Shown one piece after another: positions 1-41,182 of a stretch of 41,182 nt of DNA. A program made the translations under genes and the position numbers. The stretch spans positions 1 to 41,182 of the forward strand of contig CAISPN010000010.1 in NCBI GenBank assembly GCA_903887375.1, in the 5' to 3' direction. The notes under the pieces were generated by a model, which saw nothing but the letters and a program-made list of their open reading frames with translations, did not search any database and had not been told where the DNA came from. Source of the stretch: an uncultured cyanobacterium (GTDB lineage: Bacteria; Cyanobacteriota; Cyanobacteriia; Cyanobacteriales; Microcystaceae). Every line of letters starts with the position of its first letter. The stretch's first letter is position 1.

Positions 1-1089
1 GTCTTTGGGTTTACGTCGCAGCAAACCTATTTCAGGAACAGCGATGACAATCTGACGAGATGAAATCTCATAAACTAGAGCTAAAGAATCCTGCCAGCGG
101 ATCAAAAAGGGACCTTCTAGACTGGTGATCTGCTCAGAGGGTATATTAATTAGCTGTACATTGAGTCCAATAAGCTCAGCTACTGCTCCGCAAAATGAAA
201 GAGAAAGATGATCTTGTCTTTGCAGATTCTCCTGAATCACCCTTTTGATAATATCCCTTCTAAAGGGCATACCATAATGCTGAGAAAGCATGGAAAAACA
301 GGCTATCCCAGCATCTTGAACTCCTTTGCCAGCTACAAAGGGATATTCAATTTGTTTGTTGTCACTGCTATATTCTGGCTCAGTTTCAACTGGTTCAAGA
401 GGTTTATCATAAAAGGGAATATCCTGCGTATCAACTAAAGATATTCCTTTTTCTTTACTAAAGCCATTAGTAGAAGAATTTGTATTTAAGATATTTTTGG
501 GTAACCCTAAATACCTTTGGGCATTACTTTTAAGCCAAAATCTTTCTTGATCATCTATTGGTGGGACAAGAGCTGTTGGCACATCTTCTTTAATCAAATT
601 TGTGACTAGATATTTAAGATTTTGTCCGCTCTTATTTGCTATTTGCTCAGCTTGGCCCAAAGACTCATAAAGCTCAGAAGGTGAGACAAAATTAACAAGA
701 TTTTGAGAAAATTGGACGGATTTTTCTTTGAGATAATCTAATTCTCTGTATGATAGTGCAAGACATATGACGTTTTCACTAGAAGCTATTGCTGTTTCTG
801 AGGATTGGCCGCTTAAATAGTTAAAAATGCCAAAGGGAGTGCCACGAGAAATTAAAGACAAAGTCAAGGGCATTTGGGTATTAGGATCAAATCCCAATAT
901 CCTTACTTCTCCTTGATAGACCACTAATAGATTATTGTTGATTCTACCTTTGAGTAAAATTTCTTGCCCAACACGATAGCGCCAAATCTGGGCCTTTTGA
1001 GCAAGATAGTTAATTTCATCAGCCGATAAATTTTGAAAAATACTGACAGATTCTAGAAAATCATTGAGATTGGAAATCAAAGAATTCAT
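1..1089 (-). CDS. Type I secretion ABC exporter with cNMP-binding and C39-like domains (partial, N-terminal 363 aa)
   Basis: The frame is open from an ATG at 1089 to the window edge and was translated by hand, so the transmembrane and ATPase parts lie outside. Residues about 1-140 look like a cyclic-nucleotide-binding (CAP_ED) domain. After a linker, residues about 245-363 align with the C39 peptidase domain of bacteriocin/HlyB-type exporters (VQDAGIACFSMLSQHYG). The catalytic Cys position is Ala260, and the usual His and Asp positions also look replaced (WQDSLALVY, AVPEIG). It therefore resembles the inactive C39-like domain of HlyB, which in RTX type I secretion binds the substrate rather than cutting it. 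The start overlaps the stop of the upstream parvulin gene by 4 nt (ATGA), so the two are probably translated together. Cyanobacterial exporters with this domain order are often called HetC/SunT/HlyB-like. Confidence 0.85.
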   Translation of the reverse strand, partial: MNSLISNLNDFLESVSIFQNLSADEINYLAQKAQIWRYRVGQEILLKGRINNNLLVVYQGEVRILGFDPNTQMPLTLSLISRGTPFGIFNYLSGQSSETAIASSENVICLALSYRELDYLKEKSVQFSQNLVNFVSPSELYESLGQAEQIANKSGQNLKYLVTNLIKEDVPTALVPPIDDQERFWLKSNAQRYLGLPKNILNTNSSTNGFSKEKGISLVDTQDIPFYDKPLEPVETEPEYSSDNKQIEYPFVAGKGVQDAGIACFSMLSQHYGMPFRRDIIKRVIQENLQRQDHLSLSFCGAVAELIGLNVQLINIPSEQITSLEGPFLIRWQDSLALVYEISSRQIVIAVPEIGLLRRKPKD

Positions 1090-1808
1090 GCTATTGTTCT
1101 AACCTCCTGAGTTTGCTGGGTGAGCCAGTTTTGAAAAAGCTCCCCTAAAAGCCTTTGCTGCATGTTTTCATTGAGTTCGGCAGATATATATTTCTCTAGC
1201 CGGACAATCACAACCCATTCTTCGACTGCTGTAGGTAAGGAAATCTGACCAATTTGCGACTGGTTGAGCAATCTGATAATAGAAGGATGGGGAGTATTTA
1301 GCTCCACCGGACCAATTATGCCACCGGTGCTAGCCTCATTGCCTTGAGAATATTCTTTTGCCAACTGGGCAAAATCGCTCTCTCCCTCGCTCAGGCGAAA
1401 GTAGAGCTCTTTGGCTAGATCTTTATCTTTTGTGCGAATTAGAGAGTAGACCACCTGATCAAAGCGCTCCTTATACTGTAGAAAATAAGACTCTAGCTGA
1501 TCTCCCCAGCTTTGCTGTTTAAATTTTTCTATTTTAAGATCTCTGCTCATCAAATATTCCAGATGTTCTTCTGAAATATCTTGCAGTTTTAACCACTGCT
1601 CTAACTGCTCTGGGTTTTTAATCCCATTGGCTTGATAGAAGTTGAGCCTTGCTTGGTTGATTTTCTCAGGTTCGATTTCTATAGAGCCCACAGATTGATC
1701 AATAATGATCTCTTTGGCTATTTGGGGAAAGAGTCTATATTTCTTGAGCAAGGGGATAATATCTTCTGTTGTGTATTCTTGATCTTTAATTTTTAATATT
1801 ATTGTCAT
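1086..1808 (-). CDS. Parvulin-type peptidyl-prolyl isomerase (PpiC/SurA-like)
   Basis: This 240-residue protein has a SurA_N-like helical N-terminal half. The parvulin core lies around residues 115-215 and includes the DFAQLAKEYSQG helix, a TGGIIGPVEL loop and a VVIVRLEKY strand. Parvulins speed cis-trans isomerisation of prolyl bonds and act as folding helpers. No signal peptide is visible (MTIILKIKDQEY), so it probably works in the cytoplasm on export substrates before they leave. It overlaps the downstream exporter gene by 4 nt, and pairing of a parvulin with HlyB-like exporters is common in cyanobacteria. The family assignment is good; a role in secretion is inferred from context. Confidence 0.85.
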   Translation of the reverse strand: MTIILKIKDQEYTTEDIIPLLKKYRLFPQIAKEIIIDQSVGSIEIEPEKINQARLNFYQANGIKNPEQLEQWLKLQDISEEHLEYLMSRDLKIEKFKQQSWGDQLESYFLQYKERFDQVVYSLIRTKDKDLAKELYFRLSEGESDFAQLAKEYSQGNEASTGGIIGPVELNTPHPSIIRLLNQSQIGQISLPTAVEEWVVIVRLEKYISAELNENMQQRLLGELFQNWLTQQTQEVRTIA

Positions 1809-1936
1809 TGATTGTAGTAATACAATATAGTCCTATTTATAACACAAATTGCCCAAAGCACCACTTTATCTAGCAGTCTGGATTTATTGGTTAAAATAGA
1901 AATTGTAGAATATTAAACCTAACTTACCTTGGAAAA

Positions 1937-2293
1937 ATGACTCAAACTATCTCAACCCAGTCAAAAGGTATTCAATTGTCAGATACTGCTCTCAACCATT
2001 TACTGGCACTTAAACAACAAAGAGGAGATGAACTAACCCTGCGTGTTGGCGTGCGCAACGGTGGTTGCTCCGGTATGTCCTATATGATGGATTTTGAAGA
2101 TGTCAGTAAAATTACTGAACATGATGAGACATTTGATTATGATGGTTTTCAAATTATCTGTGATCGCAAAAGTCTGCTTTATCTCTACGGTCTGATGCTT
2201 GACTACAGCAATGCTCTAATAGGTGGTGGTTTTCAGTTTACCAATCCCAACGCCGCACAAACCTGCGGCTGTGGTAAATCTTTTGGAGTTTAA
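1937..2293 (+). CDS. sufA: A-type iron-sulfur cluster assembly protein (SufA/IscA family)
   Basis: A-type carrier of 118 residues. The three conserved cysteines are present: one in GGCSGMSY and two in the C-terminal TCGCGKSF motif. These residues hold Fe-S clusters or iron on their way to apo-proteins. The fold core ([12 protein letters not shown], then a [11 protein letters not shown] segment) matches the HesB/IscA family along its full normal length. It starts at the ATG at 1937 and is transcribed away from the exporter/parvulin pair. The next gene begins 21 nt downstream, so TPR and M48 genes may be cotranscribed. Cyanobacteria usually carry both SufA and IscA paralogues; the choice of sufA is likely but not proven here. 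Confidence 0.9.
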
Positions 2294-2314
2294 TAGGAGA
2301 GAATTGTCAAGATT

Positions 2315-2743
2315 GTGAGTGAATCAACTTTAATCAGCCTTGAAGAGGGAATCGAACTCTATAAAAAAGGCGAGAGCATTGATCGGCTATTGATTCTATT
2401 TAAAGATCTCTGCCAGCGTGAGCCTAAGAATCCTACAGCTTGGTCATGTATGGCATGGCTTTATCTACTTTCTGATAAACCTAAATCTGCTCTTAAATCT
2501 GCTCAAAAAAGTATCAAGTTAGATTCTAGATCACCTCAAGCAAGGATCAATCTGGCTCTAGCTATGATGGATTCTGGTGAAAGTGGAATCCGTCTTCATA
2601 TTGAGTCTGCAGCTCAAATTATGGCTCTGAATCAGGAAATTCGCAGCGATATTGAGGAGAATATTCTCGATGGTTTAGCCAGAAAACCGGATTGGAAGAG
2701 TTTGCAAAGGGTCAAAACATGGTTGCTCACAGATGAAGGATAG
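2315..2743 (+). CDS. Small TPR-repeat protein
   Basis: This 142-residue protein has a GTG start preceded by AGGAGA at 2295-2300. Two tetratricopeptide-like helical pairs are visible: NPTAWSCMAWLYLLSDKPKS and SPQARINLALAMMDSGE. TPRs are protein-interaction scaffolds; no catalytic motif is seen. The last codons overlap the start of the M48 protease gene by 11 nt, implying translational coupling and possibly a physical partnership. Function is otherwise unknown. Confidence 0.75.
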   Translation: MSESTLISLEEGIELYKKGESIDRLLILFKDLCQREPKNPTAWSCMAWLYLLSDKPKSALKSAQKSIKLDSRSPQARINLALAMMDSGESGIRLHIESAAQIMALNQEIRSDIEENILDGLARKPDWKSLQRVKTWLLTDEG

Positions 2744-3602
2744 GAAAATACTGATCGGATTGAGAGCTGATGATTTTCGCCATCATTGGGATCTTCAAGC
2801 CACTCAAAGTTTAAAGCGTCTTGTTGGTTTGGATCTAGGTATAAGAAGTCTTTTGGGTTCACTAGCTAATGACTTTTTTTACTTAAACAACATCGCTTCA
2901 AGTATTCTAGTTGGACCTAAGCAATTACCGGAAATACATCAACTACTTTTAGAAGCATGCCAAGTTCTAGATCTTGAAGTACCCCAGTTGTACATACAAC
3001 AAAACCCAGTTCCCAATGCCTACACTTTGGCAATGCGCGGTTCACGCCCTTTTATAGTCATTCATACATCCTTGATAGATCTTCTCACTCCAGAAGAGCT
3101 TCAAGCGGTGATTGCCCATGAATTGGGACATCTTAAATGTGAACATGGAGTTTACTTAACTGCCGCTAATTTGTTAGTGATAGCCAGTGGTCTATTTTCT
3201 AACATTGGAGCTGTATTGGCTGAATCTATAAAAGGGCAGATGATGGAGTGGCTTCGCTGCGCTGAGTTTAGCTGTGATCGAGCTGCTCTTTTAGCTGTTC
3301 AAGATCCCAATATAGTGAGCTCAGTTTTGATGAAGCTCTCTGGTGGCTCACCTAAATTGGCTCCTCTACTCAATTTAGATGCCTTTATTGAGCAAGCTAG
3401 ATCCTATGAAACCTTTAGCCAAAGCGAGCTAGGTCAAGTTCTCAGACAAACTCAAACTAATCAGCTAACTCACCCTGTTCCGGTGCTGCGTGCCAAAGAA
3501 ATTGATCTCTGGGCCAGTTCTGTTGAATATGACCACTTGTTAAAAAGACGCGGTTCTGTTTATAATAGTAAAACTGACATGGGCGAATGGCGGAATTGGT
3601 AG
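2733..3602 (+). CDS. M48 family zinc metallopeptidase
   Basis: The zinc-binding and catalytic motif HELGH is at residues 129-133. A likely third ligand is Glu178 in the AEFSCDRAAL segment, the typical M48 pattern. The hydrophobic stretch after HELGH (LTAANLLVIASGLF) and the segment around FSNIGAVLA suggest membrane association, as in HtpX/Ste24 relatives, although this form is short at 289 residues. It probably degrades membrane or misfolded proteins. It overlaps the upstream TPR gene by 11 nt. The reading frame runs into tRNA-Leu: the last seven sense codons and the TAG stop lie inside the tRNA sequence. Confidence 0.88.
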   Translation: MKDRKILIGLRADDFRHHWDLQATQSLKRLVGLDLGIRSLLGSLANDFFYLNNIASSILVGPKQLPEIHQLLLEACQVLDLEVPQLYIQQNPVPNAYTLAMRGSRPFIVIHTSLIDLLTPEELQAVIAHELGHLKCEHGVYLTAANLLVIASGLFSNIGAVLAESIKGQMMEWLRCAEFSCDRAALLAVQDPNIVSSVLMKLSGGSPKLAPLLNLDAFIEQARSYETFSQSELGQVLRQTQTNQLTHPVPVLRAKEIDLWASSVEYDHLLKRRGSVYNSKTDMGEWRNW

Positions 3603-3662
3603 ACGCACCACACTCAAAATGTGGCGACTTCGGTCGTAAGAGTTCGAGTCTCTTCTCGCCCA
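3581..3662 (+). tRNA. tRNA-Leu (anticodon CAA)
   Basis: A cloverleaf can be folded by hand. The acceptor pairs GGGCGAA with CTCGCCC (one A-C mismatch at the last pair). The anticodon stem is CCACA/TGTGG with loop CTCAAAA, giving anticodon CAA at 3615-3617. The variable arm is long, as in class II tRNAs. The T arm is AAGAG-TTCGAGT-CTCTT. The discriminator is A and CCA is not encoded. The first 22 nt overlap the 3' end of the M48 gene. Confidence 0.95.
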
Positions 3663-3727
3663 CTCCTAAAAAAAGTATTTTACTTTTTAAGGAGATTCAT
3701 GTTAGGATCGAAAACGGCAAAAGTCAT

Positions 3728-3810
3728 GGGTCGGTGCCCGAGTGGTTAATGGGGGCAGACTGTAAATCTGCTGGTTTGCGCCTACGTTGGTTCAAATCCA
3801 ACCCGGCCCA
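3728..3810 (+). tRNA. tRNA-Tyr (anticodon GTA)
   Basis: The acceptor pairs GGGTCGG with CCGGCCC. The anticodon stem is GCAGA/TCTGC with loop CTGTAAA, placing GTA at 3762-3764. There is a long variable arm, as expected for bacterial class II tRNA-Tyr. The T arm is GTTGG-TTCAAAT-CCAAC. CCA is not encoded. It is second of three clustered tRNAs and is separated from tRNA-Thr by 5 nt. Confidence 0.95.
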
Positions 3811-3815
3811 TATTT

Positions 3816-3887
3816 GCCTGTGTGGCTCAGTGGTAGAGCACACCCTTGGTAAGGGTGAGGTCACGAGTTCAATCCTCGTCACAGGCT
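3816..3887 (+). tRNA. tRNA-Thr (anticodon GGT)
   Basis: This 72-nt tRNA has acceptor GCCTGTG/CACAGGC. The anticodon stem is CACCC/GGGTG with loop TTGGTAA, placing GGT at 3848-3850. The T arm is ACGAG-TTCAATC-CTCGT and the discriminator is T. With a 5-nt spacer it is almost certainly processed from one transcript with tRNA-Tyr. Confidence 0.95.
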
Positions 3888-3931
3888 CTCTTTTAAAGTA
3901 TTGCTGATTACAAGCCTAAGGAGAAGCATTC

Positions 3932-5650
3932 ATGGTAACAACTCCCCTAAAGCGCCTAAGTATTCAAACACAAGAACTAGTCAAGCATACCAGAGCTATC
4001 CGTTCTCTTGATTGGGATAGAGATCGTTTTGATATTGAATTTGGTTTGCAAAATGGGACTACTTACAATTCCTATCTCATTGAAGGCCAGCAGATAGCCC
4101 TAGTTGATACCTCGCATGAAAAGTTTCGCTCTCTTTATTTAGAGCAATTGCAACAACTCATTGATCCTAGCAGGATAAATTATCTGGTCATCAGCCACAC
4201 AGAGCCAGATCATAGTGGATTAGTTAAAGATATCCTCAACCTTGCTCCAGAAATTACGGTTGTGGCTTCTAAAGTTGCGATTGCTTTTTTGGAAGATTTT
4301 GTCCATCAGCCATTTAAAAGGCAAATTGTCAAAAATGGAGATCGCATTGATCTAGGCAATGGACATATCCTGGAATTTGTCAGCGCGCCCAATCTGCACT
4401 GGCCTGACACAATGCTAACTTATGATCATGCAACCAAAATACTCTATACCTGCGATGTTTTTGGAATGCATTATTGTTCAGAAAGCTTTTTTGATGAATA
4501 TCTCAAAGATATTGAAGCTGACTATCGTTTCTATTATGAGTGCTTAATGGCCCCCAATGCTCGCTCGGTCTTGGCAGCAATGAAACGAATGCAAGCCCTG
4601 CCAGAAATTGAAATTGTAGCCAATGGACATGGACCTCTTCTTAAATATCACCTCAAAGATCTTCTAGAGCGTTATCAAAGCTGGAGTCAAGCCCAAAACA
4701 ACAAAGAAAAACTAGTCTGCCTCTTTTATATTTCCGATTATGGCTATAGTGATAGACTATCTCAAGCTATATCTAAAGGAATCACCAAAGCCGGAGTTGG
4801 CGTGGAGATGATTGATCTCAAATCAGCAGATCCACAGGAAATAAATGAGCTGATAGGTCGCTCCAACGCTATAGTTTTGGGTATGCCGCCTATAGCCAGT
4901 CAGTACCAAAAAGAAATTGCTTCCAACTTGGGGACAATTTTAGCTTCAGTTAATAATAAGCAATCTGTCGGACTATTTGAATCTTATGGCGGGGATGATG
5001 AGCCTATAGATACTCTTTCAGCCCGCTTTAGGGAAATTGGGACTAGGGATGGTTTTGAGTCAATCCGGATCAAAAGTGAACCAACAGAAGAAATCTATCA
5101 ACTCTGTGAAGAAGCTGGGACAGATTTAGCTCAAGCTATCAACCAAGAGCAAAAGGTACAGGCTAGAAAATCCCTAGATCCCGATCTTGATAAGGCATTA
5201 GGTCGTCTCAGTGGAGGATTATATATAATCACCGCCAAAAAGGGTAATCTGAGCGGGGCAATGTTGGCCTCATGGGTAGTCCAGGCTAGTTTTAATCCGC
5301 CCGGGTTTACCATTGCAGTTGCTAAAGATCGGGCTATTGAATCTCTGATGCAAGTTGGAGATGACTTTGTGCTTAATATTCTTGGACAAGATAATTACCA
5401 AGCATTGATGAAGCATTTTCTGAAACGATTTCCTCCTGGAGCTGACCGCTTTGCTGGTATCAATACCCAAATTGGCTCCAATGGCTCTCCCATACTGTCA
5501 GATTCTTTGGCATATCTGGAGTGTCAAGTTATCTCTCGTATGGAATGTAGTGATCATTGGATTATCTATAATCAAGTACAACAAGGAAGAGTTTCCAATC
5601 CAGATGGTTTAACTGCCATTCATCATCGTAAGGTGGGTAATTACTACTAG
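3932..5650 (+). CDS. flv3: A-type flavodiiron protein Flv3-like (photoprotective O2 reduction)
   Basis: The 572-residue protein has three parts in the usual cyanobacterial order: a metallo-beta-lactamase-like diiron domain, a flavodoxin domain (YISDYGYSDRLSQAI onward) and a C-terminal flavin-reductase-like domain (LSGGLYIITAKKGNLSG onward). The diiron ligands are intact: HTEPDH at residues 89-94, then NLHWPD, CDVFGMHY and NGHGPL. That canonical set marks Flv3/Flv4-type proteins, whereas Flv1/Flv2 carry substitutions. Overall sequence is closest to Flv3 as I recall it. Flv1/Flv3 take electrons from the acceptor side of photosystem I and reduce O2 to water under fluctuating light. A strong AAGGAGA at 3918-3924 supports the ATG at 3932. 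No flv1 gene is adjacent. Confidence 0.95.
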   Translation: MVTTPLKRLSIQTQELVKHTRAIRSLDWDRDRFDIEFGLQNGTTYNSYLIEGQQIALVDTSHEKFRSLYLEQLQQLIDPSRINYLVISHTEPDHSGLVKDILNLAPEITVVASKVAIAFLEDFVHQPFKRQIVKNGDRIDLGNGHILEFVSAPNLHWPDTMLTYDHATKILYTCDVFGMHYCSESFFDEYLKDIEADYRFYYECLMAPNARSVLAAMKRMQALPEIEIVANGHGPLLKYHLKDLLERYQSWSQAQNNKEKLVCLFYISDYGYSDRLSQAISKGITKAGVGVEMIDLKSADPQEINELIGRSNAIVLGMPPIASQYQKEIASNLGTILASVNNKQSVGLFESYGGDDEPIDTLSARFREIGTRDGFESIRIKSEPTEEIYQLCEEAGTDLAQAINQEQKVQARKSLDPDLDKALGRLSGGLYIITAKKGNLSGAMLASWVVQASFNPPGFTIAVAKDRAIESLMQVGDDFVLNILGQDNYQALMKHFLKRFPPGADRFAGINTQIGSNGSPILSDSLAYLECQVISRMECSDHWIIYNQVQQGRVSNPDGLTAIHHRKVGNYY

Positions 5651-5761
5651 GGCAATGTACTTATTGGTTCTTGCCAGTAGATTCTCTACAAAATAAATTA
5701 AAATAATTAAATAAATTAATAATTTACAGAAGAATTTTGGGGTTAGGAGATCATAACCAAA

Positions 5762-7720
5762 GTGCGTAGAACAGGAAAAGGGTTATCCGCGTCATCTAGT
5801 ACTACCAAATTGGGGCGAGAAAGAACAGGACGTAGACCTCGCCGAGATGACTTTGGTAGAGGCGTAGTAAATATAGCTGGTGGAACTGTTTTAGCCCTGA
5901 CACTGTTGGGAACTTCTGCCTTGGCTGGAACGATGATGGGTTTGGCAATTAGTTTTCGCAATCTTCCCGATGTTCGTTCTCTCAAAAGTTTTGTCCCACC
6001 TGAAACCTCCTTTCTTTACGATATTAAAGGCAAACTTCTCAGTAGCCTTCATGGCGAAGCTAATAGAAAAGTAGTAAGGCTCGATCAGATATCCCCCCAT
6101 CTCAAGAGGGCTGTAATTGCCATAGAAGATAGTAATTTTAATTATCATCATGGGATCAACCTCAATAGTATTGGTAGAGCCATGCTCGTTAACTTCCACA
6201 GTCACGGTGTCAAAGAAGGTGCTTCAACACTGACTATGCAACTGGTGAAAAATATTTTCCTTTCTCACCAAAGAACGGTAGATAGGAAGCTTGCTGAAGC
6301 TGTATTAGCTGTCAGAGTTGAGCAGGTCTTCAAGAAAAACGAGATCTTGGAAATGTACCTTAACACTATTTATTGGGGGCATAATAACTATGGAGTACAG
6401 ACTGCCTCAGAAAGTTACTTTAATAAACCAGCTTCCGATCTCAATTTAGCAGAAGCATCCATGATGGCAGGATTGATTCAAGCTCCAGAGAGCTATAGCC
6501 CTTTTGTCAATCTCAAGGCTGCCAAAAAAAGGCAATCTGTGGTGTTAGCCAGGATGAAAGAGCTAGGCTGGATCACAGCCCAGCAAGAAGATCAAGCCCT
6601 CAAACAGCCTATAAAACTAGGCCGTAAAACAGCATGGACACAGAGTAAACTACCCTACATCACTGACGCAGTTGTAGAAGAGCTCAAGCGTCGTTTTGGC
6701 GAAGAGGCAGTTAAAAAGGGGGGAATGCGGATACAGACTACTGTTGATTACGATCTGCAAGAATTGGCAGAAAGATCAATGCAAAATGCTCATCGTAGTC
6801 TAAAAAATGAGGGCATAGATACTCAGGATTTACAAATAGCCCTGGCTTCAGTTGATCCTCGTACTCACTTTATTAAGGCACTTGTAGGTGGTAGTAACTA
6901 TAAAAAGACTCAGTTAAATAGAGCTCTGCATTCTCAACGTCCACCTGGCTCTACCTTTAAGCCTTTTGTCTACTATGCAGCTTTTGCTAGTGGTAAATAT
7001 ACTCCTGATTCAGAAATAGATGATCGTCCTATTCGTTTTCGTGATGGGGATGGCTATTATGCTCCTAAGAACTATGGTGGTGGATATTCGGGCGTGGTTT
7101 CCCTCAGAACTGCTCTAGTCAACTCTATCAATATACCTGCTGTTATTCTTGGCAGAAGAGTCGGACTTGATAAGGTGATTGAAATATGTAAGAGCCTTGG
7201 AATTAATAGTCCATTGATTCCTGCCATATCACTACCTCTGGGTTCTATTGGAGTTACCCCGCTAGAGATGGCCGGAGCTTATGCTACTTTTGCTAGCAAT
7301 GGTTGGCATTCTGAGCCGACGATTATTGCCAGGGTCACCGATAGCCGTGGTGATCTGATTTTGGATAATACTCCAAAGCCTCAACTGATTTTAGATCCTT
7401 GGGCAACTGCTACCCTCACATCTGTTTTGAGGGATGTAATTAATGAAGGAACTGGAAAACAAGCTAGTATAGGGCGTCAGGTGGCAGGAAAAACAGGTAC
7501 AACTGATTCAGAGCGCAATATTTGGTTTGTGGGATATGTACCTCAGCTTGCTACTGCAATTTGGGTAGGGGATGACCATAATCGTCGTCTGGGAAATCAT
7601 GTTTCTGGTGGCGGTAATGTGGCGCCGATTTGGGGAAGTTTCATGGAAAAGGCAATGAGAAATGTACCTGAAGATTATTTTGAGCCACCCTACAAGTTCA
7701 AACGACCTTCTAGTAATTAA
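5762..7720 (+). CDS. Class A penicillin-binding protein (PBP1A-type transglycosylase/transpeptidase)
   Basis: A basic cytoplasmic tail is followed by one transmembrane helix (about residues 38-65) and a GT51 glycosyltransferase domain. The catalytic Glu122 lies in AIEDSNF, and KEGASTLTMQLVKN forms the second motif. The transpeptidase domain follows, with Ser397 in STFK, SIN at 455-457 and KTG at 577-579, so both active sites look intact. It polymerises and cross-links peptidoglycan outside the plasma membrane. The start is the GTG at 5762, behind GGTTAGGAGA at 5741-5750. Length (652) is normal for the short cyanobacterial forms. It is followed 30 nt later by a small Cys-rich gene. Confidence 0.95.
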   Translation: MRRTGKGLSASSSTTKLGRERTGRRPRRDDFGRGVVNIAGGTVLALTLLGTSALAGTMMGLAISFRNLPDVRSLKSFVPPETSFLYDIKGKLLSSLHGEANRKVVRLDQISPHLKRAVIAIEDSNFNYHHGINLNSIGRAMLVNFHSHGVKEGASTLTMQLVKNIFLSHQRTVDRKLAEAVLAVRVEQVFKKNEILEMYLNTIYWGHNNYGVQTASESYFNKPASDLNLAEASMMAGLIQAPESYSPFVNLKAAKKRQSVVLARMKELGWITAQQEDQALKQPIKLGRKTAWTQSKLPYITDAVVEELKRRFGEEAVKKGGMRIQTTVDYDLQELAERSMQNAHRSLKNEGIDTQDLQIALASVDPRTHFIKALVGGSNYKKTQLNRALHSQRPPGSTFKPFVYYAAFASGKYTPDSEIDDRPIRFRDGDGYYAPKNYGGGYSGVVSLRTALVNSINIPAVILGRRVGLDKVIEICKSLGINSPLIPAISLPLGSIGVTPLEMAGAYATFASNGWHSEPTIIARVTDSRGDLILDNTPKPQLILDPWATATLTSVLRDVINEGTGKQASIGRQVAGKTGTTDSERNIWFVGYVPQLATAIWVGDDHNRRLGNHVSGGGNVAPIWGSFMEKAMRNVPEDYFEPPYKFKRPSSN

Positions 7721-7750
7721 CTATTTTTGAATTAGATAAAGGGAACAGTT

Positions 7751-7948
7751 TTGCTAGTTATAGTAACAGATACCCGGATTTTCTCTGCTCAAAGTGTCTG
7801 TAAAGACTGCCCTTTGGCTACAATAGAGGGTTTACCTCGTTGGAAGCAAGGTCAACTTGATTGTGGAGAATACTTGAAGAAAGCTAATCACCAGCAGCCC
7901 ACCACCTATCGATGTCAGATGGGCTTTTGTTTAATGTATATTGAATAG
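7751..7948 (+). CDS. Small cysteine-rich protein of unknown function
   Basis: This 65-residue ORF has a TTG start, with AAAGGGA at 7738-7744 at good spacing. Five cysteines sit at residues 17, 20, 38, 55 and 60. The first two form a CKDC (CxxC) pair, so zinc or Fe-S binding is possible. There is no signal peptide or membrane segment. It lies 30 nt after the PBP gene on the same strand and may be cotranscribed with it. I believe similar short proteins occur in other cyanobacteria but could not search. No function is assigned. Confidence 0.65.
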   Translation: MLVIVTDTRIFSAQSVCKDCPLATIEGLPRWKQGQLDCGEYLKKANHQQPTTYRCQMGFCLMYIE

Positions 7949-7982
7949 ATAATTTTCTTTTTATGCTTTGAGGTTTTGATTT

Positions 7983-8450
7983 ATGAAAGTTTTAGTTGCC
8001 ATTGATTCATCAATATCCAGTCATCATGCCCTAGAGCAGGCTTTGCTTCTGTTGAATCTCCAAAAGGCTCATTTTCTCTTACTTTCAGTAGAAGAAATCT
8101 TGGCATCGCCCAATATAGTTGCAGTAAATTCTTTGGGTATACCAACAGAAAATAATATTTATAACGTTTATGACGAAATTGAACTATCTCACCAAGAGGA
8201 AAAACGAACCCTTTCTGCTTTGGAATGGGCACAAGATTTTTGCACTAAAGCTGGTGTCCAATCTCAAACCATTTTGGAGATAGGAGATCCCAAACATATT
8301 ATCTGTCAAGTAGCCAACAGAGAAAAGCCTGATCTGATTGTCGTTGGTTCTGAAGGGCGTGGGATCATTGAAAGAGCAATTCTGGGCAGTATAAGTGATT
8401 ATGTATTGCATCATACCCACTTTCCTGTTCTTGTCATTCGCAACGATTAA
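7983..8450 (+). CDS. Universal stress protein (UspA family, ATP-binding type)
   Basis: Single-domain Usp of 155 residues. It starts MKVLVAIDSS and ends with the ATP-binding signature G-2x-G-9x-G-S (GSEGRG, then LGS) followed by SDYVLHHTHFPVLVIR. The complete signature suggests an ATP-binding MJ0577-like member rather than the E. coli UspA type. These proteins support survival under stress; the precise target is unknown. A hairpin follows directly at 8461-8489. Confidence 0.92.
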   Translation: MKVLVAIDSSISSHHALEQALLLLNLQKAHFLLLSVEEILASPNIVAVNSLGIPTENNIYNVYDEIELSHQEEKRTLSALEWAQDFCTKAGVQSQTILEIGDPKHIICQVANREKPDLIVVGSEGRGIIERAILGSISDYVLHHTHFPVLVIRND

Positions 8451-8460
8451 TCAGCAAAAA

Positions 8461-8489
8461 GAAATCCAGCCACAGAGTAGCTGGATTTC
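8461..8489 (-). terminator. Hairpin between convergent genes, probable terminator
   Basis: A perfect 10-bp stem (GAAATCCAGC with GCTGGATTTC) has a 9-nt loop. Read on the minus strand it is followed by a T-rich run (CTTTTTGC), so it fits best as a factor-independent terminator for the minus-strand gene ending at 8520. It may also stop usp transcripts from the other side. Confidence 0.7.
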
Positions 8490-8519
8490 CAGAAGATTAT
8501 TTGCATTAAAAAGATTTTC

Positions 8520-8894
8520 CTATTGAACTAGACTACATGTAAGTGGACAGAAAGCATATACAGAGTTGTGATTGGGCTCTGCTTTGCCATTGAGCCAACT
8601 TAGCCAACGAACATTTTCGGGATGAATTCCCTTAAAAGTCAGAAAACCAGCACCACCAAATATTGCCAGCAAATGCCCTCCAACGAGTAAACCGGCAACC
8701 AATAAAACCGAACTCATCGGCAATAGGGTATGGAGAATCATGGACAAGAAAGCTCCAAATAGGGCCATTAAAACTATAAAGGGAAACCCTATAACCAAGA
8801 GACTGACCAACAAAGTAAGGGACCATACTGAAAAGGTTTTTGCTAAAACCAAAAAATGAACTCTTCGACTTGTTTTTTGAGTAGTTAATTCCAT
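8520..8894 (-). CDS. Small integral membrane protein, unknown
   Basis: The 124-residue protein has about three hydrophobic helices between residues 15 and 90 (WSLTLLVSLLVIGFPFIVLM and later segments). An AGGAGA lies 8 nt before the ATG at 8894, so translation is well supported. The C-terminal tail contains two cysteines (FCPLTC). No family was recognised. It is monocistronic, flanked by a terminator-like hairpin and by a 428-nt upstream region. Confidence 0.7.
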   Translation of the reverse strand: MELTTQKTSRRVHFLVLAKTFSVWSLTLLVSLLVIGFPFIVLMALFGAFLSMILHTLLPMSSVLLVAGLLVGGHLLAIFGGAGFLTFKGIHPENVRWLSWLNGKAEPNHNSVYAFCPLTCSLVQ

Positions 8895-9322
8895 TATTTT
8901 GTCTCCTAAATTTGTTTTTTTGTTGACACCGCCTCATTCTCTAAGTATAGGAAATATGAGAAATTCTTAGAAATTTTCTTAATAAAACTTAATGCAATTT
9001 GGGCTAGATTTTTTTGAAATTTGTTTCCCAGATGACAGAATTTTATAAAGTCCAACTAACTTGATTAGAGATATATTGTTTTAAGCTCGAAAAGAAATCA
9101 TTTAGCTTGATCCCCACCGGTAAGTTTATATACTCATATTAATTAAAAATAGATAACAGGCTCTTGAGTTAATTTTTGTTAATATATCTTTATATTTAAA
9201 ATCCTAAAATCTCATAAATAACCCGGGTTATTATGATGAAGATCTCATTAATCCCAAAGAAATAGATAGGATAAATATCATAAGGAAAAAACTGATAATT
9301 TTATAAGGAGTGGAATAAAAAA
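8895..9322. promoter_or_regulatory. 428-nt intergenic region between divergent genes, with a 16-bp palindrome
   Basis: No gene was seen. The region is AT-rich and must hold the promoters of the small membrane protein (minus) and pilT (plus). At 9217-9232 there is a perfect palindrome, AATAACCCGGGTTATT, about 90 nt before the pilT start. It is a plausible dimeric-repressor operator, but it does not match the NtcA, LexA or CRP consensus known to me. AAGGAG at 9305-9310 is the pilT ribosome binding site. Confidence 0.4.
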
Positions 9323-10540
9323 ATGGTTGACTCGATGAGATCTGGTTTTTCCCAGCCAAGTGAAGGGTGGAGATCTGAAGCTACAGTTCCTACCAATAAA
9401 TTAAAAACAGAAGTAAATACCAAAGAGAGTACTGGATTTCTGGAAATGCCCAGAAATGTTCCCTCTCGTAGTAGATTGGCTCAGCCAACTCTCAAGGAAC
9501 TGATACAAATTGCCTTTGATAATGGCTTTTCTGATGTACATATAGGTATAGCAGAAGTTCCCCGAATGAGAGATAGAGGGGAGATGGTATCTACTGAATT
9601 TCCCGAAACTGATGAGCCAACTTTTGCCAATTGGCTAAAAGAGATTTTAAATGAACAACAAATTAAGCAGTTCCAAGAGAGTTCGGAATATGACGGAGCA
9701 GTTCAGTATGAGTTTGCCAGAATCAGGGTAAATATATTCGATTCTCTTAGAGGTGGCGCAATGGTTCTGCGTTTGATACCTATGAGGATCATGACCCTAG
9801 AGCAATTAAGGCTGCCATCTGTACTTAAAACTATTGCCGATACGCAAAAAGGATTGGTTTTAATTACTGGTCCAACTGGGTCAGGAAAGTCAACCACAAT
9901 GGCAGCAATGGTCGACTATATCAATAAAGAGCATCCTAAGCATATCATCAGCATTGAAGATCCTATTGAATTTGTGCATGTTAGCCGTCGTTCCTTAATT
10001 AGACAAAGAGAAGTCGGCATACATACAGCTAAATATGACATAGCACTCAAAGCTGCTTTGAGAGAAGATCCAGATATAATTTTGATTGGAGAGGTGCGCG
10101 ATAGAGACACTATGGATACTGCGCTTAAAGCTGCCCAAACTGGTCATCTGGTGATGGGAACCTTACATACTAATAGTGCAATTAAGACATTAGAAAGAAT
10201 TTTCACTCTCTACTCAGCAGATGAACAGCCTGCTCTGAGATCTGCTATTTCTGAATCATTAGTATCGATTATATCTCAAGGATTATGTAGGACAACCGAT
10301 GGTAAGCGTAGTGCATATCATGATATTTTGGTAAATACTGAGACTGTCAAGGATTATATACGTCATGGTAAATATGAAGAAATACATGAACTTATGAAAA
10401 TTGGAGAGTATGATGGCATGATTACTACTAACCAGTCGCTCTTCAATCTATATCAAGAAGGGATGATTATTGAGGAAGTAGCTCTACAATCTTCTCCTAG
10501 TGCCCATGAATTGTCTATGATGATGCGCGGTAGGCTATAG
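9323..10540 (+). CDS. pilT: Type IV pilus retraction-type ATPase (PilT family)
   Basis: This 405-residue protein has all PilT/GspE family boxes: Walker A GPTGSGKS at 183-190, an Asp box (SIEDPIEF) at about 210, Walker B (DPDIILIGEVRD) and a His box (TGHLVMGTLHTN). Compared with a minimal PilT it has an extra N-terminal stretch of about 50 residues that looks disordered. PilT hexamers power pilus retraction for twitching and phototaxis. The gene is not next to pilB or pilC, unlike cyanobacterial pilT1. It is followed 9 nt later by a KaiB-fold gene, which together with the extension suggests the PilT2 paralogue. That subtype call is inference. Confidence 0.9.
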   Translation: MVDSMRSGFSQPSEGWRSEATVPTNKLKTEVNTKESTGFLEMPRNVPSRSRLAQPTLKELIQIAFDNGFSDVHIGIAEVPRMRDRGEMVSTEFPETDEPTFANWLKEILNEQQIKQFQESSEYDGAVQYEFARIRVNIFDSLRGGAMVLRLIPMRIMTLEQLRLPSVLKTIADTQKGLVLITGPTGSGKSTTMAAMVDYINKEHPKHIISIEDPIEFVHVSRRSLIRQREVGIHTAKYDIALKAALREDPDIILIGEVRDRDTMDTALKAAQTGHLVMGTLHTNSAIKTLERIFTLYSADEQPALRSAISESLVSIISQGLCRTTDGKRSAYHDILVNTETVKDYIRHGKYEEIHELMKIGEYDGMITTNQSLFNLYQEGMIIEEVALQSSPSAHELSMMMRGRL

Positions 10541-10549
10541 CAAGCCTCT

Positions 10550-11248
10550 ATGAGTGATCCATATAAGGGAATTGCTCTTTTTACCCCAGGTGGAGATCTG
10601 GTTTATTGTCTTGACCCGACTAAAAGTGAACATTGGCATCTTCACCTATGTTTCAAACTGCAGGAAATTCTAAATTTATCGGATCCACCACACTTTCTTG
10701 TTCCTCACTACAGCGCCACAATAGATAGAACTTGCGATCCTCAGACAGGAATAATTAATACTTGGGCTGAAATACATCCGGCAGTAGTGCAACATAAAGC
10801 CTTTTTGGAATCAGTTTTTGACACTTACGATCTGCCATGGGTTCAAATACCTTGGCAAGATGAATCTTCAGCAAAGATACTCTTGGAGAGCTATAGGGTA
10901 GATTTTCCCGAACTTTGGCAATGTCATGATCTGATTGTGCCTTATAATTCTGTAGCTCTAGTTGAAACATCGACTAAGTCTCAGTCTGAATATATGTTGA
11001 CTCTATTTGTTGCTGGTGGTGGAAGCGTTACCAAAGGAGCATTGCAGTTTATTTACGAACTACTGGAAAAAAACCTATCTAGTCAATACACTCTCAAGGT
11101 AGTAGATATATTTAAAAACCCAGAAAAAGCAGAAATTTTTCATATTTCAGCAACACCCACACTTGTTAGAACAAAACCAGAACCAATGCGAAAAATAGTC
11201 GGTTTTGTAGATAACCCTCAAAAAGTTCTGCGAATAATCACCAGCTAA
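10550..11248 (+). CDS. Protein with C-terminal KaiB-like thioredoxin-fold domain
   Basis: Residues about 146-232 match KaiB: the LTLFVAGGG strand, a helix, LKVVDIFKNPEKAE, then SATPTLVR and MRKIVGF. This is the thioredoxin-like fold shared by KaiB and the SasA sensor domain. The N-terminal 140 residues (GIALFTPGGDLVYCLDP onward) are unrecognised and are not a histidine kinase. It starts 9 nt after pilT, so the two are surely cotranscribed. A regulatory or scaffold role in pilus motility is inferred from position. Its stop overlaps that of the convergent gene by 4 nt. This is not the clock gene kaiB: no kaiA or kaiC is present and the protein is far too long. Confidence 0.8.
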   Translation: MSDPYKGIALFTPGGDLVYCLDPTKSEHWHLHLCFKLQEILNLSDPPHFLVPHYSATIDRTCDPQTGIINTWAEIHPAVVQHKAFLESVFDTYDLPWVQIPWQDESSAKILLESYRVDFPELWQCHDLIVPYNSVALVETSTKSQSEYMLTLFVAGGGSVTKGALQFIYELLEKNLSSQYTLKVVDIFKNPEKAEIFHISATPTLVRTKPEPMRKIVGFVDNPQKVLRIITS

Positions 11249-11634
11249 GCTAGTGTTTCAGGACAGTAACCCAGCCCTTTAGTAAACTGCTCGCGAAATA
11301 AATCTATTTCGGTTCGATCAGGTTCTCCATGAGAAACTATGGCTACTTGATAACGGCGCATCACATCTAGCGCAGAGCAATTAGCATCAAGTTCCCAACA
11401 AACTTGGTTGATGCGTGGTTGAAGATCATAGCAGATGCCTATTTCCCCCATAAGAGCCGTAAAATTGCCATGCTGATTGAGAGTTAGAATTTGTGTAAAT
11501 TTCATCCTGATGATCCAGCCGTCAATCTGGTGAATCACAGTCAAAATACAATCTGGCAACTCTGTCGAATTGCGAAGATATTCAACTACCCGTAGACAGA
11601 GACTAGCATTACCCAGAAAATAAATATAATCCAT
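11245..11634 (-). CDS. Conserved-looking hypothetical protein
   Basis: This 129-residue soluble protein starts MDYIYFLGNASLCLR. A GGGGAGA lies upstream of the ATG at 11634, supporting translation. The sequence is well mixed in composition with no signal peptide, membrane segment or recognised motif. It is convergent with the KaiB-like gene and shares 4 nt with it at the stop codons. Function is unknown. Confidence 0.6.
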   Translation of the reverse strand: MDYIYFLGNASLCLRVVEYLRNSTELPDCILTVIHQIDGWIIRMKFTQILTLNQHGNFTALMGEIGICYDLQPRINQVCWELDANCSALDVMRRYQVAIVSHGEPDRTEIDLFREQFTKGLGYCPETLA

Positions 11635-11757
11635 TGCTGATGTCTCCCCGTTATTCGCTTACATTTCTATTGTTACAAAGCGATTAAGTAATTCATAGGG
11701 GCAAATCCCCCTGATTTTTCCATATGACTGGGTGAATTGACCCAAGCTAACAAAACA

Positions 11758-12819
11758 ATGACCCAACTTGATCAAAATCTCACTAGTTATGACTATCATC
11801 TTCCAGCCAATCTCATTGCCCAGAGTCCAGCTCAACCAAGAGATCATTCTCGCTTGATGGTTGTGGACTCTCCCATTAGCTATGCAGATCAAAAGTTCTA
11901 TGATTTACCACAATGGCTCCGCTCTGGGGATTTACTCATCCTCAACGATACTAAAGTGATACCAGCTCGTCTCTATGGACATAAAGCCTCTGGTGCTGCT
12001 GTAGAAATCTTGCTTTTAGAGCAATTGGCTCTCAACTGTTGGTTAGCCTTGGTAAAACCTGGTAAAAAAATTGCCCCTGGCAGTCTAATTAATTTTGACG
12101 GTGGAGTGAGCGCGCAAGTTCTTGCCAGAGATGAAGCAACAAACGGCAGAGTGCTGCAATTTATACTTACAGAGGGATTGAATTTCTATTCATGGTTAGA
12201 AGAGCAAGGGAAAATTCCCTTTCCTCCATATCTTAAAAACGTAGATGCTCTAACCAAGGAATATCAAACTGTCTATGCCAATGTCCAAGGAGCTGTAGCT
12301 GCTCCTACAGCTGGACTGCATTTTACTGCTGAATTACTCCAACAACTTAAACAAATGGGAGTTAAAATTGCCTATGTCACTTTGCATGTTGGTATTGGTA
12401 CTTTTCGCCCAGTTGAGGTTGAAGATATAACCGACCATAAAATGCACCAAGAATGGGCTTTTTTGCCTTTTGAGACTGTAGAAGCTATTAAAACCAGGCA
12501 AGGGAGGATTATCGCTGTTGGCACGACTACTGTGCGCACGCTAGAAGGGGTCGCCCAAGCCCAGAAAATAGAGACTATAGATCAGTTAAAGCCCTTTACT
12601 GGAAAAGTTGATATTTTTATTTATCCTGGTTATCGAACTAAGATAGTCGAGGGGATGATCACCAATTTTCACTTGCCTTGCTCTAGTCTATTGATGCTGG
12701 TTTCTGCTTTTATTGGACGTGAGCGTCTTATGCAACTATATCAAGAGGCTATCATTAAGGAGTACCGTTTTTATTCTTTTGGAGATGCCATGTTGATTCT
12801 GCCATCTGCCGCCTGCTGA
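11758..12819 (+). CDS. queA: S-adenosylmethionine:tRNA ribosyltransferase-isomerase
   Basis: QueA transfers and isomerises the ribosyl part of SAM onto preQ1 in tRNA to form epoxyqueuosine in the wobble position. The family signatures are clear: [13 protein letters not shown] at the start, [33 protein letters not shown] and the final FGDAMLI. I chose the ATG at 11758, which gives [16 protein letters not shown]. An in-frame TTG at 11737 would add seven residues. The 3' end overlaps the convergent SWIM protein gene by 49 nt. Confidence 0.95.
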
Positions 12820-13568
12820 GATTTTTGATAAACCTGTTTGAGGTATATCGTCAGAGAATCAGCTTCTTCTTGAGGTAGGGGAATTCTTCCTAAAAGATCA
12901 AGTAAAGTTCTGCCTGCTAAATGCTCGCTGTTATTGGCAAAATCAGCTAAAGATAAATCATTTTGCTGCCAGAAAATAGCTGGATTATCAGAAAGATTCC
13001 TTTGTTTGGAAATATTATTAGTTATGTCAATATTTGTTTGACCATTTTGCCGACGAATAGCTTCTAGAATTTCCTGTTTGGTTTTTCCGCGCAGTTGAAA
13101 CAGAACAAAAGGATCTTCTGCGAATCTTTCTGCTAGTTGATAATATAGCGCGCCTATATGTTTGCAGGGATTAGCCTTATCTGGGCATGAGCAATCTGAA
13201 TTAATCTCAGCAAGGGTATAAGGAAACAGGTTTAATCCATTGCTGGTAAAGGCTTGTTCTATTTCTTGGGGCATTTCGCCAATCAATAGAGGAGCTCTCA
13301 AAATTGCTCTTTGGGAGAGAGTTTCAATTACTCCATCCCAGTCTTGCTGGCTAAAGCAAGAGAGTGACATTGTTACTAAGTAGGGTTCAGTATCACTTCC
13401 TTGTACTTGCGCTTTTACAAGTGATTGATCAAATTCAATACTAAGAACATTTCCTTGCCGGGCATAAATTCTGGCTCTTTCTAGTCTTTTTTTGAAACGA
13501 TAGGAATCTAAAATTTCTAGCCAGCGAACCACCCACCAAGGATGGGAATCAAGTAGCTCTGTGGTCAT
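12771..13568 (-). CDS. SWIM zinc-finger domain protein
   Basis: This 265-residue protein has a CxCx6CxH zinc motif ([12 protein letters not shown]) at residues 126-137, diagnostic of SWIM domains. The N-terminal half ([29 protein letters not shown]) matches bacterial SWIM proteins that often sit near SNF2-type helicases; no helicase is here. SWIM domains bind nucleic acid or protein, and the role here is unknown. The stop of the vanY-like gene overlaps its start by 4 nt. Its C-terminal 16 codons lie antisense to the end of queA. Confidence 0.85.
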
Positions 13569-14311
13569 AGTTTAGTCTGTTTTTTTAGCTCCTTAGCTTT
13601 GTAAAAGGTTTCCAGGCTATCTTGATCCCCTATAAAACGCCAGTGCCAAGGCTCATAGCTGACTCCTTGGACATTATTGCGTGGAAAGGACATCTCAAAA
13701 CTGTATTTATTGGCGTTCTTTTCTAGCCAGTGAAAAGCATCGGTTCTTTCAAAATTATCATTGAGATTACTAGATGGGTTTTTGCCATCACCAATATCAA
13801 CAGCGTAGCCGGTATGATGTTCACTGTAGCCTGGAGGAGCGCTAACTCGAGCTCTTTTGGTAGTTTCTTGACCCCTGGATTCTTTAACCTTAAAAAATAA
13901 ATATTTTTGCTCTTGTATGGAACGAAAACCGGAAATTGGCTCTAGAATTATTCCTTGAGCTCTGGCATCTTGTTGCATAGCTAAAAATTTGGCCGCTGCA
14001 GATTTCCTCAGTCTGATATGCCCCTTGGCTGTAATTGGTTCTAGAGCTTCTTGTTTGGCTTCTGCATAGGGAAGATGTCCTAGTATATTGTCCAATTTTT
14101 CAGTCGGGGTAGCAGTAGGTATAGGATTAGGAGTTGTGGTGATCGCAGTTCTTGGACTGAGAGAGGAGTCCATAAATATTTTTAAAAAGAAGCTCAATAT
14201 TGCCACACCTACTGCCGTGGTCAAAATAAAGAGTAAAAAAGGTATTCCATTTGAACTCTTTTTATATGACCTCTTTCTTATAGCTTCTGGAATATCGTCG
14301 CTTCGGCGCAT
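13565..14311 (-). CDS. D-alanyl-D-alanine carboxypeptidase, VanY/M15 family
   Basis: An N-terminal transmembrane anchor (residues about 23-45) is followed by a Pro/Thr-rich linker and an M15B peptidase domain. The domain shows GFRS, the zinc motif SEHHTGYAVD (His165, Asp172), and EPWHW supplying Glu220 and His223. It should trim the terminal D-Ala from peptidoglycan stem peptides on the outer face of the plasma membrane. Length (248) is normal. It overlaps the SWIM gene start by 4 nt, and the DUF4335 gene lies 30 nt on its other side. Confidence 0.92.
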   Translation of the reverse strand: MRRSDDIPEAIRKRSYKKSSNGIPFLLFILTTAVGVAILSFFLKIFMDSSLSPRTAITTTPNPIPTATPTEKLDNILGHLPYAEAKQEALEPITAKGHIRLRKSAAAKFLAMQQDARAQGIILEPISGFRSIQEQKYLFFKVKESRGQETTKRARVSAPPGYSEHHTGYAVDIGDGKNPSSNLNDNFERTDAFHWLEKNANKYSFEMSFPRNNVQGVSYEPWHWRFIGDQDSLETFYKAKELKKQTKL

Positions 14312-14341
14312 ACAAGTAGGTGAAAGTCCTTAAAATTGAGA

Positions 14342-14995
14342 TTATAACCTTTTAGAGGAATTAGTGAATTTTTTGCTTTGGGGTGATTTGGGGACGATTA
14401 AGCTGGGTTTATGATTATTGCCTTCGATTTTAGGTAAATTAGGAGTTGGAATCAGATAAACTAGAAAGCCAGTTAGAGCAAGACTTGCAGTTCCCACTAC
14501 AGCCGGCAAAGCTTTTTTAACGGGAGATTCTTCAACTCGGCGGTAGCGATGGCCCAGTGGCTGAAGTTGGGGTGATAACTCAGGTAGAGTTCGAGTATCG
14601 GCTAGAAACTGATCTACTGTCTCTACCAAATCAAATAGTTGTACAGTACTTAAATCTATTGTGGTAGACTGCTGCTGTGATTCGGCTAAAGGATAGTAGC
14701 TGAGGCGATGCATATTGGCTACTTTCTCTATGGTGATGGTTTCGCCTTTAGTGGAATCGCTTTGAGGGTGTACAATTCCACTTAGTATCTGCTGGGCATA
14801 GCTATTTAATGTTTGGGATAAATTCTCTAGAAATACTCTGCCACCATCGAGTTTATTAGGTATACCTAATAAATGACATTGAGCGTTGACAAGCACCGAT
14901 AAAGATTGTGAAGCATTTGGGGCTAACATATTATCCCCAAAACCCTCTAGAATCAAAGTGCAATTAGGTGAGCTGTATTCTCTTCTAATATTCAT
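14342..14995 (-). CDS. DUF4335 family single-pass membrane protein, short form (copy 1)
   Basis: This 217-residue protein shows cyanobacterial DUF4335 features: a start with SPNCTLILEG, a central DLSTVQLFDLVETVDQF motif (QLFDLV at 119-124), then one transmembrane helix at about 165-182. After the helix only some 35 Pro/Lys-rich residues remain, so the C-terminal domain seen in copy 2 (30253-31413) is missing. It overlaps the DUF3038 gene by 4 nt. The function of the family is unknown; topology suggests a cytoplasmic domain anchored to a membrane. Confidence 0.75.
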   Translation of the reverse strand: MNIRREYSSPNCTLILEGFGDNMLAPNASQSLSVLVNAQCHLLGIPNKLDGGRVFLENLSQTLNSYAQQILSGIVHPQSDSTKGETITIEKVANMHRLSYYPLAESQQQSTTIDLSTVQLFDLVETVDQFLADTRTLPELSPQLQPLGHRYRRVEESPVKKALPAVVGTASLALTGFLVYLIPTPNLPKIEGNNHKPSLIVPKSPQSKKFTNSSKRL

Positions 14996-15618
14996 GTTTT
15001 TATTTCTCCGTCAAATAAACTTGTCCACAATCTTTGTGTGCCCAATGTACCCGTAGAAAAGAGCAATTGGGACAAAAATGTGAGGGCTAGTTGATTTAAT
15101 TCCTCCTCATGTTCAAGATACCAGGCGATTTTAGTTCTGCGAGGGTTCATGCGACTGCGAAAATAGGAACGAAATTGCTCTAAATATTCACTCAAAAGAT
15201 AGTTCGTTCCCAGTGGCAAGTTTTTTTCTTCCATTTGCTGTTGGGCTACTAGTAACTGACGAATCGTGACAGTAAGCTGCCTAGCTCTGCGACTGGCAAT
15301 AATTACAAGCGCTTTAGCTTGATCAGTATTGAGGGTATCATGAGTGTAAGAACGTCGCCAGCTATTGGTACAGCGCATGCGCCAGAGAACTAGTCTGTTT
15401 TTGAGAAGATGATCTAATTCCAATTGTTTGGCAATATCAAATATAAAGTCTGAACTTCCCATTTCTAGAGCTTCTAGAGAGAGCAAAATCAGATCTATTT
15501 TCTGCTGTAGATGTAGCTGAGCTCTCTCACTAGATACAGAATAGTTTGGTAATATACCTAAAATCAAGGAATTGTTAGGGACAACGTAATCAGGCATTAA
15601 ACTTAAAGAGGTACTCAT
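14992..15618 (-). CDS. DUF3038 family protein (copy 1)
   Basis: This 208-residue, probably helical, soluble protein shares with the 29737-30237 product the motifs IDLILLSLEAL, a LVLWRMR segment, ALVIIASRRARQL and a C-terminal LLFSTGTLGTQRLW. These define the cyanobacterial DUF3038 family as I recall it. It is encoded just upstream of a DUF4335 gene with a 4-nt overlap, the same order as copy 2, implying that the two products work together. No catalytic residues are evident. Confidence 0.75.
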   Translation of the reverse strand: MSTSLSLMPDYVVPNNSLILGILPNYSVSSERAQLHLQQKIDLILLSLEALEMGSSDFIFDIAKQLELDHLLKNRLVLWRMRCTNSWRRSYTHDTLNTDQAKALVIIASRRARQLTVTIRQLLVAQQQMEEKNLPLGTNYLLSEYLEQFRSYFRSRMNPRRTKIAWYLEHEEELNQLALTFLSQLLFSTGTLGTQRLWTSLFDGEIKT

Positions 15619-15701
15619 TACTTGGACTTTCTGAGAACATATTTTTGCACAAGAGGCGATATGATTAAAGACGCCATAAAAATCATTGTAAGGGGTTACT
15701 G

Positions 15702-16223
15702 ATGGATCTTAAATCTCTCATCCGGGACATTCCGGATTTTCCTAAAAAGGGGATAGTTTTTCGAGATATTACAACCCTTTTGAATAATCCTCAAGGACTG
15801 CGTCAGACAATTGATAGTTTAACCCTAAAGTGTCAGGAAAATAACTTTTTTCCCGATTATGTAGTCGGAATGGAGTCTAGAGGGTTCATCTTTGCCCCTC
15901 CTCTGGCTTATAACTTAAAAGCAGGTTTTGTCCCGGTTCGTAAGCCTGGCAAACTTCCTGCTCCAGTACATACAATAAAATATGAACTTGAGTATGGTAC
16001 TGATAAACTGGAGATCCATCAAGATGCAGTCGTCAAAGGAAGTAAAGTTCTGATTGTCGATGATGTCATTGCTACTGGTGGAACAGCCAGAGCGACTTCA
16101 TATTTATTAGATAGTCTTGGTTGTGAGTTGGTTGGTTTTGCTTTTGTTGTTGAATTAAAGGCACTTGAAGGCCGCTCTCGTTTACCGAATGTGCCAATAG
16201 TATCTCTGGTTGAATATCAGTGA
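15702..16223 (+). CDS. apt: Adenine phosphoribosyltransferase
   Basis: Apt makes AMP from adenine and PRPP (purine salvage). The 173-residue length and the start [21 protein letters not shown] are typical. The PRPP-binding loop [14 protein letters not shown] is intact, and [11 protein letters not shown] is the second conserved segment. AAGGGG at 15690-15695 precedes the ATG by 6 nt. The stop overlaps the following permease start (GTGA), so an ABC permease is translationally coupled to purine salvage. Confidence 0.96.
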
Positions 16224-17242
16224 ATAGCAGATCTAAATTTTCTTTTCTTTGGGATTCAGATACCCTGGTCTATGTCTTGGGTAGACTATTGCAAGGTCTA
16301 ATTACTCTTTTGGGAGCTTCAATACTTTGCTTTGTAATTATCAAGCTAGCTCCAGGTGATTATCTGACTAATTTAAAGCTCAATAATCCTAAAATTTCTC
16401 AAGAAACTCTTTTGGAGATAAAGCGGCAGTTTGGCTTAGATCAACCTCCAGTTGTTCAATATTGGGGATGGTTGAGGCAGATTTTAACTAAGTTTAATTT
16501 TGGCTATAGTTTTGTCTATTCTAGATCTGTTGCTTCTTTGCTTTTAGAAAGGGTTCCAGCTACAATCTTGCTGGCAATTTCATCTCTTGTGCTCACTTGG
16601 GCAATTGCTCTTCCTTTAGGGATTTTGAGCGCAGTTAAGCAAAATAGTTGGCTGGATAAGTTTTTGAGGATTATTAGTTATCTTGGTCAGGGTTTGCCTA
16701 GCTTCATCACAGCTCTAGTGTTATTAATATTAGCCCAATACCTCTCTCCTTTGCTGCCAGTAGGAAATATGAAAAGCTTAGATTATGACCAACTCAGCCC
16801 TCTAGGTAAGGTTTGGGATATAGCTTGGCATATGATACTGCCAACTATTGCTTTGAGCATTACTAGTTTTGCGGGTTTGCAAAGACTAATGCGCGGTCAA
16901 TTATTGGATGTTCTTCGTCAAGAATATATACAAACAGCTAGGGCTAAAGGGTTACCTGAAAATAGAGTGATTTACTTTCATGCCCTGCGTAATGCAATTA
17001 ATCCTCTAGTAACGCTTTTGGGCTTTGAATTTGCCAGTTTACTTGGTGGCGCCTTTATTGCTGAAAATTTTTTCAATTGGCCTGGGCTGGGCCGTTTAAT
17101 TCTCCAAGCTGTGACAGCCAATGATCTCTATTTAGTAATGGCCAGCTTGATGATGGGAGCTTTGATGCTTATTGTTGGCAATATTCTAGCTGATATCTTA
17201 CTGAAAATAGTGGATCCAAGGATCAAATTAGGAGTTGATTAA
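16220..17242 (+). CDS. Peptide/nickel-type ABC transporter permease (DppB/OppB family)
   Basis: This 340-residue protein has about six transmembrane helices. The cytoplasmic EAA-type loop that docks to the ATPase is present ([19 protein letters not shown]). The N-terminal helix region [25 protein letters not shown] is typical of DppB. Such permeases normally pair with a DppC partner, ATPases and a binding protein, none of which is in this window, so the partners must be elsewhere. It begins with GTG inside the apt stop and ends sharing TTAA with the convergent Spy-like gene. Confidence 0.9.
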
Positions 17243-17697
17243 AAATTATGGCCGCGCTGTTGGCGTATCATTTGAGAAAATTTTTGCCTGTGTTTTTCCA
17301 TCAGTTGAGCAAGCTGTGATCTTTGGATTGTAGTTAGAACTTGCCTGATCTCGAGCATACTATTAAAGCGAAGATCTTCAATCTCTTGAGAAATACGACG
17401 TAATTCACTATGTTTAGCTCGGATTTCTTCTGTAGATACGTTACTAGTCATTAACCGTCTGAGCTGCTCTTCGATAATGTTAAAAGTATCTCTTCTTTCT
17501 TCAAGTGGACCTCTATACCTGTTTTTAATATCGGCAATCTGCCTCTGTTGAGATTCGCTGAGCTTGAGAGACGGAATAGTCTGCTTGCTGGAAGTTTGCG
17601 CCAAAGATGAAGGACAATATAAAGGCAATATTAGCAAACTGGATAGGGAAAAAATCGTCAAAAATGATTTCAAATTTGCTATTGTGAGATGGCCCAT
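17239..17697 (-). CDS. Periplasmic Spy/CpxP-like protein in sigG operon
   Basis: The signal peptide spans residues 1-33 with probable cleavage after SLA. The mature part is helical and highly charged, with two LTxxQ-like motifs: LSESQQ near residue 46 and LTTIQ at 121-125. This is the Spy/CpxP/CnrX fold, whose members bind unfolded proteins or metal ions in the periplasm. It lies 21 nt after the anti-sigma gene and is third in the sigG operon. By analogy with CnrYXH it could sense stress and control the anti-sigma factor, or it could be an effector chaperone under SigG control. His105 and the C-terminal His residues (136 and 150) are possible metal ligands. Confidence 0.75.
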   Translation of the reverse strand: MGHLTIANLKSFLTIFSLSSLLILPLYCPSSLAQTSSKQTIPSLKLSESQQRQIADIKNRYRGPLEERRDTFNIIEEQLRRLMTSNVSTEEIRAKHSELRRISQEIEDLRFNSMLEIRQVLTTIQRSQLAQLMEKHRQKFSQMIRQQRGHNF

Positions 17698-17718
17698 GTT
17701 ACCAATATTTTTTCAGAA

Positions 17719-18093
17719 CTAGTGCGCTCTACTAAGTTGATGCCTTTGTTTAATTTGAGATGTTGTTGGCACATAATTACCCCAAAGTGGATCATTTGCA
17801 GTATAAACAGCATCTATACTTTCTCTGTTCCAGTTTTCCAAAACAAAGTTTTCTATCTCTGGAGCGCTTGCTGCTAGTTCAGGTTGATTAGAATAGCGAT
17901 ACATTCCCCATCCCAAAACTACTCCAGCCATAATTGCACTAGAAAAAATCCAGAACACGCCTTTAGAGCGCACTTGAGTGTTCTGTTCGATGCGATCAAA
18001 TAAATAATCTTCAAAGTTGCCCTGAGTGGAAGGAGGGCAAGGCCGGTAGCGTCGTAAAAACTCACTAAGCCTGGGATCTTCTGGTTGGCTCAT
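17719..18093 (-). CDS. Membrane-anchored anti-sigma factor for the adjacent ECF sigma
   Basis: This 124-residue protein has a cytoplasmic N-terminal part (residues 1-45), one transmembrane helix (about 46-66) and a periplasmic tail of about 58 residues. No HxxxCxxC zinc anti-sigma motif is seen. It starts 4 nt inside the end of the sigma gene, the usual arrangement for a cognate anti-sigma factor. It probably sequesters SigG at the membrane until a periplasmic signal releases it. In cyanobacteria sigG is commonly followed by such a gene. Confidence 0.75.
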   Translation of the reverse strand: MSQPEDPRLSEFLRRYRPCPPSTQGNFEDYLFDRIEQNTQVRSKGVFWIFSSAIMAGVVLGWGMYRYSNQPELAASAPEIENFVLENWNRESIDAVYTANDPLWGNYVPTTSQIKQRHQLSRAH

Positions 18094-18707
18094 AGCGCTC
18101 CTTGTTGCTCTAAAAACCTACGGATTTGTTTACGTGCGTAAAATAGACGAGATTTAACAGTGCCTACTGGTAGGCTGAGAATTTCAGCAATCTCTTTTTG
18201 AGGAATATCTTCAAGATCATGCCAAACTAAAACTGCCCTATGCTCTAGTGAGAGTATCTGCAAACCTTGCTTGACTAATTCTTGATAATGCATCTGCATA
18301 AGATCTGGGGTATCTTGAGGGCGTGAAAGGTTTGCAAGTGGTGAGCTTTCTTCTTCATCGCCCATTTCACCAGATCGCCCATTAGGAGAAAATCTCTCAA
18401 ACCTACCTCTGGCTAATTGTCTTCTTTGGTCAGTTGCCACATTCCAAGTAATACGATACAGCCAAGTCGAAAAGTAGGATACTTCTCTCAGTTTGGGTAG
18501 TCCTTTCCAGACTCTTAAAAAGACTTCTTGAACTAAATCATCAAGTCCCTCACTGCCACAAAGCTGATAGAGAGATGCCTTTACACGTTGTTGATAGCGA
18601 CGGTAAAGCTCCCGAAAAGCAGAACGATCGCCCTGGCGGCAAACTTCTACTAATTCTCTATCTGTAAAAATTGTTGTAGTTTCGGCTATCACTTTTCTTT
18701 TTTTCAA
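18090..18707 (-). CDS. sigG: ECF RNA polymerase sigma factor, SigG type
   Basis: This 205-residue protein carries sigma region 2 (LVEVCRQGDRSAFRELYRRY to DDLVQEVFLRVW and STWLYRITWNVA) and region 4 (LSLEHRAVLVWHDLEDIPQK to GTVKSRLFYARKQI). Regions 1 and 3 are absent, as in ECF sigmas. The linker of about 30 residues between them is acidic and Ser/Gly-rich. The downstream overlapping anti-sigma and periplasmic genes suggest an envelope-stress regulon. Assignment to SigG rests on recalled similarity and operon context. Confidence 0.88.
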   Translation of the reverse strand: MKKRKVIAETTTIFTDRELVEVCRQGDRSAFRELYRRYQQRVKASLYQLCGSEGLDDLVQEVFLRVWKGLPKLREVSYFSTWLYRITWNVATDQRRQLARGRFERFSPNGRSGEMGDEEESSPLANLSRPQDTPDLMQMHYQELVKQGLQILSLEHRAVLVWHDLEDIPQKEIAEILSLPVGTVKSRLFYARKQIRRFLEQQGAL

Positions 18708-18813
18708 GTTAGTTATTGTTTTAGACTTTAAGGAAACGCCCTTGGTTCAAAATTTGATCTTTAAGCTCTAGTCAAGTTAGAGTATAGGTCAAAGTTATAT
18801 GAGTTAATAAAGA

Positions 18814-19710
18814 GTGCAAAGATATTTAGGAGAATCTGCCGCTTTAGCAGTAGCTGGAACTTCAGCAATCGCCTCAGTTATTTATAGCAGAATGGGCAAC
18901 AGATTTACTCCTTTACTACTAAATCTCTCTAAAGGTTTAGTAGCCATTGTTCTAGCAATCGCGACAATTTTTCTAAATAAACAAGATATACCTTTACCTT
19001 TTACCACAATTTCATTTCTTTTAATAGTCAGTGGCGTAATTGGTATTGGGCTAGGAGATACCGCCTATTTCTTGGCAATGCCCTTAGTGGGAGTCAGAAA
19101 ACTTCTTCTGCTGCAAACCCTCTCAATGCCTTTTACTGCCATTTTTGGTTGGGTTTTCCTTGGGGAATATTTTAGGATGATAGATTCTCTGGCAATGGTT
19201 TTGATCATCATTGGTATTGCCATAGTTATCAATGAGAGAACAGAAAAAAAACAACAAGTTGTCTCTTGGATAGGGATTTTTTGGTGTATTATCTCAGCTT
19301 TAAGTACAGCTACCGGGGCCCTACTGTCACACTATGCCTTTGATAATTCTCAAGTGACACCATTACAGGCTCTTTTTTGGCGATTATATGGTGGAATTGG
19401 AGTGATATGTTTATTAATGTTCTTACCAGGATATAAAAAAGATCGCAGTATTCTTCTCAATGGGCAATGGTATAGTCCTAGATTTCTGACTGCAATAGTC
19501 CTTGCATCTTTTATTAATACTTATCTAGGAATTTGGTTACAACAGTTTGCTCTCAAAAATGCAGCAGTGGGAGTTGTTCAAACTTTATGTTCAACAAGCC
19601 CCCTTTTTGTACTGCCGATGGTGGCTCTTTTAGGGGATAAAGTAAGCTTGAGGGCTCTTGCTGGAGTATTGCTCACTATGTTTGGTATAGCTTTAATTTT
19701 TAGTTTTTGA
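18814..19710 (+). CDS. EamA-family (DMT) transporter
   Basis: The 298-residue protein has ten predicted transmembrane helices in two repeated halves: the first ends about residue 140 (IDSLAMVLIIIGIAIVINER) and the second ends VLLTMFGIALIFSF. This is the drug/metabolite transporter fold with two EamA domains. The substrate cannot be told from sequence. The GTG start at 18814 gives VQRYLGESAALAVAG. It is divergent from sigG, with 106 nt between them. Confidence 0.9.
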   Translation: MQRYLGESAALAVAGTSAIASVIYSRMGNRFTPLLLNLSKGLVAIVLAIATIFLNKQDIPLPFTTISFLLIVSGVIGIGLGDTAYFLAMPLVGVRKLLLLQTLSMPFTAIFGWVFLGEYFRMIDSLAMVLIIIGIAIVINERTEKKQQVVSWIGIFWCIISALSTATGALLSHYAFDNSQVTPLQALFWRLYGGIGVICLLMFLPGYKKDRSILLNGQWYSPRFLTAIVLASFINTYLGIWLQQFALKNAAVGVVQTLCSTSPLFVLPMVALLGDKVSLRALAGVLLTMFGIALIFSF

Positions 19711-19779
19711 ATGTTTGATGAGATTTTATTAAAGAATATGGAGGTATTTTGGGTTCAATGTCATGTTTTGCTAATTTTT

Positions 19780-19811
19780 ATCCTCCCAAAGCCCCCCTTT
19801 ATAAGGAGGAT
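19780..19811. repeat. GC-rich hairpin, probable short interspersed repeat or terminator
   Basis: ATCCTCC pairs with GGAGGAT around a C-rich loop that itself contains CCTTTATAAGG. It follows the EamA gene by 70 nt. The layout resembles the CCCCCT-N-AGGGGG short repeats scattered through many cyanobacterial genomes. It has no long T run, so termination is less certain. Only one copy was noticed in this window. Confidence 0.4.
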
Positions 19812-19830
19812 TTAGGAGAATCTAATTTTT

Positions 19831-20086
19831 TTACTTACTTTTGATTTTCTTCAACTTTCTCAAGCCCAAAAATAAAGGAATACCTAGGATAAATCTATTG
19901 TTATCATCGTTACTGTCGTAATAATTTCCGACAACAACTCCACTATTGTTGATACCCTGAGCAACGGTACCATTTACGCCATTAGGGTGGATGACATCGG
20001 TGAAATTGTATGAGAGGGCATGAGCCGGGGCAGAGATAACTAAACTACTGAAGAGAATAGCTGAAATGGACAGACTTTTTGCTCAT
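19831..20086 (-). pseudogene. Frameshifted HAF-repeat / PEP-CTERM-like secreted protein remnant
   Basis: From ATG 20086 the frame stops early, but if the A5 run (plus strand T5 at 20076-20080) had one base less, an 84-residue protein would read through to TAA at 19831. It has a clean signal peptide (SISAILFSSLVISAPAHA), then FTDVIHPNGVNGTVAQGINN and SGVVVGNYY, matching the HAF repeat of PEP-CTERM-type surface proteins. It ends in a hydrophobic and basic tail (ILGIPLFLGLRKLKKIKSK). Full-length HAF proteins have many repeats, so this looks internally deleted as well. A sequencing error is an alternative explanation for the shift. Confidence 0.55.
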
Positions 20087-20320
20087 TTGTATTGTAGTAA
20101 AGAAGAATGTTAGGTTTTGGTTTGCCAAAATTGCAGCAATAAGTTCTAAATTGTATAACAACTCAAAGTGTTGTAGTGATTAATGGTAAATTTTTAGTTC
20201 TAAATAAATATCAGTTCATTATTGAGATAGATTCTCAATCTATAGATAGGATAAGAAGCGCCACCATCCTACTAAGGCTACAATAGAGCTTAGAGAGTAT
20301 ATAGAGTAAAAAGTTCAAGA
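20087..20320 (+). promoter_or_regulatory. Upstream region of clpB
   Basis: No gene was seen in these 234 nt. A possible -10 box TACAAT at 20279-20284 lies about 37 nt before the clpB ATG, but no good -35 was found. I saw no CIRCE element (TTAGCACTC-N9-GAGTGCTAA), so HrcA control is not indicated. Confidence 0.3.
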
Positions 20321-22963
20321 ATGCAGCCAACCGACGCTAGTAAATTTACAGAACAAGCTTGGGATGCGATTGTTAAATCTCAAGAAGTAGCCAAGCGTTA
20401 CAAAAATCAAACCCTAGAGGTAGAACATGTCGTCCTAGCTTTATTAGAACAGCAGGGACTGACCCAGAGAATACTAGCTGTTGCCAATATCGATGGGCTG
20501 CGTCTTCAACAACAGATTGAGGGCTTTATCAATCGTCAATTGCGAACCACTAGTGTAGACCAGCTTTATCTGGGTAAAGGTTTGGATGTGATGCTAGATC
20601 ACGCTGAATCCTCAAGAGTAAGCTGGCAGGATAAATATATTTCGGTAGAGCATCTCTGGTTGGGGTTTGCCCAAGATGAAAGACTTGGTAGAAGATGCTT
20701 GCGAACTTTTAATCTAGACCCCCAAGATATTGAAGCCTATATCAGATCTATCAGGGGGACTCAAAAGGTAACTGAGCCCAACCAGGAAGAGCGCTATGAG
20801 TCTTTGAGTAAATACGGTAAAGATCTTACCGAAAGCGCTAGAGAAGGCAGACTTGATCCGGTCATCGGTAGAGATGAAGAAATTCGCCGAGTGATTCAGG
20901 TTCTCTCGCGCCGCTCCAAAAATAACCCCGTCCTCATTGGTGAGCCTGGTGTGGGTAAAACTGCAATTGCTGAAGGTTTAGCCCAAAGGATTGTCAAAGG
21001 AGATGTGCCTGAATCGCTCAAAAACCGCCAGTTAATTTCCCTAGATATGGGCAGTCTGATTGCCGGGGCTAAGTATCGAGGTGAATTTGAAGAGCGTCTG
21101 CGCTCAGTGATGAGAGAGGTCACCCACTCTGAAGGGCGAATTATTCTCTTTATTGATGAAGTGCATACAGTAGTTGGCACTGGCTCACGCGATGGGGCAA
21201 TGGATGCGGGAAATCTGCTCAAGCCCATGCTCGCTAGAGGAGAGCTGCGCTGCATCGGTGCTACAACCTTGGATGAATATCGCAAAAATATCGAAAAAGA
21301 CCCGGCATTGGAACGTCGCTTCCAACAGGTTTATGTCAAGCAGCCTTCGGTAGAAGATACCATCTCGATTTTAAGAGGACTTAAAGAGCGCTACGAAGTC
21401 CATCATGGAGTCAAGATCACTGATTCAGCTCTAGTAGCAGCTACAACCCTATCAGATCGCTATATCACTGAACGTTTCCTGCCGGATAAAGCCATTGACT
21501 TGATCGATGAAGCTGCTGCCCAATTGAAAATGGAAATCACCTCCAAGCCCACTGAACTAGAAACAATAGATCGGCGCTTGATGCAGTTACAGATGGAAGA
21601 GCTCTCAATTTTGGGAGAAGAAAAAAGGTTAGTAGTTGATAAACCTTCTAAAGAACGCCTTGAGCGCATCAAACATGAAATAGAAGAGCTGGAAATCAAA
21701 CAAAAATCGCTCTCTTCCCAATGGCAAGCTGAAAAGCAGATGCTCGAGGAGATCAATGCCCTCAAAGAAGAAGAAGAGCAAATCAGGCTCGGTATTGAAC
21801 AGGCCGAAAGAGCCTACGATCTCAATAAAGCTGCCCAGCTCAAATACGGCAAGCTAGAGGTTTTAGAGCAATCTATCTTGGAAAAAGAAGCCAAACTTAC
21901 TGAAATTCAAGCTCTTGGTTCAACTCTTCTACGTGAGCAAGTCACAGAAGCCGATATTGCCGAAATAGTAGCTCGCTGGACGGGTATTCCCATCAACAGA
22001 CTACTAGAATCAGAGCGTCAGAAATTACTCCAACTTGAAGGTTTTCTAGCCAAAAGAGTAATTGGTCAGCAAGAAGCTATCGCCGCTGTCTCAGCTGCTA
22101 TCAGAAGAGCTAGAGCTGGGATGAAAGATCCTAGTAGGCCTATTGGTTCTTTTTTGTTCATGGGACCAACTGGTGTGGGCAAAACTGAATTAGCTAGAGC
22201 TTTAGCTCAATTGCTCTTTGATTCAGAAGAGGCCATGGTGCGCATCGATATGTCTGAATATATGGAAAAACATGCCGTTTCCCGTTTGGTGGGAGCGCCT
22301 CCCGGCTATGTTGGCTATGAAGAAGGTGGTCAATTATCTGAAGCAATCAGAAGGCGTCCTTATTCTGTAGTGCTGCTCGATGAAGTGGAAAAAGCTCATC
22401 CAGATGTCTTTAATATATTATTACAGGTACTAGATGATGGTAGGATAACCGATTCGCAAGGAAGAGTAGTAGATTTTCGCAATACGATTATTGTGATGAC
22501 CAGCAATATTGGTAGTGAATTTATACTAAATATCGATGATGCTAAAACTAGAAACTCTAAAGTCATGGAATCTCTCAAGGCGCACTTTAGACCCGAGTTT
22601 CTCAACAGGATTGATGAGCTGATTGTCTTTGAAACTCTCAAAAGTGAACAATTACGTCAAATAGTCTTGATTCAACTGCAAAGGCTATCTAAGTTACTCA
22701 GCCAGCAGAAACTGAGCCTGGAAATTTCCGAATCAGCTCTCGATAGAATTGTCACTCTTGGCTACGATCCAGTCTATGGAGTCCGTCCACTCAAAAGAGC
22801 TATACAGCGAGAATTGGAAAACCCCATCGCCACTAAGATTTTAGAAAATACTTTCAATTCAGGTGATGTAATTTGGATAGACTATCAGCAAGATAAAATG
22901 GTTTTTGATCACAAGCCTATAGAAGAAGAGGCAGAGCCAGTGTTAGAACCAATAAATCCATGA
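20321..22963 (+). CDS. clpB: ATP-dependent disaggregase ClpB (Hsp100)
   Basis: The 880-residue Hsp100 has the full ClpB order: N domain with two Clp_N repeats (1-150), AAA1 with Walker A GEPGVGKT at 207-214 and Walker B ILFIDEVH, and a coiled-coil middle domain (about 405-525) that binds DnaK. AAA2 follows with Walker A GPTGVGKT at about 615, LLDEVEKAH, sensor/arginine-finger region and a D2-small domain. It extracts and refolds proteins from aggregates together with DnaK. The start [17 protein letters not shown] matches ClpB1-type cyanobacterial proteins. No P-loop for ClpP docking (IGF/L) was noticed. The stop overlaps a methyltransferase start by 4 nt. Confidence 0.96.
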
Positions 22964-23883
22964 AAAACAAGAATAATCAATTTAATTTAGCCTCCAGCCT
23001 AGTCAATAAAGTACTAGACATCAAACCTATAGCCAATCTTGCCAGACAAAGAGCTAGAGATATGATGATCAAGCGCGCAGGTAAAATCGGGGTCAACTGG
23101 ATCGCCAATGTAGAGCATTTAAAATCTCAAAACTGGAGTCTTGATGGGATCCAAAATCAAGATTTGAACTATCCCGCCTATTACACCTTGCCATTTCATG
23201 CTTATCCTGAAGGAAATTTGGACTGGGAGCCTGCTTGGGAGGTAGAAAGTGCCGCGCTGACAGTTCATTCGACTATCTGGAGTGGCAACAAAAATCCTCA
23301 AGCAGATGGTGATGCTCAATTGCGAGATAGTTACCATGAAAATTTAGTTAAATATATTAAAGATCAACCGCACAATATCTTGGATATAGGCTGCAGCGTA
23401 GGAATGAGCACCTTTGCTCTCCAAAAGATCTATCCTCAAGCTCAAGTAACTGGTTTAGATCTTTCCCCTTATTATCTCTCGGTAGCTCAACATAGAGCTC
23501 AAAAAGAGCAAATTAAGGAAATTCAATGGATACATGCTTTGGCTGAATCTACCGGACTAGAAGAAAGTTCATATGATTTAGTCTCTGCCTTTTTGCTCTT
23601 TCATGAATTGCCCCAAAGACCAACTTTAGAAATTCTCCAAGAGTCATATCGATTAATCAAGCCAGGTGGTTACTTTGCCATGATGGATATGAATCCGCAA
23701 TCTAGTATTTATAGAGAAATGCCGGCCTATATCTTGACTTTGCTTAAAAGTACTGAGCCCCATCTCGATGAATATTTCACACTTGATTTTGCCTCTAGTT
23801 TAATTAAAGCCGGTTTTGCTGAACCACTTATTATTGCCAATAGTCCACGTCATCGTACTGTAATCGCCCAAAAACCAAAATGA
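22960..23883 (+). CDS. Class I SAM-dependent methyltransferase
   Basis: This 307-residue protein has a Rossmann methyltransferase core in its C-terminal two thirds. Motif I is ILDIGCSVGMST, followed by VTGLDLSPYYLS, then the ESSYDLVSAFLLFHELP and IKPGGYFAMMDMN motifs of the UbiE/Methyltransf_11 type. The N-terminal 100 residues form a separate helical part containing YTLPFHAYPEGNLDWEPAWE. The substrate is unknown. It overlaps clpB by ATGA, which makes cotranslation with a disaggregase likely. Confidence 0.85.
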   Translation: MKNKNNQFNLASSLVNKVLDIKPIANLARQRARDMMIKRAGKIGVNWIANVEHLKSQNWSLDGIQNQDLNYPAYYTLPFHAYPEGNLDWEPAWEVESAALTVHSTIWSGNKNPQADGDAQLRDSYHENLVKYIKDQPHNILDIGCSVGMSTFALQKIYPQAQVTGLDLSPYYLSVAQHRAQKEQIKEIQWIHALAESTGLEESSYDLVSAFLLFHELPQRPTLEILQESYRLIKPGGYFAMMDMNPQSSIYREMPAYILTLLKSTEPHLDEYFTLDFASSLIKAGFAEPLIIANSPRHRTVIAQKPK

Positions 23884-23929
23884 ACGTTTTACTCTAAAAT
23901 ATTGTTTAATCTCCCAACCCAAAAGAGCC

Positions 23930-24361
23930 ATGACTGAAGAAACTAAAGCCCCAGCAGAAGCAATAGCAGCACCAGCAGCAGCCCCCAAAGCCAAGCCCCC
24001 AGCTATTGAAGATAAACCCTTGCCTCAATTTGCCCAAGAGCATCTATTGCCTGCTGTAACTACAGCTTTGGAAAAAGAACAAATTGATGGGGTAAAGCTT
24101 TCTTTTGAGAGTGCCCCTATCCTAATGAATGCCAGCAGTTCATGTTCTCAACTGATTGGCCGCTTTAGTAATGGACATCAGTTTAATATTTACTTTCTAG
24201 ATGAGAGTGTATCCGGCAGAAAAGCCTTCTCTTCTTCTGCTGGAGGGCAAGCGAGCACTCTTGAATCATTTATGATCGATGAGCGCAAGGCTACTCTCGA
24301 TATACTAGTGCTTTATATCTTGCAGAGATTAAATAGTCAAAAATGGCTCTCTAAAAACTAG
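23930..24361 (+). CDS. DUF2996 family protein (cyanobacterial)
   Basis: This 143-residue protein has an Ala/Pro/Lys-rich, probably unfolded N-terminus (residues 1-28), then EDKPLPQFAQEHLLPAV, and a compact domain ending in LYILQRLNSQKWLSKN. This matches DUF2996, a family I know from cyanobacteria and plastid lineages, where a photosystem II assembly role has been proposed for plant homologues. There is no signal peptide or membrane segment. Its TAG stop directly abuts that of the next, convergent gene. Confidence 0.7.
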   Translation: MTEETKAPAEAIAAPAAAPKAKPPAIEDKPLPQFAQEHLLPAVTTALEKEQIDGVKLSFESAPILMNASSSCSQLIGRFSNGHQFNIYFLDESVSGRKAFSSSAGGQASTLESFMIDERKATLDILVLYILQRLNSQKWLSKN

Positions 24362-25009
24362 CTATTGTTGAGAGAGAGCTTCTTTTAAGGCTGTGCTTGC
24401 GGCGTAGTAGTTCCTGGTTGAAGTTAATATTTCTGACTCTCTACGCAGCCTAGCTGCTGTATCTTGAGTGTCTAGAAGATATTGTTGCTCAGCAGGAGCT
24501 CCTTGCAAGTTTCCAGCAATCCAGTAAGAAAGCTCTAGAGGGAGTGAGGGCAGATCATCAGGAAGCCCTCGCTTTTGATCAGTGAGCTTATCATGTAACC
24601 TGACCACATCGCGCAATAACTGCTCTACTTGCTGGCCTAAGGGTCTGAGATCTTCAGTAGGTGGTGTATCTTCTATCCATTCGACCAAACCCACTAAATA
24701 GGGCTTTTCGCGGATATAGCGCAGCAATCTAAAGCGCTGCTGACCTAATGTATCAATTTTGAAGCGGTCATCAGGTAAGCGCTGGGCATTAATTATCTCA
24801 GCGCAGCAACCAACAGTTGCAATATCGCCGTTTTCTGGGTTGCTCATCAGTACGCCAAAGCGGCAATTCTCCTCCAAAATGGTGTTGATCATTATTCTGT
24901 AGCGAAATTCAAATATATGCAGAGGAAGAGGCCGGTTGGGAAATAGAACAACATCAGGTAGGGGAAATAAAGGCAGTTCTGAGACACCGCACGAAGATGA
25001 AAAGGTCAT
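24362..25009 (-). CDS. Lon N-terminal-domain protein (stand-alone substrate-binding domain)
   Basis: This 215-residue protein begins with the Lon N-domain signature ELPLFPLPDVVLFPNRPLPLHIFEFRYR and includes GCCAEI and FRLLRY, as in the stand-alone LON substrate-binding family of cyanobacteria. There is no ATPase or peptidase part, so it is not the protease itself. It may bind unfolded clients or act as an adaptor; function is unproven. It is convergent with DUF2996 with no intergenic space. Confidence 0.88.
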   Translation of the reverse strand: MTFSSSCGVSELPLFPLPDVVLFPNRPLPLHIFEFRYRIMINTILEENCRFGVLMSNPENGDIATVGCCAEIINAQRLPDDRFKIDTLGQQRFRLLRYIREKPYLVGLVEWIEDTPPTEDLRPLGQQVEQLLRDVVRLHDKLTDQKRGLPDDLPSLPLELSYWIAGNLQGAPAEQQYLLDTQDTAARLRRESEILTSTRNYYAASTALKEALSQQ

Positions 25010-25136
25010 GAGCTAACGAGTTCGTATGCTAACTTTATATTTACTTTAACGGATTTTGGAAAATTATGTCAGCAATATTTCTACCGTTGTATCACCATAG
25101 CCTTGTTAGAATGGAGTTTAGGTATTTGCTAACAAT

Positions 25137-26765
25137 ATGACAACAGATATAGAAACCGAGCTCTTCCAGGCAGTCAACAAAAGACGTAATTTTGCGATAA
25201 TTTCTCACCCAGATGCTGGAAAAACAACCTTGACAGAAAAACTACTGCTCTATGGTGGTGCCATACATGAAGCTGGCGCAGTTAAAGCCAGAAGATCGCA
25301 AAGAAAAGCAACCTCTGACTGGATGGAAATGGAACAACAAAGGGGTATTTCCATCACCTCAACTGTCCTACAGTTTGAGTATAATAATTACCAAATCAAC
25401 CTTCTAGATACACCCGGTCACCAGGATTTTAGTGAAGATACCTACCGTACTTTGGCTGCTGCTGACAATGCAGTGATGCTAATCGATGCGGCCAAAGGTT
25501 TAGAACCCCAGACTCGTAAGCTTTTTGAAGTTTGCCGTCTTCGCTCATTACCCATTTTCACCTTTGTCAATAAACTAGATAGGCCTAGTCGGGAACCTTT
25601 AGAATTGCTTGATGAAATTGAACAGGAATTAGGGCTTAAGACCTATGCTGTCAACTGGCCTATCGGCATGGGGGATCGCTTTAGAGGAGTCTATGATCGT
25701 TATCATCAAGCTTACTATCTCTATGAAAGAGTCACTCATGGAGCCAAAGAAGCTCCCGAAATAGTCCTAGCAAAAGATGATCCTCAAGTTAAAGATTACC
25801 TAGGCAGTGAGCTTTACGATCAACTCCAAGAAGAATTAGAGATCATTGAAGAAATTGGCGGTCAATTTGATCTAGAAATGGTGCATGAGGGAATGCTCAC
25901 TCCTGTCTTTTTTGGCAGTGCGATGAATAATTTTGGAGTTAGGTTATTTTTGGAGACCTTTTTAGATTATGGAATCAAACCGGAAGCTAGACAGTCTTCC
26001 CTTGGCGTTCTAGATCCAACCTATCCAGAATTTAGTGGTTTTGTTTTTAAACTGCAGGCTAATATGGACCCCAAACACCGAGATAGGGTAGCCTTTATTC
26101 GCGTCTGTACAGGTAAGTTTGAAAAGGATATGACAGTCAACCATGCCAGAACCGGCAAGGTGGTCAGGCTATCTAGACCCCAAAAACTCTTTGCCCAAGA
26201 TCGAGAATCAATTGATGTAGCCTATCCTGGCGATGTAATTGGTCTGAATAATCCGGGAGTTTTTGCTATTGGCGATACTATCTATTTGGGTAAAAAGCTC
26301 GAATACGAAGGGATACCCTGCTTTTCACCTGAATTATTTTGCTACTTGCGCAACCCTAATCCCTCCAAATTTAAACAGTTCCAAAAAGGGATTCAAGAGC
26401 TAGCTGAAGAAGGCGCAGTCCAAATTATGTATTCATTAGACCAGTTCAAAAGAGAACCTATTTTGGCAGCAGTTGGTCAGTTGCAATTTGAAGTAGTTCA
26501 GTTTCGTATGCTCAATGAGTATGGCGTTGAGACTACTTTAGAAAGCCTGCCTTATAGTCTGGCTCGCTGGGTAACAAGTGGTTGGGATGCACTCAACCAA
26601 GCTGGCAAACTCTTTAATAGTCTGACGCTCAAAGATAGTTGGGGTAGACCGGTTCTGCTATTTAGAAATCAATGGAATATGCAGCAGGTGATAGACGATC
26701 ATCCCGAATTGCAGCTACAGTCTATTGCCCCGGTGGGAGTTGGTCTAGAGCCTGAGAAGAATTAA
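25137..26765 (+). CDS. prfC: Peptide chain release factor 3
   Basis: RF3 is a GTPase that removes RF1/RF2 from the ribosome after termination. The G motifs are intact: G1 [14 protein letters not shown]3 [15 protein letters not shown]4 NKLD. Beyond the G domain the [19 protein letters not shown] segment and the C-terminal RF3 domain ([19 protein letters not shown], then QLQFEV) separate it from EF-G. The 542-residue length is normal. It ends exactly where the convergent GDT1-like gene ends. Confidence 0.96.
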
Positions 26766-27062
26766 CTAACTTAGCTCATCTCCAGAGGAAACCCAAAGCA
26801 ACTTGAGAGCCATAAGCATCATCCCAATAGCTACCAAGGCTTTAAGAATGCGCCCTGGTAAAAATTGGGACATGCTTGCTCCAATAATCACCCCTAGTAA
26901 ACTGGTGAGAATCAAGGCGCTTACTGAGCCAAAAAATACCGCTCTAGGTGAGCTAGAAGAGCCGCTAAGAGCTATAGCTGCTAGCTGGCTTTTATCTCCT
27001 ATTTCTGCTAAAAAAACTGTCAAAAAAGTTAAACCGAATAGTTGCCAATTCATAAAAATCAA
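26766..27062 (-). CDS. Half-size GDT1/UPF0016 cation exporter subunit (second of pair)
   Basis: This 98-residue protein has about three helices and one EIGDKSQLA motif, the cation-binding signature of UPF0016 (GDT1/TMEM165/Mnx). Full-length family members contain two such motifs, so this is one half and should pair with the product of the overlapping upstream gene. The family exports Mn2+ and/or Ca2+. Related hemi-exchangers have been described in cyanobacteria. It is last gene of a four-gene cation-transport operon. Confidence 0.88.
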   Translation of the reverse strand: MIFMNWQLFGLTFLTVFLAEIGDKSQLAAIALSGSSSSPRAVFFGSVSALILTSLLGVIIGASMSQFLPGRILKALVAIGMMLMALKLLWVSSGDELS

Positions 27063-27406
27063 TATTGTACTACATCAGAGAGTAACTGAGCGGCTATCAC
27101 TAACAACAAAATAGCAATAGCTATATCTAAAGCTTCAGGAGAAAGCCTGCCTGCTAGAGTGCGTCCAATGATCACCCCAATCAAACTAGTGGCAACTAAA
27201 GCAATAGATGAGCCGGCAAATACTACCAAAGGTGAATGGGATTGGGCGCTGAGCAAAAGTGTAGCCAGTTGGGTTCTATCGCCTATCTCGGCTAGAAAGA
27301 TAGTCACAAAAGTAGATAAAAAGACTTTTCTAAAGCCCGTTTCTTCTTTGAGCATCACAGTTACACTTTTCATATTTCTTTCATTTTTAGCAGAAAAACG
27401 CCACAA
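27059..27406 (-). CDS. Half-size GDT1/UPF0016 cation exporter subunit (first of pair)
   Basis: This 115-residue protein has the signature EIGDRTQLA in its first predicted helix, followed by two more helices. The Arg in place of Lys at the motif differs from its partner (EIGDKSQLA), which is the same asymmetry found between the two halves of full-length members. It overlaps the partner gene by 4 nt and almost certainly forms a heterodimer with it. Mn2+ or Ca2+ export out of the cytoplasm is the likely role. Confidence 0.88.
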   Translation of the reverse strand: MWRFSAKNERNMKSVTVMLKEETGFRKVFLSTFVTIFLAEIGDRTQLATLLLSAQSHSPLVVFAGSSIALVATSLIGVIIGRTLAGRLSPEALDIAIAILLLVIAAQLLSDVVQY

Positions 27407-28105
27407 TTAGGCTACTGTTTTCCAGCGAATAAACAAAAAACAGAGCAAGCCATATACAAAAACTAATAACAACAGGGTTAAATCAGGCCAAGCTATCCCC
27501 ATCCCCTCGCCTAACCAGAAGCTACCAAAAGCCATCAACAATATCCCAGCGGCAAGTTTAATCAAAACTTCAGGGATTTTTACTAAATAACCATGGAGCA
27601 AATAGACTAGAGCGATGGTCAAAATTAAAGACAAAAATGTTCCTACTATTGCCTCTTTCCAAGCATGAGAAGCCAAACCCAAGGTCACTACCACTATTGC
27701 TACTTCTAAAGCCTCAAGAGCTGCGCTTTTGGTCATCAAGAAAAAATTGAGCTTGCTAAAACCGGCACTTTTATTCTCCAGAACAATATGCTCAGATTTG
27801 AGAGGATCTATAATCCAGCCAGCTCTTTTATGCTGAATTTGTCTGCGGGTCGATTTTTTCACCCAGCCCCAGCCAAACCAAAGCAGACTTAAACCTATGA
27901 CTATTTGCAAAAGCTGAAGTGGAACCAATTGCAGACCCTTGCCAAAAAGCGCAGAACCAAGCCCTACTATAGCCAAGCCTGAGATAGTTCCCCAATAGGC
28001 CTCTCTATGATAGCCAGCTCTGGCAATAGCATAGGCAATAGCGGCAGTTTCCAAAAACTCCACCACAGCCGCGCTGCTAACTCCAACTAAAACACCCACA
28101 TTCAT
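27407..28105 (-). CDS. Multi-pass membrane protein (COG4280-like)
   Basis: This 232-residue protein has about seven helices and two charged intramembrane motifs: FLETAAIAYAIARAGYH near the start and ALEALEVAIVVVTLG in the middle. The paired Glu motifs in opposite halves resemble cation-exporter architecture such as UPF0016, but the family is uncharacterised. It overlaps the antiporter gene by 4 nt and abuts the GDT1-like genes, so a role in cation homeostasis is a reasonable inference. Confidence 0.7.
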   Translation of the reverse strand: MNVGVLVGVSSAAVVEFLETAAIAYAIARAGYHREAYWGTISGLAIVGLGSALFGKGLQLVPLQLLQIVIGLSLLWFGWGWVKKSTRRQIQHKRAGWIIDPLKSEHIVLENKSAGFSKLNFFLMTKSAALEALEVAIVVVTLGLASHAWKEAIVGTFLSLILTIALVYLLHGYLVKIPEVLIKLAAGILLMAFGSFWLGEGMGIAWPDLTLLLLVFVYGLLCFLFIRWKTVA

Positions 28106-29673
28106 CCAGCCACCTCAGAGTCAGCTATAATCTCCTTGAGAATAGGATAGGGATTGCTATCCAAGCGGCCAGAGCGAATCAATTCTGCATAGGTATCGGT
28201 TTCGATATTCAAAAGTTGCTCAGCTAGTTGTTCAAAATCCAAGGTTTTAATTTCAGGATGATCATTTTGCAATTGGTTTATTGATTGTTCTACTTGCTCT
28301 AGTTTTGCTTTTACTAATTGTTTTCTTTGAGCATAAATTTCAGAATTAGGCTCAAGGTTGTTGTAATCTGCTTTTTCTAGAAAATCAATAACTCTTTGCA
28401 TAGCCAGTCTTTTGGCCAATAGCTCTTCATAGGATTGTCGAATCGGTTCATCGCCAATAAGCTCTAATTTACCCAAGACAAACTTGGTGGTAATCCCCTG
28501 GAATAGTAAAGTAAAAAGAACCACACCAAAGACAGTCTCAATGATTGCTTGTCTGCCTGGTAAAATAGCCGGCACGCTCAAAGCCAGAGCTATAGAGACA
28601 GAGCCACGCAGTCCGCCCCACCATAGGGCAGTTTGCTCTCGCAAATTAATATCTTTTTTGGTAATTAGATTACTCAAAGCTGAAAGGGGATAAATCGCAG
28701 CTGCGCGGCTCAAAAGTGTAGCTATAATTGCAACTACAATCAGATTGAAATTATCAGCCAAGCTGGAGATCTTAATCTGATCGCCAATCAATAGAAAAAC
28801 AATCGAATTTACTAAAAAAGCCAAAAATTCCCAAAATTCTGATACTAATAACCTAGTGCGTGGATTCATGCCAATCCTGGAGCCAAAATTTCCCAGGATT
28901 AAACCTACTAGAACTACGCCAATGACTCCAGAACCGCCGAGCTCTTCGGTCAATAAATAAGTACCATAGGCTGAAACCAGAGTGATTGACTGCTCTACTA
29001 CCGGTAAATCAAAACGCTGAGTCAGATAAGAAAGGCCAAAGCCCACCACGCAGCCTACAGCCACACCAACCCCAACAAACAACAAAAAACGAGCAAGAGT
29101 ATCTTCTACAGTAAAACTAGTCACTCCAAAGGGCAGATCTACTAGGATGACAAAAGCCACAACTGCTACTCCATCGTTGAAAAGACTTTCGCCCTCCATC
29201 AAAACTGTTAAGCGTTTGCTAGCTCCCACCTCACGAAATAGAGCCACCACCGAGACAGGATCGGTCGTGGATAAGCTTGCTCCGACCAAAAGAGCAATCG
29301 GCAGAGGTAAATTGGTAAATTGGTTGAGTGCAAAACCGATGACAGCAATAGAGATCAAGACTCCACCAACAGTATAAAGAGCCACAGGTAGGCTATTGTT
29401 CTTGAGCTCGCGCCAACGGACATTCCAGGCTGCTTCAAACAACAAAGGAGGCAAAAATATCTCCAGAATCAACTCAGGTGAGAGATTGACAAAACGAATA
29501 TTGACAAAACTGAGTACCGAGCCGACAATCACCAGCAAAAGGGTATAGGGAATTTGTCTTAGCCAACTGAAAATACGCGAAATGGTCGCAACACCAAGCG
29601 ATACACTCAAAACCAAGAGAAATTGTTCTAGATTTTGTTTGATTACTTCATCAACAGGAGCTGCTATGGTCAT
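28102..29673 (-). CDS. CPA1-family Na+/H+ antiporter
   Basis: This protein of about 523 residues has some twelve transmembrane helices, the TTDPVSVVALFRE and ESLFNDGVAVVAF motifs of CPA1 exchangers, and a hydrophilic C-terminal tail of about 110 residues that is probably regulatory. It should exchange Na+ (or another monovalent cation) for H+. I chose the ATG at 29673 (MTIAAPVDEV) because GGAG sits at 29681-29684, ideally spaced. An upstream in-frame TTG at 29685 would lie on that Shine-Dalgarno. It is first gene of the cation-transport operon running to 26766. Confidence 0.92.
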   Translation of the reverse strand: MTIAAPVDEVIKQNLEQFLLVLSVSLGVATISRIFSWLRQIPYTLLLVIVGSVLSFVNIRFVNLSPELILEIFLPPLLFEAAWNVRWRELKNNSLPVALYTVGGVLISIAVIGFALNQFTNLPLPIALLVGASLSTTDPVSVVALFREVGASKRLTVLMEGESLFNDGVAVVAFVILVDLPFGVTSFTVEDTLARFLLFVGVGVAVGCVVGFGLSYLTQRFDLPVVEQSITLVSAYGTYLLTEELGGSGVIGVVLVGLILGNFGSRIGMNPRTRLLVSEFWEFLAFLVNSIVFLLIGDQIKISSLADNFNLIVVAIIATLLSRAAAIYPLSALSNLITKKDINLREQTALWWGGLRGSVSIALALSVPAILPGRQAIIETVFGVVLFTLLFQGITTKFVLGKLELIGDEPIRQSYEELLAKRLAMQRVIDFLEKADYNNLEPNSEIYAQRKQLVKAKLEQVEQSINQLQNDHPEIKTLDFEQLAEQLLNIETDTYAELIRSGRLDSNPYPILKEIIADSEVAG

Positions 29674-29736
29674 TAAATACTCCAAAAATGGCTTTAAAAT
29701 TGAGACAACAATAGGGTTTAGCTTGGGGAAACATTT

Positions 29737-30237
29737 TTGTCAAATTACAAAACATCAGATCTCTTAACCACAGCGCCAATAGATCAATTACAACTAGTCA
29801 GATTCAAAACTCATCTAGATCTGATTCTATTGGCTTTAGAGTCACTAGCCAAGATTGGATCGCAATCTATTGCCCAAGCAGTAGAGTCATTAGCTCTAAA
29901 TCGCTCAAGCGCTGATTTTTTGCAACTTTGGCGATTCCAACATGACGATCAAACCTCAAAGCAACTAGATCTAGAAACTATCAAATCTCTTGTTTTAATT
30001 ATCTGTTATTTGGCCAAACAATATCGAGATGTAATTCGCCGCTCTGTTGAATCGCTTGAGCAATTCAGCCCTAATGTCAGAGAATCGGAGCTTTTAGCAG
30101 ACTATCTAGATTCTTTTGCCTATCTCTACCGTCAAGATCTTTTAGAGGAGATAGCTTTAAATCTGTTGTTAGAGTTGTTATTTTACAGCAGTAGCAAAGG
30201 TCATCTTCGTCTTTGGCAGATGCTTTTAGCTCTTTAA
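29737..30237 (+). CDS. DUF3038 family protein (copy 2)
   Basis: This 166-residue soluble helical protein aligns with the 14992-15618 product: LDLILLALESLAKIGSQSI against IDLILLSLEALEMGSSDFI, then LQLWRF, IKSLVLIICYLAKQ, and a matching C-terminus LLFYSSSKGHLRLWQ. The start is probably the TTG at 29737, since no ATG lies near; GGGGAA at 29725-29730 may be the ribosome binding site. It is followed 15 nt later by a DUF4335 gene, as in copy 1. It is divergent from the antiporter operon, with 63 nt between. Function is unknown. Confidence 0.72.
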   Translation: MSNYKTSDLLTTAPIDQLQLVRFKTHLDLILLALESLAKIGSQSIAQAVESLALNRSSADFLQLWRFQHDDQTSKQLDLETIKSLVLIICYLAKQYRDVIRRSVESLEQFSPNVRESELLADYLDSFAYLYRQDLLEEIALNLLLELLFYSSSKGHLRLWQMLLAL

Positions 30238-30252
30238 CTTAAAATTAAATCT

Positions 30253-31413
30253 ATGTTTTCTAAAGAAAAATATCCTACTAAACGCTTTACTCCCCCTACT
30301 TGCAGCTTGGAAATTTGGGAAAAGTCACCTCAAACAAAAGCGCCACATTTTGTTCTAAATTTTGATGATCCCAAATTCTCCCAAGAAGAACAAGTGAGTA
30401 TCCAGGGTGAACCTTCCCAACTTCCAGAATTATCCCAAACAGTTAAGGAATATCTTCAGCTCTTTCTAAAAGACCCACTCAAAAATCTCTCTTTTACTCA
30501 TCAAGGAAGCTTACTTAATTTAACCAGGCAAGAAGGTTTGAAGCATCTTTTGTCTTTTAGAAATTTGGAGTTTTCGCGTAATTCTATCAACCTAAGTACC
30601 AGTCAGCTCTTTGATTTAGTTGATGCTCTAGAGCAATATGAGCTCTCTGGTAGCAAACCAAAAGCTAGTCAAAATAAAGCAGCAAAAATCGCCCTTATAT
30701 CCTTAATTGTAGGTTTAGGATTACTTGGTCTTTACTGGTGGCGCCATAGTATAAAAATCAACAAAAAAACTTCCTCTCCGACTATCTCTAAAAAAATAAC
30801 TTCCACTAAAAATGAATTTCCTGTGATTGCCCCTAGTCAATTGCCAAGCCCTAAGCCTATACCATCTAATTTGGTGGTGCCTCCCAATCTAGCTATGCAA
30901 ACTACAATAGCCCCACCTCCAGTAGTAGTTATTCCCTCACCAAAAATTGTTGAGAATCAACCTCAAGCGCCTGTAAATATGGCTATATATCCTTCAGCAG
31001 AGCCAATTACTACTGCTGCTAATAATAATGAGCTTTCTCTGCCTGCTCCTCTAAAAAATGAAGCTCCACCAGCATTAACAAGTGAGAGAATTGCCAAAGC
31101 TGATGAGCATCCATTGGAATCTACCTACCTTTTAGATACAATTGTCCAAGTAAGGGAAGTTCGCGAATATTTCCAAAAAAACTGGAAAGTGCCCCAAGAT
31201 TTAGAGCATACCCTAGAATACCGTCTACAAATTAATCCCCAAGGTGCCATCATCGGGATCATACCTTTAGGGCGCAGTGCTAGTATTTATCTTAATCAGA
31301 TAACTATGCCCGCTCTTAATCAACCTTTTATTTCTCCTCTTTCTAATAAAGAAACCGCTACAATACGTCTAGTGCTTTTACCAGATGGAACGGTTAAAAC
31401 ATTTTTAGAGTAA
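30253..31413 (+). CDS. DUF4335 family membrane protein, long form (copy 2)
   Basis: This 386-residue protein has an N-terminal domain with PPTCSLEIW and NLSTSQLFDLVDALEQYE (QLFDLV at 118-123), one transmembrane helix at about 144-162, a long Pro-rich linker (about 170-290) and a C-terminal domain of about 90 residues (VREVREYFQKNWKVPQ to LVLLPDGTVKTFLE). The domain order recalls TonB-like spanning proteins, where a Pro-rich stretch crosses the periplasm, but homology to TonB is not claimed. The gene has no clear Shine-Dalgarno. Compare the short paralogue at 14342-14995. Confidence 0.75.
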   Translation: MFSKEKYPTKRFTPPTCSLEIWEKSPQTKAPHFVLNFDDPKFSQEEQVSIQGEPSQLPELSQTVKEYLQLFLKDPLKNLSFTHQGSLLNLTRQEGLKHLLSFRNLEFSRNSINLSTSQLFDLVDALEQYELSGSKPKASQNKAAKIALISLIVGLGLLGLYWWRHSIKINKKTSSPTISKKITSTKNEFPVIAPSQLPSPKPIPSNLVVPPNLAMQTTIAPPPVVVIPSPKIVENQPQAPVNMAIYPSAEPITTAANNNELSLPAPLKNEAPPALTSERIAKADEHPLESTYLLDTIVQVREVREYFQKNWKVPQDLEHTLEYRLQINPQGAIIGIIPLGRSASIYLNQITMPALNQPFISPLSNKETATIRLVLLPDGTVKTFLE

Positions 31414-31457
31414 TATTAATTGTGCTTTTCTTGAATCCTTACTAATTACTGGTTATT

Positions 31458-32825
31458 GTGGCTATTACCCCTCCTGGCAAAATAACAGCTCAAACAGATA
31501 CGACACTGGTTTCAGCGTTAAAAGAACTAGTTTCAGGTCTTTATCGTGAACAAAATAAGGTGCAAAATTTATTGAGCTCTCTTGGTTTTGCTTTGAGAAG
31601 TTTTAAAAATATCGATCAAGTTTTGGAATTAGCTCCTTTAATGGCAGCTAGAGTAACTGAAGCTGATAGCGCTGCTCTATTGTTATTTAGCAAGCAGGGG
31701 CAAATTACACTAGAGCATCTCTATGACAACAATTCTGAGCGCTCTCAAGAAATCCGCCAAACCATCGAGAAAATTATTAATCAAATCAATCACGAGAAGT
31801 CCGAGAGCATAGAAATTACAACCTTACTCGATGGAAATCTCAAACAAAGCCTAGACCCTAGAGTGCGCTTATATAGCACGCCTATACTGATTGATAATAT
31901 CCAAAGGGGAAGAATCTACATTTTTAGCAGGGATTCAAATTATGTCTGGACCCAAACAAGGCGCAAGTTATTGCATCTGATTGCCGATCAAAGCGCTGTG
32001 GCTATAGCAAATCATGAGCTGACTATGGATCTGCGCTCTCGGGTACGCCAGGACAAGGAGATGGAAATCGCTTCGGAAATCCAACGTCGTCTGCTTCCAC
32101 CCCAATGCCCCACTATCAAGGGTATCAAGATTGCTGCCCGCTGCCGTACTGCCGATAGAGTTGGCGGAGATTATTATGATTTCATCCCTACTGATTATGA
32201 TCAACATAGCCAAGAAGAATCAGAGGCTAACCCCAAGGTCCCTTGGAGTATTGTCATTGGGGATGTGATGGGCAAAGGTCTCTCAGCTGGGCTAATTATG
32301 ACTATGACTAGGGGAATGCTCAGAGCCGAAGTTCTCAACCGTCATAGTCCGGCTAAGGTCTTGCAACATCTCAACCAGGTAATGTACGCCGATTTAGAAA
32401 CTGCTCATCGCTTTGTCACACTTTTTTATTCAGAATATGATCCTAGTAGTAGCACTTTGCGCTACAGCAATGCAGCTCATAATCCCCCTTTGATGTGGCA
32501 CGCCAAAACCCAACAAATTCTTCATTTGGATACCAATGGTGTAGTAATTGGACTTGAGCCTTATTCTCAATACGAAGATGCCAAGATCAAACTTTCGGTA
32601 GGCGATACTATTTTGTATTATACAGATGGTATCACTGAGGCGGCTAATCGACATGGAGACCGTTTTGAGGAAGACAATCTAATCAGTATTTTGGAATTTA
32701 ACGCTAAGCAAGGTTGTCAACCACAAGAGATTCTTGATACACTTTTTGAGCGCATTGATAGCTTTACTGGTATGACAAATCAAAATACTGACGATATGAC
32801 AGTTGTCGTAGTACAAATAGAATGA
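31458..32825 (+). CDS. GAF-PP2C (RsbU/SpoIIE-type) serine phosphatase
   Basis: This 455-residue protein has an N-terminal GAF-like sensor (about 40-195), a short coiled linker, and a SpoIIE-type PP2C phosphatase (about 210-455). Metal-binding aspartates are visible in GGDYYD, GDVMGKG, TDGITEA and DDMTVVV. Such phosphatases usually dephosphorylate STAS anti-anti-sigma proteins in partner-switching cascades. No STAS or anti-sigma kinase gene is adjacent. The GTG start at 31458 follows copy 2 of DUF4335 by 44 nt. Confidence 0.92.
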   Translation: MAITPPGKITAQTDTTLVSALKELVSGLYREQNKVQNLLSSLGFALRSFKNIDQVLELAPLMAARVTEADSAALLLFSKQGQITLEHLYDNNSERSQEIRQTIEKIINQINHEKSESIEITTLLDGNLKQSLDPRVRLYSTPILIDNIQRGRIYIFSRDSNYVWTQTRRKLLHLIADQSAVAIANHELTMDLRSRVRQDKEMEIASEIQRRLLPPQCPTIKGIKIAARCRTADRVGGDYYDFIPTDYDQHSQEESEANPKVPWSIVIGDVMGKGLSAGLIMTMTRGMLRAEVLNRHSPAKVLQHLNQVMYADLETAHRFVTLFYSEYDPSSSTLRYSNAAHNPPLMWHAKTQQILHLDTNGVVIGLEPYSQYEDAKIKLSVGDTILYYTDGITEAANRHGDRFEEDNLISILEFNAKQGCQPQEILDTLFERIDSFTGMTNQNTDDMTVVVVQIE

Positions 32826-32913
32826 GATGATTTTTTTATCATCCGATTTGATTTAGGTTATATTTTTAGAATCTTTACCGGTTATTAAACTCACCCTCTA
32901 AACAATATCTACT

Positions 32914-34305
32914 GTGAACAAGAACAAAGCATGGAGTGATCGTTTTGAAGGAAGTCTGCATCCAGCAATTGCTATCTTCAATGCCAGCATAGGCTTCGAT
33001 ATTGAGTTAATTGAGTACGATTTGACGGGTTCTATAGCCCATGCCCGCATGTTGGCTCGTACTGGTATTATTTCGCCTACGGAAGCTCAACAGATAGTTG
33101 ATGGTCTAGAGCAAATTCGCCAAGAATACCGGCAGGGAAATTTTAATCCTGGTATTGAGCAAGAGGATGTGCATTTTGCAGTAGAAAGAAGACTTACTGA
33201 AATCATTGGGGATGTTGGTAAGAAATTGCATACTGCCCGCTCACGCAATGATCAAGTAGGCACAGATCTGAGACTTTACTTGCGTGATCAAATCAGCCAA
33301 ATTCAACAATATCTGAGAGATTTACAATCTACTCTAGTCAAACAAGCTAGCCAACATGTAGAAACTTTGATTCCCGGCTATACTCATTTGCAAAGAGCCC
33401 AACCTGTCTCTTTAGCCCATCATTTACTGGCTTATTTCCAGATGCTAGAGCGTGATTGGCAAAGATTGAGTGAAGTTCGTAGCAGAACCAATACCTGTCC
33501 TCTAGGTAGCGGGGCTTTAGCTGGTACAACTTTTGCTATTGATCGCCATTACAGCGCAGAGCTTTTAGAATTTGACCAAGTCTATGCCAATAGCCTAGAT
33601 GGAGTCAGTGATCGCGATTTTGCCATTGAATTTCTCAATGCCTGCAGCCTGATCATGGTACATCTGAGCCGTCTGAGTGAAGAAATGATTCTTTGGGCTA
33701 GCCAGGAATTTGGCTTTATTTCTCTGACCGATAGCTGTGCTACAGGTTCGAGCATCATGCCGCAAAAGAAAAACCCCGATGTTCCGGAATTGATTAGGGG
33801 TAAGGCTGGCCGAGTATTTGGACATCTTCAGGCTCTATTAGTGATGATGAAGGGTTTACCCCTAGCCTATAACAAAGACTTACAAGAAGATAAAGAAGCA
33901 GTATTTGATGCGGTCAAAACTGTCAAAATTTCCCTAGAAGCTATGACAATCTTACTAGAAGAGGGTATAGAATTTAAGACTAATAGGCTTAATCAAGCAG
34001 TCAATGAGGATTTCTCTAATGCTACTGATGTAGCAGATTATCTCGCTCAAAAAGGGATCCCTTTTCGCGAAGCTTATAATTTGGTAGGTAAGGCAGTTAA
34101 GCATTCCCTCGCCTCTGGAAAGTTACTAAAAGATCTCAGCTTAGAGCAATGGAAAGAGATCCATACTGCTTTTGAATCTGATATCTACAGTGCAATCGCC
34201 CCGCAGCAGGTAGTAGCAGCACGCAACAGCTATGGTGGAACTGGCTTTGAGCAGGTTCGCCAGCAGTTACAAGATGCTATTGCCCTTCTGCAACAATCTT
34301 CTTGA
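32914..34305 (+). CDS. argH: Argininosuccinate lyase
   Basis: ArgH splits argininosuccinate into arginine and fumarate, the last step of arginine biosynthesis. The fumarase/aspartase-family signature [36 protein letters not shown] and [15 protein letters not shown] are all intact in this 463-residue protein. The start is GTG at 32914 ([17 protein letters not shown]). It is followed 3 nt later by a NUDIX gene. Confidence 0.97.
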
Positions 34306-34308
34306 TCT

Positions 34309-34764
34309 ATGCAACATCCTTGGTATTTCATTAAATCCGTACTAAAGATTGTGTTTCGTCACCCTATCACTGGGGTGACGATTATAGCTCGCTTACCTGA
34401 TGATAAAATCGTCCTGATTAGACGCAGTGATACCAAACAATGGGGGCTTCCAGGAGGGATCATTGACTGGGGAGAAGATCTATCTAGCTCGCTCAAACGC
34501 GAATTGAGAGAAGAAACTGGTCTAGAATTAGTCTCAATTGAGCGCCTAGTAGGGGTCTATACTTCTTTTGAGAGAGATCCTCGCATACATTCAATTTCAA
34601 TCCTAGTTGAGGCAAAGGTCAAAGGCCAACTCCTCACCAGAGATCCTAAAGAGGTACTAGAAGTAGCGGCTTTTAACAGAGAAGATCTGCCCAATGGTCT
34701 ATACTCACATGACAACCAGCAGCAGCTGCGCGATTATCTCCAAGGTGGAACTTTTATCCGCTAA
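34309..34764 (+). CDS. NUDIX hydrolase
   Basis: This 151-residue protein has a complete Nudix box (G-x5-E-x7-REL-REE-TGL) within GGIIDWGEDLSSSLKRELRE. The enzyme hydrolyses a nucleoside diphosphate linked to another moiety; the substrate is not predictable. The ATG at 34309 is 3 nt after argH, so they are probably cotranscribed. The stop shares CTAA with the convergent DUF29 gene. Confidence 0.92.
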   Translation: MQHPWYFIKSVLKIVFRHPITGVTIIARLPDDKIVLIRRSDTKQWGLPGGIIDWGEDLSSSLKRELREETGLELVSIERLVGVYTSFERDPRIHSISILVEAKVKGQLLTRDPKEVLEVAAFNREDLPNGLYSHDNQQQLRDYLQGGTFIR

Positions 34765-35225
34765 TTATAAAAATCCTCATCGAGAATTTGCTCAAGTGTA
34801 AATGGACATTGACTTGGATAGCTTTGCTCTTTTGGTGTATCTATGCCAAAACTAGCAAATTTACTTTCTTTGATGGCCAGTTTTCTGGCATCTAGATAGG
34901 CTTTATCGATAATTTCAACTAGATAAGCCCTCAAAGAAGGGCTGTCAGCTATATTGTTTAGGACTCTTTGGCGATGTTCTATTGTGGAACTATACCAAGA
35001 GCCTTTCATCGATTCAGGAACATCTTTTTGTACCTTAAGTTTGAGCAAATGGGCAAGCAGGATAGTTAGATTGCTTTTTAGGCTGTTGCGTTCGGACTTG
35101 CCCACATCAAAAAGTTCCTCAATCAAATGTTCAACATCAAGTGATTCAAATTGTTGATTTTTTAATTGCTCTATGGTCTGTTCTATCCATTTTTGCAAAT
35201 CTTGATTGTAGAGGGTATCGCTCAT
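34761..35225 (-). CDS. DUF29 family protein
   Basis: This helical protein of about 154 residues has the DUF29 signature: YNQDLQKWIEQTIEQLKNQ, then LDVEHLIEELFDVGKSERNS and LLAHLLKLKVQ. The family is found in many copies in cyanobacteria and its function is unknown. I prefer the ATG at 35225 (MSDTLYNQDL) to a GTG two codons upstream; neither has a strong ribosome binding site. Confidence 0.85.
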   Translation of the reverse strand: MSDTLYNQDLQKWIEQTIEQLKNQQFESLDVEHLIEELFDVGKSERNSLKSNLTILLAHLLKLKVQKDVPESMKGSWYSSTIEHRQRVLNNIADSPSLRAYLVEIIDKAYLDARKLAIKESKFASFGIDTPKEQSYPSQCPFTLEQILDEDFYN

Positions 35226-35291
35226 AGTCACTCAGAAGAATATTCTCAAGATTATAAAAATTATAGAGATTTTCCAGAGAAGCCAGAAGAA

Positions 35292-35426
35292 TTGAACTTA
35301 GGGGATTGGCTAACCCGGAATGTAGCATTCAGAGCTGATAGCAAAAAAACTAACCAAATTCCTAATAAGACAAAGATATATTTATCGAATTTTTTAGTTG
35401 TTCTAATTCTGGGCATAGTTACATAA
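35292..35426 (+). CDS. Possible short membrane-anchored ORF (weak)
   Basis: The plus frame here stays open from 35166 to the TAA at 35424-35426. The part free of the DUF29 gene reads EELNLGDWLTRNVAFRADSK, then a hydrophobic end SNFLVVLILGIVT. A TTG at 35292 is the only nearby start and has no convincing ribosome binding site. The opposite strand is also open across 35261-35455, and only one can be real. It could be a decayed gene. Low confidence. Confidence 0.2.
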   Translation: MNLGDWLTRNVAFRADSKKTNQIPNKTKIYLSNFLVVLILGIVT

Positions 35427-35862
35427 TGTGTAAATAAGGAAACAGGGGATGCCAAGTCATAACTGTAGAAACGACAAAAAGAAAAAACATTCCCAAAAAA
35501 ATTATTCTAGAAGAGATATTTTTCTCGCGCCACAATTGATGCAGAACGAACCAGCTACCTAACCAAAAAATTAATAAAATTGTCTCTTTACCTGAATAAC
35601 TGCCAATATTACCCCAGATTTTACTAGGATTATGACTTCCAGCAATCCAGCTACCAAGTGACCAGATAAAACTATCTATACTTTTTGAACTATCAGCAAG
35701 ATGGTGAGAAATCATCATTGCCCAAGCTCCAATTCCGGTAGATAAAAACGCGGCAGCAGCCGGTCCATTATATTTAGGTGATTGTTTTGCTCCTTGTGAG
35801 AAAAAAGTGGGAAACAATTTTAAGCTTTGCCAAATTTTTTCGTAAAATCTTGTTTTATCCAT
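35419..35862 (-). CDS. Small multi-pass membrane protein, unknown
   Basis: This protein of about 147 residues begins with MDKTRFYEKIWQSL at 35862, chosen over an upstream in-frame ATG because it lies 5 nt after the preceding stop. About three helices are seen. Conserved-looking segments are NGPAAAAFLSTGIGAWAMM, ISHHLAD and GKETILLIFWLGSWFVLHQL, with several histidines near the membrane. I do not recognise a function. It is last of a four-gene minus-strand cluster. Confidence 0.65.
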   Translation of the reverse strand: MDKTRFYEKIWQSLKLFPTFFSQGAKQSPKYNGPAAAAFLSTGIGAWAMMISHHLADSSKSIDSFIWSLGSWIAGSHNPSKIWGNIGSYSGKETILLIFWLGSWFVLHQLWREKNISSRIIFLGMFFLFVVSTVMTWHPLFPYLHIM

Positions 35863-35867
35863 AGAAA

Positions 35868-36485
35868 TTAAAGAGCCTTGATTTTGGCTACAGCAAGTCC
35901 TGAGACTAAACCACCAATAGAAAAGAACATAGAGAGTATCAAAGCAAGACAAGTAATCATCAAGACGCTGCGATTGCGCTTTTCTAAAATATCATCGCCA
36001 TAATTCCAAAGAACCCAAGCGCAAGCTGTATTAATTGGTAGGATAAAGAGCACTGAAAATTCGTGAAACTCCATCAAGATATATTGCACAAGAGGAGTAT
36101 TTTCTATCAGCCAAGCCCTAGCCCCACCTGTAGCTAAATTTGCGCGATATCTCATGTAAGCCAGGTTGCCAGTAGCTATTCCAAGAAAGCTCAAAATAGC
36201 TGACCAGAAAGAGAGAGTGCGTATTTGGGGTAAGATAGTGCGCACACGCCTGGCAAGTGGAAAAGCTAGATGTCCTGTATAGGCTGCTATCACAGTTGTA
36301 CTGAGAGCTCCTATGCTGTGAATAGTGCCTATTGAGCGCTGCCAAGGGCTTGGATTGAGAAGATTGACCAATGGTAATGACAAAAACAGCAACGCAGATA
36401 GAAAACTCAATCCATAGATGGCAAGAGTAATAAAATCAGCTTGATTTAACTGCTCAAGAGATTGGTTTTGCTCTTTATTTTCCAT
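35868..36485 (-). CDS. Multi-pass membrane protein with membrane histidines, unknown
   Basis: This 205-residue protein has about five helices. Histidines lie in or near helices in GTIHSIGALSTTVIAAYTGH and LMEFHEFSVLF, which could bind b-type heme or metal, although no named family was recognised. The start codon directly abuts the stop of the secreted-protein gene (36486), strongly implying one operon. The basic loop ARRVRTILPQIR is probably cytoplasmic. Confidence 0.65.
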   Translation of the reverse strand: MENKEQNQSLEQLNQADFITLAIYGLSFLSALLFLSLPLVNLLNPSPWQRSIGTIHSIGALSTTVIAAYTGHLAFPLARRVRTILPQIRTLSFWSAILSFLGIATGNLAYMRYRANLATGGARAWLIENTPLVQYILMEFHEFSVLFILPINTACAWVLWNYGDDILEKRNRSVLMITCLALILSMFFSIGGLVSGLAVAKIKAL

Positions 36486-37442
36486 TTATTGTCTCTTGCG
36501 GTAGCGATTAAAAAGAACTACAGTTGTCGCTGTTAAAACAGCAGCCGGTAATTGGGAAGATTCAGGTACAAAGGCAGTCAAACTAGTAGAGAGAAAAACT
36601 TCAACTTGGTCAGCTCCTCTTTGATAAGCATAATCAACTTCAAGCGGTGCTAGCCCAAAAGATTCGATAGGGATTTGGAATATATTTGAGCCTGGTTCTG
36701 AGCTGATAGGATCTCCATTGTAACCTGCTAAAATCTCTAGATTGGGATCATTCCCACTGACAGTTTTTCCATAAAGACTGATTTCAATTGGTAAATAACT
36801 TCCAGCTGAAAGCTCAAAAGGATTTGCTAGAGGGACAACTTCTAATGGTAAGTTAAAAAAACTACTATTATTGACCTTGGGAGAAAAGCCATTGTAAAGA
36901 GCTTGAGTAAATTTTAGCTCTTGTACTATATTAGAATAGCCATATGCTTGTTGTTGGGCTGGGGTTAGAAAACCTAGGTAATCACTAGGATTGTGTTCTG
37001 TATCCATACCCATGGATGGATCTTGTGCCCAATAACCACCATCAAATGTAGCTGAGATAGCTCCTAAATTAACTTGAGAGGGAACGACAGTAACTGGACT
37101 TTGCTTTGTGCCATCGGCAGGAGTAATCAAGTTGCCATTTATATCATAGATATCAATTGGATTGCCTGATAAATCTACACTAGAAAAAATAGTTCCATTG
37201 GCATCATATACATCGCTGGCTATAATATTACCACTTGTGTCATAGGTGGTAATATTAGCTGTATTACTTTGACCATCAGTTAAACCCTTGAGATCATAGA
37301 CAATAGATTCTGCTTCGGCAAATTCAGCCAACCAAAGTGGATGACTTGTTTGCCCTGAAGTAGATGGTGACCAAAAAATATGAGCTAGAGCAGGTTTAGC
37401 AAAACCCATCAATAAAAGAATTGCCAATGACAGCTTTTTCAT
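36486..37442 (-). CDS. Secreted protein with PEP-CTERM-like sorting tail
   Basis: I chose the ATG at 37442 (MKKLSLAILLLMGFAKPALA), a textbook signal peptide; the frame is open further upstream but without sense as an export signal. Cleavage after ALA leaves His as the first mature residue (HIFWSPSTSG). Residues 67-108 hold four imperfect YD-x-x-G-N units of about ten residues (TYDTSGNIIA, DVYDANGTIF, SVDLSGNPID, IYDINGNLIT). The C-terminus is VPESSQLPAAVLTATTVVLF plus a basic NRYRKRQ, a variant of the PEP-CTERM signal handled by exosortase. An N-terminal His can bind copper in other families; here that is speculation. Confidence 0.72.
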   Translation of the reverse strand: MKKLSLAILLLMGFAKPALAHIFWSPSTSGQTSHPLWLAEFAEAESIVYDLKGLTDGQSNTANITTYDTSGNIIASDVYDANGTIFSSVDLSGNPIDIYDINGNLITPADGTKQSPVTVVPSQVNLGAISATFDGGYWAQDPSMGMDTEHNPSDYLGFLTPAQQQAYGYSNIVQELKFTQALYNGFSPKVNNSSFFNLPLEVVPLANPFELSAGSYLPIEISLYGKTVSGNDPNLEILAGYNGDPISSEPGSNIFQIPIESFGLAPLEVDYAYQRGADQVEVFLSTSLTAFVPESSQLPAAVLTATTVVLFNRYRKRQ

Positions 37443-37517
37443 CTTTATAAATTTGTTAAAGTACAACTTGATTATTCTTTGCTGGCAATTTTTTGTCAAA
37501 CGACAGCCTGTCAAAGT

Positions 37518-40319
37518 TCATCTAACAGCTTGGGCTTTTTGATTCCAAAGTTCGGGTTTTACAGCCAAAGCCATTGCCTGTTGATCTAGTTGCCCACCTA
37601 GAAAACGATTAATACGATTGCTAGAAGAAGCAGGATCTCTAACTACATCGTGATAGTTGATATAGAGCACATCAATACTTGGATATTGGTTGATCATATT
37701 CAAGATTTTTTGAAGATCTCTGATATAAACTTGGGCTAATTTGTCTTTGGCAATATTGCCGCCAGTTTTGTTGAGCTTTTGGAGCATTTTTTCTTGAGAG
37801 GCGATCACTTCTGCCATTGGTCTTTGCATGAAGATAATGCGATATTTTTTCTTTGGTGGTAATTTAGGCAAAAGTTGAACTATGATTTTGACCGCTTTGC
37901 CATTGGCTCCTTCTAGCCAACTGCTATCTTCGGCAAGTTTTTTAACTTGCTCCAGTTCATAATAACCCAAAGGATTATTGGCATCAGCTTCTCTGAGTTG
38001 ATCAGTTAAGACTGGCAGGCCTCCAGCTGCCAACATCTGCATCAGCATAGAGGTGCCAGAGCGGGGTAATCCTGAAACTATGACTATGTTTTCTTCTAGA
38101 TTTGAGGTAGGAAGAGGATCTTCTGTTTGATTAGTGAGTGAATCTAGCCATTCTAAAACCAAGCTAGGAGTTGATTCTAGATTGCCTGCTTTAAATTCTT
38201 TGATTCTTTGGAGGGATTCTTTGGCTAGCAGTCTATATTGATTGGCTTTATCGGCATCTTGGAAGTTCTTGACATAGATAGAACTCAAGTAACGATAAGC
38301 GGCTGGAAAAACGGGATTTTGACTAGTGGCTATTTCCAGAGATTGGATCGCTTCTTTAACTCTGCCAGAGCGATAAAGGGCCATGGCATGAATCAGATGA
38401 GCTTGTGGGTTATGGTAAATAAGCCCCAAGCAGGCTAATGCTTGCTCTATGGCTGATTCTGGTCTGTTTTGTCTTAAATGTACTTTGGCCAGACCCAAAT
38501 GGGCTTCAGCATTAACCGGGTCTAATTCTTGTACTTGCAGGAAGTGAGCTTCAGCTTGCCGATAGTTTTTCTCAGCTAAGTACAAATTGGCAATGCGCTG
38601 ATAGAGACTAGGCAGATCATGCGTTTGGGCTGATTTGGCTTCTTCAAAGAACTTGATGGCCTCACTATAGTTTCCTTCAGCTTGAGCTAGACAGCCGCTC
38701 ATAAAACTTACAGTAGTAGGAGAGATGCCTGCTTTTTTCTGGAGGTTATTAATGCGATTTTTCTCCTGATCACTGTAGTCTTCTGGTTTTTTTTCTTTGA
38801 GACTTTCTATCAATTGCTCTAATTCAACTTTGGCTCTTTCCATAGTTGCTTGTTTGCGCTCTAATATTTTGGCAAAGGTTGAGCGAGCTTCATTGATATT
38901 GTTTAGGGCTAAATAAGCATTGAATAGATGAACTCCAAAGCGGCTCTCGTCAATAAATTCATCCCAGAGCTCTTGATAGATAGGCGCTGCATCGATTTCT
39001 CTACCAGCTCCTACATAGGATCTAGCCAGATTGTAGCGCAATTCTCTGATGGTTTCTGCTCTTGCTTTTTCTTTACTACCATCGAGCTCGTCAATATAAC
39101 CCAAGTCAACAAGGTGTTTGAGCGCTTCGGCTGAGTTGATTGAATCGATCCTCATATCAGGTGGATGCATGGCGCTATCTCCTTCAACTTCATCCCAACT
39201 ATCGATATACTCTACTTGGGTATCTCTATCAAGGGCATTAAGTAGTACTTTGCCTTCCATATCTCTACCTACTGGTAAGCCAAAGATGCTCAAAATCGTA
39301 GGGGTTACATCCAGCAAGCTAGCCCCGAAGATAACTTCATCTTTTTTGATGCCGGGACCACACATAGCGATGATTCCAAAAGGCCTATGTTCTTCAGCCG
39401 GGCCTGCTGGCTCGTTGGGAATATATTGCGGTCTTAAGCGATCTGGATGGAAACCATGATCTGAAACTATTATGATGGTGGTATCTGGGCCAGCTAGCTC
39501 CATCATTACCCCCAACATAAAGTCATGATAGCAATAGCCAGTTTCTATCACCTGAGAGTAAAGATCAAAATCCTCTTGAGATATCCAAGAAGATTTGGGT
39601 GGATGGTAGCGCATGAAGCCATGGCCAAAGTGGTCAATGGCATCAAAATAAACTCCCATAAAATCCCACGGCTCTAGTTGCATAATACCAGTAGCGGCAG
39701 CTTGAATAGTGGAGCATTCTGCCAAGATCTTGGCTACGCTATAGAGTCTTTTGTCTTTATCTTGATCTATTTCTCTGGCTTTCGGGACAAAGGGCTCTAG
39801 TTGCTCGCCTTGGATCTCCAGAGGATGAATTCTTAATCTGGCCAATGGTTCAATCAATCTTTCTGGATGGATGGTACCTTTGGGCATAGGCCAGGGCTTA
39901 CCCAACTCGGCTACAGATTCTTGATAGTGATTAGAGACCATCACTCCATTAATGGGCTCTACGGGATAGGAAGGCCACCAACCAACTACATTGCAGCGTT
40001 TTCCTTCCTGGTTGAGGATATTCCAAATCGCTTTGGTGGTGCGGGCTAGATTAGTGATGGGTCTGACTCCCCCAGTTTGAGGATCTGGCTCACTAAAACC
40101 ATGCACGCCATGACCATAAGCTCTTTTGCCAGTAGCAATCGAGGTCCAAAGTACTGGAGAAAGGATAGGATAAAGTGTAGCGAGATTACCCATCACCCCT
40201 TGCTCTAAAAACCTTTTCATATTAGGCATTTTGCCCGCATCCACCAGCGGAGCAATTACTTTCCAATCAGCAGCATCCCAACCAATCAAAAGTACTTTAT
40301 TCGAAAGAGCTTTAGCCAT
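37518..40319 (-). CDS. Alkaline-phosphatase-superfamily phosphodiesterase with TPR and sulfotransferase domains
   Basis: This 933-residue protein has three parts. Residues 1-370 form a type I phosphodiesterase/nucleotide pyrophosphatase domain with metal ligands in GWDAADW (Asp15), FDAIDHFGHGF, IIVSDHGFHPD and AEEHRPFG; the probable nucleophile is Ser54 in LSPVLWTS. Residues about 400-690 hold TPR repeats (for example AEAHLGLAKVHLRQNRPESA). Residues about 740-933 are a sulfotransferase with the PAPS loop IVSGLPRSGTSMLMQML. No signal peptide is seen, so it should be cytoplasmic. It may modify a surface glycan or lipid precursor. It is first of a minus-strand cluster with the secreted PEP-CTERM-like protein 75 nt downstream. 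Confidence 0.88.
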   Translation of the reverse strand: MAKALSNKVLLIGWDAADWKVIAPLVDAGKMPNMKRFLEQGVMGNLATLYPILSPVLWTSIATGKRAYGHGVHGFSEPDPQTGGVRPITNLARTTKAIWNILNQEGKRCNVVGWWPSYPVEPINGVMVSNHYQESVAELGKPWPMPKGTIHPERLIEPLARLRIHPLEIQGEQLEPFVPKAREIDQDKDKRLYSVAKILAECSTIQAAATGIMQLEPWDFMGVYFDAIDHFGHGFMRYHPPKSSWISQEDFDLYSQVIETGYCYHDFMLGVMMELAGPDTTIIIVSDHGFHPDRLRPQYIPNEPAGPAEEHRPFGIIAMCGPGIKKDEVIFGASLLDVTPTILSIFGLPVGRDMEGKVLLNALDRDTQVEYIDSWDEVEGDSAMHPPDMRIDSINSAEALKHLVDLGYIDELDGSKEKARAETIRELRYNLARSYVGAGREIDAAPIYQELWDEFIDESRFGVHLFNAYLALNNINEARSTFAKILERKQATMERAKVELEQLIESLKEKKPEDYSDQEKNRINNLQKKAGISPTTVSFMSGCLAQAEGNYSEAIKFFEEAKSAQTHDLPSLYQRIANLYLAEKNYRQAEAHFLQVQELDPVNAEAHLGLAKVHLRQNRPESAIEQALACLGLIYHNPQAHLIHAMALYRSGRVKEAIQSLEIATSQNPVFPAAYRYLSSIYVKNFQDADKANQYRLLAKESLQRIKEFKAGNLESTPSLVLEWLDSLTNQTEDPLPTSNLEENIVIVSGLPRSGTSMLMQMLAAGGLPVLTDQLREADANNPLGYYELEQVKKLAEDSSWLEGANGKAVKIIVQLLPKLPPKKKYRIIFMQRPMAEVIASQEKMLQKLNKTGGNIAKDKLAQVYIRDLQKILNMINQYPSIDVLYINYHDVVRDPASSSNRINRFLGGQLDQQAMALAVKPELWNQKAQAVR

Positions 40320-40824
40320 AGTTTTTTTAATTTAATTTAACGTTAATATCAAAAAGTTGGTCAGTACACTTGAGGTCAACAGAGAGCAACTCCAAAGCAT
40401 TTAGTATTTTATTTCTGTAATTGTGGATTTTTTTTGATTAATCGTTTGAATGATCTCTTAAAGCTGTTGTCCCAAACTAAAATCATTAGTTCGAGTCATC
40501 CAATAAATCCTCTCTCAAGTCATATATATTTCCTTTCTTCGCAATTCCATTTTTTAAAGATTTGAAAGTGATTCAGCTATGAGACGCAAAAGTAGGACCG
40601 TATGAGAAGAACAAAAGGTGAGACGGTGAGTCGCTACCAGACGGGCCTGCCCCTCATAACCAATAACAGAATCCAGCAACCAAATGGGACTAGAATTTGT
40701 TGCCGAAACATTCGTCCCCCCTAGCACAACCTTGGCATCAATCCCGAATCCCAGAAGGGACGAGAGACTATTAAGATTTTCAATAAACCTCGATAAATAG
40801 ACAAAGTAACTCTAGGTATTTTGA
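40320..40824. other. 505-nt intergenic stretch, possible decayed gene or structured element
   Basis: The part nearest the phosphodiesterase gene (40320-40550) is AT-rich and holds nothing I recognise beyond the promoter space. From about 40565 to 40770 the sequence is clearly richer in GC. On the minus strand it is open for 85 codons (40811 down to the TAA at 40554), reading for example LNSLSSLLGFGIDAKVVLGG, with no ATG. Short hairpins (GGGC-CT-GCCC, CCC-AGAA-GGG) are present. It may be a mobile-element remnant or an RNA; no family was recognised. Confidence 0.3.
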
Positions 40825-41182
40825 TCAATTAGTTTTTAATTTATCAATCTCTTGTTGAATAATTTCTAGATCTAGTTCTAGTGCAGTAGCTAATTGTTCG
40901 GCCGATAAACCTAACTTTAAAAGACCTGGGATTGATTCTAACTTGCCTTCAATTTTACCCTTTAACTTAGTAATCTCTTGATTAATGAATTCTAGATCTA
41001 GTTCTAGTGCAGTAGCTAATTGTTCTGGAGATAGACCTAATTTTAAAAGACCAGGTATTGTTTTTAACTTGCCTTCTTGAATACCTTCAAGTTTTACATC
41101 TTTATAGAATTGGGTTTGTTGCCATTCGCTTAGTCCAAACATCTCTTCTAACTCCTTGTTGCTCTTTTTGGGAAATTTATAA
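40825..41182 (-). CDS. DUF2887 / Rpn-like PD-(D/E)XK protein, C-terminal part (partial)
   Basis: The frame continues past the window edge: upstream of the internal Met at 41142 it reads YKFPKKSNKELEEMFGLSEW, the usual lead-in to the C-terminal part of DUF2887 transposase-like proteins. The visible C-terminus consists of two 42-residue repeats (KLKTIPGLLKLGLSPEQLAT and KLESIPGLLKLGLSAEQLAT). The nuclease domain lies outside the window. Such proteins are numerous in cyanobacteria and are related to Rpn recombination-promoting nucleases. Confidence 0.75.
   Translation of the reverse strand, partial: YKFPKKSNKELEEMFGLSEWQQTQFYKDVKLEGIQEGKLKTIPGLLKLGLSPEQLATALELDLEFINQEITKLKGKIEGKLESIPGLLKLGLSAEQLATALELDLEIIQQEIDKLKTN

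Follow-up and report, generated by a model that had tools for sequence, protein, structure and literature searches.

Cyanobacteria are often limited by iron or other metals, and the passage of metals through their envelope is incompletely known. The closest described system to the one analyzed here is ZepA (All3515) of Anabaena, an exoprotein for zinc that carries a PEP-CTERM tail and has a histidine at its mature N terminus; its description contains no mention of DUF4198 or NikK (PMC10957091). For DUF4198 proteins, published work reports that the characterized IsDUF4198 (PDB entry 9GCB, which carries NikK as the name in its file) prefers nickel, the ligands being the N-terminal His and His18 (PMC12537917), that DUF4198 genes of Caulobacter are members of the Fur regulon and are strongly induced under iron limitation (PMC3751524), that insertions in an operon with a DUF4198 gene lower fitness in the presence of EDTA (PMC11870441), that a zur mutation also lowers one DUF4198 gene (PMC4176598), and that orphan NikK proteins occur without NikMQO (PMC2667541). 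Reductive iron uptake, as reviewed elsewhere, combines a reductase, a multicopper oxidase and the permease FTR1 (yeast Fet3-Ftr1; cyanobacterial cFTR1; PMC7676907).

We analyzed a stretch of 41,182 nucleotides from an uncultured cyanobacterium, hereafter the window, which contains a four-gene unit on the minus strand (35261-37442). The genes, which we call PEP, MP1, MP2 and SMP, occur in identical order in a metagenome-assembled genome of Chlorogloea purpurea SAG 13.99 (locus L141, hereafter the Chlorogloea locus). The features of the window to which we refer are as follows.

37497..37515, minus strand: 19-base site with the palindrome GACAG-G-CTGTC, identical at 18 bases in the Chlorogloea locus.
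37471..37499, minus strand: promoter-like site TTGACA-17-AATAAT upstream of PEP (pattern, 11/12).
36486..37442, minus strand: PEP, predicted secreted DUF4198/NikK-fold protein, 318 aa (homology, model).
37383..37442, minus strand: signal peptide predicted for PEP (residues 1-20; sequence, with A20-H21 and W24 invariant in the alignment).
37131..37244, minus strand: residues 67-104 of PEP, a repeat insert specific to its lineage (alignment).
36489..36569, minus strand: divergent PEP-CTERM-like tail of PEP (VPES, hydrophobic stretch, RYRKRQ; sequence).
35868..36485, minus strand: MP1, multi-helix membrane protein, 205 aa, with invariant H56, H72 and H141.
35419..35862, minus strand: MP2, membrane protein, 147 aa, with conserved H54 and H138 and a WG..GSY.GKET segment.
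35261..35416, minus strand: SMP, one-helix membrane protein, 51 aa (profile match).

The coordinates agree with the tight spacing described in the original prediction: PEP begins with an ATG at 37442 and stops at 36488-36486, the ATG of MP1 follows directly at 36485 (0 nt between the two), and MP2, which ends at 35419, starts at 35862, 5 nt after the MP1 stop at 35870-35868. These three genes are real, as had been proposed, but a fourth had been overlooked, SMP, which starts 2 nt past the MP2 stop. A profile built from the SMP proteins of other genomes, with those of the window and the Chlorogloea locus kept out, matched both of them in a search of 270 ORFs (E values of 9.6e-12 and 5.3e-10, respectively). 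MP1 is not a chance reading, because relatives were found in 28 of 388 genomes of the class, most of them with 56–69% identity; the count for the family was 12 of 50 genomes.

Like the described DUF4198/NikK proteins (IsDUF4198, 9GCB; Zcp, 9MHI-9MHO), PEP is predicted to have an export signal, a mature N-terminal His and a beta-sandwich fold, but it differs from them in having Glu in place of His18, a repeat insert and a PEP-CTERM-like tail, and in that it is joined not to NikMQO or a TonB receptor but to MP1-MP2-SMP. It also departs from NikK in the strict sense, which works with NikMQO, in that the window's genome has no match to CbiM/NikM (PF01891). With ZepA it would have in common that it is a cyanobacterial exoprotein with a PEP-CTERM-type tail, a metal role and a His at its mature N terminus, whereas the zinc motif of ZepA, H-x(2,9)-H-[FY]-H, is absent from both PEP and its Chlorogloea ortholog. 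The likeness to FTR1–multicopper oxidase uptake lies in MP1-MP2-SMP, which adjoins both genes in many cyanobacteria; in contrast, the only FTR1 match in the window's genome is on another contig (C101), and Cu-oxidase_3 has no match there. What is new here, as judged from sequence comparisons and structural models, is a predicted NikK-fold surface protein that has one metal ligand changed and is joined to a conserved membrane module. In the literature we found no description either of the module or of a DUF4198 protein joined to it, which is weak evidence of novelty because proteins without a name are difficult to retrieve by text search. The window adds to the module a surface partner predicted to bind metal, with an altered metal site, and offers a testable home for orphan NikK-type proteins.

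The assignment of PEP to the DUF4198 family depended on its relatives. The protein itself matched Pfam DUF4198 with 26.4 bits (E value of 9e-6), under the 34-bit gathering score, and its Chlorogloea ortholog, which is 39% identical to it, scored 46.7 bits, above the threshold. Searching with PEP alone gave no matches in the PDB at E ≤ 10, where a family profile was needed, and 91 pattern stretches with no relatives in the contig collection, the relatives coming instead from whole-genome searches and synteny. Matches to PEP were found in 9 of 148 genomes of the order and 14 of 388 of the class (the window's own genome counted in both), and 8 of those 14 were weak and partial, with E values of 1e-7 to 1e-3. 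Plasmid searches with PEP, and likewise with MP1, returned no match. Against solved structures, a profile of nine relatives matched 9GCB (E value of 4.9e-16) as well as 9MHI and its kin (2e-8), for which the molecule field reads formyltransferase and the entry titles read Zcp, with zinc, copper or cobalt bound. The AlphaFold2 model of PEP (pLDDT of 70.8) led to the same proteins: Foldseek returned nine hits at E ≤ 0.001, every one of them 9GCB or Zcp, with 9GCB ranked first (E value of 2e-9), and VIA gave Z scores of 17.0 for 9GCB (rmsd of 3.4 over 201 aligned residues) and 15.2–15.7 for Zcp, the next row scoring 4.0. By homology and by model, PEP is a divergent protein with a predicted DUF4198/NikK fold.

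To examine the putative metal site we aligned 12 proteins of the PEP family, including that of the window and omitting L077, which nearly duplicates L075/L076, as well as L090, a fragment, and the more remote matches L091-L098. Residues A20, H21 and W24 were invariant in all 12, and predicted cleavage after A20 would make H21 the first residue of mature PEP. The conservation of this N-terminal His, from which, together with the membrane histidines, the original prediction had raised the possibility of metal or heme handling, was thus complete. The position of His18 is His in 10 of the 12 proteins and Glu in the other two, which are PEP of the window (Glu40) and its Chlorogloea ortholog. H34 of PEP, a further candidate for the second ligand, was set aside on account of its absence from the ortholog. 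None of the other 11 proteins has a counterpart of the repeat insert; the four YDxxGN repeats claimed for PEP hold under a looser pattern, [YV]Dx[SN]G[NT] (at residues 67, 79, 89 and 99), but the strict motif occurs only twice (residues 67 and 99). Of 11 PEP relatives whose surroundings we examined (L070-L077 and L222-L224), six had metal-type genes nearby and five had none that we recognized. The neighbors identified by scans were an ArsR-type regulator, a CobW-type GTPase, ZnuA and CbiM, and two loci were judged by eye, L072 having a CobW-like gene and L222 a metal-type ABC set. An ArsR-type regulator near a PEP relative is in itself weak evidence for a metal role. A role of PEP in metal handling is well supported, because the predicted DUF4198/NikK fold, the invariant His and the metal genes beside 6 of 11 relatives all point to it; the binding itself is a prediction.

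The tail of PEP had been described as a VPES sorting tail. The Chlorogloea tail, VPEPSS, is canonical and scores above the PEP-CTERM cut-offs of both Pfam and NCBIfam, but that of the window is not picked up by TIGR02595 at E ≤ 1e-3, a threshold passed by three other places in the genome. An exosortase, which the original prediction suggested looking for, is present in the form of a cyanoexosortase A (274.3 bits, cut-off of 150), and the same genome encodes a longer protein in which a part resembling exosortases (112.4 bits, below the cut-off) is combined with a cyanoexosortase-A-associated part (118.5 bits, cut-off of 100). Processing of the PEP tail by an exosortase is likely on these sequence matches.

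The membrane proteins occur far more widely than PEP. We studied 80 of the 88 MP1 relatives matched in the contig collection, many of them from Nostocaceae or Microcoleaceae and hence not independent. In 77 of these 80 listed loci MP2 adjoined MP1, always on the same strand (77/77), and SMP followed MP2 in 72 of the 77, one of the five misses being at a contig end; this profile count replaced counts of 46/80 by strict text pattern and 63/80 by BLAST. With each locus represented by a single row and duplicate rows removed, we found that H56 and H72 of MP1 are His in 77/77 and H141 in 78/78, and that H54 and H138 of MP2 are His in 76/76 and 76/77. The membrane histidines noted in the original prediction are thus conserved, five of them being near-invariant. 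MP1-MP2-SMP is a conserved, unnamed cyanobacterial module, ranging from Nostoc to Microcystis. The MP1 model had no Foldseek hit at E ≤ 0.001, and profiles of MP1 and MP2 gave only weak hits in the PDB, the best having E values of 0.097 and 2.3. The MP1 alignment covered 18 of 27 loci, after removal of fragments and near-identical copies. A hydropathy scan, which we did not use, gave fewer MP1 helices than the AlphaFold model.

Within about 8 kb of MP1, where the contig allowed, and with names taken from Pfam matches of the L034 proteins, we found a ferritin-like gene in 35 of the 80 listed loci, the iron permease FTR1 in 33, CbiM in 29 (25 of which also hold FTR1), and a multicopper oxidase and a lipoprotein with a helix-hairpin-helix motif in 21 each. 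Of the 80 loci, 39 held one or more of FTR1, multicopper oxidase, ferritin-like gene and CbiM, as did 25 of the 41 that span at least 16 kb; the 41 loci with none of the four (16 of the 41 longer ones) are explained in part by short contigs. Being conserved and often placed among genes for iron and cobalt/nickel uptake, MP1-MP2-SMP is a ready target for knock-out. Twenty of the MP1 loci include a protein from one cluster for which the example that we scanned (L104) contains RTX calcium-binding repeats.

We lean toward the reading that the four genes constitute a cell-envelope module for metal acquisition, with iron the likeliest metal and with a new membrane complex. Its first step is well supported: PEP would be exported, and the mature N-terminal His of its DUF4198/NikK beta-sandwich would bind a divalent transition metal. 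Glu40, replacing the second His of the family, may complete the site and shift its preference toward a harder ion, most likely iron. Cyanoexosortase A would process the tail, so that PEP either stays temporarily at the envelope or is released outside, and MP1, MP2 and SMP, to judge from gene order and histidines, would make up one membrane complex to which PEP hands the metal, or which alters the redox state of the metal, for uptake. Elsewhere in cyanobacteria, where PEP is not part of the set, the same complex would work on its own, in many cases next to FTR1, a ferritin-like protein, a multicopper oxidase and CbiM. Iron seems likeliest because FTR1 and ferritin-like genes are the most frequent neighbors of the module and because the second ligand is now Glu; against iron speak the location of the only FTR1 on another contig, the missing Cu-oxidase_3 and the nickel preference of 9GCB, the alternatives being nickel/cobalt or zinc. 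Because a protein of nickel/zinc type is combined here with membrane proteins that elsewhere lie beside genes for iron, cobalt or nickel uptake, the PEP unit is probably an undescribed way of collecting metal.

If the metal is not iron, PEP could serve nickel or cobalt as an orphan NikK-like protein, or could scavenge zinc, with MP1-MP2-SMP taking the place of the missing NikMQO permease. This reading, which is unlikely but deserves attention, draws on the nickel preference reported for 9GCB (PMC12537917), the orphan NikK proteins on record (PMC2667541), the CbiM genes near MP1 (29/80 listed loci), the ZnuA, CobW-type and CbiM genes near PEP relatives, and the window's genome having no CbiM match, but FTR1 and ferritin-like genes are commoner neighbors of MP1 (33/80 and 35/80), FTR1 is found in 25 of the 29 CbiM loci as well, and the change of His18 to Glu also speaks against it. 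The original prediction had also raised handling of heme, and MP1-MP2-SMP might be a heme-bearing redox or heme-handling complex, a b-type reductase or a relative of CcsA, for which PEP supplies or shields the metal substrate. Apart from the five near-invariant histidines, what suggests this is a short segment of MP2, WG...S[WY]..KET..LI.WL, that resembles CcsA/CcmC (PF01578) and has a conserved His on either side. With the WWD segment of CcsA it gave an hhalign score of 31.9, compared with at most 22.9 when its columns were shuffled 100 times, 13.8 when the alignment was reversed and 11.7–19.9 for seven other families; however, the probability of the match was only 23% over 39 columns, neither the W nor the D of WWD is present, and MP2 is less than half as long as CcsA/CcmC. 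Nine of 18 MP2 proteins matched PF01578 at E ≤ 0.1 (best 9e-5, with no hit for the MP2 of the window), but the scores in a scan of ten, of which five matched at 13.5–22.2 bits, were all under the cut-off of 29.9. Similarly, cytochrome bd and b561 chains were among the top VIA rows for the MP1 model (Z scores of 12.5 and 11.1), but they tied with designed bundles and fell under the tool's noise level for helical bundles, and Pfam returned nothing but scattered weak matches for 18 MP1 proteins, with no heme family among them. We regard heme in MP1 or MP2 as a lead only, and the reading built on it as rather improbable. Of the metal-or-heme proposal, then, the metal part stands for PEP, on its fold, His and neighbors, and handling by the membrane proteins is possible because their histidines are invariant and because iron and cobalt/nickel uptake genes often adjoin them. 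A bolder version, quite doubtful in our estimate, would make MP1-MP2-SMP a new heme-containing metal reductase, the piece missing from the FTR1–multicopper oxidase route, with the window carrying a variant in which a NikK-fold surface protein feeds iron directly from a His/Glu site; if true, orphan NikK-type proteins would gain a membrane partner.

Returning to the acquisition module that we favor, its four genes might also be mere neighbors, PEP having been inserted upstream of an unrelated membrane operon with which it shares no work. The pairing of PEP with MP1 is seen in two related genomes only: the Chlorogloea locus is the sole one with PEP among the 80 named MP1 loci listed (BLAST and profile), and PEP was present at none of 27 earlier loci, so its link to the module may be lineage-specific. 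The original prediction's cluster is in this sense conserved as a membrane set, but with PEP in only 1 of 80 named loci listed. By identity, moreover, the MP1 closest to that of the window is L112 (67%), not the Chlorogloea one. In a tree of 79 MP1 proteins, built without rows shorter than 180 aa, the window and Chlorogloea proteins were sisters (99/94), on long branches (0.91 and 0.56) of the kind that the tool marks as unsure, and their sisterhood may reflect a shared long-branch effect. Set against a chance association are the 0 nt between the PEP stop and the MP1 start, the gene order kept in the Chlorogloea locus despite a PEP identity of 39%, and an upstream palindrome common to both loci. 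We think such an association rather unlikely and read PEP-MP1-MP2-SMP, from these sequence features, as a putative inherited and regulated unit of one lineage. At the other extreme, PEP and the membrane proteins had been proposed to act with the phosphodiesterase-TPR-sulfotransferase encoded upstream as one cell-surface (glycan) system. The enzyme's gene is adjacent, on the same strand and 75 nt away, but the gap contains a promoter-like site, relatives of the enzyme were found in none of the 80 listed MP1 loci (blastp E ≤ 1e-6), and the gene does not flank the syntenic operon of the Chlorogloea locus. We left it out of the unit because of its absence from the MP1 loci; it looks separate from PEP, and the single system once proposed now seems very improbable.

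The promoter-like site in this 75-nt gap matches at 11 of 12 positions, which 12 of 5000 shuffles of the gap reached; across the 6.1-kb region as a whole, however, sites of this kind are no more frequent than in shuffles (17 versus 15.3). A convincing 7-1-7 box of Zur/Fur type was not seen upstream of PEP, the one in the window agreeing with the consensus at 10 of 15 positions. Nor did we see the palindrome at other MP1 operons. In the window's genome it has one exact site and, with up to three mismatches, four sites (the exact one included), the same number as for the reversed pattern. Upstream of the syntenic operon of the Chlorogloea locus, 18 of the 19 bases of the site are identical, and among 221 loci its 14-base core occurs only in the four copies of the window's place and in the Chlorogloea locus.

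Upstream of PEP, the secreted DUF4198-type protein, the window encodes at 37518-40319 a single protein that carries a sulfotransferase domain and TPRs together with a type I phosphodiesterase, an unusual domain combination. Elsewhere in the same genome, outside the PEP operon, a short open frame contains 46 residues (G000:C74:78675-78812; about 8676-8813 of locus L078) with 72% identity to PEP residues 44-89 and is followed by a transposase-like remnant; this is a broken PEP paralog. Another contig of this genome (L081 7077-8693, G000:C99) encodes one protein in which a cyanoexosortase-A-like part is fused to a cyanoexosortase-A-associated part.

Among the MP1 relatives' loci studied (the best 80 of 88 matches), 20 of the 80 had near MP1 a member of one protein cluster, whose scanned example (L104 6013-7881) is a secreted protein with RTX repeats, and these proteins are possibly another surface partner of the MP1-MP2-SMP membrane module. 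In one genome (L225, G516, 7883-9296), a transposase-like ORF lies inserted between MP1 and SMP, and MP2 appears to have been split by the insertion. At L224 6313-11144 (G186:C5), a DUF4198 relative lies near ECF genes of the CbiM/CbiQ type; two short proteins encoded close by would, like it, begin with His once the signal peptide is removed.
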